DNA from: Arabidopsis thaliana | Taxonomy: Eukaryota > Streptophyta > Magnoliopsida > Brassicales > Brassicaceae | Direction: 5' to 3' | NCBI RefSeq assembly: GCF_000001735.4 | Contig: NC_003075.7 | Location: forward strand, 18,291,001 to 18,355,000 | DNA length: 64,000 bases | Part shown: one piece after another, positions 1-64,000 of the stretch | How positions within the stretch are numbered: position 1 is the stretch's first letter | Layout of the letters: each line of letters starts with the position of its first letter | Made by a program: the position numbers and the translations under genes | The notes under the pieces: generated by a model | Databases searched by the model: none | Told to the model about the DNA's origin: nothing | The model's input: only the letters and a program-made list of their open reading frames with translations

Positions 1-267
1 TTTCCCTAAGATGGCATTTCAGTCAACATTCATATATGGTATTATATATAATGAAAATAAATAACTTTCTTAATTTCACGAAATGGAAAAGTTTAGTATA
101 GAAACAAATCTTTAGTCTCTTAATTTACTGGTGGCAGCAATAAAAGGGATATTAATATCTCTATCTACTTCTCTCAACTGTAACTGCCCATATATGTACC
201 ACTCCCTCGAGAGTATCACACAACATAAACCCAATCTCTCACTCAGACTAAGACAGAGTCAGAAACA

Positions 268-1772
268 ATGGCGAAATCTCCAGAAACAGAGCATCCGAAC
301 AAAGTCTTTGGTTGGGGTGCTAGAGACAAATCCGGTGTTCTCTCTCCTTTTCACTTCTCTAGAAGGTTTCCTTACTTCTCATCACTTCTTCTTGTTTCTT
401 TACCACCTTTTTCTTTTCCTGTTTATGTTAAAGAAATCTAAATTTGGTCCGAGATCTGTTACAAAGTTTTGCTGTTCGTTTCTCTGTTGTCTCTGATGAT
501 TGGTCTAATTTTTACTCTGCAGAGACAATGGTGAAAATGATGTGACAGTGAAGATCTTGTTCTGTGGAGTTTGCCACACTGATTTACACACCATCAAAAA
601 CGACTGGGGATACTCGTATTACCCAGTAGTTCCAGGGTAATCTCGAAACAAAATTTCAAACAGAGATATCGTATTTAACAAGTTTTCTATTATATAACAA
701 AACCTTGTATATTAATTAGGCATGAAATCGTTGGGATCGCTACAAAAGTTGGTAAGAACGTGACTAAATTCAAAGAAGGAGATCGTGTCGGAGTAGGAGT
801 GATCAGTGGCTCGTGCCAATCTTGCGAATCTTGTGACCAAGATCTTGAAAACTACTGTCCTCAAATGTCTTTCACATACAATGCGATTGGATCCGATGGA
901 ACCAAGAATTACGGTGGCTATTCGGAGAACATTGTGGTTGATCAACGGTTTGTTTTGCGGTTTCCGGAGAATTTACCGAGCGATTCGGGTGCGCCGTTGC
1001 TGTGTGCTGGAATCACTGTGTATAGTCCAATGAAGTATTATGGTATGACTGAGGCAGGGAAGCATTTAGGGGTTGCTGGACTTGGTGGGCTTGGTCATGT
1101 TGCTGTTAAGATTGGTAAAGCTTTTGGTTTGAAAGTTACTGTCATTAGTTCTTCTTCTACGAAAGCAGAGGAAGCCATTAATCATCTTGGTGCTGATTCG
1201 TTTCTTGTCACAACTGATCCTCAGAAAATGAAGGTAACGAGAGTGATTTTAAACTTGGTCCAATCCGGTTCAGTTCAGAAAGTAAAGAGAGTGACTTTAA
1301 CTTGGTTTTGTTTTGTATGGAAAACTTAGGCTGCAATTGGAACAATGGACTACATTATCGATACGATATCAGCAGTACATGCTCTGTATCCGTTGCTCGG
1401 TTTACTCAAAGTCAACGGAAAGCTCATTGCTTTAGGCTTACCTGAGAAGCCTCTCGAGCTACCAATGTTCCCTCTTGTTCTCGGTAAAGAAAAAAGGAAC
1501 ATCAGAAAACTTTTTTCTGCAATATCTTTTTTCGTGTAACACAAGTTAACTCGACTTACTGTTTTTTAGGAAGGAAAATGGTTGGAGGAAGTGACGTGGG
1601 AGGGATGAAGGAGACACAAGAGATGCTTGATTTCTGCGCTAAGCACAACATTACAGCTGATATTGAATTGATTAAGATGGATGAGATTAACACTGCGATG
1701 GAGAGGCTTGCTAAGTCTGATGTTAGGTACAGGTTCGTGATCGACGTGGCTAACTCCTTGAGCCCTCCATGA
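268..1772 (+). CDS. CAD9: Cinnamyl alcohol dehydrogenase family protein (CAD9)
   Basis: Five coding exons (268-365, 523-636, 720-1233, 1330-1483, 1570-1772) join in frame to 360 residues. It is a zinc-dependent medium-chain alcohol dehydrogenase; the family reduces cinnamaldehydes to monolignols with NADPH in the cytosol. Visible signatures are Cys47, His72-Glu73 and Cys166 as likely catalytic-zinc ligands, the structural-zinc cysteines 103, 106, 109 and 117, and the Rossmann GLGGLG loop at 191-196. The length is normal for the family. The start ([18 protein letters not shown]) fits CAD N-termini. An upstream ATG at 194 opens a different frame that overlaps this start (see findings). The paralogue identity as CAD9 is recall; the genuine lignin CADs are CAD4 and CAD5, so the physiological substrate of this one is less certain. 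It converges on the next gene, with 356 bp between the two stop codons. Confidence 0.95.
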
Positions 1773-2128
1773 ATGATCCGGATCTAAGAATTGAGCATTG
1801 AGGAGGCTTTAAATCTATGTCATAATCTTGGTGTTTGTTTGTGTCTCTCGAGTTATCTTCGTTTTCTGCTTTCGGTTTGAGAATCGGTTTCTTCTCAGAC
1901 AAGTTACCTTATTTCGTTGTTTTCTTCTCATGTTCTGTTTCCTGAGAGAAACTCTTTCTGATTCCAGATAAGACTTTGATCCATTTTCAGTTTGCTAATA
2001 ATATAAAGATGGGTCTAAAACCTAAACAGCTTTAAACTCTTTATGATTTTAAAGAATCTCAATATGCAGAATCATTGGATTGTGATCATTTAAACATGAG
2101 CGTTTATTAATTGATATGAAAGTTACTA

Positions 2129-2512
2129 TCAAACTATTTTGGGAGACGGAGCCGGAGAAGAGTCGCCGGAGTTTGGATTCTGACAAAAGCCACGAAGGAC
2201 ATTAGCTTCCTCAGGCGTAAATCCGAGAGAAGTGAGCATCGCCGGCCAGCAATTGGTGGTGATGATGTCTACGGATTCGCAACAACTAACACCAAGTTTT
2301 GTTTCACCGTTGAGGAAGAAGAGAACGATCTCGTTGGTGCATGATTTCAGCTCGTATAATGCGTTCCAGCATTCCATCAGTCCTCCACTTTGGAGCCTCG
2401 CAGCTATGTTGGTTGATGACTCCGCTGGGAGATCTCTACCGGAGACGGTGGTGTTTAGGAGGATGATGAGAAGTGTGACGGTGGAGAAGAGGAAAGTAGT
2501 GTTCGAAGCCAT
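2129..2512 (-). CDS. EC1.4: Egg cell-secreted protein 1.4
   Basis: An intron-free ORF of 127 residues. Residues 1-25 form a signal peptide (hydrophobic stretch TVTLLIILL, then VSG). The mature part has six cysteines (48, 58, 77, 78, 88, 110), the pattern of the prolamin-like/ECA1 gametogenesis family, with the paired Cys-Cys at 77-78. The family is known from egg cells: EC1 peptides are stored in vesicles, secreted on sperm arrival and needed for sperm activation and gamete fusion. The C-terminal tail is Ser/Pro-rich. A TATA box lies 57 bp upstream of the ATG. Assignment to the EC1.4 paralogue rests on position beside CAD9 and on recalled gene order. The closest alternative would be another EC1 member, of which Arabidopsis has five. 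Confidence 0.93.
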   Translation of the reverse strand: MASNTTFLFSTVTLLIILLNTTVSGRDLPAESSTNIAARLQSGGLMECWNALYELKSCTNEIVLFFLNGETKLGVSCCESVDIITTNCWPAMLTSLGFTPEEANVLRGFCQNPNSGDSSPAPSPKIV

Positions 2513-2568
2513 TGGTGTGGTTTTTGTTTGGAATTTTAGTGTGATTAGACTAGCTTGTGATGGTTTGG

Positions 2569-2576
2569 TATTTATA
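2569..2576 (-). promoter_or_regulatory. TATA box of EC1.4
   Basis: On the minus strand this reads TATAAATA, 57 bp before the EC1.4 start codon. That predicts transcription start near 2540 and a leader of roughly 30 nt. Confidence 0.7.
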
Positions 2577-2779
2577 GTGTGTTTGTGGAAGGATTTGTTG
2601 TGTTAGTGGATATTAAAGAGTAATTAAAAGGTTTATTAGTGGGGAGGGATAAGTGAAAGTAAATGATTAGTGGTGGATGGTGCGATTAAGGCTTCTGATG
2701 AAGATGAGTAACAGACAATGCATACGAAAGGTTTTACTTTTAATTTAAATATGTATTTGATGCAGCAAGAGCAACAAAA

Positions 2780-2851
2780 GTGGCTGTAGTTTAGTGGTAA
2801 GAATTCCACGTTGTGGCCGTGGAGACCTGGGCTCGAATCCCAGCAGCCACA
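2780..2851 (+). tRNA. tRNA-His (anticodon GTG)
   Basis: A full cloverleaf can be folded by eye. The acceptor stem GTGGCTG pairs with CAGCCAC (7 of 7). The anticodon stem CCACG/CGTGG encloses loop TTGTGGC with anticodon GTG. The T stem CTGGG/CCCAG encloses CTCGAAT. There is no intron. Base 73 is A, and no extra 5' G is needed in the gene, as expected for a eukaryotic cytosolic tRNA-His whose G-1 is added after transcription. A T-run at 2857-2860, followed by a second at 2863-2868, would terminate RNA polymerase III. It stands alone between EC1.4 and CESA2. Confidence 0.96.
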
Positions 2852-2856
2852 TTCTC

Positions 2857-2868
2857 TTTTGGTTTTTT
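2857..2868 (+). terminator. RNA polymerase III T-run terminator of tRNA-His
   Basis: Four Ts begin 6 nt after the discriminator base, and a further six Ts follow two Gs later. This is the usual Pol III stop signal. Confidence 0.7.
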
Positions 2869-5630
2869 GAAAAGAAATTTTTTTGGGCCTCCAAACTTTT
2901 AATTTTAAAGCGTTTTAAATGGATCTCCTTTGCAGATAATTAGTGGCCCACTATACTTTCCTAACAGCCCATATATTGGTATCTTTTTTTTTTTTTCCAC
3001 ATATATTGGTATCTATATATCTTATCTTACACTTTACCAATATTTTCATACTTAATCCTATGAAATTCTAGTTTTTCTGGTTATGGCACTAACTTAACAT
3101 ATATATTTTATATTTTCAATGTTTTTAAGAAAATGAAAATAGTAAATAATAAACAAGAGTAAATAAAAGAAAGCAAACAAAAAAAGAAAATAGCAACTGA
3201 AATGAGAAACAAGAGCCAAGAATAATTAAAGAAAAGTACGTAAAAGTGGTAAAAATTAAAATAGAGTTCAAAAAGAAGTGACTAAAACCCATACTACAAC
3301 TCTATAACCTCGTTTGGGTCTCGCTAGTTGGAACTTTGACTTTTGATGGCTCAATCATTAGGATTTATGCCTAACCTTAATTAGTTAACTCCTATGATTG
3401 GATGATCTAATTATAATTAATCGGTAAAGGCACTTTTATCATTGGAATTTTAATTAAATAACTGCGTACCTATATTAGTCGTTACATGTGATTACTGTAT
3501 CAGACTATCAGTGATAAACATAGGTTTTTCTTTTTTCTTAACATAACAACATGGAAAGAGGTTAAGCGCCAAAAATAAAAAAGACTTTCTAATCGTAAAA
3601 TAGCTAGTAGCTACCGACAGATTGTGAGTGCGAAACACACATAACACAGTAGATAAAATAATTGAAAAGTAGTTAAAATAGTTCTCTTCTGTTTTTTTTT
3701 TGAACCAGTTTTAACACGAAAGAAAAAGACACCAGTCATTGACCTATCATAATAATATACACAAGATTTGGCTTATTTAAATGTAATCCCGAAGAGCGAA
3801 TATTAAATACTCCTCTGGATAGCACAATAATTCGATTCTAACAATAAATTAGAATATATTGGGAAAAGTTTAACAATAAATTAGTACTAACTTTTTCCTG
3901 TGGATAGCACAATAATTCGATCCTAACAACAATGCCTGTCTATTTTAGTCGCCAGTTTCAAAATACTGCAATACAGTGAAAACATTTTAAAACACATGCT
4001 TCATCTTATCTTTTTGGCTATTCTTCACAGTGGTAAGTTTCCGTCGGTGCCGATATTATATGTTTGTGCTATTAATTAATCATGAATTGTATAAATTTCC
4101 AGATTTGTTGGTGGAGCCTTGTAGGCCATCAAAAGCTTTTGATTTTTGAACAAATAATGGCCCATATATCGACCGACGAATATTTGTACTCCCATGAATA
4201 CAACAATCTAGTTTCAAGTAAAAAGTGTTCAAAATATTTCAGATTTTTGTATCGTAGTTTTAAAAGACTAAACCAATTGTATAATTACATTTCTATTTTC
4301 CAGCTGCTTGGCCGGCTGATATGGCAATTTTTAGCAACATTTATATAGGAGCGTATTGTATATTTTTGTTCACCTGTGGCTATCTTGTATTCATTTTGAT
4401 AGAAAGACTAACTTTGTACCATTCAAATAATGATTCGGTTATCATTTCGCCATCAAATAATCGATTTATACCTAATACTGCGAAGATAGAGACATTTTAA
4501 CAATACTATTTACGATAGTTCGGTAGAATATAGTAATCTATGCATTGATGACATCGTCGGCTCTAATCAGCTTTTATAATGCTTATTAACATCATTATGG
4601 CATATTCATAATTTAATCGAAGTAACCTAGTTTATTTTAATGCATTTAGATCAATTAGATGGGGGAAAAACTATGTGATCTTTCAAATGTTGTTTGTTCA
4701 AAGCAGAATGATTTATGTGTTACGAATTCGCCAGAATAATTTTAATTTAGCCAACCAAAAAAAACATAATTTGTAAACTTTTTCCACGTTTTAAACTATT
4801 TGTGAAATGTCTCCAAAATGAAAGAAAAAGGTTATGCCACCGACAATATTTTCTACCTTGTACAAAGAAACAAATTGTTTATTCAAAGTTGGTTTGGAAA
4901 AGATACTGATCCAACGGTCACGGATTTGAATAACATTGTTTAGTTAATACAACCAAATTATTCTTATGCTATGTGTACCTACTTAGAAGCTTACACAGAA
5001 AAAAAAAAAAAAAAAAAAACTTCTAAACTTTGGTTTTCTTTTTTTTCCCATCATTTATAATATTCACGTGTTACATAATAATTTGGATGTATATAATAAA
5101 TGATCCAATAATTAACAAAATAAATCTGATCATCCAATCATAATAAAGTTGCGCATACTAAACAATATTTTATTTTCCTAAACACAACTTCTTTGATATA
5201 TGGATTGGTCGATAAGAATAATAAGATATGGGTTTTAATAGAAGACAATCAATCTTCAGGGGCTTTCTTGAAATTACAGCGTGGTAAAAAACAATGACAT
5301 CAATCTGGACCCGATCACGAGGACCCGGATCCGTATCGATAAACAGTGTAGCTTTCACTACCCCATTTTCCCAGAAACACCTCTCAAAAATTTCTCAAGA
5401 ACTTGTATAAATATCTCAGTTTCGTTCACGCAGTGTCTTTTTTATTTTTGTATTTCTTTTTTCATTGTTCACCAACTCCTCTTGAAGGTGGGACAGAGTC
5501 CAGCTCCACCACCACCATAGCCATCGCGTCGTTTTCTCCGGGACCCACTTATTTCGTGACGTTTCTCTCTTTGTATATACATACAATTGTTTTCAGTCTC
5601 AATTTGCTGTCCACATTTTAACACAACTCT
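2869..5630. other. Intergenic region upstream of CESA2
   Basis: AT-rich DNA with no convincing gene. It holds short direct repeats (a 15-bp unit near 2970 and 3000; the 29-bp pair at 3816 and 3901), a 21-base A-tract at 4999-5019, and chance ORFs. The longest of these, at 4082-4348, has the composition of translated AT-rich noise. The part nearest CESA2 (about 5300-5630) is less AT-rich and presumably contains its promoter. Confidence 0.6.
3816..3929 (+). repeat. Interrupted direct repeat, 29-bp unit
   Basis: A 29-bp segment beginning TGGATAGCACAATAATTCGA occurs at 3816-3844 and again at 3901-3929 with one mismatch. A 14-bp segment (TAACAATAAATTAG) also occurs twice, near 3839 and 3871. This looks like a small local duplication. 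Confidence 0.8.
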
Positions 5631-5959
5631 ATCTCAGGGGTGGTGTCTGAATCTCGTCTCTCTCATTCCTATTTATCCCAATCTAATCTATCACAAACCC
5701 TTCCACATTGCTTTTGTCAGTCTGTAAAATTCTCTTTGAATCAGTGAATCACTCACTTAAATCCAAAACAGTTTTTTTTTCTTTCTTTCTTTATTTGCTT
5801 GTTGTGGAATCAATAGCTGTCTCCGGGAAAATTCGTTTTTTTTCTCCTTCGGGATCTCTTTTTTTTTTTTTTTGGTTTTATTTAATAATTATCCCCGAGC
5901 CAACATTTATTGTCGATTCGGTTTATTTCGTCTCCTTCGTCTTCCACTCTTACTAGTGC

Positions 5960-6036
5960 ATGCTCTGAATCTGTATGTAATGGGAGTTCAACAGTCTGGA
6001 TCCATTATCCTAGCCGGGTCGGGTCAAGGTCTTTGA
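5960..6036 (+). other. Three upstream ORFs in the CESA2 leader
   Basis: Just before the CESA2 ATG are three upstream starts: ATG-CTC-TGA at 5960-5968, a start-stop ATG-TAA at 5975-5980, and an 18-codon ORF at 5980-6036 (MGVQQSGSIILAGSGQGL). The third shares its A with the last base of the TAA. It ends 41 nt before the CESA2 start and is out of frame with it. Their reading frames are certain. That they lie in the mature leader is inferred from their closeness to the start codon. Confidence 0.7.
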
Positions 6037-6077
6037 GTAAGAGAGACAATTCGTTTTGATTCGGTGTAGAAGACATC

Positions 6078-9000
6078 ATGAATACTGGTGGTCGGCTCAT
6101 TGCTGGCTCTCACAACAGAAACGAATTCGTTCTCATTAACGCCGATGAGAGTGCCAGAGTAAGAATAACTTTTGTATGAATTTGTGACGAAAAAAGTTTA
6201 ATTTTTTCTCTTTCTTTGGGATCTAGATTATGAGAATCTAGATGGAATATTTTGATCTGAAATTGGAAGTTTCTAGGGAGTAATGCCGCAACCCACATGT
6301 TCTGTTTTTTCTTTTTTCTTTTCTTCAAGTAGTGTTGCATGATTCATACGTGTCGGCAGAGATGTCCTGAGAACCGAATTCAATGTTGTAGCAGTAGCAA
6401 TAAGTTCAAAGAAAGTCCATTTTTTTATATTACTAATTCTGTTCTTGGTTTATTTGAGCTGGTCTTTATTGCATTTCACCTGGATTCAGATACTAATAAC
6501 TGTCTCAATTATGTAAAAATGACAACTTTATGAAATTCAGTTTCACAATTATGTAATTCATAATCGATGAATGTTTTCTTGAGTCTTTATCATCTTTAGG
6601 ATTTGATTAAGATGCAATTTGATGAAAATACTAAAAAGACTCATGTGTTCTCATTTCTCTATGTAGATACGATCAGTACAAGAACTGAGTGGGCAAACAT
6701 GTCAAATCTGTGGAGATGAAATCGAATTAACGGTTAGCAGTGAGCTCTTTGTTGCTTGCAACGAATGCGCATTCCCGGTTTGTAGACCATGCTATGAGTA
6801 TGAACGTAGAGAAGGAAATCAAGCTTGTCCTCAGTGCAAAACTCGATACAAAAGGATTAAAGGTAGTCCACGGGTTGATGGAGATGATGAAGAAGAAGAA
6901 GACATTGATGATCTTGAGTATGAGTTTGATCATGGGATGGACCCTGAACATGCCGCTGAAGCCGCACTCTCTTCACGCCTTAACACCGGTCGTGGTGGAT
7001 TGGATTCAGCTCCACCTGGCTCTCAGATTCCTCTTTTGACTTATTGTGATGAAGTGAGGAATCCAAATTGTTTGTTTTCTCTGACAATGTTGTTGCTTAG
7101 ATGATTCTTTTTCTTATTAGTCTATGTGTTTTCAGGATGCTGATATGTATTCTGATCGTCATGCTCTTATCGTGCCTCCTTCAACGGGATATGGGAATCG
7201 CGTCTATCCTGCACCGTTTACAGATTCTTCTGCACCTCGTATGTGTTTACTTTTATGATTCCTACAATTTTTCTTCTTATATGATTTGGTCACCTTCTAA
7301 TGAGTTATGAAATGGTTTTGTTTGTTGTTTTCAGCACAGGCGAGATCAATGGTTCCTCAGAAAGATATTGCGGAATATGGTTATGGAAGTGTTGCTTGGA
7401 AGGACCGTATGGAAGTTTGGAAGAGACGACAAGGCGAAAAGCTTCAAGTCATTAAGCATGAAGGAGGAAACAATGGTCGAGGTTCCAATGATGACGACGA
7501 ACTAGATGATCCTGACATGCCTATGTAAGTTGTTAAAATCTAACAAAAGTTCAGATGAAATGATGCTCTGAAATTTTGTGTTCAATGGTTTTGTTTTCTT
7601 ATTGTTGTTTAAACATTTTTCGTGCTAATTCAGGATGGATGAAGGAAGACAACCTCTCTCAAGAAAGCTACCTATTCGTTCAAGCAGAATAAATCCTTAC
7701 AGGATGTTAATTCTGTGTCGCCTCGCGATTCTTGGTCTTTTCTTTCATTATAGAATTCTCCATCCAGTCAATGATGCATATGGATTATGGTTAACGTCAG
7801 TTATATGCGAGATATGGTTTGCAGTGTCTTGGATTCTTGATCAATTCCCCAAATGGTATCCTATAGAACGTGAAACATACCTCGATAGACTCTCTCTCAG
7901 GTAACATAAACCTGAAAAGTTCTTGTCTGCAAATATTCATTTTTTACATTCCCAAAAATTTTTGAAACTCTATTTCTCTTACATAAGGTACGAGAAGGAA
8001 GGAAAACCGTCAGGATTAGCACCTGTTGATGTTTTTGTTAGTACAGTGGATCCGTTGAAAGAGCCACCCTTGATTACAGCAAACACAGTTCTTTCCATTC
8101 TAGCAGTTGATTATCCTGTGGATAAGGTTGCGTGTTATGTATCAGACGATGGTGCAGCTATGCTTACATTTGAAGCTCTCTCTGATACAGCTGAGTTTGC
8201 TAGAAAATGGGTTCCTTTTTGTAAGAAGTTTAATATCGAGCCACGAGCTCCTGAGTGGTATTTTTCTCAGAAGATGGATTACCTGAAGAACAAAGTTCAT
8301 CCTGCTTTTGTCAGGGAACGTCGTGCTATGAAGGTTTTCTTTGCTGCTTTTTCTCTTTCTGAGTATATCCTATCATAAAAGTGTTGTTTCAAGAATCTGA
8401 TTTACGTTTTTTGCTTGTTTGTTTGTTGCAGAGAGATTATGAGGAGTTTAAAGTGAAGATAAATGCACTGGTTGCTACTGCACAGAAAGTGCCTGAGGAA
8501 GGTTGGACTATGCAAGATGGAACTCCTTGGCCTGGAAACAACGTCCGTGACCATCCTGGAATGATTCAGGTAATGATGAGTTTGATTGAATAGGCAAAAA
8601 AAAAGCGGTTTTTGTCCTCTTCACTTTGTTTTCCTGGATCTGTTAAATTGGAATGAGCACTCTAGTTCTCAATATATCTTCAGACCGAAGCCTTTTTAAG
8701 AGATTTTGTAAATGACAGGTGTTCTTGGGTCATAGTGGAGTTCGTGATACGGATGGTAATGAGTTACCACGTCTAGTGTATGTTTCTCGTGAGAAGCGGC
8801 CTGGATTTGATCACCACAAGAAAGCTGGAGCTATGAATTCCTTGGTAAGTATAATGTGTTTCTTTATTTATGAATCTCTCTTTTCGGAGCCCTGACTTCT
8901 CATAAACTAAAACTCATCTTACTTCTTCTTGAAGATCCGAGTCTCTGCTGTTCTATCAAACGCTCCTTACCTTCTTAATGTCGATTGTGATCACTACATC

Positions 9001-10890
9001 AACAACAGCAAAGCAATTAGAGAATCTATGTGTTTCATGATGGACCCGCAATCGGGAAAGAAAGTTTGTTATGTTCAGTTTCCGCAGAGATTTGATGGGA
9101 TTGATAGACATGATAGATACTCAAACCGTAACGTTGTGTTCTTTGATGTATGTGTCCTTATCTCTTTTGCTTTGTTTCTGTTTATGTTTTAGTGCTTTTC
9201 CTCTTTTCTCATTTGATATTGTTTTGGTGTGGAAACAGATTAACATGAAAGGTCTTGATGGGATACAAGGACCGATATATGTCGGGACAGGTTGTGTGTT
9301 TAGAAGACAGGCTCTTTATGGTTTTGATGCACCAAAGAAGAAGAAACCACCAGGCAAAACCTGTAACTGTTGGCCTAAATGGTGTTGTTTGTGTTGTGGG
9401 TTGAGAAAGAAGAGTAAAACGAAAGCCAAAGATAAGAAAACTAACACTAAAGAGACTTCAAAGCAGATTCATGCGCTAGAGAATGTCGACGAAGGTGTTA
9501 TCGTCCCAGGTAAAAAAAGAAGGAAAAAAAAAACATTTCTTATTTGGTTTCTGTCTTGTTGAAAGTCTAAGTAGATCCTTTTGATTGTTAGTGTCAAATG
9601 TTGAGAAGAGATCTGAAGCAACACAATTGAAATTGGAGAAGAAGTTTGGACAATCTCCGGTTTTCGTTGCCTCTGCTGTTCTACAGAACGGTGGAGTTCC
9701 CCGTAACGCAAGCCCCGCATGTTTGTTAAGAGAAGCCATTCAAGTTATTAGCTGCGGGTACGAAGATAAAACCGAATGGGGAAAAGAGGTAGAAAACATT
9801 ACAAAGTTTTTCAACTTCTGAAAACTAGAAAAGTTCTTGTGATCTCATTCTTGCTGATAATCACACGCAGATCGGGTGGATTTATGGATCGGTGACTGAA
9901 GATATCCTGACGGGTTTCAAGATGCATTGCCATGGATGGAGATCTGTGTACTGTATGCCTAAGCGTGCAGCTTTTAAAGGATCTGCTCCTATTAACTTGT
10001 CAGATCGTCTTCATCAAGTTCTACGTTGGGCTCTTGGCTCTGTAGAGATTTTCTTGAGCAGACATTGTCCGATATGGTATGGTTATGGTGGTGGTTTAAA
10101 ATGGTTGGAGAGATTCTCTTACATCAACTCTGTCGTCTATCCTTGGACTTCACTTCCATTGATCGTCTATTGTTCTCTCCCCGCGGTTTGTTTACTCACA
10201 GGAAAATTCATCGTCCCTGAGGTAACTTAATGATAATCTCTGCATTTTCGGTTTATATTACTCAGTTTGGAGATGTTCTAAATGTTTTGTGTTTTGCTTT
10301 GACAGATAAGCAACTACGCAGGTATACTCTTCATGCTCATGTTCATATCCATAGCAGTAACTGGAATCCTCGAAATGCAATGGGGAGGTGTCGGAATCGA
10401 TGATTGGTGGAGAAACGAGCAGTTTTGGGTAATCGGAGGGGCCTCCTCGCATCTATTTGCTCTGTTTCAAGGTTTGCTCAAAGTTCTAGCCGGAGTTAAC
10501 ACGAATTTCACAGTCACTTCAAAAGCAGCAGACGATGGAGCTTTCTCTGAGCTTTACATCTTCAAGTGGACAACTTTGTTGATTCCTCCGACAACACTTC
10601 TGATCATTAACATCATTGGAGTTATTGTCGGCGTTTCTGATGCCATTAGCAATGGCTATGACTCATGGGGACCTCTCTTTGGGAGACTTTTCTTCGCTCT
10701 TTGGGTCATTGTTCATTTATACCCATTCCTCAAGGGAATGCTTGGGAAGCAAGACAAAATGCCTACGATTATTGTGGTCTGGTCTATTCTTCTAGCTTCG
10801 ATCTTGACACTCTTGTGGGTCAGAGTTAACCCGTTTGTGGCTAAAGGGGGACCAGTGTTGGAGATCTGTGGTCTGAATTGTGGAAACTAA
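6078..10890 (+). CDS. CESA2: Cellulose synthase A catalytic subunit 2
   Basis: Thirteen coding exons (6078-6158, 6667-7053, 7136-7238, 7335-7524, 7634-7900, 7988-8333, 8432-8569, 8719-8844, 8935-9147, 9239-9509, 9592-9788, 9871-10221, 10306-10890) join to 1084 residues. The enzyme polymerises UDP-glucose into beta-1,4-glucan at plasma-membrane rosettes. In order it shows an N-terminal RING-type zinc finger (Cys 39, 42, 58, 61, 66, 69, 81, 84), an acidic stretch, two membrane segments, the glycosyltransferase-2 core with DDG (Asp396-397), DCD (Asp563/565), TED (Asp784) and QVLRW (822-826), a Cys/Lys-rich class-specific region, then about six membrane segments and the C-terminal CGLNCGN. CESA2 is known as a CESA6-like subunit, partly redundant with CESA5, 6 and 9 in primary walls and seed coat. 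Nothing is truncated and all catalytic residues are present. Confidence 0.98.
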
Positions 10891-11911
10891 GATCCTCAGT
10901 GAAAGAAGAGCAAAGGAGTTTGTGTTGGAGCTTTGGAAGCAAATGTGTTGATGATGATGCAAGTGTGTTTGTAGACGAAGATGTGCAGTTTTTACTTTTT
11001 ACGACTTGTTAAACCTTTTTTGTTACCCCTAAATTAATTCTTTTGTTATCATGGTTATACTAATAGAATTGTTTGTTTTTCTTTTTTACATGTACTTTTA
11101 GTTATTCCGTAGTTATTGTATAATACTGATAACGATCATATATACACACTTTGTTAATAATGGATTTTAGTGTTGTTTTACACCTTCTTTGTAAATTAAA
11201 ACTTGTGTTAAACGATCATTTATATTTAAATCCGTCTGTTGCGGTGTGTGTGTGTTACGGATATAACTGTTTCAAAATTGTGATGTGATGTAGATAAAAC
11301 TTTTTGTTTTGAATGTTAAATTAAAATGACCGATTTGTAAATTTGTTCGAAATTTCTTTTGTTCATATTCGATCACAGATCATCACACATGAAAAAATAT
11401 GATTGGAAAGAACTGTTTCAATAGTAATTTAGTAATCTTAGAATGATTTTACTTAACCTGATCGAACGGCTGCGAAGCCACCGCATGTCCCACAGCGGAT
11501 GATGATGCGATTGAGATGAGAACACGTGGAATGCGGCAAAAGGGCCCCAAGACGTGTTTATTCCTTATCGATACCGGAATGGCTTTGCATGGACCCCACC
11601 AAATCGTATAATTGAAGTCAAACGCATCTCTCTCTCTTCAAAAAAAAATGGAAATTTTGTAAACCACTAAACCCCACCATATAAGTAACAGACAAAGTCG
11701 CAGGAGTCGTTGGATCAACCAAAACAAAGATTCTGAAACTTGGTCAATAGTTTTGACGGTTCCGGATCGTAATTAAAATATACTCGGTTCCATTGAATCA
11801 GGCATGGTTTATTAACTTTCCATATTATCTTCCTTTTGCAAAACCGACATTGTAGTTTCCTTTTTTCATTATTTCCATTTTCTTTTAAAGGGTTTTCCTT
11901 TTTGCTTCTGT
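10891..11911. other. CESA2 3' region and intergenic DNA
   Basis: The first 200-300 bases are probably the CESA2 3' untranslated region. The rest is AT-rich. A patch at about 11460-11600 is richer in GC and has an ACACGTGG G-box-like site near 11522, which may serve the small gene downstream. I see no ORF or RNA gene here. Confidence 0.5.
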
Positions 11912-11918
11912 TATATAA
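11912..11918 (+). promoter_or_regulatory. TATA box of the 12031 gene
   Basis: TATATAA sits 119 bp before the start codon at 12031, predicting transcription start near 11945. The leader in between has no ATG. Confidence 0.65.
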
Positions 11919-12030
11919 AAGACGACAAAACGAAACGATACAACAAAAAACAACAACAATACACGTAAACGTGATCAAAGTGGTCAAAAAGGAGACAAGA
12001 TAAATTCGATCGACAATCAGATATTCGAAA

Positions 12031-12435
12031 ATGATCAATCAAATGGAGAAGATTTGTTTTTCTGAAGACTCGGGGGTTACGTTTTCGGAGACGGAGATTG
12101 AGGCGGCGGAGCAGCTAGTGCAGTTGAGCGAAGAGGATACGTTGAGCTGTAGCAGCGGCACTGGCTGTAGCGTTTCGACCGGTTACGACGGGTGTGACGG
12201 GAAAGGATCAGAAGGCAATAATACGAACATACAAGATGATGTTGTTAGTTCAAAGGTTAGAGATCATATGGCCGAAGAGGCGCAAAACGACGGCGTGTGG
12301 AGGATCAAGAATGTTACGAACGGACAGAGTTTTCTGAAGGCGATGATGGAGACGAGGACAGGCATACATAAGAAGAAGAAGTTTCGGTCTCTTGAGAGCA
12401 TCTACAGAGCGACGAACGAGATGACGAGAGATTAA
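12031..12435 (+). CDS. Small acidic plant-specific protein of unknown function
   Basis: An intron-free ORF of 134 residues with a TATA box at a sensible distance. There is no signal peptide or membrane segment. The N-terminal half is acidic and Ser/Gly-rich, with an amphipathic acidic stretch (ETEIEAAEQLVQLSEED). The C-terminus is basic, with KKKKFRSLESIYRATNEM. From memory, the layout of an early 'AAxxLxxLS' segment and a late 'F+SxxxIYRxT' motif recurs in a family of small uncharacterised plant proteins, and a paralogue next to CESA9 on chromosome 2 would fit the ancient duplication of this block; neither point was tested. A nuclear or cytosolic regulatory role is only a guess. I do not recognise a function. 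A second Met at codon 5 is an alternative start. Confidence 0.8.
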   Translation: MINQMEKICFSEDSGVTFSETEIEAAEQLVQLSEEDTLSCSSGTGCSVSTGYDGCDGKGSEGNNTNIQDDVVSSKVRDHMAEEAQNDGVWRIKNVTNGQSFLKAMMETRTGIHKKKKFRSLESIYRATNEMTRD

Positions 12436-13561
12436 TTAGTCTTAAGGGGATCATGGCTAAATAACGTTTAATGACGTTTGTTAGAAGCGTGTGTAATTAT
12501 ACTATATGTCATCGTTTTCTATGGTTTTGTAAGTAATGTACTAGTATCTATTAGCGTTGAACCGGGAGAAGGTGCTAGAAGAATTGACGCTTTGCAATAA
12601 TTTTAACACACATTCTTATTTAAACATTAATGCCCCTGTTATAAATTAAGGTAGACGTAAATGCATTTTGAAATTACATCGATAGTTATAGATACTATAG
12701 TGTTCACCCTTTTTTTCCCAACAATTGTGTTCAATGTTGATACTATAGTATAGATGCCAACTTTTTTCCTTTCCATATAATAACCAAAATTCAGGACCAT
12801 GATAAATTTTGGACAGTTTGCGAAGAGGCAGATATTTTCTTAAAGAAATATTTTTAAAGCGGTTACATGATTAAAATCGCAAGCTCAAAGCTTTGAGTTT
12901 GATCTTATATATAATGTCAACTGGTGAAGTTTAATTAACTCGCATGCATACAATCTTACAATCATGTATGGATTCTCACATATCATACTGTTCAAACTTC
13001 AGTTTAATAATCTTGTTATACGTACATAATATCATGTTTAACTCGCACGTACACAATAATCTTTGTATGGATTCTCACACCAATTATCTAGAAGGATAGT
13101 ATAATTAATAACTAACAAAGAATAACAAGTCACATCTTCCTACTACAGAATATATCCTAACGTTCATCAACTATTATCATAGTTAGTTACCTCATTAAAA
13201 ATTATATCACTATCACATATTTACATATAACCTTTTTTTTACATATAACTATTTATTTATTTCATGTAGCATCTTACTTTCATAATTTCACAACTAAAAT
13301 CACTCTAAAAGATTATAAATTAATAATAGGGTTTTGTGCAAAAAAAAATTAACTCATCAATTTATACAATTTTATCATCTATTTCTAACAAATGAAAAAA
13401 TTAATCTTATGAAATCTAAAATAATATGCAATATGATCTTTATTGTGTTTGTTATAGTTAACTTGAGTTGTGTTAATAAAGAAAATGCTCTCAAAGTAAG
13501 TATTTATCTCAGCGCTTTGTTATAAGCCCGTTTTGATACCCAAAGAATACACCAAATATTA
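12436..13561. other. Intergenic DNA, AT-rich
   Basis: No gene is supported. Two loosely similar segments near 12955 and 13075 share 'GTATGGATTCTCACA'-type sequence, suggesting a small old duplication. The ORF at 13334-13525 has the composition of random AT-rich DNA. Confidence 0.5.
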
Positions 13562-13723
13562 TGGGCCGAACTAAAAAGCAATCAAGCCCATTATTTACTG
13601 TTAACATCTCGATTGTTCTACTGACGCACCGAACCAAAAAAAACAAAATAGATCTCCACCGTTGATCGTGTCAGGGAGGACGAAACCCTAATCATCGGAC
13701 GCCTCTTCTCTCTCACTATATAA
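13562..13723 (+). promoter_or_regulatory. Promoter of the U14 snoRNA cluster
   Basis: This stretch holds TGGGCC at 13562-13567 and AGCCCA at 13585-13590 (site II elements in both orientations), a telo-box AAACCCTA at 13683-13690, and a TATATAA box at 13717-13723. The trio of site II, telo-box and TATA is typical of plant Pol II genes for ribosome biogenesis, including polycistronic snoRNA genes. Transcription should start near 13750, about 140 nt before the first snoRNA. Confidence 0.8.
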
Positions 13724-13889
13724 AGACCGCATCCTCTACTTCTTCATAATAGGAGCCTCTGTAATTTTGTAGTAGTCTGTCCGATTCTTCTCAACGATTT
13801 TTGTATTCATCGAGTCAATTGTTCCTGTGTTTTCATTGATTAGATCTTGTGAATATAGTCTTTATAGCTTTGGTTAGAGTTTTCTTATT

Positions 13890-14012
13890 GGTTAATGATG
13901 ATAAATCCAAAGGCTTGTTTTTCAAACATTCGCAGTGGCCGCCTAAGAGCTTTCGCCTTTCGCCAGGCTTGAGAGTTAATGCTGTTTTATCCTTCCTTGG
14001 ATGTCTGAAACT
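13890..14012 (+). ncRNA. U14 box C/D snoRNA, copy 1
   Basis: It has a canonical C box ATGATGA at 13895-13901 and a D box CTGA at 14005-14008. The two U14 hallmarks are present: ACATTCGCAGT (domain A, pairing with 18S rRNA near its 5' end and needed for rRNA processing) and TCCTTCCTTGGATGT directly before the D box (domain B). The latter pairs with the conserved 18S segment around ACATCCAAGGAAGG and guides 2'-O-methylation of a cytosine. The terminal stem is weak (GGTT/AACT with one wobble), unlike copies 2-4. A gap of about 240 nt separates it from copy 2. Confidence 0.93.
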
Positions 14013-14055
14013 TTTGTATCTAAACCTGTATTGTTTTGTTTTCTATTAGGGTTTT

Positions 14056-14215
14056 AGATTTGGGACTAAGTTATTCAATGTCCCATTAGCAGAATTGATT
14101 TCTCTTAGTGCTTAATAGGATTGAACAAAGTCCCTCAAATCTTGATCCATCTGTCACTTTGTCAGCAGTCTTAATTGGTTTCTTGCTGATCATTATATGA
14201 TGGGAAATAACATAT
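14056..14215 (+). ncRNA. Possible H/ACA-type structured RNA between U14 copies
   Basis: Two hairpins can be drawn. Hairpin 1: 14056-14061 pairs with 14137-14142 (6 of 6), 14062-14067 with 14129-14134 (6 of 6), and 14074-14079 with 14120-14125 (6 of 6). Hairpin 2: 14047-style flanks are absent, but 14147-14151 pairs with 14199-14203 (5 of 5) and 14162-14167 with 14084-14089 plus 100, that is 14184-14189 (6 of 6), separated by an internal loop of about 9 and 9 nt like a pseudouridylation pocket. ACA follows at 14210-14212, three bases from 14215. Plant snoRNA clusters often mix C/D and H/ACA genes. Against it: no clean H box (ANANNA) sits in the short hinge, and the pocket-to-ACA distance (about 19 nt) is longer than the usual 14-16. 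Confidence 0.35.
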
Positions 14216-14251
14216 AATCTCGATTTTGATTAATTGGTAGAATTGCTTAAT

Positions 14252-14380
14252 ATTGGTCGATGAGGATAAGATGAAGGCTTGTTTCTCAAAACATTCGCAG
14301 TGGCCGCCTAAGGCTTTCGCCTTTCGCCGGGCTTGAGAGCTTATGATGTTTTTATCCTTCCTTGGATGTCTGAGACCAAT
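14252..14380 (+). ncRNA. U14 box C/D snoRNA, copy 2
   Basis: A perfect 7-bp terminal stem (ATTGGTC at 14252-14258 with GACCAAT at 14374-14380) brackets the gene. The D box is CTGA at 14370-14373. The U14 domains ACATTCGCAGT and TCCTTCCTTGGATGT are intact. The C box reads ATGAGGA instead of ATGATGA, one change in the core, shared with copy 3. Confidence 0.9.
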
Positions 14381-14414
14381 TATGTTTTAGTTAGATGATT
14401 GTTGCTGTTAGTTT

Positions 14415-14540
14415 TCGGTTGATGAGGATTATATTAAGGCTTGTTTCTCAAAACATTCGCAGTGGCCGCCTAAAGCTTTCGCCTTTCGCCAGGCTTGAGA
14501 GCTAATGCAGCTTTATCCTTCCTTGGATGTCTGAAACCGA
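14415..14540 (+). ncRNA. U14 box C/D snoRNA, copy 3
   Basis: The terminal stem is TCGGTT (14415-14420) with AACCGA (14535-14540). The D box is CTGA at 14531-14534 and both U14 guide domains are present. The C box is ATGAGGA as in copy 2. Only 34 nt separate it from copy 2, so the two are probably cut from one precursor. Confidence 0.9.
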
Positions 14541-14580
14541 TGAATGTTTTAATTCTCGTTTTTATGTTTTTGTCTGTAAG

Positions 14581-14709
14581 AAAGATCAATGATGATAAAC
14601 TTAAGGCTTGTTTCTCAAAACATTCGCAGTGGCCGCCTAAAGCTTTCGCCTTTCGCCGGGCTTGAGAGTTAATGCAGCTTTTATCCTTCCTTGGATGTCT
14701 GAGATCTTT
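14581..14709 (+). ncRNA. U14 box C/D snoRNA, copy 4
   Basis: The terminal stem AAAGATC (14581-14587) pairs perfectly with GATCTTT (14703-14709). The C box ATGATGA (14589-14595) is canonical and the D box CTGA is at 14699-14702. Both U14 guide domains are intact. It is the last copy of the cluster; a polyadenylated or trimmed precursor presumably ends within the next 200 nt. Confidence 0.93.
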
Positions 14710-15391
14710 ATTCACTCTATCGATTATCTTGTCTGTTTAGGTTATTCCTTCTAGTAGATTATTATCGTCTATTTTTTGTGTTGAATTTGCAGGTAATTTC
14801 TTGGTGGTAGCTTCTTCGCTTTACTGGCTTTTGGAGAAAGAGTTCCTTACGTTTCCTGTAATTTCCTTTAATCTGTAAAAATCATTGTCAGATTTATTTA
14901 CAATCTGTAAAGAGTTCTTTGTTGTAAACAATTTTGTTCATTGGTGATGAAATTTTGTTCTCATTATGAATTTTATTTGTGATGAAATACCGTGATTCCT
15001 TTATTTATCAACTTTGAAAGCTTATTACTGAAAACTTTGTTTGAGCTTCAAAGAATCAATGATCTCTGAAAGCTGTAATCCACATTCAACAAATAACACT
15101 CTTATATACAAAAAAAAAATACTCGAAATTTAGAAATTCTATGTTTACAAGTTACAATAGTTAGGAAATTGTAATTTCAAATCAAATAAGCTAAAAAGAT
15201 GTTATTATTAAAATGTTCAGACGAATTAAACCGGACCTAATTTGCTTGGTCTTTTGGCCGCTGACCTTGTCTGATTGATCGGGATTTTTGTACGGCGAAT
15301 CAAAATCCACCGAACAAACCGGAAGGCTAGGATGCTCAAGCTTTACGGATTGACTTAGAGAGAGATCGATTTGAACTGTGTCATTTTGAGC
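14710..15391. other. 3' flank of the snoRNA cluster and UBP27 upstream region
   Basis: No further C/D or H/ACA signature was found after copy 4. A pyrimidine tract ending TTTGCAG|GTAATTTC near 14793 resembles a splice acceptor and could mean the precursor has a spliced tail. The last 100 bases before 15392 form the UBP27 leader. Confidence 0.4.
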
Positions 15392-17625
15392 ATGGTTTCT
15401 AGAAGAGGCTCCGAGACAAAAGCGATTGTCTGTGTCCTCACGGATAGAATTAGGATCTCTAATCAATGGGTTTCGCATTTGTCTTTCGCTGGTCTACTTG
15501 GTGTTGCTGGTTTCGTATTTGCCCAACAGCACGGTCTATTCCGCAACTTAAACAACTTAAAACTCTTCTCCGGTAGAGAAAAAGACTCCGGAGACGATTC
15601 TTTTCTCGTACCTGGCCTTCAAAATCTCGGAAATAACTGCTTCCTCAACGTCATCCTCCAGGTAATACTTTGAATTAATTCTTCTTTGAGCTTGCTTTTG
15701 ATCTTTTTGTTATAAATCTTTGGATTGTGGATTTGACTTTCAGGCTCTAGCGAGCTGCAAAGATTTTAGGAGTTTTCTTCAATGGGTTCTAGAGGATGCG
15801 AGAGGTTCGTTAGCAGGAGAACAAGAGGAACAGCTTCCTCTTACTTTTGCTTTGTCTGCTTTATTACAAGGTATAATTGTAGTATCTTGTGTTGAAAGTT
15901 GGTTTATGATAATGAGAGTAATCTTTTGTTACTTGTTACCATCAGAGCTCGGCACAGTTGGAAGTAGACGATCTGTATCTAACCCTCGTAAAGTTATGGT
16001 GACATTGACTGACTATGCCAAAAATTTCAATTTGACAAGCCAACAGGTTAAATTTATATTTCTTCTATAAGACCAAAAGTATACTTGAGTTGGTGGTCGT
16101 CTTCTATGAGCTAATGATCTTGTTGAAACATAGGATGCAGCAGAAGCCCTTCTTCATCTTATATCTTCTTTGCAAGAAGAGATTGTAGTTTGTTATCGCC
16201 CTAGCCAAAGTAGTAATCTTTCGGATATACTTTTCTCTCGCAACTTGAGAATGCTTGCGCCTAGTGAAGGCCTCCATGGTTTGATGGAGCTCAAGAGATG
16301 GCATAAACATTTGCGTGGACCATTTGATGGGATTCTTGGTAGTACTTTAATGTGCCGAACTTGTTCATCTCAGGTAAGGGATTAGATTTCTCAATCTCAC
16401 CAGTAAAAAGTGGCTCTTGCTATAGTTAAATACTTTTTCCCCATGTGATATTTTTTGCTTTTTTCCAGATTTCTTTGGAGTTTCAGTTTTTTCATACTCT
16501 GCCTCTTTCTCCTTTACTCCATCACGGTGGTTACAACATTGTATGTTACGGAAGGTTCATTCTCTTGTTGCTATATTGTTTTGCTTTTGGCAATATGAAA
16601 CTTCTCCAGAAATATAAGAATTCTCAATATATTTTTCCTTTTGGAATGCTCTTAGATGTCTGGATGCACTTTGGAGCATTGCTTGAAGAAGTTTCTTAAC
16701 ACTGAGAAAGTTGAAAACTACTTCTGCTATAGATGCTGGCATGGTGCTGCACTGAAATATTTATCTGTGATAGGAGCAGCTGAGGTAGTTAATCTCTCTC
16801 AGCTTTTAATGTTATTGTACTTTTCCTTTGTACATGCTTCGCGACTCTATTTGACCCGTGTGTCCTGGAAACGGTTTCAATCAGACGGAAATCGAAAAGC
16901 TCAGGAGCTGTGGCGGAGAGGACCAATGTGACTGTAAAACTTCTCTTCATCTTCAAAGAATGCCTTGGTCAAATAGCTATTCCCATATATTGAAACAGTT
17001 AATCATCGCCCGTTTCCCAAAGGTATTTGCTTACTCATTGAAACTAGACGTGAAAGTAAAGTTGAATCCATTACAATATCAAAATCTCTTTTCTTTTGAG
17101 TCCCATTTTGACCCTGTCTAGCTAAATTGTTACAGCTCCTATGCATTCAAGTGCAACGCGCTTCGTTTAACATGTTTGAGGAATTCAAACTGTCGGTATG
17201 AGTCTTGTTATCTCTCTTTCCTGTCTACATTTCATGTCTCGAGTTCTATTCCTTCTAATCTCAGTTCATCTGTATAGGGACATATCGCATTTCCACTTGT
17301 CTTGAACCTCTCCTTGTTCACACCATCTTCAATAGGCGTAAACATAGAAGAAAGGATTGAGATGTCGTCAGAGTACCAAAAGCCAGAAGCATCAAAAAAT
17401 CACGGCATGTACAGGCTTGTAACAGTAGTGGAGCATTTTGGTAGAACCGGAAGCGGGCATTATACTGTATACAGAAGTGTGAGAGTGTTCTCACAAGAGG
17501 AAGAAGAAGAAGATTGTGATGAGGATTTGAGCTGGTTTAGTATATCTGATTCAGAAGTTTGCAGAGTTTCAGAGAGTGATGTTCTTGGTGCTGAAGCTAG
17601 CTTGCTCTTCTATGAAAGGCTTTGA
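15392..17625 (+). CDS. UBP27: Ubiquitin carboxyl-terminal hydrolase 27
   Basis: Nine coding exons (15392-15661, 15744-15870, 15946-16046, 16134-16373, 16469-16540, 16656-16784, 16885-17022, 17136-17195, 17278-17625) give 494 residues. It is a ubiquitin-specific cysteine protease: the Cys box GLQNLGNNCFLNVILQ carries nucleophile Cys83, and the His box YRLVTVVEHFGRTGSGHYTVY carries His440. CRTC/C and CYRC/C pairs suggest a zinc ribbon in the fingers. A hydrophobic segment at about 30-46 (LSFAGLLGVAGFVFA) precedes the catalytic domain. UBP27 is known as a mitochondrial outer-membrane deubiquitinase affecting mitochondrial shape through DRP3 division proteins, which fits that anchor. An acidic run (EEEEEDCDED) sits near the C-terminus. 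The start is the first ATG of the open frame; in-frame codons upstream contain no other ATG. Confidence 0.96.
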
Positions 17626-18627
17626 TAAAAGAGAAATTAATTTAGAGCTTGGTTTTCATTGGATTGATCGAGTGTTCTAAGGTTTCTTTTCTGCACTTGG
17701 AGAAATTAGAAGATACGTGAGTGGAGTTGTTTTTGAATATATTTTCGCCTATAGCCAAACACTACTAAAATAACCTTGTAACCAAACACTCTTTTAGTTC
17801 CAGGATTGTGTTATAAGTAAATCCAAACAGTCCTTAAGCTTCCTCGATAAGTCGATATAATGTGGCGCGCTCATTAGAATCAGTTTCAATTATATCTCCG
17901 CCAAACCGATGTAAATTGATGGGTCTTTTTTTCTTTAAACCAAACCGAACCGAAATTTCTATCTATTATCCATCCTATCTACTTTTACTCCAATACAGTT
18001 GAGTTTGTTTGCCTCGATACTATAGGAAGAAACCCCCATCTAATCTCTTTCATATCCACACAATTAGAATCCGCTTATGTTGTTCTTTGGGTTTAAATTA
18101 TCAAATGAGTTAAAAATATATACGATGGAAAGTGGAATAGCCTACAATAAAAGTTGGTAAAAGATGTTTTTACAAATACTCAACTGTGGATTGATGTTTT
18201 TAGAGGTATGTTATATACAAATGCTCTAACATATGATTGCAGAGCACACACATGCATGGAAAAAGGGTTGCTTCATGAAAGATTCAAAGGTTGGGAAGGG
18301 GCAGTAAACAGAGACAGAAGGTGAAGAAGATCAAAGAGCATATTTACACACTGATGATTTGTTCAGACCTGTACTTCACTGTAGTTACCTTCTGATGATT
18401 TGTCAAAATGATCTTCAGGTTCTAGACACATGCTTAGTATTTACCTTTCCTGTCAATAAAAACACGCAGAAAGTGTTTGTGTGACAATTAGTTGAATTTA
18501 TTGTAAGATATAATGATATCAATAAAGGAGTTGTAAGAAAAGGATTCCAGATATTTTTTAGACTTTGTTATCTTTAGTAGTATTGATTAGTCGTACTTAC
18601 CTGTGGAATGATTATTGTTCATGAGTT
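17626..18627. other. Convergent intergenic region
   Basis: This is the shared 3' space between UBP27 (+) and the TSL-interacting-like gene (-). It is AT-rich with polyadenylation-like AATAAA-type stretches on both strands. No gene is supported. Confidence 0.5.
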
Positions 18628-20874
18628 TCAATGCTTTTGAAGCTTTATTTTCTTTTCTAAAGGCTCCATTTCCTGCAAATCTTTTACTACAGCACCAAAG
18701 CTTACGCTGTCTCCATTAGCAAACTTTCGCGATGAAGATAAGCCGAAATCAAATGGTCCCCGTGATTCAGCCTGCGTTGTCAGATTCAAATCCAAATGGT
18801 AAAACATATCTCAACTTATTTGCCCAACTCGTGTATTTTGTTACAGCAAATATATAGTCTTAGAGAAATGTGAAGCAGAGACCACACAGTTAGAAGAACT
18901 CTCACTTACCCACTTGATTCCTGATAATCCGAGGCTGCTGTCTTGATTAAACACCGAGGAACCCAATAATGGTTTTGCGGGGTTCGATTCATCAATCTGT
19001 TTCTCCTTCTCAACTTCTCCACTTACCTGCCAAATTTTCATATCCCATAACCATGAGTTGCAAGTTCTAAACTTCTGACAATAGCAATATCGGAAATGTT
19101 TAGTGATAAAATAAAATAAACACGCAGCATAACTTGAGAAACATTTAACCTGATCGTGAACCTTTGGTGTTATTGTGGTACGCTTTCGAAATGAAAATGC
19201 ATGGCACGTATCTTCTGCATCGAGTATAGACGAATGTGACGACTCAGGAAGAGGGGCATGGCAAGGAGCTCGACGGTTATCTGTTTGGTTCACGAGGAAA
19301 GCATCTAATGAATCAGAGATTAGAGGTAATGGTGGTTGTTTGATAGCTCTCCTTGTTTCCCATGTTTTGTTACAGTCACTAATCCTTCCTTCTCCTAGAA
19401 TTGATGCTTCAGATAGTAAGCCTCCTATACTTCCAATAGACTGACCATTATGAGCTGGTTCTCGTTCATTGTTCATATGCCATCTGTCTTGTAAAGAAGC
19501 CTCAGAAAATAGACCTCCAATGCTTATGTTAGTAAGATTGTCTTCCCAGAGAGTTGCATTTGCATTCCCTGCGTTTGAATTTTTACAATGATTTCCAAAG
19601 TTTCCCTTCAATGATACTTCTGAAAGCAAGCCACCAATACTTAGGCTTGTTAATCCATCATCCCAAAAAAGCAATGTCGGGCCAGATCCATCGTTTATCT
19701 TATTCTCCTATATAAACAAAAGTAGTCATGATCTCAGGTATACTGTGATATAAGATTTGAATCCAAAACAAGAGAAAAAGAAAACATTATTTACTGAGCA
19801 TACCGTTGACTCAACTTGTCCATCATGCGGTAAGTTTTCCAAGGGAGGTGTGTCAGTCACTTGATTTGGAGAGGACAGCATAGTCAATGGGTTCTCTGAA
19901 CCTAACATCTGCGTTCCTGTACCTGGAGTTGAAGGAGATGGCGGTTCATTGGTTTTATTTTCAGTCGCAGAGGACCACCCATACCTAAACGAAGTAACAA
20001 GAATCGTCAAACGTGTCTACGCTTAGAAATTTGCTTCAAAAGGTGTATAGATACAAACCGTAAGCGGAAAATAAATGGAGCTCCAATAGCTTCATAGACA
20101 TTGCCTGTAGTGATGTTGCTGTTTGCTACCCATTTATGACCAGAAGCAAGTACCGATGTATCATAAGGGTACAACGTGGGATCTCCACGAGCAATCTCTG
20201 AGCTGCCCCACTTACTGTGAATGCGTTGAAGCACTGAAGAAATCTTCTTCCGTGAGCTAAGAGTGAGCTCCAAGTATGGGTGAAAGCCGTCCTATGAAGT
20301 AACATAAAATAATAAATAGAACTCTTCACCAGAATATATATAAACTTAGTGCAAGTCTTGTGGTCAGATCTTCAGCTCTACCTTTTCCAATCCTTCACGG
20401 GTATGAGCATCCAAAGGAAAGAGCTGCAGCTTCATTTTTCCAGAACGTGGAACGTCCTTGCTCGAATGGATATCAAGGACAGGTACTTTTTGAGTTTGGT
20501 CTTCAGTATGTATCAGCCTTTGCTCTTGAGAAGATGAAGGCTGAGCTGAACATTTATACTTCTCCTCTTTTCCACTATTATGTTTTCCTGATATATGAAA
20601 AATCCAATTACAATGCCAAAAGATCGTAGTTTAAGACTATGAGCTAAGATATTATAACATAAATTATGATATTCAACTAGATTACCAACAACTAATCTTG
20701 TGGTAAACGCCTTTGATCAAAGTGAAAATTATTTAGAAGATTTAACAAACTATTACCAGATTGATGGATATTCTTAGTAGTTGTTTTCATAGACTTCTTG
20801 GCTCTGGTGAATTTTCCTTTCGCTTTGATCTCCTTTGAGGACTCAGTTGCAGTTTCAGTCTTCTTTCTAGCCAT
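18628..20874 (-). CDS. TSL-kinase interacting protein-like
   Basis: Seven coding exons on the minus strand (20757-20874, 20382-20587, 20059-20291, 19804-19984, 19150-19707, 18910-19026, 18628-18771) give 518 residues. The N-terminus is Lys/Thr-rich. Residues 91-137 (MKLQLFPLDAHTREGLEKDG and on) form a conserved-looking block, and 258-349 hold three copies of a motif around SIGGLLSEAS. I recognise the protein as similar to TSL-kinase interacting protein 1, a partner of the nuclear kinase TOUSLED; its own biochemical role is not established, and I see no clear SANT/Myb repeat here. A probable 5'-leader intron runs from 21605 to 20876 (minus-strand GTAAGC donor; TTTTTCTTTTTCAG acceptor one base before the ATG). 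The leader exon would then lie around 21605-21700. Confidence 0.88.
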
Positions 20875-20875
20875 T

Positions 20876-21605
20876 CTGAAAAAGAAAAACAAAAATTCGG
20901 TATCAAAACTCAAGAGTCAAAATATTCTTTTCTCCATACTATTTCACAGAGATTTATAGCAAAACCTCCAAACACAGATTCAAACCCTAGAAATCCAAGT
21001 GTCTCACATATCTAGATTCATCCGCAACCGAACGAAACTTAAAAACAAGCCCAATTAATCTACAAATAAACTCATACTTGTTAATCAAACACAATTACAG
21101 TCGCAGAAATATAAAACAAAATTTCAATATCCAGATCTAAACCCAGAAACTCAAGCGCTTTTCCAATCTCGACTTAATCAAAACCGAATGAAACTTAGAG
21201 AGACTAATTAGATTCGGATTTGACATAAATAAACACAGCTATAGTCCAATTATTAAGTTGTTCGGAAGATTTTACGAAAATTCAAAAAACAAATCTCAGA
21301 CTCATGCTGATCGGAACCCTAGAAATCGAGCCAAACTTCCAAACCTAGATGATTCATCCGAACGAAAAAAACAAAATCCATAGCATGAAAAATCAATCAG
21401 TCATGAATAAATTCAAATTGAGACCAGAAATCACTCTTAGATATACAACCTAGAGCAGAAATTCTCCAATCAAGCAACAGATAAACGATCGGTGGAGAAA
21501 AGTCAAGAGATAAGCAAAGAAATCGCAAAATTCAAAGTCTCTGAGAGAGATTGTAAACGGTTAAATATCACTGATCTAGTCTAGGACGCGAGGGGAAAAG
21601 CTTAC
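20876..21605 (-). other. Probable leader intron of the TSL-interacting-like gene
   Basis: On the minus strand a GT donor at 21605/21604 (TTTA|GTAAGC) and a pyrimidine-rich CAG acceptor at 20878-20876 bracket about 730 nt with no coding sequence. The acceptor leaves a single base before the ATG. Leader introns of this size are common in Arabidopsis and often raise expression. Confidence 0.6.
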
Positions 21606-21719
21606 TAAACGAGAGCAGACGGAGCAAGCAGAGGAAGATCTTCGAAAAGAGAACGACGACGAATCAGAGAGAAAAATCGCCCAGAGAGCAGAGAGGAGTG
21701 AAATAACCAGGCGGGAATT

Positions 21720-24700
21720 TTTTCGATGAAAATTTGTTGGAAATAAAATTCTCCCTCCATTGGCTTTTCCATATACCGTGTCGTTTTTGCGAAAGATTAT
21801 TTTAAGGGTAAATTCGACATTTAGTAGAGATTGGCAGTTGGTTTGTTTTTGGGCCTACAAATGTTGGGCTGTTATTTTATCCTAGTCCACTAGCTTTCTT
21901 AGCGCATTGTGGGATGTGTAGTGGGCCAGAATACACAAATCAGGTCTGATCTAGTCACGTTAAAGCTAAGTTAGATATCAAAATCGGAAACAAATATAAC
22001 CAATCTTGTTAGTACATAACCAAAATCGGGTTAGTCCATAACAACATTTCTAAATGATTGATAAGACCATGATATATGGCCTAGTGGTTAAAAAATATAT
22101 AAGCTGCTTCATACTTTGACGTACTAAGTAGGAAAATAAAATGTCAAAACATGAATTAATTTGAAGATATAGCAAAGTCATTTGAGTTTCTTTCGCCATA
22201 AATTATCTAAGGTTTTTAAAATTGAACTCTCTTCTCGAAGTGACTACTTCTCCTTCTGAAATTGATTTTTTGTCAAGTACCAGTACGACGTCATTTTCAA
22301 AAATCGTATCCATAGTCATGGTTTTTGTTTTCATACGATCTATATCATTACATTTACAACGATGATCTCTATCAAAAATGTAATTTTTTTTCTTTCCCGT
22401 CGTTAACTTACTATTATAAAGTTTGACAACATTTTAGATCCCAAAAATTAGCTTTATGTAATGGTATTGAAAAAATATCATCGTATAAAGTCTGTCGAAA
22501 AAAGCGGTTTTGTATCTGGTTTAATGGTGTTGGTAGATTTGACAATGAATTCGGCATTGATGGATTTGACGTTTGAAGTCGTATGAAATATGTCACTGAA
22601 ATAGCGATGCACTTGGTTGAAGAATTTGGCTTTAATGGATTTGGCGATGAATTTGGTGTTGGTGGATTTGCCGTTTGAAGTCGTCTGAAGTATGAACAAT
22701 GAACACTTTCTTTTTCCCAAATGATTATCAGATTTTTTTATTAAATTTCAATTTAAGGTTCTTTGTCGTTACACTTAAATTGATGATTTCTATCAAAAAT
22801 GCAAATTCTTTTTTAATTTCAATTTTGTTCTGTTTTTTGTTTTTATACGATTAATTCAATAGGGGAATCAAATACACTTGGTTGCAAAACATTTCAAGTT
22901 TTCAAAGAACAATCATAGTATTTTTTTGCCCACCAATCATAGTTATATATATATATATCTCAAATTTAGTTGGAACATAAGTAAGTAATAAGTAAGTAGA
23001 TAAGCAAGTAGATAACTACAAAACCTCAAAAGCGTCTGATCAATGATAATCATTTTGACAATATTTGGTGGAATCAATTAGCACTTCTAAACTTTTGATC
23101 CAACTATTTTCGTTAGTTTCATCATCTAGTGATCATACGGAATCCACCACTATAATTTTTTTCTTTCTTATAACTGAAAAATTAATGTGTCAAAACTGTA
23201 AAATTAGATACAAAACATGTATCCTGGAACAGTGGTACTATACGAGTCAGTAGATGTGCACCACTTAACTAGTATCATGAATCTAAGATAATATCGGCTG
23301 ATATCTAAGTGAAAACTTACCCTAAAAAGAGAAACAGTTCACATGAAAAGCATCGAATAACGACAATAAGAAATAGATACTTAACAGAGCTAGAAAACAC
23401 AATACTTATATATAATTTAAAATAAAAAGAATTATATATACGTAAAAACAGTATAAAGAAAGAAAGACACAAGAAAAGTAGTCTGTTTTGGATCTTTAAC
23501 CAAACGGAACCTCTGTCTGTGTCCCCGCATTGTCCTTTTGTCGATTATAAAAATCGGTCACGCCTTTTCACTTCCATACTCCTCATTTTCCATCTCTATA
23601 CTCTACCACTTTTTCTAGATTCTCTTTTTCTTTTCAAAAACAAACAATTTAATTTCCGATAAAATAGTAAAACATATTTTTACTGATCTATATTGTTCAG
23701 AATGCATTTTTTGCGATCTATCCGATATATTTAATTTGTAGAAAAAATAATTAGTGAAAACGTCGAATTGGTGAGTAGGAACAAGTGGCTTCTTGACAAC
23801 TAACTTAGTGGTATCGAGGATTGCGACCAGGAGACAATAAACAGGGGTAAAACAAACTTTGAAAGACGAATAGAGTTTGTGCTCGTTGTATGATTTTAGA
23901 CAACCGGTTGCATACTATTTTGGTGGCTATGTGATATGACGTTGATAGTCTTATAGGAATCAGACAATTCATGTGACTTTAATTTGCTCTATCTACCGAG
24001 AAAGCACGACTAAAATGAAAAAAAAAAAAAATGTAGTATGTTGTAAGATAAAAATATATGTAAATAAGTTGGTTTTTCAACAAAAACGCATACATTAACC
24101 AAAAACCATGCATTTGTCTTCTCTTTTATTGCGAGAAAGAAATTGTTAATATATGCTTAGATCTTGTTTGCTATTGCATAAATTGAAACTTAACAACAAG
24201 TCAACAACACTGTATCTCTTAAATATTTGCATTTCATCGACGAAAGGAGCAAACCTGTTGAGAGTACGGGTAAGTATGAGAACATCACCATGAAAGTAAA
24301 TAAGTAATTAAGTAAAGTTGAGAAATTCATACAAACAATGAAGCAACTCAAGCAAGTCAGGTCATACATAAGTTATCAAACTCTTTTAAATTCGTAGAAA
24401 TTTGTTTTAAGCATTAAAAAAAAAAAGATATTAAAAAATCAAATATCCTATATCTATAGTGTAACAAAAGAAACACTGTATATTAACACAAATTAGATTT
24501 AATTGTTTTGCTTGAAGAAGAAAGTGAGGGAAAATGAATAAATAAAAAAGGTTTTAAAAAAAAGAGAAAAGATTCTTCTCCCTGTCCTCGCTTCTTAAAT
24601 GGCAAGAAAGGAGACTCTGATGGGAAGTTCATAACTGAAAAATAAAAATAAGACAGAAAACAAAGTTAAAAATAAAATAAAAACGGAAGAGAGAAAATAA

Positions 24701-24740
24701 ATAAATAAAATCACTCAAAGGATTTCCACAGTTTTTCTTT
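21720..24740. other. Intergenic region between divergent genes
   Basis: AT-rich DNA, about 3 kb, between the divergent promoters of the TSL-interacting-like gene and URGT4. TGGGCC/GGCCCA site II-like elements occur near 21851 and 21923. Decayed repeats occupy about 22240-22870. Low-complexity AT and A runs are frequent. No gene is supported. Confidence 0.5.
22536..22694 (+). repeat. Diverged direct repeat, 57-bp units
   Basis: Two 57-bp units at 22536-22592 and 22638-22694 share GATTTG..ATGAATT.GG..TTG.TGGATTTG.CGTTTGAAGTCGT with scattered substitutions, offset by 102 bp. A second pair, GATGATYTCTATCAAAAATG, flanks them at 22361-22380 and 22782-22801. Confidence 0.75.
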
Positions 24741-24860
24741 CCATGTTGATTTAGCCCATTCGTAGACTTCCTCCGCGCCGCCGTTAGACGCCGCCTCGGA
24801 AGTATCAGCAACCGCCGTGGTGTTCGTCGCCTTCAAAGGCTCGTTTCTCTCCTCTCTCTG

Positions 24861-25262
24861 GTATTTTTTTTTTTATTTCTGGGTTTACTTGTGAAGATTC
24901 GGTTATACTTCGGAGATCATTGTTATAATTCACTTGTTCTGATTTAGTCCTACTTGTCAAATTTCTGGATTGTCGAAATTGGCAATTCATTGTCTCAGAT
25001 CGTATGATTATTGGATCTGATTTTGAATTTTAGAGTTAGAGAGTTCATGTTGGAGTTTTGGGATTAAAATCGTTTCTATATTCTTCTGGATCTAAAGCAT
25101 TTTTAGATCGTGGAATTGTGAAACAGCTAATAGTTTTTTTTTTTTTTTTTTGCGTTTTGATGATTTTCAATTGCGATTGCATAGGTTTGATCATAAGATC
25201 TACACTTGATTCTACTCACTTTATTTGTTGTTTCCTCTAATTTGAAAAATTGAAATCTGCAG
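24861..25262 (+). other. Probable leader intron of URGT4
   Basis: A GT donor follows the CT-rich leader at 24861 and a CTGCAG acceptor ends at 25262, 15 nt before the ATG. The interior is T-rich with a 17-T run near 25135, typical of a plant intron. Confidence 0.6.
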
Positions 25263-25277
25263 AGATCTGAATTTGAG

Positions 25278-26854
25278 ATGTTTAAAAAAATGAGTGCTAC
25301 TACAAGCAAGACGGATCAGAAAGCGGCATTAGACATTGCATCATGGCTATTCAATGTGGTTACTTCCGTTGGAATCATCCTCGTTAACAAAGCTTTAATG
25401 GCTACTTATGGCTTTAGTTTCGGTGAGTTTTTCTTCTTTTATCACAAACTCTTCCCTTGAAATATTAGTCAACGGGGTTGACTTGTTTCAACTCACTACT
25501 AAAACTGATTTAAGATCTGTTTCTTAATGTGATACAGCTACTACATTAACCGGTTTGCATTTCGGAACAACGACATTGTTGACAACTTTCTTGACATGGC
25601 TTGGTTATATCCAACCTTCTCAGCTTCCTTGGCCTGATCTTTTGAAATTCGTTTTGTTCGCTAACTTCTCTATCGTTGGGATGAACGTCAGTCTCATGTG
25701 GAATTCTGTTGGCTTCTACCAGGTCTGTCCTTTTTCATCTCGATGCGGATTTACGTTTTCCTTCGTTTAAAGTTTTTTTTAGTAAGATCTTGAAACGAGT
25801 GTGTTGGCATTGCAGATTGCGAAGCTGAGTATGATCCCGGTTTCTTGTCTTCTAGAAGTTATGCTTGACAATGTCAGGTATTCAAGAGATACAAAGCTTA
25901 GCATTTTGTTAGTTCTTGCTGGTGTTGCCGTCTGTACTGTAACCGATGTTAGTGTCAATCTCAACGGATTTCTAGCTGCCGCTATTGCTGTCTGGAGCAC
26001 CGCGCTTCAGCAATACGTAAGTAGTGCCTGAAACGTTAATCTATTGTCAAATTTGGTCAGATCTTGGTCAAATTCATCCTGATATCGTGATCCTGATCCC
26101 ACACATTCATTGTATATCATCTAACTTTACTTGTAAACCGAAAAGGAAAATCTGTTTTCTAACAATTGTAACTACACCCTGCTGCAGTATGTACATTATC
26201 TACAACGGAAATATTCACTCGGTTCTTTCAATTTACTGGCGCATACCGCTCCAGTTCAAGCTGCGTCATTGTTGTTGGTCGGACCATTTCTAGACTACTG
26301 GTTGACTAACCAAAGAGTGGATGCATACAACTTTTCATTTGTATCTCTGGTAAAGTTTCTTCTCCGTTTCTTTACAAAGTCTCCTACGATTCAAAACAGA
26401 GCAATGAGTATTTGGAACATAGTGTAGTATTAGTAGTCATACCAATTCGCATTTATTCCATCTCAAGAACTGATTGTTATACTCTGTTGGATTTGTCTTT
26501 CCTAAGCTCTATCTAACACAATTTTTTGGGCAGTTCTTCTTAATACTCTCGTGCAGTATCGCGGTTGGGACCAATCTCAGCCAATTCATCTGTATTGGAA
26601 GATTCACGGCGGTGTCTTTCCAAGTACTTGGTCACATGAAGACAATTCTGGTTTTGGTTTTGGGATTCACTTTCTTCGGTAAGGAAGGATTAAACCTACA
26701 AGTAGTGCTTGGAATGCTGATTGCTATACTCGGTATGATCTGGTACGGTAATGCATCTTCTAAACCGGGTGGTAAAGAACGTCGTAGCCTGTCTATTCCC
26801 ATAACCAAGTCACAGAAACTATCTGAAACAAACGAATCTGATGAAAAGGTGTAG
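25278..26854 (+). CDS. URGT4: UDP-rhamnose/UDP-galactose transporter 4 (KT-group nucleotide sugar transporter)
   Basis: Five coding exons (25278-25422, 25538-25722, 25816-26016, 26188-26349, 26534-26854) give 337 residues. The protein is almost wholly membrane-spanning, about ten helices, with the triose-phosphate-transporter/drug-metabolite-transporter fold. Helix 9 carries the Lys-Thr pair that names the KT group (GHMKT, Lys267-Thr268). The hydrophilic C-terminal tail is Ser/Lys-rich. URGTs exchange UDP-rhamnose or UDP-galactose from the cytosol for UMP in the Golgi lumen, feeding pectin and other matrix polysaccharides. The exact paralogue number is recall. A second ATG at 25290 (codon 5) is an alternative start. 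A leader intron is likely from 24861 to 25262 (CTCTG|GTATTT donor, CTGCAG acceptor). Confidence 0.94.
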
Positions 26855-27559
26855 AAGAAAGAAGTGAATCGCATTGACATAGAAACAAAAACAAGATACT
26901 CAGATACAAACAGGTAGAGTTATCAAATGGGATATTATTTATAAACCAAAAAAAAGAAAGGGATTTAATTATTTAATTTCAAGAACTATAATTTTCTTTT
27001 CTTACAGAGCTTTTTGTTTTTATGAATCTTACATATTGGTAAATCCTTTTTTGGCCTTTTGCATTTTGCATTTTTTTGCCTAATTCTCCCAAAAGAAACA
27101 TCATCCATACGGAGCGATAAATAAGAAAATCTCAATTTTATTTTATTTTTAACAATTTTTGTCTCTTATGAATTATTACAGTCACCTGCAATATCCACTT
27201 TTGTAGGTATTTTCTTTCGTAACGTGAATATTTATTCTTGGGACCATATGAGTTTTATCATACTAAAAGAAATATCTGCATTCAAAATGAACGGAATTAT
27301 TCAATGGTTCCTTGAATGCAATCTTTAGCATTTATTGTTGGAGATATCATCATGGTCATTTACGTAATCTTAATTTTAAAAATATCATCAACCATATCAT
27401 TCTATATCAAGCACATGGATTCACCCCCGTTAATCGCCGTGTTATAAGGGTTTTAATTCAAAAAATTCTCTTTTTTTCTCTTTTGACGTCTCTTTTAATT
27501 GTCAAGACTTTTAAGTTAAGAGTCTTTAAGACAAAAGAGCGAACGAGAAAATAAACGGG

Positions 27560-27700
27560 GGCGCGCACACGTGTAAAGCTCTGTTTTAAAGAGGTCGTTG
27601 CGTGTGGAGATAACCGAAACGGGAAAGTTCTAACGAAAACAGCTCTGCTTACGTGTGCGTGTAGTGTTAAACGGGATCTCTCCTCACACGTGCGTCTGTT
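27560..27700. promoter_or_regulatory. Cluster of CGTGYG and G-box elements
   Basis: Within 140 bp are CGTGTG or its complement at 27566-27571, 27601-27606, 27652-27657 and 27685-27690, CGTGCG at 27689-27694, and a G-box CACGTG at 27568-27573 with a second at 27687-27692. CGTG(T/C)G is the element bound by BZR1-type brassinosteroid regulators, and CACGTG is bound by bHLH/bZIP factors. Function here is inference. Confidence 0.45.
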
Positions 27701-30700
27701 ATTTGACGTTTGATTGTTTGAAGGACAGAAATGTGTGATTTTATTTTTTTTCTTTGTGAAAGAAAAAGAAGAAGTTTATACCCGTTATCGGAGGAAGCCC
27801 ACACGAATTTCCCCGTTTTGTAATCGCTAAATAAACCTGAGTTTGTCTCTACGAATAAAGAGAAAATAAACTACACCAAACTACTTACTAGTTTTGTACT
27901 TTAAAAATATATTATATAGTGTATTTGATGTTTTAAACAGAATTATTTGTAGTTGTATCTATTAATACTAAAACCTAATACAAACATAAAACAAAAGTCA
28001 AACCTGTATTGAGCTAGCATTACTCGTCATATTTTGCTACTTGAAGTTGATATACATATGAAGACGAAAATAATTTTATTAAGGAGATATGACAGACGAA
28101 TTATTATTCGATACCCTGACGTACATGTTGATTTTAAATGGGGTTTGGGATGCAAATATAAATTTCATACAAAATTCTAAACTGGCCTAACAATTAGGTG
28201 TTAGATAGATGTTTTGGCTGGAAACAGCTCGGGACTTAATTAAAATTTATTTGAAAGGACACATCCATTGTCTTCATTGACCAAAAAACCTTTCAAATTT
28301 TCCAAGTAGAGCAAGTATTAACTATTAAGGTCTTTGTATTTTCATATTAGCTTAACATGTCAATGGAAATTTAACGATAAATCCAGCAGACAGAAGAATA
28401 AAACGATTAACTTAATATGTTAATTTTCAATCATATATGGGGTTCATCATATATATATATATAGTCTAAATAATTCCTTTATGTTAGACCTAAAACGTGG
28501 GTCCTTCGTGGGGTCACTTGCTGGGTCGTTACAATAGTATAAATACAAACTATGAAACAAAGTAGATAGAGCGCGTAACTACGTGATTTTGATTCATACG
28601 ACCAGCTTAAGAGATAAGGTTTTTGAAGATTACGTGCAAAACATACGTGATTCGCCCTCGTTGATATATCACGTCATGTTCTCTAGACTCCAGAAATGGT
28701 TTCAGGTACTTAATCAATTAATCAAAACCCGTCTTTGAACTATAAGGAGTTTCAACCCAAAAAAAAATATATATATAAGACATGTTATATTTAATTTATT
28801 ATAAGACATGTTACATACGGCTTTTAATTTGGCAAAAATATGCAATTGAATGTGTTTTGCTTATAACAATTAACAAAAATGCTAATTTAGACAGCTATTT
28901 AGGTTAAGATTGGCGGTCAAAGGTTGTGATGTAATTTAATTCTAAATCATATCATGAAAAGTTGAAAACAGTTAAGATATTCGAAATTTGTGTTTGTACG
29001 GCGATTTTCAATACAATAATTAATCAATAGTTTTATAATCTGGTCCAAATACAACTGCATACGATGTATTGAGATTATTGCACTTTAGGAAAACAAACTA
29101 TTATTGTTTACCATCATTACATCATCAAAATTGATATATTATGTAATGAATTTGGTGGTCTTATTACATATAGTTTACCAGTATACAGACACACATTTTT
29201 CGTGGATAATTTGATTTCTCAAACTTTCACTTTAAAATATCCATAATTTAATATATTTAGATCAATACAATTGTTCTGATTTTGGATTATTGATTTATAA
29301 AAATAAAAATATGTGCGGAAGATCTTGTAGGCTTGTAGAAAATTTTCAGATAATGGCGATACGGTGAACTCTTACCACATTTTGAGTTATCTAACTTGAG
29401 CGTTAAAATGATTTTAATATCATATCGGTGTTTTAGATAGTAACTTTTAAGTGTTTGACAAGAAAAAAAGATAATAACTTTTAACTATTTGTCTATTTGC
29501 CATTTTGTGATAAATGATATATTTTTTTAATCTCCTAAAGATTATCCCAAGCTAAAACACCAAAAACAATCCTAAATCTACACAAACAATAATTAAAATT
29601 TGTTGCATAAGCTAAAAAGTTAGGGAAAAAGAAGAAAAGGAAAGGTAGTGAGGAGTAGAGAGATGGCCGCAAAAAGCCACCCGCTTATCTCCCACTTCCA
29701 TTGAATTGTCTCGTAACTTTGCATTCTTTCTTATTATTGTTGTTATCTAATCAACCACCACTCATTAGCTCACCCACACAACTATCTGGATTTAGCTTTT
29801 TAGTTCATTTTATTGTAATTATTTTTTCGAAAAGATATTTTGTAATTGAACGGGAAAGGAAAGACGTAAAGATATTGTAATTTAAAATTTTTATGTATAT
29901 AATTTTAAAACTATAATACTGGAGATTTCAATACAAAATAAGATACATAAAAATGTCTCACTTTTCAACTAAAAAGGTATTATTTTGGTAGGAGCATTTC
30001 GTATAAGTTCATGTAAAAATCCAACCTTAAATTCGTACAAAAATATACACTGGGGTTTTAAACTAAAAACCAGATAGTTCTTACAAAACATATAAATAAA
30101 CCTATTGAAAGAAACGAAGACGAAAATCCAAAAATAAAAGATATTTAAAACTGAAAATGTTCAATAATTCGGAACAAACAAATATGCGATGTTTCGTGTT
30201 GTCACGCGTTTCAGGAGGATCTGGAAACCATTGAAAGTACTCAACAAAGCTGGCTTCTCAAATTATAAGACAAAACATTATACTTTAAATTATTATTGCA
30301 TCTATGCATCAGAAGAAAGAAGAAGAACCAATCCAGCTTTAAAACATTATCGATTGCTGTTTTCACTTGTCAGTACATATTATATTCAAATTTCTTACAT
30401 GATTTTTTTCAGTTTTATGGAGCAAAAGTTAGGTAACATTTACCGCCACAAAAAAAAAAAAGTTAATGAGAATCTGTATCATAATGAAGAAAATATAATA
30501 AAACCAGAAATTGGGAGAGACTGATGGTCAAAAGACGACATATCAACGTGCGAAATTTTGCCACGTCATCAACCTGGACATGAGCACGTGTAGTTTCTTA
30601 GCTTTGGTGGGTCCCAGAAAACTGATCATCTATTCACGATAATGATAATTGTTCTCATTTTTTTTCTTTGTTACGATAATGATAATTTCCAGTTTATTCT

Positions 30701-31845
30701 TTTAACCCTTTCTGTGAGGATTTTTTTAAATTTAAATTAAGTTCTACCCTTTTTAAAAAACAAATACTGTATTAAAGAAAGAGATGAGGCCCATCAAGAG
30801 TAGGGCCTGTTAAGGAAAATTATCGTCCAATGGGTCCCATATACTTCTGTATAAATAGATGTAATTGGCTTGACTGTCGAGTCAGCATTTCCCTTTTTTT
30901 TGTGGTTCGGCAAAATTCATTATTGCATTTTTTATTTCGGTCGCCATAATAAAACTTGCATTAGCAGAAATTTTGTATACTGAGTCCACATTATTAATTG
31001 TTTATAGAAACGTTTTTACTTGTTTTGGTACAGAACGGATTCAAATCTAACAAGAAAGAGATCAAACGCTACTTTTAAGATACCAATTAAATTTATTATA
31101 TTTTCGGGCTTATTTTTACATGCTAAAACTTAGTTAGAAATTGACTGTTGTATTTAAATTTTGTAATAGTAAATTCCAAATTCCAGTCGATATTATCATT
31201 ACTTACTATTAAGACACTTGGAAAGTGGTAACTAGTGATAAATAGTTAAATTTTACCAATTTACAAAAAAAATGAAAAGAATGAGATGCATTTGTCAGTT
31301 AAAAAAAAAAGTAAAAGGAAAAGAAGAAAAGAGAATTTTGTTGTATGGTAGTAATAACTCTGCTGAAGAGCAAAAAGAAATGACTTATATGCCCTCTATT
31401 AGGTCCCACCAACCAAAATCCAAGGGCCTTTTCGTATTTACATGGAGAGGAAGTGCAACTTTCGTCACTAGATTTACTGTTAGATTACAGATACGGTAGT
31501 GCTACATTAGATTTACCGACGATGACGAGAATATAGCTAAAATTCAGTATATATTTACCAGGTTAAATCCTGACCGTTGAGATAACATCAATGGCTAAGA
31601 TTTGTTTCAGACCGTTGTGGGGTCCATCTCGTACAGTGTACTACACTGCTAACATTTACGAACGTCTGTGTTAGTCACACTTTAGATAGATAGACACACT
31701 CTCTCTCTCCACCAATCGCACTCACCTCCATGAGCGCGTGTAGACCACGTCGCAATGGTGGCTCGATGTAGAAACAACGCCGTTTTGTGTTCACGTATGT
31801 CTGACGCGCGAGCAGAGAGCGTGGGTGATTTGTCACACGAGCGCT

Positions 31846-31853
31846 TATAAATG
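31846..31853 (+). promoter_or_regulatory. Candidate TATA box of an unassigned transcript
   Basis: TATAAATG follows a GC-rich stretch (31730-31845) with repeated GCGCG and CACACG motifs. It would start transcription near 31880, about 1.9 kb before BRI1. No ORF of note follows. Confidence 0.35.
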
Positions 31854-33746
31854 AGAGTGTGGGGAGGACAGTTTCGTCCCTTTTTTGGAAGTTAGAATCA
31901 TTACACTATTTTGGCGTTTTGCTTGATTATGATGACATTATAGAATAAAATGTTCTATTATACGAAATTAATACATCACTAAACATACTTTTCATTCAGT
32001 TTGTATTTAAAAAGTTACTTGTACCAATATAGTATTCTATCAGGTTGTTTGTTTTTCTGTTCAATTGTACTTATACAAACCTTCCAAAAAAAGTGTTACA
32101 CTTGCGATAGATAGTTACACAAATGTCATTCTCTATGATCTTCCTTCTTTATTTGAAAATGGTATCGCAGTATTATTCGCTGAAAGTTGAACCTTCAAAC
32201 CAGTTACCATTGCAGACGACATTTTCTCTACAAAAGTTAAAGTGATAGTAACATATCTCGAATTTAATTGAAAAGTTTACTACTCAAGTAGTCAAGTTCC
32301 TGTTACCCAAAACTATGTGTATAAAGTGAATTTTTTGTTAATTATGTAACTATGTATACACCGGGTACAGCTGCACGTAGGGTTTGTACATAATTACGAA
32401 ATATCTCTATAAAACTGCGACAGAAGGAAAAAATAATAGAATAAGGCTTTAAGAGAAGTTTGGTCTATCCGTCTATGTAAGTGCCAGAGAAAAAGAAAGC
32501 AGTTTAAAAGTGAAAGGAGGGATTAATTAGTGGGAAAAGGTTTATCGAAAACTAATAATAATACTTCTCTGATTATTAAAAAGAGATGGAATCTGCCATT
32601 AATTGACACTCATGTCCCAATCGTCTCTCACACGTACGTTCGTTTTTTTTTTTGTTTCTCTTTTGCAAAAAGCTATAGAGACAATCTCTCCTCCACTTTA
32701 TTTTTAGTTTTTCTTTCAGATACAAGTGAGAGTGAACAAGAGAAGAGTGTTAATGTGAAATGTTTGTGGTTGGTGTGAAATTCATGTAAAAATATGTATG
32801 TATTACCTTAACATTAAAGTAAATTTGAACTCTTTCAAACTATCACATTGAATGCTCCAAATCTTGTTGTATATGAGTATCAATATAAAAGAAATTTAGA
32901 TGCTTATACTATGTTCCATTTTTACTGAACACTACTTAACCATTAGTCCATAAATGTGGAATTAGTTAGTTGCTGGCATCTTTATATCAGAATCAAAAGT
33001 TTTGCATATTGGGTGACAGTGAGTGCATACACCAATAATTCACCGATCAAGATCCAACCAAGTAAGAAGAAAAATATAACATGAATTATCTTGATTTTTT
33101 TTTTAATAAAAATAAAAATCAATGAATATATATGCTTATTATAAAAAAAAACCCAGCACTAAACAGAAGATCAGATTAGACTTGTGTTTTAAAAATATTG
33201 AGAAGAGAATCAAGAGATAGGTGGTTGGGGGTAAAATGTATACAAATGTTACAATAAAGTCTTAAGAAGAGTTTAAAAAGGGTAAGTAGGATATGTAGCT
33301 TGCAGAAGACTTGATCCCATCCCCTAATCTCACGTTAATTAAACACCTCTCTCATGTACAGACAAAATACCTCATTTCTTTAACTTAAACTTAACAAAAG
33401 CTACTATGAGATTAAGGATTTTGTGATGCCATTATTTTATTTATTTTTAGTATCCTCTTGCATTAATTAACTTTTTTTTTATAACCACATACAATAATTA
33501 AAAGTAGTATTATTTGTTTGTATCTGTTATCGAAATTGAAATTAATATATATAATTTTTATAATAATCAGAAGAAGAGGTAACATGGCATGTGAGTGCAC
33601 AGCTGTGACCACTCTTCCCTTCACCATTTGATAAATACCTTCTTCCATCTTCCTTCTTCTGTCTTTTGACTCTCTTCTCTCTCTCCTCTCTTTCTGCTTT
33701 CCTCAATCTCTCTCTTTCTATCTCTAGAGCTTCCACTTCCTCTCTA

Positions 33747-33767
33747 ATGGTGGAACCAAAACCCTAG
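33747..33767 (+). other. Upstream ORF in the BRI1 leader
   Basis: ATG-GTG-GAA-CCA-AAA-CCC-TAG encodes six residues and ends 58 nt before the BRI1 start, out of frame with it. A TATA-like GATAAATA near 33629 would place transcription start around 33660, so the uORF should be in the mRNA. Confidence 0.6.
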
Positions 33768-33825
33768 ATTCCCCCTTTCATCTTCTCTACTTCCCACACT
33801 TTTCTCTCTCACAAACTCTTGAGAA

Positions 33826-36800
33826 ATGAAGACTTTTTCAAGCTTCTTTCTCTCTGTAACAACTCTCTTCTTCTTCTCCTTCTTTTCTCTTTCATTTCAA
33901 GCTTCACCATCTCAGTCTTTATACAGAGAAATCCATCAGCTTATAAGCTTCAAAGACGTTCTTCCTGACAAGAATCTTCTCCCAGACTGGTCTTCCAACA
34001 AAAACCCGTGTACTTTCGATGGCGTTACTTGCAGAGACGACAAAGTTACTTCGATTGATCTCAGCTCCAAGCCTCTCAACGTCGGATTCAGTGCCGTGTC
34101 CTCGTCTCTCCTGTCTCTCACCGGATTAGAGTCTCTGTTTCTCTCAAACTCACACATCAATGGCTCCGTTTCTGGCTTCAAGTGCTCTGCTTCTTTAACC
34201 AGCTTGGATCTATCTAGAAACTCTCTTTCGGGTCCTGTAACGACTCTAACAAGCCTTGGTTCTTGCTCCGGTCTGAAGTTTCTTAACGTCTCTTCCAATA
34301 CACTTGATTTTCCCGGGAAAGTTTCAGGTGGGTTGAAGCTAAACAGCTTGGAAGTTCTGGATCTTTCTGCGAATTCAATCTCCGGTGCTAACGTCGTTGG
34401 TTGGGTTCTCTCCGATGGGTGTGGAGAGTTGAAACATTTAGCGATTAGCGGAAACAAAATCAGTGGAGACGTCGATGTTTCTCGCTGCGTGAATCTCGAG
34501 TTTCTCGATGTTTCCTCCAACAATTTCTCCACTGGGATTCCTTTCCTCGGAGATTGCTCTGCTCTGCAACATCTTGACATCTCCGGGAACAAATTATCCG
34601 GCGATTTCTCCCGTGCTATCTCTACTTGCACAGAGCTCAAGTTGTTGAACATCTCTAGTAACCAATTCGTCGGACCAATCCCTCCGCTACCGCTTAAAAG
34701 TCTCCAATACCTCTCTCTGGCCGAGAACAAATTCACCGGCGAGATCCCTGACTTTCTCTCCGGCGCGTGTGATACACTCACTGGTCTCGATCTCTCTGGA
34801 AATCATTTCTACGGTGCGGTTCCTCCATTCTTCGGTTCATGTTCTCTTCTCGAATCACTCGCGTTGTCGAGTAACAACTTCTCTGGCGAGTTACCGATGG
34901 ATACGTTGTTGAAGATGAGAGGACTCAAAGTACTTGATCTGTCTTTCAACGAGTTTTCCGGCGAATTACCGGAATCTCTGACGAATCTATCCGCTTCGTT
35001 GCTAACGTTAGATCTCAGCTCCAACAATTTCTCCGGTCCGATTCTCCCAAATCTCTGCCAGAACCCTAAAAACACTCTGCAGGAGCTTTACCTTCAGAAC
35101 AATGGCTTCACCGGGAAGATTCCACCGACTTTAAGCAACTGTTCTGAGCTGGTTTCGCTTCACTTGAGCTTCAATTACCTCTCCGGGACAATCCCTTCGA
35201 GCTTAGGCTCTCTATCGAAGCTTCGAGATCTGAAACTATGGCTGAATATGTTAGAAGGAGAGATCCCTCAGGAGCTCATGTATGTCAAGACCTTAGAGAC
35301 TCTGATCCTCGACTTCAACGATTTAACCGGTGAAATCCCTTCCGGTTTAAGTAACTGTACCAATCTTAACTGGATTTCTCTGTCGAATAACCGGTTAACC
35401 GGTGAGATTCCGAAATGGATTGGCCGGTTAGAGAATCTCGCTATCCTCAAGCTAAGCAACAATTCATTCTCCGGGAACATTCCGGCTGAGCTCGGCGACT
35501 GCAGAAGCTTAATCTGGCTTGATCTCAACACCAATCTCTTCAATGGAACGATTCCGGCGGCGATGTTTAAACAATCCGGGAAAATCGCTGCCAATTTCAT
35601 CGCCGGTAAGAGGTACGTTTATATCAAAAACGATGGGATGAAGAAAGAGTGTCATGGAGCTGGTAATTTACTTGAGTTTCAAGGAATCAGATCCGAACAA
35701 TTAAACCGGCTTTCAACGAGGAACCCTTGTAATATCACTAGCAGAGTCTATGGAGGTCACACTTCGCCGACGTTTGATAACAATGGTTCGATGATGTTTC
35801 TGGACATGTCTTACAACATGTTGTCTGGATACATACCGAAGGAGATTGGTTCGATGCCTTATCTGTTTATTCTCAATTTGGGTCATAACGATATCTCTGG
35901 TTCGATTCCTGATGAGGTAGGTGATCTAAGAGGTTTAAACATTCTTGATCTTTCAAGCAATAAGCTCGATGGGAGGATTCCTCAGGCTATGTCAGCTCTT
36001 ACTATGCTTACGGAAATCGATTTGTCGAATAATAATTTGTCTGGTCCGATTCCTGAGATGGGTCAGTTTGAGACTTTTCCACCGGCTAAGTTCTTGAACA
36101 ATCCTGGTCTCTGTGGTTATCCTCTTCCGCGGTGTGATCCTTCAAATGCAGACGGTTATGCTCATCATCAGAGATCTCATGGAAGGAGACCAGCGTCCCT
36201 TGCTGGTAGTGTGGCGATGGGATTGTTGTTCTCTTTTGTGTGTATATTTGGGCTGATCCTTGTTGGTAGAGAGATGAGGAAGAGACGGAGAAAGAAAGAG
36301 GCGGAGTTGGAGATGTATGCGGAAGGACATGGAAACTCTGGCGATAGAACTGCTAACAACACCAATTGGAAGCTGACTGGTGTGAAAGAAGCCTTGAGTA
36401 TCAATCTTGCTGCTTTCGAGAAGCCATTGCGGAAGCTCACGTTTGCGGATCTTCTTCAGGCTACCAATGGTTTCCATAATGATAGTCTGATTGGTTCTGG
36501 TGGGTTTGGAGATGTTTACAAAGCGATTTTGAAAGATGGAAGCGCGGTGGCTATCAAGAAACTGATTCATGTTAGCGGTCAAGGTGATAGAGAGTTCATG
36601 GCGGAGATGGAAACCATTGGGAAGATCAAACATCGAAATCTTGTGCCTCTTCTTGGTTATTGCAAAGTTGGAGACGAGCGGCTTCTTGTGTATGAGTTTA
36701 TGAAGTATGGAAGTTTAGAAGATGTTTTGCACGACCCCAAGAAAGCTGGGGTGAAACTAAACTGGTCCACACGGCGGAAGATTGCGATAGGATCAGCTAG

Positions 36801-37416
36801 AGGGCTTGCTTTCCTTCACCACAACTGCAGTCCGCATATCATCCACAGAGACATGAAATCCAGTAATGTGTTGCTTGATGAGAATTTGGAAGCTCGGGTT
36901 TCAGATTTTGGCATGGCGAGGCTGATGAGTGCGATGGATACGCATTTAAGCGTCAGTACATTAGCTGGTACACCGGGTTACGTTCCTCCAGAGTATTACC
37001 AAAGTTTCAGGTGTTCAACAAAAGGAGACGTTTATAGTTACGGTGTGGTCTTACTCGAGCTACTCACGGGTAAACGGCCAACGGATTCACCGGATTTTGG
37101 AGATAACAACCTTGTTGGATGGGTGAAACAGCACGCAAAACTGCGGATTAGCGATGTGTTTGACCCCGAGCTTATGAAGGAAGATCCAGCATTAGAGATC
37201 GAACTTTTACAACATTTAAAAGTTGCGGTTGCGTGTTTGGATGATCGGGCTTGGAGACGACCGACAATGGTACAAGTCATGGCCATGTTTAAGGAGATAC
37301 AAGCCGGGTCAGGGATAGATTCACAGTCAACGATCAGATCAATAGAGGATGGAGGGTTCAGTACAATAGAGATGGTTGATATGAGTATAAAAGAAGTTCC
37401 TGAAGGAAAATTATGA
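33826..37416 (+). CDS. BRI1: Brassinosteroid receptor kinase BRI1
   Basis: A single intron-free ORF of 1196 residues. In order: signal peptide (1-23), a first Cys pair in [10 protein letters not shown], about 24-25 leucine-rich repeats, the roughly 70-residue island domain (about 587-656, [21 protein letters not shown] onward) that with the neighbouring repeats binds brassinolide, a second Cys pair (LCGYPLPRC), one membrane helix (about 793-814), a basic juxtamembrane segment, and a Ser/Thr kinase with glycine loop GSGGFG, Lys911, HRD Asp1009 and DFG Asp1027. It sits in the plasma membrane, pairs with BAK1/SERK co-receptors and is held back by BKI1 until hormone binds. All catalytic residues are intact. 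The leader is CT-rich and has a six-codon uORF. It lies tail to tail with POLARIS. Confidence 0.99.
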
Positions 37417-38188
37417 GAGTTAGAAACAGAGCCAAAGCAGATTCTTTGAACATCAAAATCATCTAAGGGTCAGTCCGATTTTCCTTGGGTCTATTTTTTT
37501 TGTATTTTCTACTATATGCTAAGTGTATGTATCTATGTTATTTATACATAAGACGGATGTTTTTTTTTTCGGGCTCGGTCGAATTGGGGGTGGTGGAGAA
37601 TAGAACTAAGTAATAACTTTGTTAAGAATATGTAAATATACAGTTTTTTGGGGAGGGATTTGTAATGTTTTCGTTTTTAGTTCTATGGAAATTTCTACGT
37701 TGCTAACAAATTAAATTTATAATGAATCATGAAGAAACAAAGAGCCAATGTGTATTAAATTTCGACTGATCATGTTCATGTAAATGCACGTGACCTATTA
37801 ATTCATTATTGTCGGAATTAATTTGGGGAATTCACACTGCACGGGAATGGGAAAGTGAGAATAGATGAGACTTAAATTTGTTTTTATGGATGTTATATTT
37901 ACATGACCAATGTGGTCCCTTTTGAACTATGCTGAGTTAAACGTTTTTTTTTTTGCTATATACTTATTACTGATGAAATTGAACCGTTGGACTATATTTA
38001 TATCCATCTACGTTATTTTTTCCATTACTATTGATTTTGTTATTGGCCCAAGTAGAATCAAAAGAATGGTTTTTTGATGTCATAATTTGCAATATAGAAA
38101 TGGGAGGGATATGTATTGCATAATAAGATAAAGATAAACCTTTATCGAGACATAAGATTGTATGTAGATATTGAAAATGATAGGGTGA
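37417..38188. other. Shared 3' space between BRI1 and POLARIS
   Basis: The BRI1 3' untranslated region probably reaches about 37700. The rest is AT-rich and must also hold the 3' end of the oppositely oriented POLARIS transcript. Nothing else is visible. Confidence 0.5.
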
Positions 38189-38299
38189 TCAATGGATTTT
38201 AAAAAGTTTAAACAATTTTGCTACTAATAAATAAGAGATTGATATATAACATGGAGAAATGGACCTTCGCCTGAAATTAAAACAAAGTCTGGGTTTCAT
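38189..38299 (-). CDS. PLS: POLARIS 36-residue peptide
   Basis: A minus-strand ORF of 36 codons plus stop. The peptide begins MKPRLCFNFRRRSIS and ends KLFKLFKIH. It has a basic arginine run (RRR), a short turn with Cys17, and a hydrophobic/basic C-terminal half (LLVAKLFKLFK) that could form an amphipathic helix. There is no signal peptide. POLARIS is known from roots as an auxin-induced, ethylene-repressed peptide needed for normal root growth, vascular pattern and ethylene/auxin crosstalk, acting near the ETR1 receptor. It is below usual gene-calling limits and is covered on the plus strand by a longer chance ORF (38259-38510). Two tiny ORFs overlap its start (see next entry). BRI1 ends 773 bp away, convergent. 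Confidence 0.93.
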   Translation of the reverse strand: MKPRLCFNFRRRSISPCYISISYLLVAKLFKLFKIH

Positions 38300-38329
38300 T
38301 CATGTTTCAGTGAGACACTGCGCCAACAT
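38277..38329 (-). other. Two overlapping micro-ORFs before POLARIS
   Basis: On the minus strand, a 9-codon ORF (38300-38329, MLAQCLTET) ends in TGA that overlaps the ATG of an 8-codon ORF (38277-38303, MNETQTLF) as ATGA. The latter begins 4 nt before the POLARIS ATG and ends inside POLARIS in another frame. I recall that published POLARIS transcripts carry two such small ORFs. Confidence 0.85.
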
Positions 38330-38399
38330 CACCACAACAAGTCTTACACAAGGAACGTGTGCCTCACGTGCTCTTCTCTTTCTCTCTGCAGCTACGTGG

Positions 38400-41300
38400 A
38401 CTGTCTTCGCTCCCCTCGCTCTTCGGATTTCGTGTTCCTTGCTTTCAAATTCTTTCTTCTTTAATCTTTTTGATTATTTATTTTTCTTTTCTCACTACTA
38501 CCCAAACTAAAACACAAATCAAGTGTTTAGACTTTTAATAAAACTTAAAGAAAGGTTTATTTGGGTTTTATATGTTCGCTTTAGTCTCCAATACTAATAT
38601 ATTAAGTGGAACATTATAAATACATGCTTCTTATATACTATATGATCATGGATTTCGAAGAAACATTATAGAAAAAAAAACTTGAAACAAATGCGATACG
38701 GATACGTGCACATACATACCAATACACTATTATTCATCCTAGACAAGACACTGACATAGGCGCGTATAAACAAACGCGCTGAAACTGTGGAAGAAGGAAA
38801 AGAAGAGATGAGTAGCTATCAAGCGGAACACGCGCGACGGTGGTGGGTACGGAGCACGTGGGCCACCGTGCATGCAAGCTGTTCTTGTCGGAAACTTCCC
38901 CTAACAACGTCTCCTTCCGCCGTGGGCCGCCGTCCCTTTCCTGTCTCCGCCGAATTGACCTCTTCCTCTCTTTCCCTCTCTCATCTCTCTCCCACGTGTG
39001 TTTCCTTCTCATCCATACACTTCTCTTAATTAATTTATTATCTTCCTAATAAATATTCTTAATACATTTTGTTTTTTTCATATGCCTTAAGAAATTTTAT
39101 ATATTATTTTGACAACTTGTCAATAATACTATTCGTTACGCGGAATTATTGGGTACGTACGTGGGTTTCATTGCTCTTTGTCTGATATCAAGAAATCAAG
39201 TCACATAAAATTAAATACAGGAATACGCACAATGCAAAAAAAGCCACTATCCATAAAAATTATACTTATACTATAATACAAAAATTCTGAGTTGCAAATG
39301 ACAAAATTAATAGGAACTACAAAAAAAAATTAGTAAAAACATAACACGGTGGTAGAATTTTGTTTCCTATCATAAATTTTGATAAAATTAGGGCGTACTT
39401 GAACACATAAAGGGTTACGATTCAAAGGAATTAAGCAATTTGTACTAAAAATACATAATTACAAAACCATTCTATCATTTTAGGATCTTTTTCTTTCAAT
39501 CAAACCAATAATTCACGTTTAAACGTCGTCATGTATCTGATTATGTACATATAAAATTGCTCTAAATATGTAAATATGGGTCAAGTGCAAGACGGTCCAT
39601 GCATTTAGATATTTTTCTGTAAGGCATATAAGTGGAGGATTGCGATGTGTACGTAAATACATAATCATTAATCAATTTATATATGTATATATACCTAGTT
39701 ATGGGGTTGGAAATCTGAAGTTGAATCAATCTTATCGTAGTTTTATTCATTCTCGAGGCTTCTTTCTCACGTACAAAACTTCCCGCACGGGCTAAAGCTT
39801 GTTTGTCAAATAAATTGTTTAGAAACTGAGGTTTCGACGATGTACGAACTACACAAAGCTACAAACAAAGAAAATAATTAAGAATTTGTTTTGTACGTAA
39901 ACATGTAGACAAACCCATTTCCACGCGTGTGAGCTCTCTGCCATTCATATACAGCTAAGACTTCTGAAAACGACGTTGATTAGTTAAATGTGTCGTCGTG
40001 GAAAAAACTATGTAAATACGTTCTCTATTGACTCAAAGGATAACAATATTTCTGCATATTTTTTGTTTACCTGTGATTTATAATGTTTTGTAAAAATGTA
40101 CGTAACGACTATCAACAAGATATTATTATTTCACATGATAACAAGCGGTCAAAGTTGTTCTTACCGAGTTACTGTCAAATTGCATGCTAGAGCTTATTCT
40201 AATATGTATTGTATATATATTATCATAGTCTTAAATCGAATTATGTCTATGAATAATACTTTCTCTGCATATATATTTTTTTTTGTCAATATATGTTATT
40301 TAGTCTCCATATGTTTGGCTCTCTTTACAACTTACAAAAAAATACCTTAACTAAAATAAAGATATAGTGTTAAACTAATTTAATCAAAGAAATTGTTGGA
40401 TTCATCTCACCTAGGAATCTTCCTTCTTTTCACGACGAAGAGACAAAGAAACAAAAAGCGACGGCTCAGATTTTGGTAATGTATAATGAAGTTTCAAATA
40501 TTATATTCATCTCCTCGCAGCTTCTCCCAGCTTTCTCGTTTTTAATTCCCAGTCTCCTTTCAACAAGTTTTTTTTTCTTTAAAGCCATAATTAATGTTTG
40601 GGCGTCAGGATTACGTTATCTTAACTTTTTCCAATGGTTTGAACTGCTTTAACAGAGCCTTGTAAAATAATTGGAAAATTTGCTTTTGATAATAGCTAAT
40701 TAGCAAATGGAATCAGTTTGTCCATAAATATATATGTAATGTCGTAAATCAGTATATAATAGAAGAAAAAAAATAAGAAATTTGATGATGGCAAATACTT
40801 TGAGTAACAACACAATTGGCTATCGTGTCAATTTTTGAGATAAATTAACTAAATTACATTGATACATAGTATACAGTATTATGAAAATGATTATTTAAGA
40901 CCTTGGATTAAGGTAGCGAACGTGCGGTCCACGAGGGAATCACGTGGGAGTCTCCCTCGGACTCGGCGGAGCAAGCGGGTCACAACTTTTCATGTCCTCG
41001 TAACTTATGATTTCTATTTCTTTAATAGTTTTGTTTTCTTTTCGTAATAAGGTTTCGTAATCTAAGTTGATCAACGTATTACACTATTTAAGGTTTTACA
41101 TTACACTTTTGGGAATCGAGAGAGTCGAGACGCTCACGTGCTTAAACGCGCTTATCCATTTGTCGAATTTCTTGGTTTGTCACGTGATCGCTATATTCGT
41201 GGACTTGGGTCTATCATTAAACCCAATAGAATTTTCCTCGTCTATAGGCTCATTATGGTAATCTGTCTTTATTGAACAAGTGTAAAATTTAAAGAAGCCC

Positions 41301-41936
41301 ATTATAAGGCCCATCAATTTGAAACATAGACTCAATAAGCTGTTTTTTGGAACTCATTACAATATAATTTTCTGTTGACTCCGTTTAAAATAAGATACAT
41401 TTAAAAGCCCACCAATTACAAACTAAGGCCCAATGAAATATATTTCCTTTAGCTGTTGAAGGTATCGTTGAGCGAAATTTTGTATTTGTCTTTGCTGCGT
41501 TTTTTTGGAGAGTTTAAATTTCCTTTTGTCAAAAATAGAAAGCATTTTCGGCCAAATTTTTGTTAGTACAATTTTAATGATAAAAACTTTAAATTTTTCG
41601 AATGTGGACTACATTTATATACCAAATAATGTCACACAAACCAACCAACAGAGTAACTATAAAATCAATTCAACTATATATTATATAGTCCTCAATTTGG
41701 AAATGGTACATTAATCATCTTACAAACACAAACAAACCACGGTGACATCGTCCACATTACAAATATAAAAACATCGATCATACCTGTTTCCTAACGAGAA
41801 CATGTTATATATGTGTAACTTTTTTTTTATCGAGCTAGGTGTTGATGATTAATATATAATACGATAATTAGTTTGAGGCAAGGCAAGGTTGATTGATTTT
41901 TGATATTGGTTGATTCAATGGAAATACAAATTGAAA
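38400..41936. other. POLARIS upstream region and intergenic DNA to WRKY13
   Basis: No further gene is supported. ACGT-core elements are frequent near POLARIS: CGTGTG at 38356-38361 and CACGTG at 38365-38370 (perhaps within its leader), GCACGTGG near 38856 and CCACGTGT near 38993. The stretch 38770-39000 is GC-rich; its ORFs on both strands overlap each other and look like by-products of that composition. A second short GC-rich patch lies at 40905-41000. Confidence 0.5.
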
Positions 41937-43789
41937 TCACCAGAAGAAGTTGGAGAGAGGAGGGTGCAGGTGAGAGGTGGAGAGAGAGTCGTCGTCGAGA
42001 TGATTAGAAGGAGAGTGAAGGTGTCTTCCTTCGTAAGTAGTGATTACCATTCTTGGGTCATCTGCTAATCTCTCCACTCTCTTCTTCACTCTACACTTGT
42101 CTTGTGTGCATCTGTAATAGCTCCTGCCATTCACATATTATATATATTAGTTAATCTTATATCAAATTTTATGGGAAACAAGTCTTATTTTTGGTTAGAC
42201 TAGTTATAGTTGAATATAGAGTGATATAATATCAAACAGATATTAAGGCAACTAATGGAACTTTATCACAAAGCTCATGATAAAACTTTACAAAATGAGT
42301 ATACAAGTTACCTAAACAAATCATTATTATTTGTAAATGTCAAATGTCAACATGTGAGAAAGAATCTTACAGAAACCCAACCCCATTATGTCTCACATTC
42401 TCACATAACACTCAAATATTTCTACATGAAATTACTTTTTTCCTTTCTTAACGGTTATATTCTTTTCCTATTTTTCTATAGCTACTAATCCCCAGAGGGA
42501 CAAAAGTTTTTGTTATAACAGAACTGATACTTAATTACATATATACAGAGAAACGTACCAGAAAGATTCTACTAATAATTTTCATTGCCCTTAGAAAAAT
42601 CGTAAATGAATGATTAATCATTACATGGCTCATAATTCACTACAAATTTTCATCATATTAGTTTACGTTAAAAACTTGGAAAAAAAAAAACTGATGATTG
42701 ATCAAGACCGTAAAATTCTTATGAGAAGTCATCATTAACCTTCAAGGAATCATGAGAGGCAAAAAAGTGGAAGAACTGATATGTAGTCATCTTAATTAAA
42801 GAACGGCTGAGAATTGAAAGACTCGGAACCAATTTCAAATCATAAAATTAAATTAAATTACCTGGGATGTTGGGTGTTTTTGACAACTTTCTGGCCATAC
42901 TTTCTCCATCTATATCCATCATCTAAGACATCAACCTCGCTAAGTGTCTTAAAGCAAAACCGAGGTTCCCTCACTTTTCTTCTTGTCTTAAGCTTCTTCA
43001 TCTTCAGAGAAGAAACTACGCCTAATGACGCTGTGTTATGTTTATCATGACGACTGGGAGTATCATGATGATGATGACGACCATTATCATCATCATTAAT
43101 GCCACCACCATCGCCAACCTCATCATCATTATCATCAACATCAATCTCGCTTCCATGGTTGTTTTTCTGGCTGCTTCCGTATCCCGCTTGACAACTCCAT
43201 GCCCTAAACCACATTAACATATAAACATTAGTTACTTATATATAAGTAGCCGAGTCATGTGTGCATCCTCAAACTAATTGAAAATTCTGTACAATAAAGC
43301 AAAAGTAACTAGTAGGGAAATATACGAGCTTTTGGTTTATATATTTAAATACTTATTTTGAAAATAATGATTAATTTTAGTATTTTCGTAAGTAACTACT
43401 TACCATGGATTTGACAGGGGTCTTTGGGATGAAATACTACCGGTAAGACGATGATGATCGAGATTAAGAAAACCATCATGATCGTCCCTTTGCTTTGATG
43501 AGGACAAAGACGAGATTAGGGTTTCGGGGAGATTGGTCATGAGATTGATGGAATCTTGAGGATGACTTATGAATGAAGACGGGTTATTATGAAGGAAGGA
43601 GTTTAGGGAGTTATGACCAAGAAATGGAGACACAAGAGAAGAAGGAGAAGACGAAGACGACGAAGATGATGAAGATAAGGTGCTGTGACTAGGGAAAGAG
43701 AAGAAGAAACCTAGATGGTTGGTATTAATAGGGTTTATGACGGTTTGTGATTCATCAAACAAGCTTATTCCTTGGTTTATCGCACCCAT
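41937..43789 (-). CDS. WRKY13: WRKY transcription factor 13
   Basis: Three minus-strand exons (43404-43789, 42862-43203, 41937-42123) give 304 residues. The single WRKY domain has WRKYGQK at 228-234 and a C-X4-C-X23-H-X1-H zinc finger (Cys248, Cys253, His277, His279), the group IIc type. The second intron splits the Arg codon after QHP, the conserved WRKY intron position. Upstream are a poly-Ser run, an acidic Asp-rich stretch ([14 protein letters not shown]), His runs and a basic [10 protein letters not shown] likely nuclear signal. WRKY13 is known to bind W-boxes (TTGACC/T), activate NST2 and promote stem lignification, and to influence flowering. The start chosen is MGAINQG; an in-frame ATG 120 nt upstream (43909) is discussed in findings. 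The C-terminus, LSNFFW, is complete. Confidence 0.96.
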
Positions 43790-43923
43790 CTCGCAAAAGC
43801 TTGACGAAGGTGAGATTGTGTGTGTGAGACAGTGAGAGAGAAAGTTTTTGTTTTGCTGGATATTTTGTTTGATTTTGGGTTGAGAGTTGAGACAATCCAA
43901 TCCATCCATGTGAGTGTTTCGAT

Positions 43924-43935
43924 TAATATATAAAT
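43924..43935 (-). promoter_or_regulatory. TATA box of WRKY13
   Basis: The minus strand reads TTTATATATTAA here. Transcription would start near 43900, between the in-frame upstream ATG at 43909 and the assigned start at 43789. Confidence 0.5.
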
Positions 43936-44129
43936 GTTGGATAATGAAAAGGTGCAGGTGGGTCCAATTGGATTGGTTTTGTTCGAAGATTTACATGTGA
44001 TTAAAATGCTCATATTTGTTTTGTACTCGCCTGATTTTGAAATATAATAGTGATGAGGGGTCTTTTTAAAAATGTTTGTTGATATTAATAAAGTCTGTAT
44101 TTTGGTTAAAATAACTATGAGGTTTTAGA

Positions 44130-44161
44130 TTTTTTTTTTTTTTTTTTTTTCTTTTTTTTTT
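44130..44161 (+). repeat. Poly-T tract
   Basis: Twenty-one Ts, one C, then ten Ts. Low complexity, about 200 bp upstream of the WRKY13 TATA box. Confidence 0.9.
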
Positions 44162-45562
44162 GGAAATTTAGAACGATTATAGGATCAAGCGAAAAGACTT
44201 ACAGTTTTGTGTTTTGGTAGCAGTATACAACAATACGTAAAATTTTTAGGTAGTTGAAATGTTATAACAATGACTAATTTGATCTATGCATGAAAATTAT
44301 TCATTAACTCAAATATTTTTCATTATTATATGTCCTATGCAGCCTTGCAACTTTCACAATATTTGAACCTTAATTTGGTCTTTATCAAAAAAAAAAAAAC
44401 TAAGTTGGTGGGAAAACTACAGACTTATAAACATTTTTCCACTTATGCTTTTCCAAACTAAGATTATTGGTTCGAATTTGATGTCTAAAAGAAAGAATAA
44501 CCACATTTGAAATTAAAAACAGTTTTTTTTTTTGCTACTCCATATATGATTAAAAGTGAATGTGTATCTGTTCGTCGAATTACATGTGTTTTCTCAACAT
44601 TACTATTAACTAAAATCGTGTAGACAAATTTGTTTTCTTTGTTGATTTAATAAGAAAAAGGAAAAACGAAGAAAGATAGAACAAAAAGCAGAAAACGCGT
44701 CAGGGCACTCGAGAGAAAGATGAAGAGGTAGTGGGAGTTAACGTCGTGTCGCTTAAACGGCAGCCAGCTTTTGTCACGGCGTCCCGTTACGTCCCTCAAA
44801 CGGCGTTCATGTGTTCTATACACCTATTTTTATGTATTTATTCAATAAAATAAATTAATAATTTAGTTTCTTCTTGTATTGTATTTTATTTCTACAAAAC
44901 ACTATAATTCTTTTTTGGGAAAAATACAATACTTCTATTTCTAGCGAATTTCGTGTTTTGAACATAAAATCCATATATTTAGGCAGGAGGATCATATTTG
45001 AATCGTTCAAACGAATAGAGAAGGATAGTTGCACCATTTTGTAATCATTATTTCTCCAAAATAAATCCAAATCCTCTAGAAGTTAAATTCTGAAATCATT
45101 TTCCATGGAAAAAAATGGCTGGAGATGTGATGGGAATATACACACATCTATCACTTTCTTGTAGCTAGGATTTCATATTTGATGTAGTACTCAAATAATT
45201 TATACGATTGCTATTATTTTGGGAATCCAAAAAGGAATATATAGATTAGGAGGAGCAATGATGAAAAATCTTAGGTGCAAATCTATTACTCTGTACCTGT
45301 ATGAGGATATCATGATCTTTGACAAAAAAAATAAAAATGAGGATATCATGATTATGATTTGATGAATTAGCCTCCTATTTGACATTTTTCGTTAAAAAAC
45401 TGTACCTAAGAAAAGATAAATAAATTCGTAAAATATACACTAGTATTAATCATACAAGAGAGAAAAGTCTGTTACCTTTTGCAAGATCGCATTTTGTAAT
45501 CGTTTCATCAAGTTCCGAAACCCCACCGTTTCTCAAATTCCAAGCCCACTTATTATTTACTT

Positions 45563-45566
<4 letters not shown>

Positions 45567-45599
<33 letters not shown>
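45567..45599 (+). repeat. (TA)n microsatellite
   Basis: An uninterrupted TA run of about 16 repeats, likely polymorphic between accessions. Confidence 0.95.
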
Positions 45600-45601
<2 letters not shown>

Positions 45602-46012
45602 GTGTACATACATATAAATACACGCATGATAACCTCCTATCAGTATTTTTATGATATCAAGTTAGTTATTATATATACTATATTACACTTATATATATAA
45701 GGTTAATCACACGTTTCTAATTACAACAACGCACATATTAATTAATTCCTCCCTCTAATGCATTAGTACTTTCATTATCCATTTAGAAGACTTTTTTTGT
45801 TTCTGTTTCAAAAAACCAGTTAACTAAAATTTAATTTATATGCATGGTTAAACGGTCAACAAAATTATTTTACATTCACTCGTGTTGATTTTCTAGTCGG
45901 TAAAAACTAAAAAGGAACCTCGTCAATAATAGTAACATCAGTTAGTCGTTACATCATGAGTAAGTATCGTAATTGGCGCCGTACGTTTGTTGATTAACCA
46001 TACAAAAAAAAA

Positions 46013-46205
46013 GAATGATAATTATGTGATTTCTTATACACTAACTAACATTCAGTAATTAAATCTTTGTTTATACCACAGCGATATAAATTATGTGAAT
46101 GATAATTATGTGATTTCTTATGTTTTGAATCCGTAATAATTAACCGAACATGTTTGATAATCATATTTAACAAAATCTTTGTTTATACCACAGCGATATA
46201 AATTA
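46013..46205 (+). repeat. Imperfect local duplication
   Basis: GAATGATAATTATGTGATTTC and its extension (25 bp) occurs at 46013-46037 and 46097-46121. A 33-bp segment beginning AAATCTTTGTTTATACCACA occurs at 46061-46093 and 46173-46205. The two offsets differ (84 and 112), so an insertion or deletion followed the duplication. Confidence 0.85.
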
Positions 46206-48303
46206 AATGATTAGGGACGGTACTAATATTACAGTTGAATATGTATTATAGTTTGTAAGAGATTTGATGTGCATGTGTTTATTTATAGTTTGTACATTCA
46301 TTTTCCCTTGAGCGTAAGGACAGCGTCACTATGACATCACATCGGTCCGTGAGAATGATAGTATAACGAATATGCACGTAACTCGTAATGACATAGGTTT
46401 CTTTTTAAACCGTTGATGTTCGTGTGTGTTTAGTATCATATGATTTACATTTGGCCAAAACGACGGAAATTGGAATTTACTAAAAAAAATTGGGGAAAAA
46501 GTTTTTTTTTTATAAGTAATAATATGAATCTGTTTAATGGGCCTTCAGAAGTGGGGAAGAGATTGGAGTGTGGGTTGGCGAATGTAATCATTTCGTTTTT
46601 ATTATATTTTTACTTTGTTTTTGTTCGTATATGTATTTGAAATTTTACATTATTCGTTTTCACATCCATCACCTTTCTTCCTCTCGCTTTACACAGTTTC
46701 AATAATTACATTTTCAGTGATCTCTGTACAATTGCTAGTTTCATTTTAAGCTTTATGTCTAACTAGGACCGTAACTACGACTAGTTTTGTCCGGTTCGTT
46801 CGGACTGTTCCCATAGATTTGAGTAACCGGCAAATCGGATAGGATTGACAAACAAAACTTGTGGTTTGTTTACGAAATCTAGAATCAGCAATTTGGTGCC
46901 TAGACGAGTTGAAAATAAAACAGTAATAATGAGTTACTTAGAACCGTAAACAATTCAGTTTAGCGAGTGAAGCTGGAGGAATGAGTCCATTGTCTACACA
47001 TGTATCTAATCTAATACTAAAAAACATTGATCTCGTTGACTTTCTAACAAACAAAAAAATCGGAACACAACATACTTATAAAGTTGACTTTTGGGTTAAT
47101 CACAACTAATGAAACCCACCAAAAAGGGAATAATAGAATCTTTATCGTACAAATTTACAACACATATATATGTGCATAACAATTTATAAAGATTTAGTTT
47201 AATATAAGGGACAGCTAAGGAAAGAAAAGAAGATTTTTAAAAGGAAGAAGATTTTTTTCTGAAAGAAATATAAGAGCGGGGCATGAAGATAAATGATGAC
47301 ACCATGCGGGGACTCTGCGTCTGTTAAGAGTTATAATTTGACAACATTATATTGATCCGACCATCCAAAGCTGTCTTGTAATGTCCTTCCTCTGTCACTT
47401 TATGCGACTTCTCTCAATGCCTCTCTTATTTCTTCTCTACGCCTATCTCTTTGCATATAGTTTTCTTTTGTCATATCCGTAAAAAAACTACAGATTTTTT
47501 TTCGGGTTCATTTAAGTCCAAAAATATATGTTGATGGTTCTACATAACTCTCATTGTTCCTTTTTAAGTAATAAGTACCTTCTTATATTTATTTATTTGC
47601 TCTAATTAAGCAAGTAACTTCAAATTAAAACATTAGGTACCAACAATTATGGTCTTGAGGGTAAAAAAGACGATAAAAAAGCCTCAGTGACAAATGTCAA
47701 AACATGGGAAAAGAATTGTAACACTAATTAATCCACAATCAAGTGAAACTGAAAACCCTAACATGGAGGGACCAACAAATGATTGGACATAACTGCACCA
47801 ATCAAAAACTTAATTCTGAGTTTATTTTGGCATAATTTAGTTTGGTGATACGCAACTGGGTCCCATTTTAATATGACATAATTTAGAGTAAATTATACTA
47901 TGAATAAAAAAAAGACCTTACCATAAAAGTCATTCGTTATTATTACTTATGTTTGCCATTACAAGTTTATATCCATTTCCTTTATTTTCCCGGAAATATT
48001 TTTTCAACGACCAAGCAGAGAAGTTACGTTACAGTATTATACAAAGAACATTTACACACATTACCCAAGGAAGGTGCAGGCTCGGGCCACTTATGGGCCA
48101 TTGAACTTGTACAAATATTTATTTAGCCCATGTAAGAAATATCGAGGAGATATTTTGTTTACATAAAGCCCAGAAAGCCCAATTAGTTTGGTTGATAATT
48201 TTTTATAACAAAAAAAACAAAATTCCACGTAAGCACAGAAACAGACGACTGACACGGTGGTCCGTGAAGGCGTGAACCGAATCATCGACGGAGGAAACCA
48301 CCA

Positions 48304-48468
48304 ATGATTTCTCCATCTCACGTCGTCAAATGTTTCATCATCATCTTCATCATCTTTCGTACGACTTCTTTTTTTTTTTTTTTGGTTTTTTTTTCCCTTC
48401 CCAATCGAAGTAGCGATGCCTTCGCGATAGCTCTCTGCTTCATCTCGCCACTCATCTCAACCTCTTGA
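48304..48468 (+). other. 54-codon upstream ORF in the spatacsin-like gene leader
   Basis: ATG at 48304 opens a 54-codon frame ending TGA at 48466-48468. The product would be very hydrophobic: MISPSHVVKCFIIIFIIF near the N-terminus, then a Phe run from a T-tract and an LCFISPLIS stretch. It lies in the probable leader exon, which ends at a donor near 48513. Length and composition are also compatible with chance. Confidence 0.35.
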
Positions 48469-48477
48469 TTTGGGTCT

Positions 48478-48502
48478 CTCTTGCTCTTGCTCTTGCTCTT
48501 GA
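48478..48502 (+). repeat. Hexanucleotide repeat in the leader
   Basis: About four tandem copies of CTTGCT lie just before the probable leader donor splice site of the spatacsin-like gene. Confidence 0.8.
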
Positions 48503-48730
48503 TCTCTCTCAAGGTATTTTATTGTTCTCTGAATTGTTTCCCTGGATCGAATTTGTTCTAGGGTTTTAAGGTTATAGCTCGAAATCGCCGTTGCTCGCTG
48601 TTTTAGCATCTCCTTTTCACGTTACTGTGTTCGTTGGTGCTGTGATTGGTGTTGAGTTGGGTTATAAGTTCGTTGTTCTTATTGAATTTTGATATGTGCT
48701 TTTGCTTGTGTATAGTGTTAAGCAAATAGG

Positions 48731-51700
48731 ATGGAAAAGTTGGTGAAGGAAGGCCCAACTCTGCTGCAACTGCACAAGTGGGAACCTTCTCAATTTCAAC
48801 TCAAGCTATCAGAATTTCGCGAGGCGTTTATTTCTCCGTCGAGGCAGTTGTTATTACTACTCTCTTACCACTCCGAAGCTTTACTGCTTCCTTTGGTTGC
48901 AGGTAATAACTTGTTTCTTTCTTATTCATATGTGTATGTATATGCGTATCATTTTATTAGCGTTGTTCGCTGTTATCAGGGAGGTCCATTGGCAGTGAGG
49001 TTTCGTTAAGTGGTGATAATGAAGAGTTGAATAGTCCTTCATGCTCTGGTGGGTCAGATCCAGAGAAAATTGAATCTCCTTGTGGATCAGGAGTTGGTTC
49101 TGGTGAGCCTGGTTTTGTAGATAATTGCAGTTCTAGTTGCAATAGTTTCCCTTTTATCTTTGATGCAAAGTCTGTTGCTTGGGGTAGTTGTGGGGATACT
49201 TACAATCGGCACAAAGATCCTTTGTTTAGGGAATTGTTGTTTGTATCTGGAAATCATGGTGTTACGGTCCACGCTTTTTGCTGTACAAAAGATTTAAGTG
49301 ACAAAGCCAAAGGCAAACCAAATGGTGAGCTGAGGCATGGGGAGTGGGTTGAGTGGGGACCTTCTAGGCTTAGTCAGAAATCAGAACCGGAAAGAGTCTC
49401 TTCTTCTGATGGCTCAAAGCAGTGGATGCAATCTTTTTTGATTGATTTGGAAACTACTGTAATTGATGGTACAAGACAGTCGAGGTTCCCTGAGAAGTCA
49501 GCGTTTCCGGGTTCTGCAGAGGTTGTTTCATTCAGCATATTAAATACTGATTTACCTTTCTCGAATCTTCTTTTCCAAGACAACTCCATACTTCCGAAGG
49601 ATAATATGCCTGAGGATGGTAATGTAAATGACAATAATTTTCTCGTAGCATCTGATCCAACTGCTTTGGATGAAAAATCTCGAGCTGATATGCCCGTAAA
49701 CAATGTCAGTGTAAACAGTTTGTACAGGTGCATCAAAGTTTTCTCCAGCGATGCTCATTCTCTGATTGGATTTGTTATGGAGTTATCGGATTGTGCATCT
49801 ACGCCTAGAAGGAATGAAAACGAAAGAAGCAAGGGTAAGAGAAATATCTTTGTTGCCAAGCTGTTTAGCTGGGGGATAGAATGGGTCTCCCTTGTGAAGT
49901 TTGGTGAGTCAAGTATTGGACCTACAAATGAGTGGGCAGATTTCCGGCTATCCGATAACTTTGTTATCTGCCTCAGTGTTTCTGGTTTGATCTTTCTATA
50001 TGATGTGAATTCTGGGGATTTTATTTCTCATGGGGATATCTTACAGACATGCGGTCGTGGATTGCATTCTTCATCAGATAGGCAAGAAGCAACTGCAGAA
50101 GCAGATCAGCTAAGTGACTTTCAAAATCGTGCTCCATCCATGTCTAAGACTTGTATTGTTGGTTCCACGGACAGAAGAAAGTTTAGAAAGCTTATTGTAG
50201 CTTCTCATACACCACTCATAGCTGCAGTTGACGAAAATGGTTTGGTATATGTATTATGTGTCAATGACTTTGTTTCCAAGGAATACCACATGGCCGCGGA
50301 ACCTATTCCTGATTTACTTCATCTTGGGCTTGGAAGTCTGGTTGGGTGGAAAATCGGCGGCATGGACATTGGCCAGAAAAAAGTGCACCACCCTAGTTCC
50401 TCTGGGTCTCGAGGTGAAGATGCTTTTTCCAGGCGTGATCTTAGCTTTTCTGCTTCGGAAATCTCGATGTCTGACCCATGTTTGGAAAGACAACAGAACA
50501 ATTTTGATCGAAGAGCTGGTTACTCTGGTTCATGGTTGAGTGGTTTTTCTGCACAGCCTAAAACAAATGGGCTGAAACTTGAAAAATTTCGAAGAGACTC
50601 GCATGTCACGCGGAAGATGTTTCTATCCGCCGAAAAATTAGGATTGGATGATAACATATGTTTTTCTCCATATGGATTCACTCATTTCTCTAGAAAGTAT
50701 ACAAATAAGGATGATCGAAGCTGTAAGATTTTTCATTATAGTCTGCAGACGCATATGACTGCGAGAGATGATAGTTATTTGAATTACGATGTCAACAAGA
50801 ATTCTATTCAAGGTGCAGAGGAGAATTTCATAGGAGAATCAGTTGGTTGCTCTTTCCAAGGATTTCTTTTTTTGGTGACTTGTGATGGTCTTTCGGTTTT
50901 TCTCCCTTCTATCTCAATAACCTCAAATTACCCAACTATTGAGGCCATTGAATATCTGCAGCCATTCCAGACCACTGTCATGGGATACCGGGGAAGAGAC
51001 GATTTGGCAGCAGGGGAATCACGTTTTCCTTGGCAAGTTGAGGTCATAGATAGAGTTATCTTGTTTGAAGGCCCTGAAGTTGCAGATCATTTATGCTTGG
51101 AAAATGGTACGAAACAGTACTCATGTTGGTTAATGACGTTTTTGCATCCGTAAAGCTTTTAATTTATAGAGTTTAACCTTCCACAGTTTGTTTATAGATT
51201 GATATTTATCTCTTAACCAACGTGGCTTGTCATGCCGAAAGAGTTTTAAGTACAAGTAGTTGATAATTAGTAACTAGTTTACCAAAACTATGTCATACGG
51301 GTTTGTTTGATAAGTCAATACATGTGGAAACTAGCATAAAACTGAACTTAACTGTAACTGAATGCATGGAATACCTAATTATATGATGAAATCATGCTGG
51401 GCCGTGCATTTTACTTTCAAAATTCATCAGCTGTTTGTGAGCATGAGTAAACACTTGTTTGCAGTAGTTCAGTGAATTTGTTATCTCTCATTTCTTCACA
51501 ATTACGTTATGATTTCTGTGTATTTGCTTGTTGTAACAAAATAACCTCACATATTGAGACTTGAAGATGTTTATAGATTCGCTGACACTTAAATTTTGTT
51601 CAATAAGCTTATGGTATGTTAAATGAATCACTGCTGTCATAGGTTGGGACCTCAAAATTGTTCGTTTGCGTCGACTGCAAATGGCGTTGGACTACTTAAA

Positions 51701-54700
51701 ATATGATGACATCAACGAGTAAGTTGCTAGCAATCTTTTGTGCTTAATCTGAGAACCGTAGTCCCCCACAGCAAAGTGGCTTTCCTTAAACAAAAATATT
51801 AGAGAAGAATTATGTGTGGTTTGTATGGTTGGGTTGACAACTTCGGTTTTTGTCTTATGGTTTCTATGGAAGGATGTGACTACTTTAGAAAAGAAAGATT
51901 GCTTGTTAAAAATTTGTGTAAGAGTGTAAATATGTTTAATGCCATCAATGTGATTTGTCTTGTATCATGAATTGATTTTGATTAACATCTCCTGTGTGGG
52001 TAGGTCTTTGAAGATGCTTGGTAATGTGAAGCTGGCAGAGGAAGGCATGCTGAGGGTGCTCTTTTCTGCTGTGTATCTATTGTCGCGCAAGGATAGAAAC
52101 GATAATGAGATTTCTGCTGTATCTAGGTGAGGATCTTCTGAGTAATTAGGGCATAAGGATAGTTTGTTTTTCAGGTCTCAACTTCAATGAGGTGGATCAA
52201 TAATGAAACAGAAGTAGTGTTCTCCCTGCTTTGTAGATATGTCCTTACACATTAGCATGGTTTTTAGATTTATAACTATGCTGTATACATACATCTTTAT
52301 GACTGTAACTCAAATTTAAATTATTCATACATGTTACACTTTGACTTAGATTGAAGGCATGTTCAGATTCATGTAAAAGTTTCTCCAGGCCCCACAGCTT
52401 TAGGATTTTGTATATTGATTCATTGACATGCAATATTTCTTAGAATCCAGTTTTAGCAACATCATTATCTTGTACGGTTTAGTAATACCATTAGCTTTAG
52501 TGACCGGGCTGTTTTCTCGCTGACATATTCATACTTATTGCTACATGGTGAATATAGGCTCCTTGGATTGGCTACAATGTTTGCGACTGAGATGATTCGC
52601 AGATATGGGTTACTTGAATATCGGAAAGATGTTTACATGTTTGACAGCAAACCTAGGACACAGATACTTTCACTTCCAGCAGTTTCACTTAATATCGATG
52701 TAATGGAAAATTCAAGGAGGCTGTCAGAGATGGGTTATCTATTGGAAATCACCAGGAATATTCAATCCCGTATTACCAGAAAGTTTAAGAAGCTAGGAAA
52801 GGTAGTATATTATATTAATACAAATGTTAGTTTTATATTTTTTTTGTTTTTGCCCTAGATTTGACTTATGATATGTGTGTTGTACAGGGAAATAATGAGA
52901 AGTCACTGAACCTGGTAGACCCAAATTCTTTGCAGGATGATTCTCAGCTTGAAATTGTTCCAGATCCAGCATCTGCAGAGTCAAGACAACTTGACACTTC
53001 TTTATTTGATACCAATGAGGAGCTTGCTTTGACGCCTATGGGTATGATGACAGCTGGTCAAATCATTGACGAAAGAAGTTATGCATCTGGCCTTGTACCC
53101 CAAGGGATAGTTGAAGAAAAGAAAGTTCTTCCTCTGGAAAATCCCAAGGAGATGATGGCTCGTTGGAAGGCTAACAATTTGGATTTAAAAACTGTGGTTA
53201 AGGATGCCTTGCTCTCTGGTCGACTCCCTTTAGCTGTTCTTCAATTGCATCTTCAACATTCTAAAGACGTGGTTGAAGATGGAGAGCATCATGATACATT
53301 TACTGAAGTTCGTGATATCGGAAGAGCTATTGCTTATGACCTATTTTTGAAGGTAAGCCTGCATATACTGGCTTAGACAGAGTGATGTACATGTATGATG
53401 TCTAGCCCTTGACTTTCTTGATGTGTAGGGTGAACCTGGGGTTGCCATTGCCACTCTGCAAAGGCTCGGAGAGGATGTAGAAGCATGTCTCAATCAGTTG
53501 GTATTTGGCACAGTGAGAAGATCTCTTCGATATCAAATTGCTGAAGAAATGAGAAAACTTGGTTTCTTAAGACCATATGAAGACAATGTACTGGAGAGGA
53601 TATCTCTTATCGAGGTATAACATTTCCTAATCATTACTTGTCGTAAGGGTATCATGGTTCTGTATGATGCTAACTTTATTTAACTTCTTCGTTGCTTGAC
53701 CCTGTGACAAAAAAGAGGCTTTATCCTAGCAGCCACTTTTGGGAAACATATCTTGCTCGTCGAAAGGAACTCCTTAAAGCTGCACTACCTTTTGACTCCA
53801 GTGAAATTAGCTTGCACCTTGGGGGGTCGTCTTTGTTTCAGCATCTCAAGATTGAGTGTGGTGAGGTTGATGGTGTTGTTCTAGGTTCTTGGACTAAAAT
53901 CAATGAGAGTGCATCTGAGCATGCACCTGATGAAACCGATGCAGTTGCTGGCTACTGGGCTGCAGCAGCTGTGTGGTCAAATGCTTGGGATCAGAGAACA
54001 TTTGATCATGTAAGAAGTTTTCTATAGTCATTCTTTCTCGTTACCCTCTAAATGCCTGAATATTTATCTAATTGCACCATCCCATTATACTAATACATCC
54101 GTACCTTGGGGACGTTCGAATTGATTTCAACGTACTCTGCATGTATTGGAATTGGACCAGTTGGATTATCTCTTGATCTGTATAGCTTAACAGTGTTTGT
54201 AGTCTTACACTGGTTAGAGGATTTTGTTCAGTTGTTTTCTTGTTTTATAAAGAACGAGACAAATACATACGATAAGGCATCTGTGCTTATTTCTCGAGTA
54301 GCTACCCTCTGCTTATCTTTTCCTCTTAATGAAAGTGTAGATGAAATGTAGATCTGTATTTAATGATTGTGCTCTTAACTAGATTCTATTTAATGATGGT
54401 CCTTAATCTTGGGTTGCATTTTATATCTTTTTACTTGAATTAGCACATTGTAGAGCATTAGAGGGCTGCTACTGCCATCTGTTAGTCCTATAAACACCCT
54501 TAATTTGGAAGTCGACATTATTAGATTTCAGTGGTGAGAGTAACAGTGATACATTTGATTGAAGGTTAAAGACTATACATATCAACATTTTTTTTGTTTT
54601 GTTTTGTATTATTCCATGAACTTACTCAGGCGAAGGTTGTTTTGTTCGTTTCAGATAACGTCTGCATTTGTTGGTTTTTGAGTAATGTTTCTTGTTGAAT

Positions 54701-57700
54701 ATTTTGTGCAGATAGTCTTGGATCAGCCCTTAGTCATGGGTGTTCATGTTCCATGGGATTCTCAGCTGGAGTATTATATGTGTCACAATGACTGGGATGA
54801 AGTTCTTAAGCTGTTGGATCTCATTCCTGAGGATGTTTTATATGATGGAAGTTTGCAAATTGCTTTGGATGGTCCGAAACAGTCTTCTGGCGTAAATTAT
54901 TCAGTTTCTTCCCGTAGCGAGTATATATGCTCCATCGAAGAAGTGGATGCTGTACTTATGGATGTTCCTTATATCAAGATATTTAGATTGCCTGGAGATA
55001 TCCGGTGCTCCTTGTGGCTAACAACACTCATGGAGCAGGAACTAGCAAGAAAACTTATATTTTTAAAAGAATATTGGGAAAACGCTCTAGATGTAGTATA
55101 TCTTCTGGCCCGGGCAGGTGTCATCCTTGGTAATTGTGAAGTTTCATTTAAGGAGGAAACTTGTACGCCATCGTTAGATCTTTGTTTGTCCATAAAGAAG
55201 GGAGGAGCAAATGTTGATACCCTGAATGCTGTACACAAGCTATTCATACATTACTGCACACAGTATAATCTGCCAAACCTTCTGGATCTGTACCTTGATC
55301 ATCACGAATTGGTCCTAGATAATGATTCACTCAGTTCATTGCAGGAAGCTGTGGTAAGTGCTTTCCACGTCCGTAATATATTTGTGTCCATAAGTCTGTT
55401 CTTTGTACGCCTATGGTTTGTCTTTTGAAGACTTAATTTTTACTGAGAATGCCAAGAATCTGTCCATGTATTCAGGGTGATTCTCACTGGGCAAAATGGT
55501 TGCTACTCTCCAGGATCAAGGGCCGGGAGTATGATGCTTCATTTTCAAACGCACGCTCAATTATGTCACGTAACGGGGCACCAAATAGTGAACCCAGTGT
55601 TCCAGAGATTGATGAAATGGTTTGTACTGTTGATGACATTGCCGATGGGGCAGGAGAAATGGCAGCTTTAGCAACTATGATGTGTGCTCCAGTGCCAATT
55701 CAAAAATCCTTGAGTACTGGCAGTGTGAACAGGCACACTAACTCTTCTGCGCAGTGCACTTTGGAGAATTTGAGATCATTTCTTCAGAGATTCCCTACCT
55801 TATGGAGTAAGCTTGTTAGTGCTTGTCTTGGGGAAGATATATCCGGGAACCTTTTGCGGACCAAGACTAAGAATGGTTAAGCCTGGTCCACCACACTTTT
55901 TCTTTTATTCTGTGTATAGTGAGGACATACTCGCTCTGACTCTATGGTTTATCAGTCTTGTCAGAGTATTTGAATTGGCGTGACGGTGTATTCTTCTCAA
56001 CGGCACGTGATACCTCACTCCTCCAGATGTTGCCTTGTTGGTTTCCTAAGGCGGTTCGTAGATTAGTTCAGCTTTATATTCAGGTATCTATTTCTGTTTT
56101 ATCTGTTGTATGTGCTCTTCTGAGTTGTACAACACTCCTTCAACTTTCTGGAATTGAGGATCTAGTTGAACTCAATACTTGCACTGTAATCGGCGATATA
56201 ACAAGTTTAAGAATTTCTATGAAATAATTTGATGGTTGTGAAGAGGCAGACATAGGCAAACCATTTGGGGAATGACTACTAAGATTTAGGGAGAAAGGAA
56301 AAACACATCAAATTTGTTCTACATCAATCTTTACCATTTTACAAAAGAAATTTGAGGCACTATACCAAAAGTGGTAGAATGGAACTGTAACTCTGGTCTA
56401 CTCAATTATTAGTGTTTTTTTTAGGTGCTGGCTTCTGTTTCGTCTATACAATTAGTAGGTATTCTCCTCATGCATCTTCTTCCAGATTTTCCGAGAATGC
56501 ATAGCTTGCTTGTTGTTGGTTCTCTTTGACTTGGAGACCTTGAATTAACCCTCTGATATGGCCTCCTTGTGTTGGTTCATCATAGCAGAAAAATGGCTGC
56601 TAATAAACTTACATTTGTACTTCTTCTCATTGTCCACCCCAGGGGATTCACGAGCACATATATGTTTTGCTTATAATTGGCTACTGATATAGTTACACAC
56701 CTGCTCGTTATTAGTAGTTGAAATATATTTGCTCAACGGAATTTTTTCTGATATACTGACACAGTCTATTATAACGGAAAATATTCTTTGTAGGGACCTC
56801 TTGGATGGCTGTCTTTCTCAGGATATCCTACAGGGGAATATCTACTGCATAGAGGTGTTGAGTTCTTTATAAATGTCGACGATCCGACAGAGATAAGTGC
56901 CATATCTTGGGAAGCAATCATCCAGAAGCACATCGAAGAGGAACTTCATCACACAAAAACTGAGGTGACACTATCAATTGATCATATTCCTATTCTTTAA
57001 CCTGTTGACGATACTACCTTTGTAGATGCTTTAACTGTTTCATTTTTTATTAGTTTCCTCTTGATTTTCTTTCATATTAATGTCTTCTTTTTACGGAATT
57101 ATATTGATGAAAGGTTGTCATCTCATGTTCATGCAAGCTATCACTGAGCCTTGTATATTCAATAACTGGTAGAGTTTATATAATCATTACTTATGTTTAA
57201 GATGAACCGAATTTAGGGAACCGAGCTTGGACTTGAGCACTTCCTGCATCGTGGACGGCCACTCGCAGCTTTTAATGCTTTTCTGGAACATAGAGTTGAA
57301 AAGTTAAAACTGGAAGATCAATCTGGCTCTTCGATACATGGACAAAGAAATATGCAGTCAGATGTTCCGATGCTACTTGCACCTCTGACGCAGAGTGATG
57401 AGTCACTTCTTTCATCTGTACGTGCCGGTCACCTTACCATTACTAGCTTAAATTTCATTCGACATATCTGCATCGCTTTTATGCTGTCTATTTATGTCTG
57501 CATGACTGTTGCTTTACCTTCAGGTCATACCACTTGCTATCACACACTTTGGGGATTCTGTGTTGGTGGCTTCGTGTGCCTTCCTTCTTGAGCTTTGTGG
57601 TTTATCTGCTAGCATGCTTCGGATAGACGTTGCATCCTTGAGAAGAATATCATCCTTCTATAAATCAAATGGTAATGCGGATATGGCACATCAGAAATCG

Positions 57701-60700
57701 CTGAAGCGCTCAATGTTTCATAGTGTATCTAGTGAAGATGATCTAATGGGGTCACTAGCTAGGGCCCTTGCTAACGAATACGCTTATCCTGATATTTCAA
57801 GTGTCCCTAAGCAAAAACAGAATCCAAGTATTTCTGGTAGTCAACCCGGTCTTCCGCTAATGCTTGTTCTTCATCATTTGGAACAAGCTAGTCTTCCAGA
57901 GATTGGAGTAGGTAGAAAAACAAGTGGATACTGGCTGTTAACAGGTGATGGTGATGGGTCTGAACTGCGGTCTCAACAGACATCTGCTAGCTTGCATTGG
58001 AGTTTAGTTACTCTTTTTTGTCAGATGCATAAGATTCCTCTGAGCACCAAATATCTTGCCATGCTAGCAAGAGACAATGATTGGGTATGCTTCATGATAA
58101 TTCTTCTTACCTTTTCGTTTCTTACCCTTGAGCTATTACTTGTCCTAATATACGTAAATATCAGGTTGGATTTTTATCTGAGGCGCAGCTTGGAGGATAC
58201 CCATTTGATACAGTGCTCAATGTGGTACGTCTCTCACTCCTTACTGGTTTCAGAAATCACAAACAGCAACTTAATGTGCTATGTTACAATTATATGACAC
58301 ATTTTCATCTATCAGGCATCGAAGGAGTTTGGTGATCAACGTTTAAAAGCTCACATACTGACTGTTTTGAGATATGCCAACTCAAAAAAGAAAGCCACCA
58401 CATCGTTCTCAGATGACCCAAGCAGAGGACTTTCATGTTCCCCCTCAGAGGGTGGAGCTTATGTCTCTGCTGAACTCTTTCGTGTTTTGGCATACTCTGA
58501 GAAGCTAAAGAATCCTGGGGAATACCTTTTGTCAAAAGCTAAGGAATTCTCGTGGTCTATTTTGGCTCTCATAGCATCATGCTTTCCGGATGTTTCTCCT
58601 TTATCATGCCTAACAATTTGGTTGGAAATTACCGCAGCCAGGTGTGACAAAATTTAATGAAATTCAATTGGGTTGGGTGTAATAGTAGTAATTTACTATC
58701 TTAATGCAAGTCTATATAACATTGGGCGTTTTAAACTCTTTTTCTTGCATGTTTTCTGGAATAAAAAGATGCATAACTTTTTTCTTAGCTCTAACAAAGA
58801 TCATGCTTTTCAGGGAAACGTCGTCTATCAAGGTGAACGATATAACGACTAAAATAGCTGAAAATATAGGAGCAGCTGTTGTATCTACAAATTCCTTGCC
58901 GACGGATGCTAGAGGTGTCCAGTTTCATTACAATAGGAGGAATCCCAAACGGAGACGACTTACTGCACATACATCTGTGGATTTATTGGCTTCAGCCAAT
59001 AGTTTAAACATCTCTGCTGGTAAAACATTTTGTTCTCATAGAACAGAAGCTGCAGAAGATGAAAAAGCGGAAGATAGCAGTGTTATTGATGATTCGTCTG
59101 ATGAGCATGCGTCTCTATCAAAAATGGTCGCAGTGCTTTGTGAACAACGCTTGTTTCTTCCTCTGCTAAAAGCTTTTGACTTGTTCCTCCCGTCCTGCTC
59201 TCTACTGCCATTTTTCCGTGCTCTTCAGGTTTGTCTTACATTTTAACCCACTATTTGCCTTCTCTGTTTTCTGTTCCCGGCCTTGATTGTCTGTTTAAAA
59301 TAACTTTTACACGATACATGTTCATGGGTCTGATGCTGTTTGATAATTTTTTCACCATGAACATCTGTTTTCTTTTTCATATGTTTTGCTGTGGGAGAAA
59401 AACTGATGATGCAATTCTGCAAAAGTTCTAGACTAAGAATTTGTAAAATGCTCTGGGTTTTTGTCAAATGCTTAGTTTCTTCTGCCTCATTTTACTTTTC
59501 GTGGGGTGAATGCAGATATCTTCATAGGGTTTTGAGCTGTCTTAATTCTTTTCTGCAGGCATTTTCTCAAATGCGCCTGTCTGAAGCTTCAGCACATCTG
59601 GGTTCTTTTTGGGGTAGAGTTAAAGAGGAATCAATGCATTTTCAGTCAAATACAGCCAAAGATGTCAATTTTGGGGCATCTTGGATCAGCAGAACAGCTG
59701 TTAAGGCTGCTGATGCTGTTTTGTCAGCTTGTCCATCTCCATATGAGAAAAGATGCTTACTACAACTTCTTGCTGCAACTGATTTTGGTGATGGGGGATC
59801 TGCGGCAACATATTATCGGCGTCTTTATTGGAAAGTTAACTTGGCTGAGCCATCACTCCGGGAGAATGATCTTGACTTAGGAAATGAGTCCCTTGATGAT
59901 GGCTCTCTTCTGACAGCTTTAGAAAAGAACAGGCAATGGGAGCAAGCAAGAAACTGGGCCAAGCAACTTGAAACCATTGGTGCCACTTGGACATCCTCTG
60001 TACATCATGTTACTGAAACACAGGTAAGAAAACTTCTTGACGCTTATCTTATACTTGAACTGCCAGAAAGTTTCTGGCAATTTGGATTCTGAAGGCCTAG
60101 CAACTTTAAGAAAATCATGGTCTTGAGACCATTGACCAGTTTAGGTATTTCTGGGTAATTTCCCACGCTGTTTTTCTTTGTCTCTTGCTGACGAGTTCTC
60201 TTTCACTGCATGTTGGTTATACACTGTCACATGTGAATTGCTTTGTAGAGGTTCTTAGATTGCAGTTGTGTAGGAAATATGTGATATTTACGTTTTCTTT
60301 GTATTTAAAAATTATCTGCTTCTTTATTGAGCCCGAAGACTAGCTTCCTTGAATGCCCAATCTTAATAAATATATGTATCTGCTTTACCTGTAGGCAGAA
60401 TCCATGGTTGCAGAATGGAAAGAATTCCTTTGGGATGTTCCAGAAGAGAGAATCGCATTGTGGGGTCACTGCCAAACTCTGTTCATCAGATACTCTTTCC
60501 CTGCTTTACAGGTGACTTTTCTGTTTGCCTCACTTGTAACCAGTTTATGTGAAAGCCTGTTATTGATACAAGTGAATCTGTTGCTTATTCTTTTGCAGGC
60601 AGGTTTATTTTTCCTTAGGCATGCAGAAGTGGTGGAGAAAGATCTTCCTGCAAGAGAGATCTATGAGCTGTTACTGCTATCCCTTCAGTGGCTAAGTGGG

Positions 60701-63700
60701 CTAACAACTCTGTCGCACCCGTAAGTGATCTTGCACCACAATATGTAATCATTTTTACTAGGTTTATGACTTTTATTTTACCAATACCAGGGTTTATCCT
60801 TTGCATCTTCTCCGAGAAATCGAGACTAGGGTATGGTTACTGGCTGTAGAAGCAGAATCACATGTGAAAAATGTCGGAGCATTTAGTCCGAGTAGTATCG
60901 GAAAAGACATGGTGAATGGATATAGTTCAAATCTTATAGATCGAACTGCAAGTATCATAACAAAAATGGACAGCCATATTTCTTCAGCAACGAAAAATAG
61001 AATTGGAGAAAAACATGACGCCAGGGCCGCTGGCCAAGGAAATCAAAGGAACCAAGACACGAGCACTTCAATATTTGGTGCTAGCACTAAGCCCAAGAGG
61101 AGAGCAAAAGGAAATGTCCCACAAATAAGACATTTTGTGGATTCTTCAGATAGGAATACTGACTTTGAAGATTCTTCATCTCTTATAAACATCAAAAGCG
61201 AGTTCCAGCTTCAAGAGGAGAGCACGGGTTTGGAAATATCCTTATCGAAGTGGGAAGAAAGTATAGAACCTGCAGAGTTGGAAAGAGCTGTTCTGTCCTT
61301 ACTGGAGTTCGGACAAGTAACAGCTGCTAAGCAGCTCCAACTTAAGCTTGCTCCAGGGAATCTACCTTCTGAGCTGATAATTTTGGATGCTGTTATGAAG
61401 CTAGCAATGCTTTCTACGCCTTGCAGACAAGTACTATTGTCAATGTTAGATGATGAAGTTCGCTCTGTCATTCAATCACACAGTCTAAAAATAGACCAAC
61501 CTATGATTGAACCGCTGCAGGTTGTTCCTCTACATCTTTCTCAATTTGTTGCTTTGAAGACTATTACATTTTCAATAAAACTACATACCACTTTATTTAT
61601 TTTTCTCATTTTCCCCTATCTTGCTCTGATATTTTTATTTGATTTTATACTGATTGTTTTCTGATTCCTAGATTTTGGAGAATCTATCAACCATTTTAAA
61701 TGAAGGCAGTGGACGAGGGCTGGCAAGAAAAATCATCGCAGTTATAAAAGCTGCTAACATACTGGGCCTTACATTCACTGAGGCATATCAAAAGCAGCCG
61801 ATAGAGTTGTTACGATTACTTTCTCTTAAAGCACAAGATTCTTTTGAGGAAGCATGTCTCCTTGTCCAAACGCATTCAATGCCCGCTGCTAGTATCGCTC
61901 AAATACTTGCAGAATCCTTTCTAAAGGTAACTTAGCAAAACTATCTCTGTTAACTTGTACACGCTTTGTAGATTTTATTTTTGAATGCACAAAAATCTTT
62001 ATCTTATGGTCCTTATTTGATTAGCTTGGCAAAACCCTCCTACATCTTCTTTCCGTCCTGAATCTTTTCTGTGGGCTCTTTCGTGTTATGTCTCTAATCT
62101 GTTTTCTTTCTCCAGGGTTTATTGGCTGCTCATCGTGGAGGATATATAGATTCTCAAAAGGAGGAAGGGCCTGCTCCACTTTTGTGGAGATTTTCAGACT
62201 TTTTGAAGTGGGCGGAGCTTTGTCCATCTGAACAAGAAATTGGTCATGCATTAATGCGTCTTGTAATAACCGGGCAGGAAATACCACACGCGTGTGAGGT
62301 ATGTGATTTTGTAAAAGCTTATTAACAATAGTTTATGCTGCATGAGTTTCAAGATGGATGAGAGAATAAGTATTCAACCCTAATTTGGTAATATAATGGA
62401 ATGCTGTTTTTAGGTTGAGCTTCTTATTCTGTCTCATCACTTCTACAAGTCATCCACGTGCCTTGATGGAGTAGATGTTCTTGTGGCACTTGCTGCCACA
62501 AGGGTTGAGGCTTATGTTGCTGAGGGAGATTTCTCATGCCTGGCTCGTCTAATAACTGGAGTTGGAAACTTTCATGCTCTTAATTTCATTCTCAATATTC
62601 TAATCGAAAACGGGCAGCTTGATCTTTTACTACAAAAATTTTCTGCTGCTGCTGATGCAAACACTGGCACCGCTCAGGCTGTCAGAAGTTTCCGGATGGC
62701 TGTTCTGACCTCGTTGAATCTGTATAACCCAAATGACCATGATGCATTCGCAATGGTATGTATGTCTTTAGTAGCTGGAATCAGCCAAGTAAAAGAGTTT
62801 ATTTCATCATGTTTTGTCTGCTTACCACAAGTTCATCTTAGATTAACTTTGACTGCATCTATTACTTGTGAACGTGAAGGAACATTTTGGGTAGTTTTTT
62901 TAAAGGTTTTTCTGTTCATGGCTTTTTTCATGAGACATGCATTTTCTGCAGGTATATAAACACTTTGACATGAAGCATGAAACGGCTACTTTGCTAGAGG
63001 CACGTGCAGATCAGGCTGCACAGCAGTGGTTTCTACGGTATGACAAGGATCAAAATGAAGATCTCCTTGATTCTATGCGCTATTACATTGAAGCTGCCGA
63101 AGTTCACACTTCTATTGATGCTGGAAACAAAGCGCGAAAGGCTTGTGGTCAGGCTTCCCTTGTCTCCCTTCAGATAAGGATGCCAGATTCCAAGTGGCTC
63201 TGTTTATCTGAAACAAACGCAAGAAGAGCACTTGTAGATCAATCCCGTTTCCAGGAGGCTCTGATTGTAGCAGAAGCTTATGGTCTTAACCAGCCAAGCG
63301 AATGGGCGCTGGTGCTTTGGAATCTGATGCTCAAACCTGAACTAGCGGAAGATTTTGTGGCTGAATTTGTAGCGGTGCTTCCCCTACAGGCTTCAATGCT
63401 TCTGGAACTGGCTAGATTCTACAGAGCGGAAATGGCAGCTAGGGGAGACCAGTCTCAGTTCTCAGTCTGGCTCACAGGAGGAGGCTTACCAGCTGAGTGG
63501 GCCAAATATATGTGGAGGTCATTCAGGTGTTTGTTGAAAAGAACACGGGATTTGAGGTTGCGGTTACAGCTTGCTACAACAGCAACGGGATTTGCTGACA
63601 TGGTAGATGTGTGTATGAATGCGTTGGATAAGGTCCCGGAAAATGCTGGACCACTTGTACTAAAGAAAGGACATGGAGGAGGATACTTACCACTCATGTG

Positions 63701-63701
63701 A
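48731..63701 (+). CDS. Spatacsin-like giant protein (spatacsin C-terminal domain)
   Basis: Twenty-five coding exons: 48731-48902, 48980-51106, 51643-51718, 52004-52126, 52558-52801, 52888-53352, 53429-53614, 53716-54009, 54712-55353, 55476-55875, 55956-56083, 56794-56964, 57217-57417, 57524-58084, 58165-58224, 58316-58641, 58814-59228, 59559-60023, 60395-60511, 60599-60720, 60791-61520, 61672-61926, 62116-62298, 62414-62755, 62952-63701. They join in frame to 3184 residues. I recognise the C-terminal part (from about 2760, including VELLILSHHFYKSSTCLDG and NFHALNFILNILIENG) as the spatacsin C-terminal domain. Animal spatacsin (SPG11) works with spastizin and AP-5 in lysosome reformation; the plant protein's role is not established. 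There is no signal peptide or clear membrane helix; the rest appears helical and repeat-like. Exon 8's acceptor (AAAAAAG|AGG) is the least certain junction. A leader intron is probable from 48514. Confidence 0.92.
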
Positions 63702-64000
63702 GTGAGTGAACTCAGAGATCATCTCAAAGTATGCAATGTTAAGTATCTCTCTCTCTGCTTCATCGTTGTAAAGAGGTCGATGGGGCTGTAAATTAGCCAA
63801 AGAAATCGGAAAAGGTTTTTTTTGATTGCTATCTTTTTGGTGTTGTGGAAGAGACACAAACTTAAGTCTTTTTTTTATAGGGTTTAGTATTTATGTGTAT
63901 GTTTTGTTGCTGGCTCTCACAATTCTTCAATTTTTGTTTTTGACCTTATATTTTTTTTGTCCCGGCTATTAAATGGCAGTCCTGCGAGATACATAGAGAT
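63702..64000 (+). other. 3' untranslated region of the spatacsin-like gene
   Basis: T-rich, with no ORF. The polyadenylation site is likely within the window or just past it. Confidence 0.5.

Follow-up and report, generated by a model that had tools for sequence, protein, structure and literature searches.

Three start codons crowded at the 5' end of the Arabidopsis POLARIS gene probably keep translation of the peptide low

The POLARIS (PLS) gene of Arabidopsis thaliana begins with three start codons in 33 bases, those of two upstream mini-ORFs (uORF1 and uORF2) and that of the peptide itself. Our analysis of the DNA and of a scanning model suggests that this cluster probably keeps translation of PLS low. 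We consider it fairly likely that the arrangement works through inefficient leaky scanning in which two AUGs lying almost side by side also compete for the ribosome; control of this kind is known. PLS is a known Arabidopsis root-growth peptide, which modulates ETR1, an ethylene receptor, and exemplifies the functional peptides that intergenic DNA can encode. The founding 2002 report by Casson is said to mention small upstream ORFs. The gene is already well known and its start geometry is somewhat unusual, an uncommon layout of ordinary upstream mini-ORFs for which a regulatory meaning is possible but unproven.

The ORF at 38299-38189 on the minus strand, within the 64,000-nucleotide window of chromosome 4 that was analyzed, is PLS (AT4G39403) and encodes MKPRLCFNFRRRSISPCYISISYLLVAKLFKLFKIH followed by a stop codon. 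All 36 of 36 residues are identical to those of published PLS (table in PMC9638090); this is the same gene, with no difference in the peptide. The product has the 36-residue length and the two cysteines of POLARIS, and a search of the genome at E values up to 10 returned a single match, with no paralogue at that threshold. The identification as POLARIS offered by the first-pass annotation is therefore borne out by the equality of residues and the single genome match. Additionally, the 15-base junction around the clustered ATGs occurs only once in the genome. Exact patterns had no matches among viral contigs, and the exact 20-base pattern matched four prokaryote contigs (two Patescibacteria, Pseudocolwellia and Yanofskybacteria), which we take as chance because the pattern is short and the collection large. 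The portions of the PLS literature covered here, which do not extend to the founding reports of Casson (2002) and Chilley (2006), contain no text on uORFs or upstream ATGs of PLS.

Features of the PLS start region and of the convergent neighboring gene (positions in the window)
Feature	Position	Strand	Details
PLS coding sequence	38189..38299	-	36 codons + TGA; start with T at -3 and A at +4 (weak context)
uORF1	38300..38329	-	MLAQCLTET and stop, 9 codons + TGA (38302-38300); G at -3 and T at +4 (moderate context)
uORF2	38277..38303	-	MNETQTLF and stop, 8 codons + TAA (38279-38277); A at -3 and A at +4 (moderate context)
ATGA, uORF1 stop overlapping uORF2 start	38300..38303	-	seen in the sequence
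ATG-free stretch before uORF1	38330..38613	-	284 nt; purine-rich towards its 3' part
TATAAAA, TATA-box-like	38566..38572	-	would imply a 5' end near 38540
TATATAA, second TATA-box-like site	38631..38637	-	would imply a 5' end near 38605
Open frame of LRR receptor kinase	33823..37416	+	Pfam PF20141 (Island) 1e-27, PF00069 1.4e-44

The start positions 38329, 38303 and 38299 and the lengths of 9, 8 and 36 codons first read for the three ORFs all check on the minus strand. The same holds for the ATGA at 38303-38300, where uORF1 and uORF2 overlap, and for the 4 nt by which the uORF2 ATG precedes the PLS ATG. uORF2 extends 23 nt inside PLS in another frame. uORF1 lies in frame with PLS and is parted from it by a TGA alone (MLAQCLTET-stop-MKPRL...), and this TGA abuts the PLS ATG directly (TGA ATG). 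Since the PLS ATG sits directly 3' of the uORF1 stop, a ribosome ending uORF1 would not need to back up, whereas one ending at the uORF2 stop would have to move 20 nt back to reach it. The initial proposal that PLS can be made only by leaky scanning or by backing up after the first stop was thus wrong in detail, as backing up applies only after uORF2, and it overlooked a third route, read-through of the TGA. Both uORFs have the geometry of repressive uORFs, their ATGs lying upstream of the main start and their stops either ahead of the main ORF or within it.

With context classes assigned after PMC3020687 (Fig. 5 legend), the PLS ATG ranks lowest of the three, and both uORF ATGs carry a purine at -3. 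No ATG occurs in the 284 nt before uORF1, and therefore the cluster probably holds the first three AUGs that a scanning ribosome would meet. This stretch is the probable 5' leader. Shuffles of the stretch average 3.4 ATGs, and only 1.3% of 2000 shuffles have none; for a shorter leader beginning at a putative 5' end of 38540 the corresponding figure is 4.5%. Gaps of at least 284 nt between successive ATGs number 22 of 2402 in the window, the gap of the PLS leader included. A PLS transcript of about 500 nt has been reported (PMC7947200, PMC9638090), a length that would fit a transcript beginning near 38540. Folding of the leader RNA revealed no unusual structure, the predicted folds being less stable than those of shuffles (z of +1.14 for 352 nt and +1.25 for 141 nt), and RNA structure was dropped as a guide to start-site choice on these values.

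We propose that the PLS mRNA would carry a long ATG-free leader followed by the three-AUG cluster. Ribosomes scanning from the cap would encounter the moderate start of uORF1, then the moderate start of uORF2 and, 4 nt further on, the weak PLS AUG. The majority would start on the two tiny ORFs, and PLS would arise mainly from ribosomes that leak past uORF1 and then pick the PLS AUG over the uORF2 AUG, the two being close enough for one scanning ribosome to sample both. The sequence, the frames, the start contexts and the ATG-free stretch are seen directly; from them we infer a transcript with the three AUGs in it, translation of both uORFs and repression of PLS by them. In yeast and HeLa reporters, AUGs that lie out of frame and no more than about 17-20 nt apart compete, which the authors read as ribosomes scanning back and forth (PMC9743702). 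In Arabidopsis, 2,921 translated uORFs of 2-10 aa have been identified, and minimum and tiny uORFs reduce main-ORF output in reporters (PMC10896280). A proPLS::PLS:GFP construct, in which the native leader presumably sits ahead of PLS, is reported to complement the pls mutant in four of five single-copy lines (PMC12744750), which indicates that ribosomes do start at the PLS AUG in the plant.

The proposal was explored with a random-walk scanning model built after PMC9743702, using yeast leakage values and the -3 base only, in which 20,000 simulated ribosomes began 60 nt before uORF1. Read for direction and not for size, as these yeast-based numbers must be, the model places 94.4% of initiations at uORF1, 5.3% at uORF2 and 0.24% at PLS. 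The PLS share rises to 4.4% without the uORF1 ATG, to 3.9% without the uORF2 ATG and to 79.6% without both. A leakier set of values, of our own choice, gives PLS 1.5% in the intact arrangement and 8.2%, 10.1% and 57.5% for the same three removals, and one-way leakage arithmetic with published net leakages gives 0.13%, 1.6%, 6.3% and 79%, respectively. Thus the claim that start choice matters for PLS is plausible, given the weakest context at its ATG and the few model initiations there unless the upstream ATGs are removed. Placing A at -3 of PLS lifts its modeled share merely from 0.24% to 0.44%, such that the weak context would hardly matter. With uORF2 shifted to 31 nt ahead of PLS, the PLS share came to 0.76%, more than with the native spacing, although the control is imperfect because a single nucleotide then separates the two uORFs. 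The model thus gave no sign that PLS gains from the proximity of uORF2, and neither of these two runs speaks for a special role of the geometry.

If the start cluster limits translation, the level of PLS transcript would be a poor guide to the level of peptide, and a construct carrying the native leader could not be equated with one lacking it. Furthermore, the PLS translation-rate term v8 in a published hormone-network model (PMC3617403) would gain a basis in the sequence.

The most serious competitor, a strong rival although we judge it the less probable account, is that the upstream ATGs are incidental. On this view they came about neutrally, the gene being short and variable and lying in AT-rich intergenic DNA; they perhaps dampen translation slightly but are neither selected nor regulatory. 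For comparison we took the window's 507 ORFs that begin with ATG and span 25-60 codons, on either strand and with nested starts included, and 13066 such ORFs from 60 shuffles. Close upstream ATGs are frequent near small ORFs, at least one lying within 31 nt in 256 of 507 window ORFs (5604 of 13066 shuffled) and at least two in 79 (1238 shuffled), so that crowded starts are ordinary. An overlapping out-of-frame upstream ORF accompanies 135 of the 507 (3125 of 13066 shuffled). The shortness of uORF2 needs no special cause either, since, when PLS was recoded 20,000 times at random with synonymous codons, this frame stopped within 8 codons in 54% of cases. The lack of a paralogue and of special RNA structure, together with the variation among PLS-like peptides of the Brassicaceae, which range from 22 to 36 aa and are reported from A. 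lyrata, Camelina, Eutrema and Raphanus (PMC12744750), also agree with an incidental origin. In contrast, the ATG-free stretch before the cluster, seen in so few shuffles, indicates that ATGs in this region do not simply follow the background. The exact geometry also argues against an incidental origin: an ATG at -4 is found in 12 of 507 window ORFs (229 of 13066 shuffled) and an abutting upstream stop in 7 (95 shuffled), and the two together occur in one window ORF, PLS itself, and in 6 shuffled ones. The exact PLS start geometry is rare, though the test was chosen post hoc, the geometry having been picked after it was seen.

At the opposite end lies the idea that the cluster is a selected translational valve, with PLS output responding to initiation stringency or to reinitiation factors such as eIF3h. 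Its elements would be the uORF1 TGA abutting the PLS ATG and the uORF2 AUG 4 nt away, forming a layer of translational control atop the known auxin/ethylene control of transcription; we hold this idea to be unlikely. The PLS transcript is described as low in abundance and under auxin and ethylene control (PMC12744750).

Comparison with known systems places leaky scanning with close-AUG competition among described kinds of control. The tiny uORFs found to be translated in Arabidopsis (Wu et al. 2023, via PMC10896280) likewise encode 2-10 aa ahead of a main ORF and include overlapping ones, whereas at PLS the main ORF is itself short, at 36 codons, and uORF1 adjoins it directly in the same frame. 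Similarly, the tiny/small uORF pair of plant AdoMetDC genes (PMC7503886) has an interlocked stop and start, through a 1-nt overlap there and the 4-nt ATGA at PLS. The second AdoMetDC uORF is a conserved, polyamine-responsive element of 156 bp (about 50 codons). In contrast, PLS uORF2 has 8 codons (27 bp including the stop) and overlaps the main ORF, and PLS is not of the AdoMetDC type. The p69/p206 pair of turnip yellow mosaic virus offers a parallel for the uORF2 and PLS starts, as two AUGs a few nucleotides apart in different frames are read by plant ribosomes; the spacing is 7 nt in the virus, where the two AUGs are reported to be coupled, and 4 nt at PLS (PMC5382211). Both viral products are large proteins, whereas the first at PLS is an 8-codon ORF.

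A further alternative is that uORF1 feeds PLS and does not compete with it, in that a ribosome ending uORF1 either restarts at the abutting PLS ATG or misreads the TGA to produce a 46-residue form. The shared frame of uORF1 and PLS, with the TGA as sole separator, and the uncommon abutting stop in the counts given above speak for such coupling or read-through. However, reinitiation in plants varies with how much spacer follows the uORF (PMC3020687, Fig. 2 legend), and here the spacer is zero. Read-through is opposed by the report that synthetic PLS rescues the mutant root both as the full 36 aa and as the N-terminal 22 aa alone (PMC12744750), which means that an N-terminal extension is dispensable for function. 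We consider coupling or read-through very unlikely.

Least probable is that the leader is spliced, or that transcription begins within the cluster in some cells, such that the choice of isoform sets the presence of the three AUGs: a strong-looking 3' splice site (tttgttttaatttcag followed by GC; 38271-38286, minus strand) ends at 38271 inside the PLS ORF and falls at the 99.9th percentile of AG sites, on approximate, untrained weight matrices, but equally good acceptors number 5 in the window against a shuffle mean of about 4.2, and no good donor was found (best scores 1.15 at 38367, 2.15 at 38959 and 2.47 at 38719; GTAAGA at 38347 scored -1.56). Alternative splicing as a means of removing the ATGs was accordingly rejected.

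The surroundings of the gene bear on its earlier description as masked by a longer plus-strand ORF, which holds only in part. Such an ORF exists, an 83-aa frame at 38259-38510 that spans both uORFs and has no Pfam match, but of the 111 nt of PLS it overlaps no more than 41, and PLS already has its annotation. A pair of ORFs of 83 aa or longer lies in 37650-39200, where 500 shuffles gave a mean of 0.124 and at least one in 11.8%; the 83-aa plus-strand ORF likely arose by chance, although this is not proven. The other member of the pair, a 92-aa ORF rich in Arg and Lys, is located at 38734-39012 on the minus strand, upstream of the PLS promoter region. PLS is convergent to, and downstream of, the LRR receptor kinase frame, which we take to be BRI1, the brassinosteroid receptor, as its LRRs, island domain and kinase fit. 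Reading by eye also found a WRKYGQK-type domain near 42860-42930, within 42000-43900 on the minus strand, in a gene that is presumably WRKY13.
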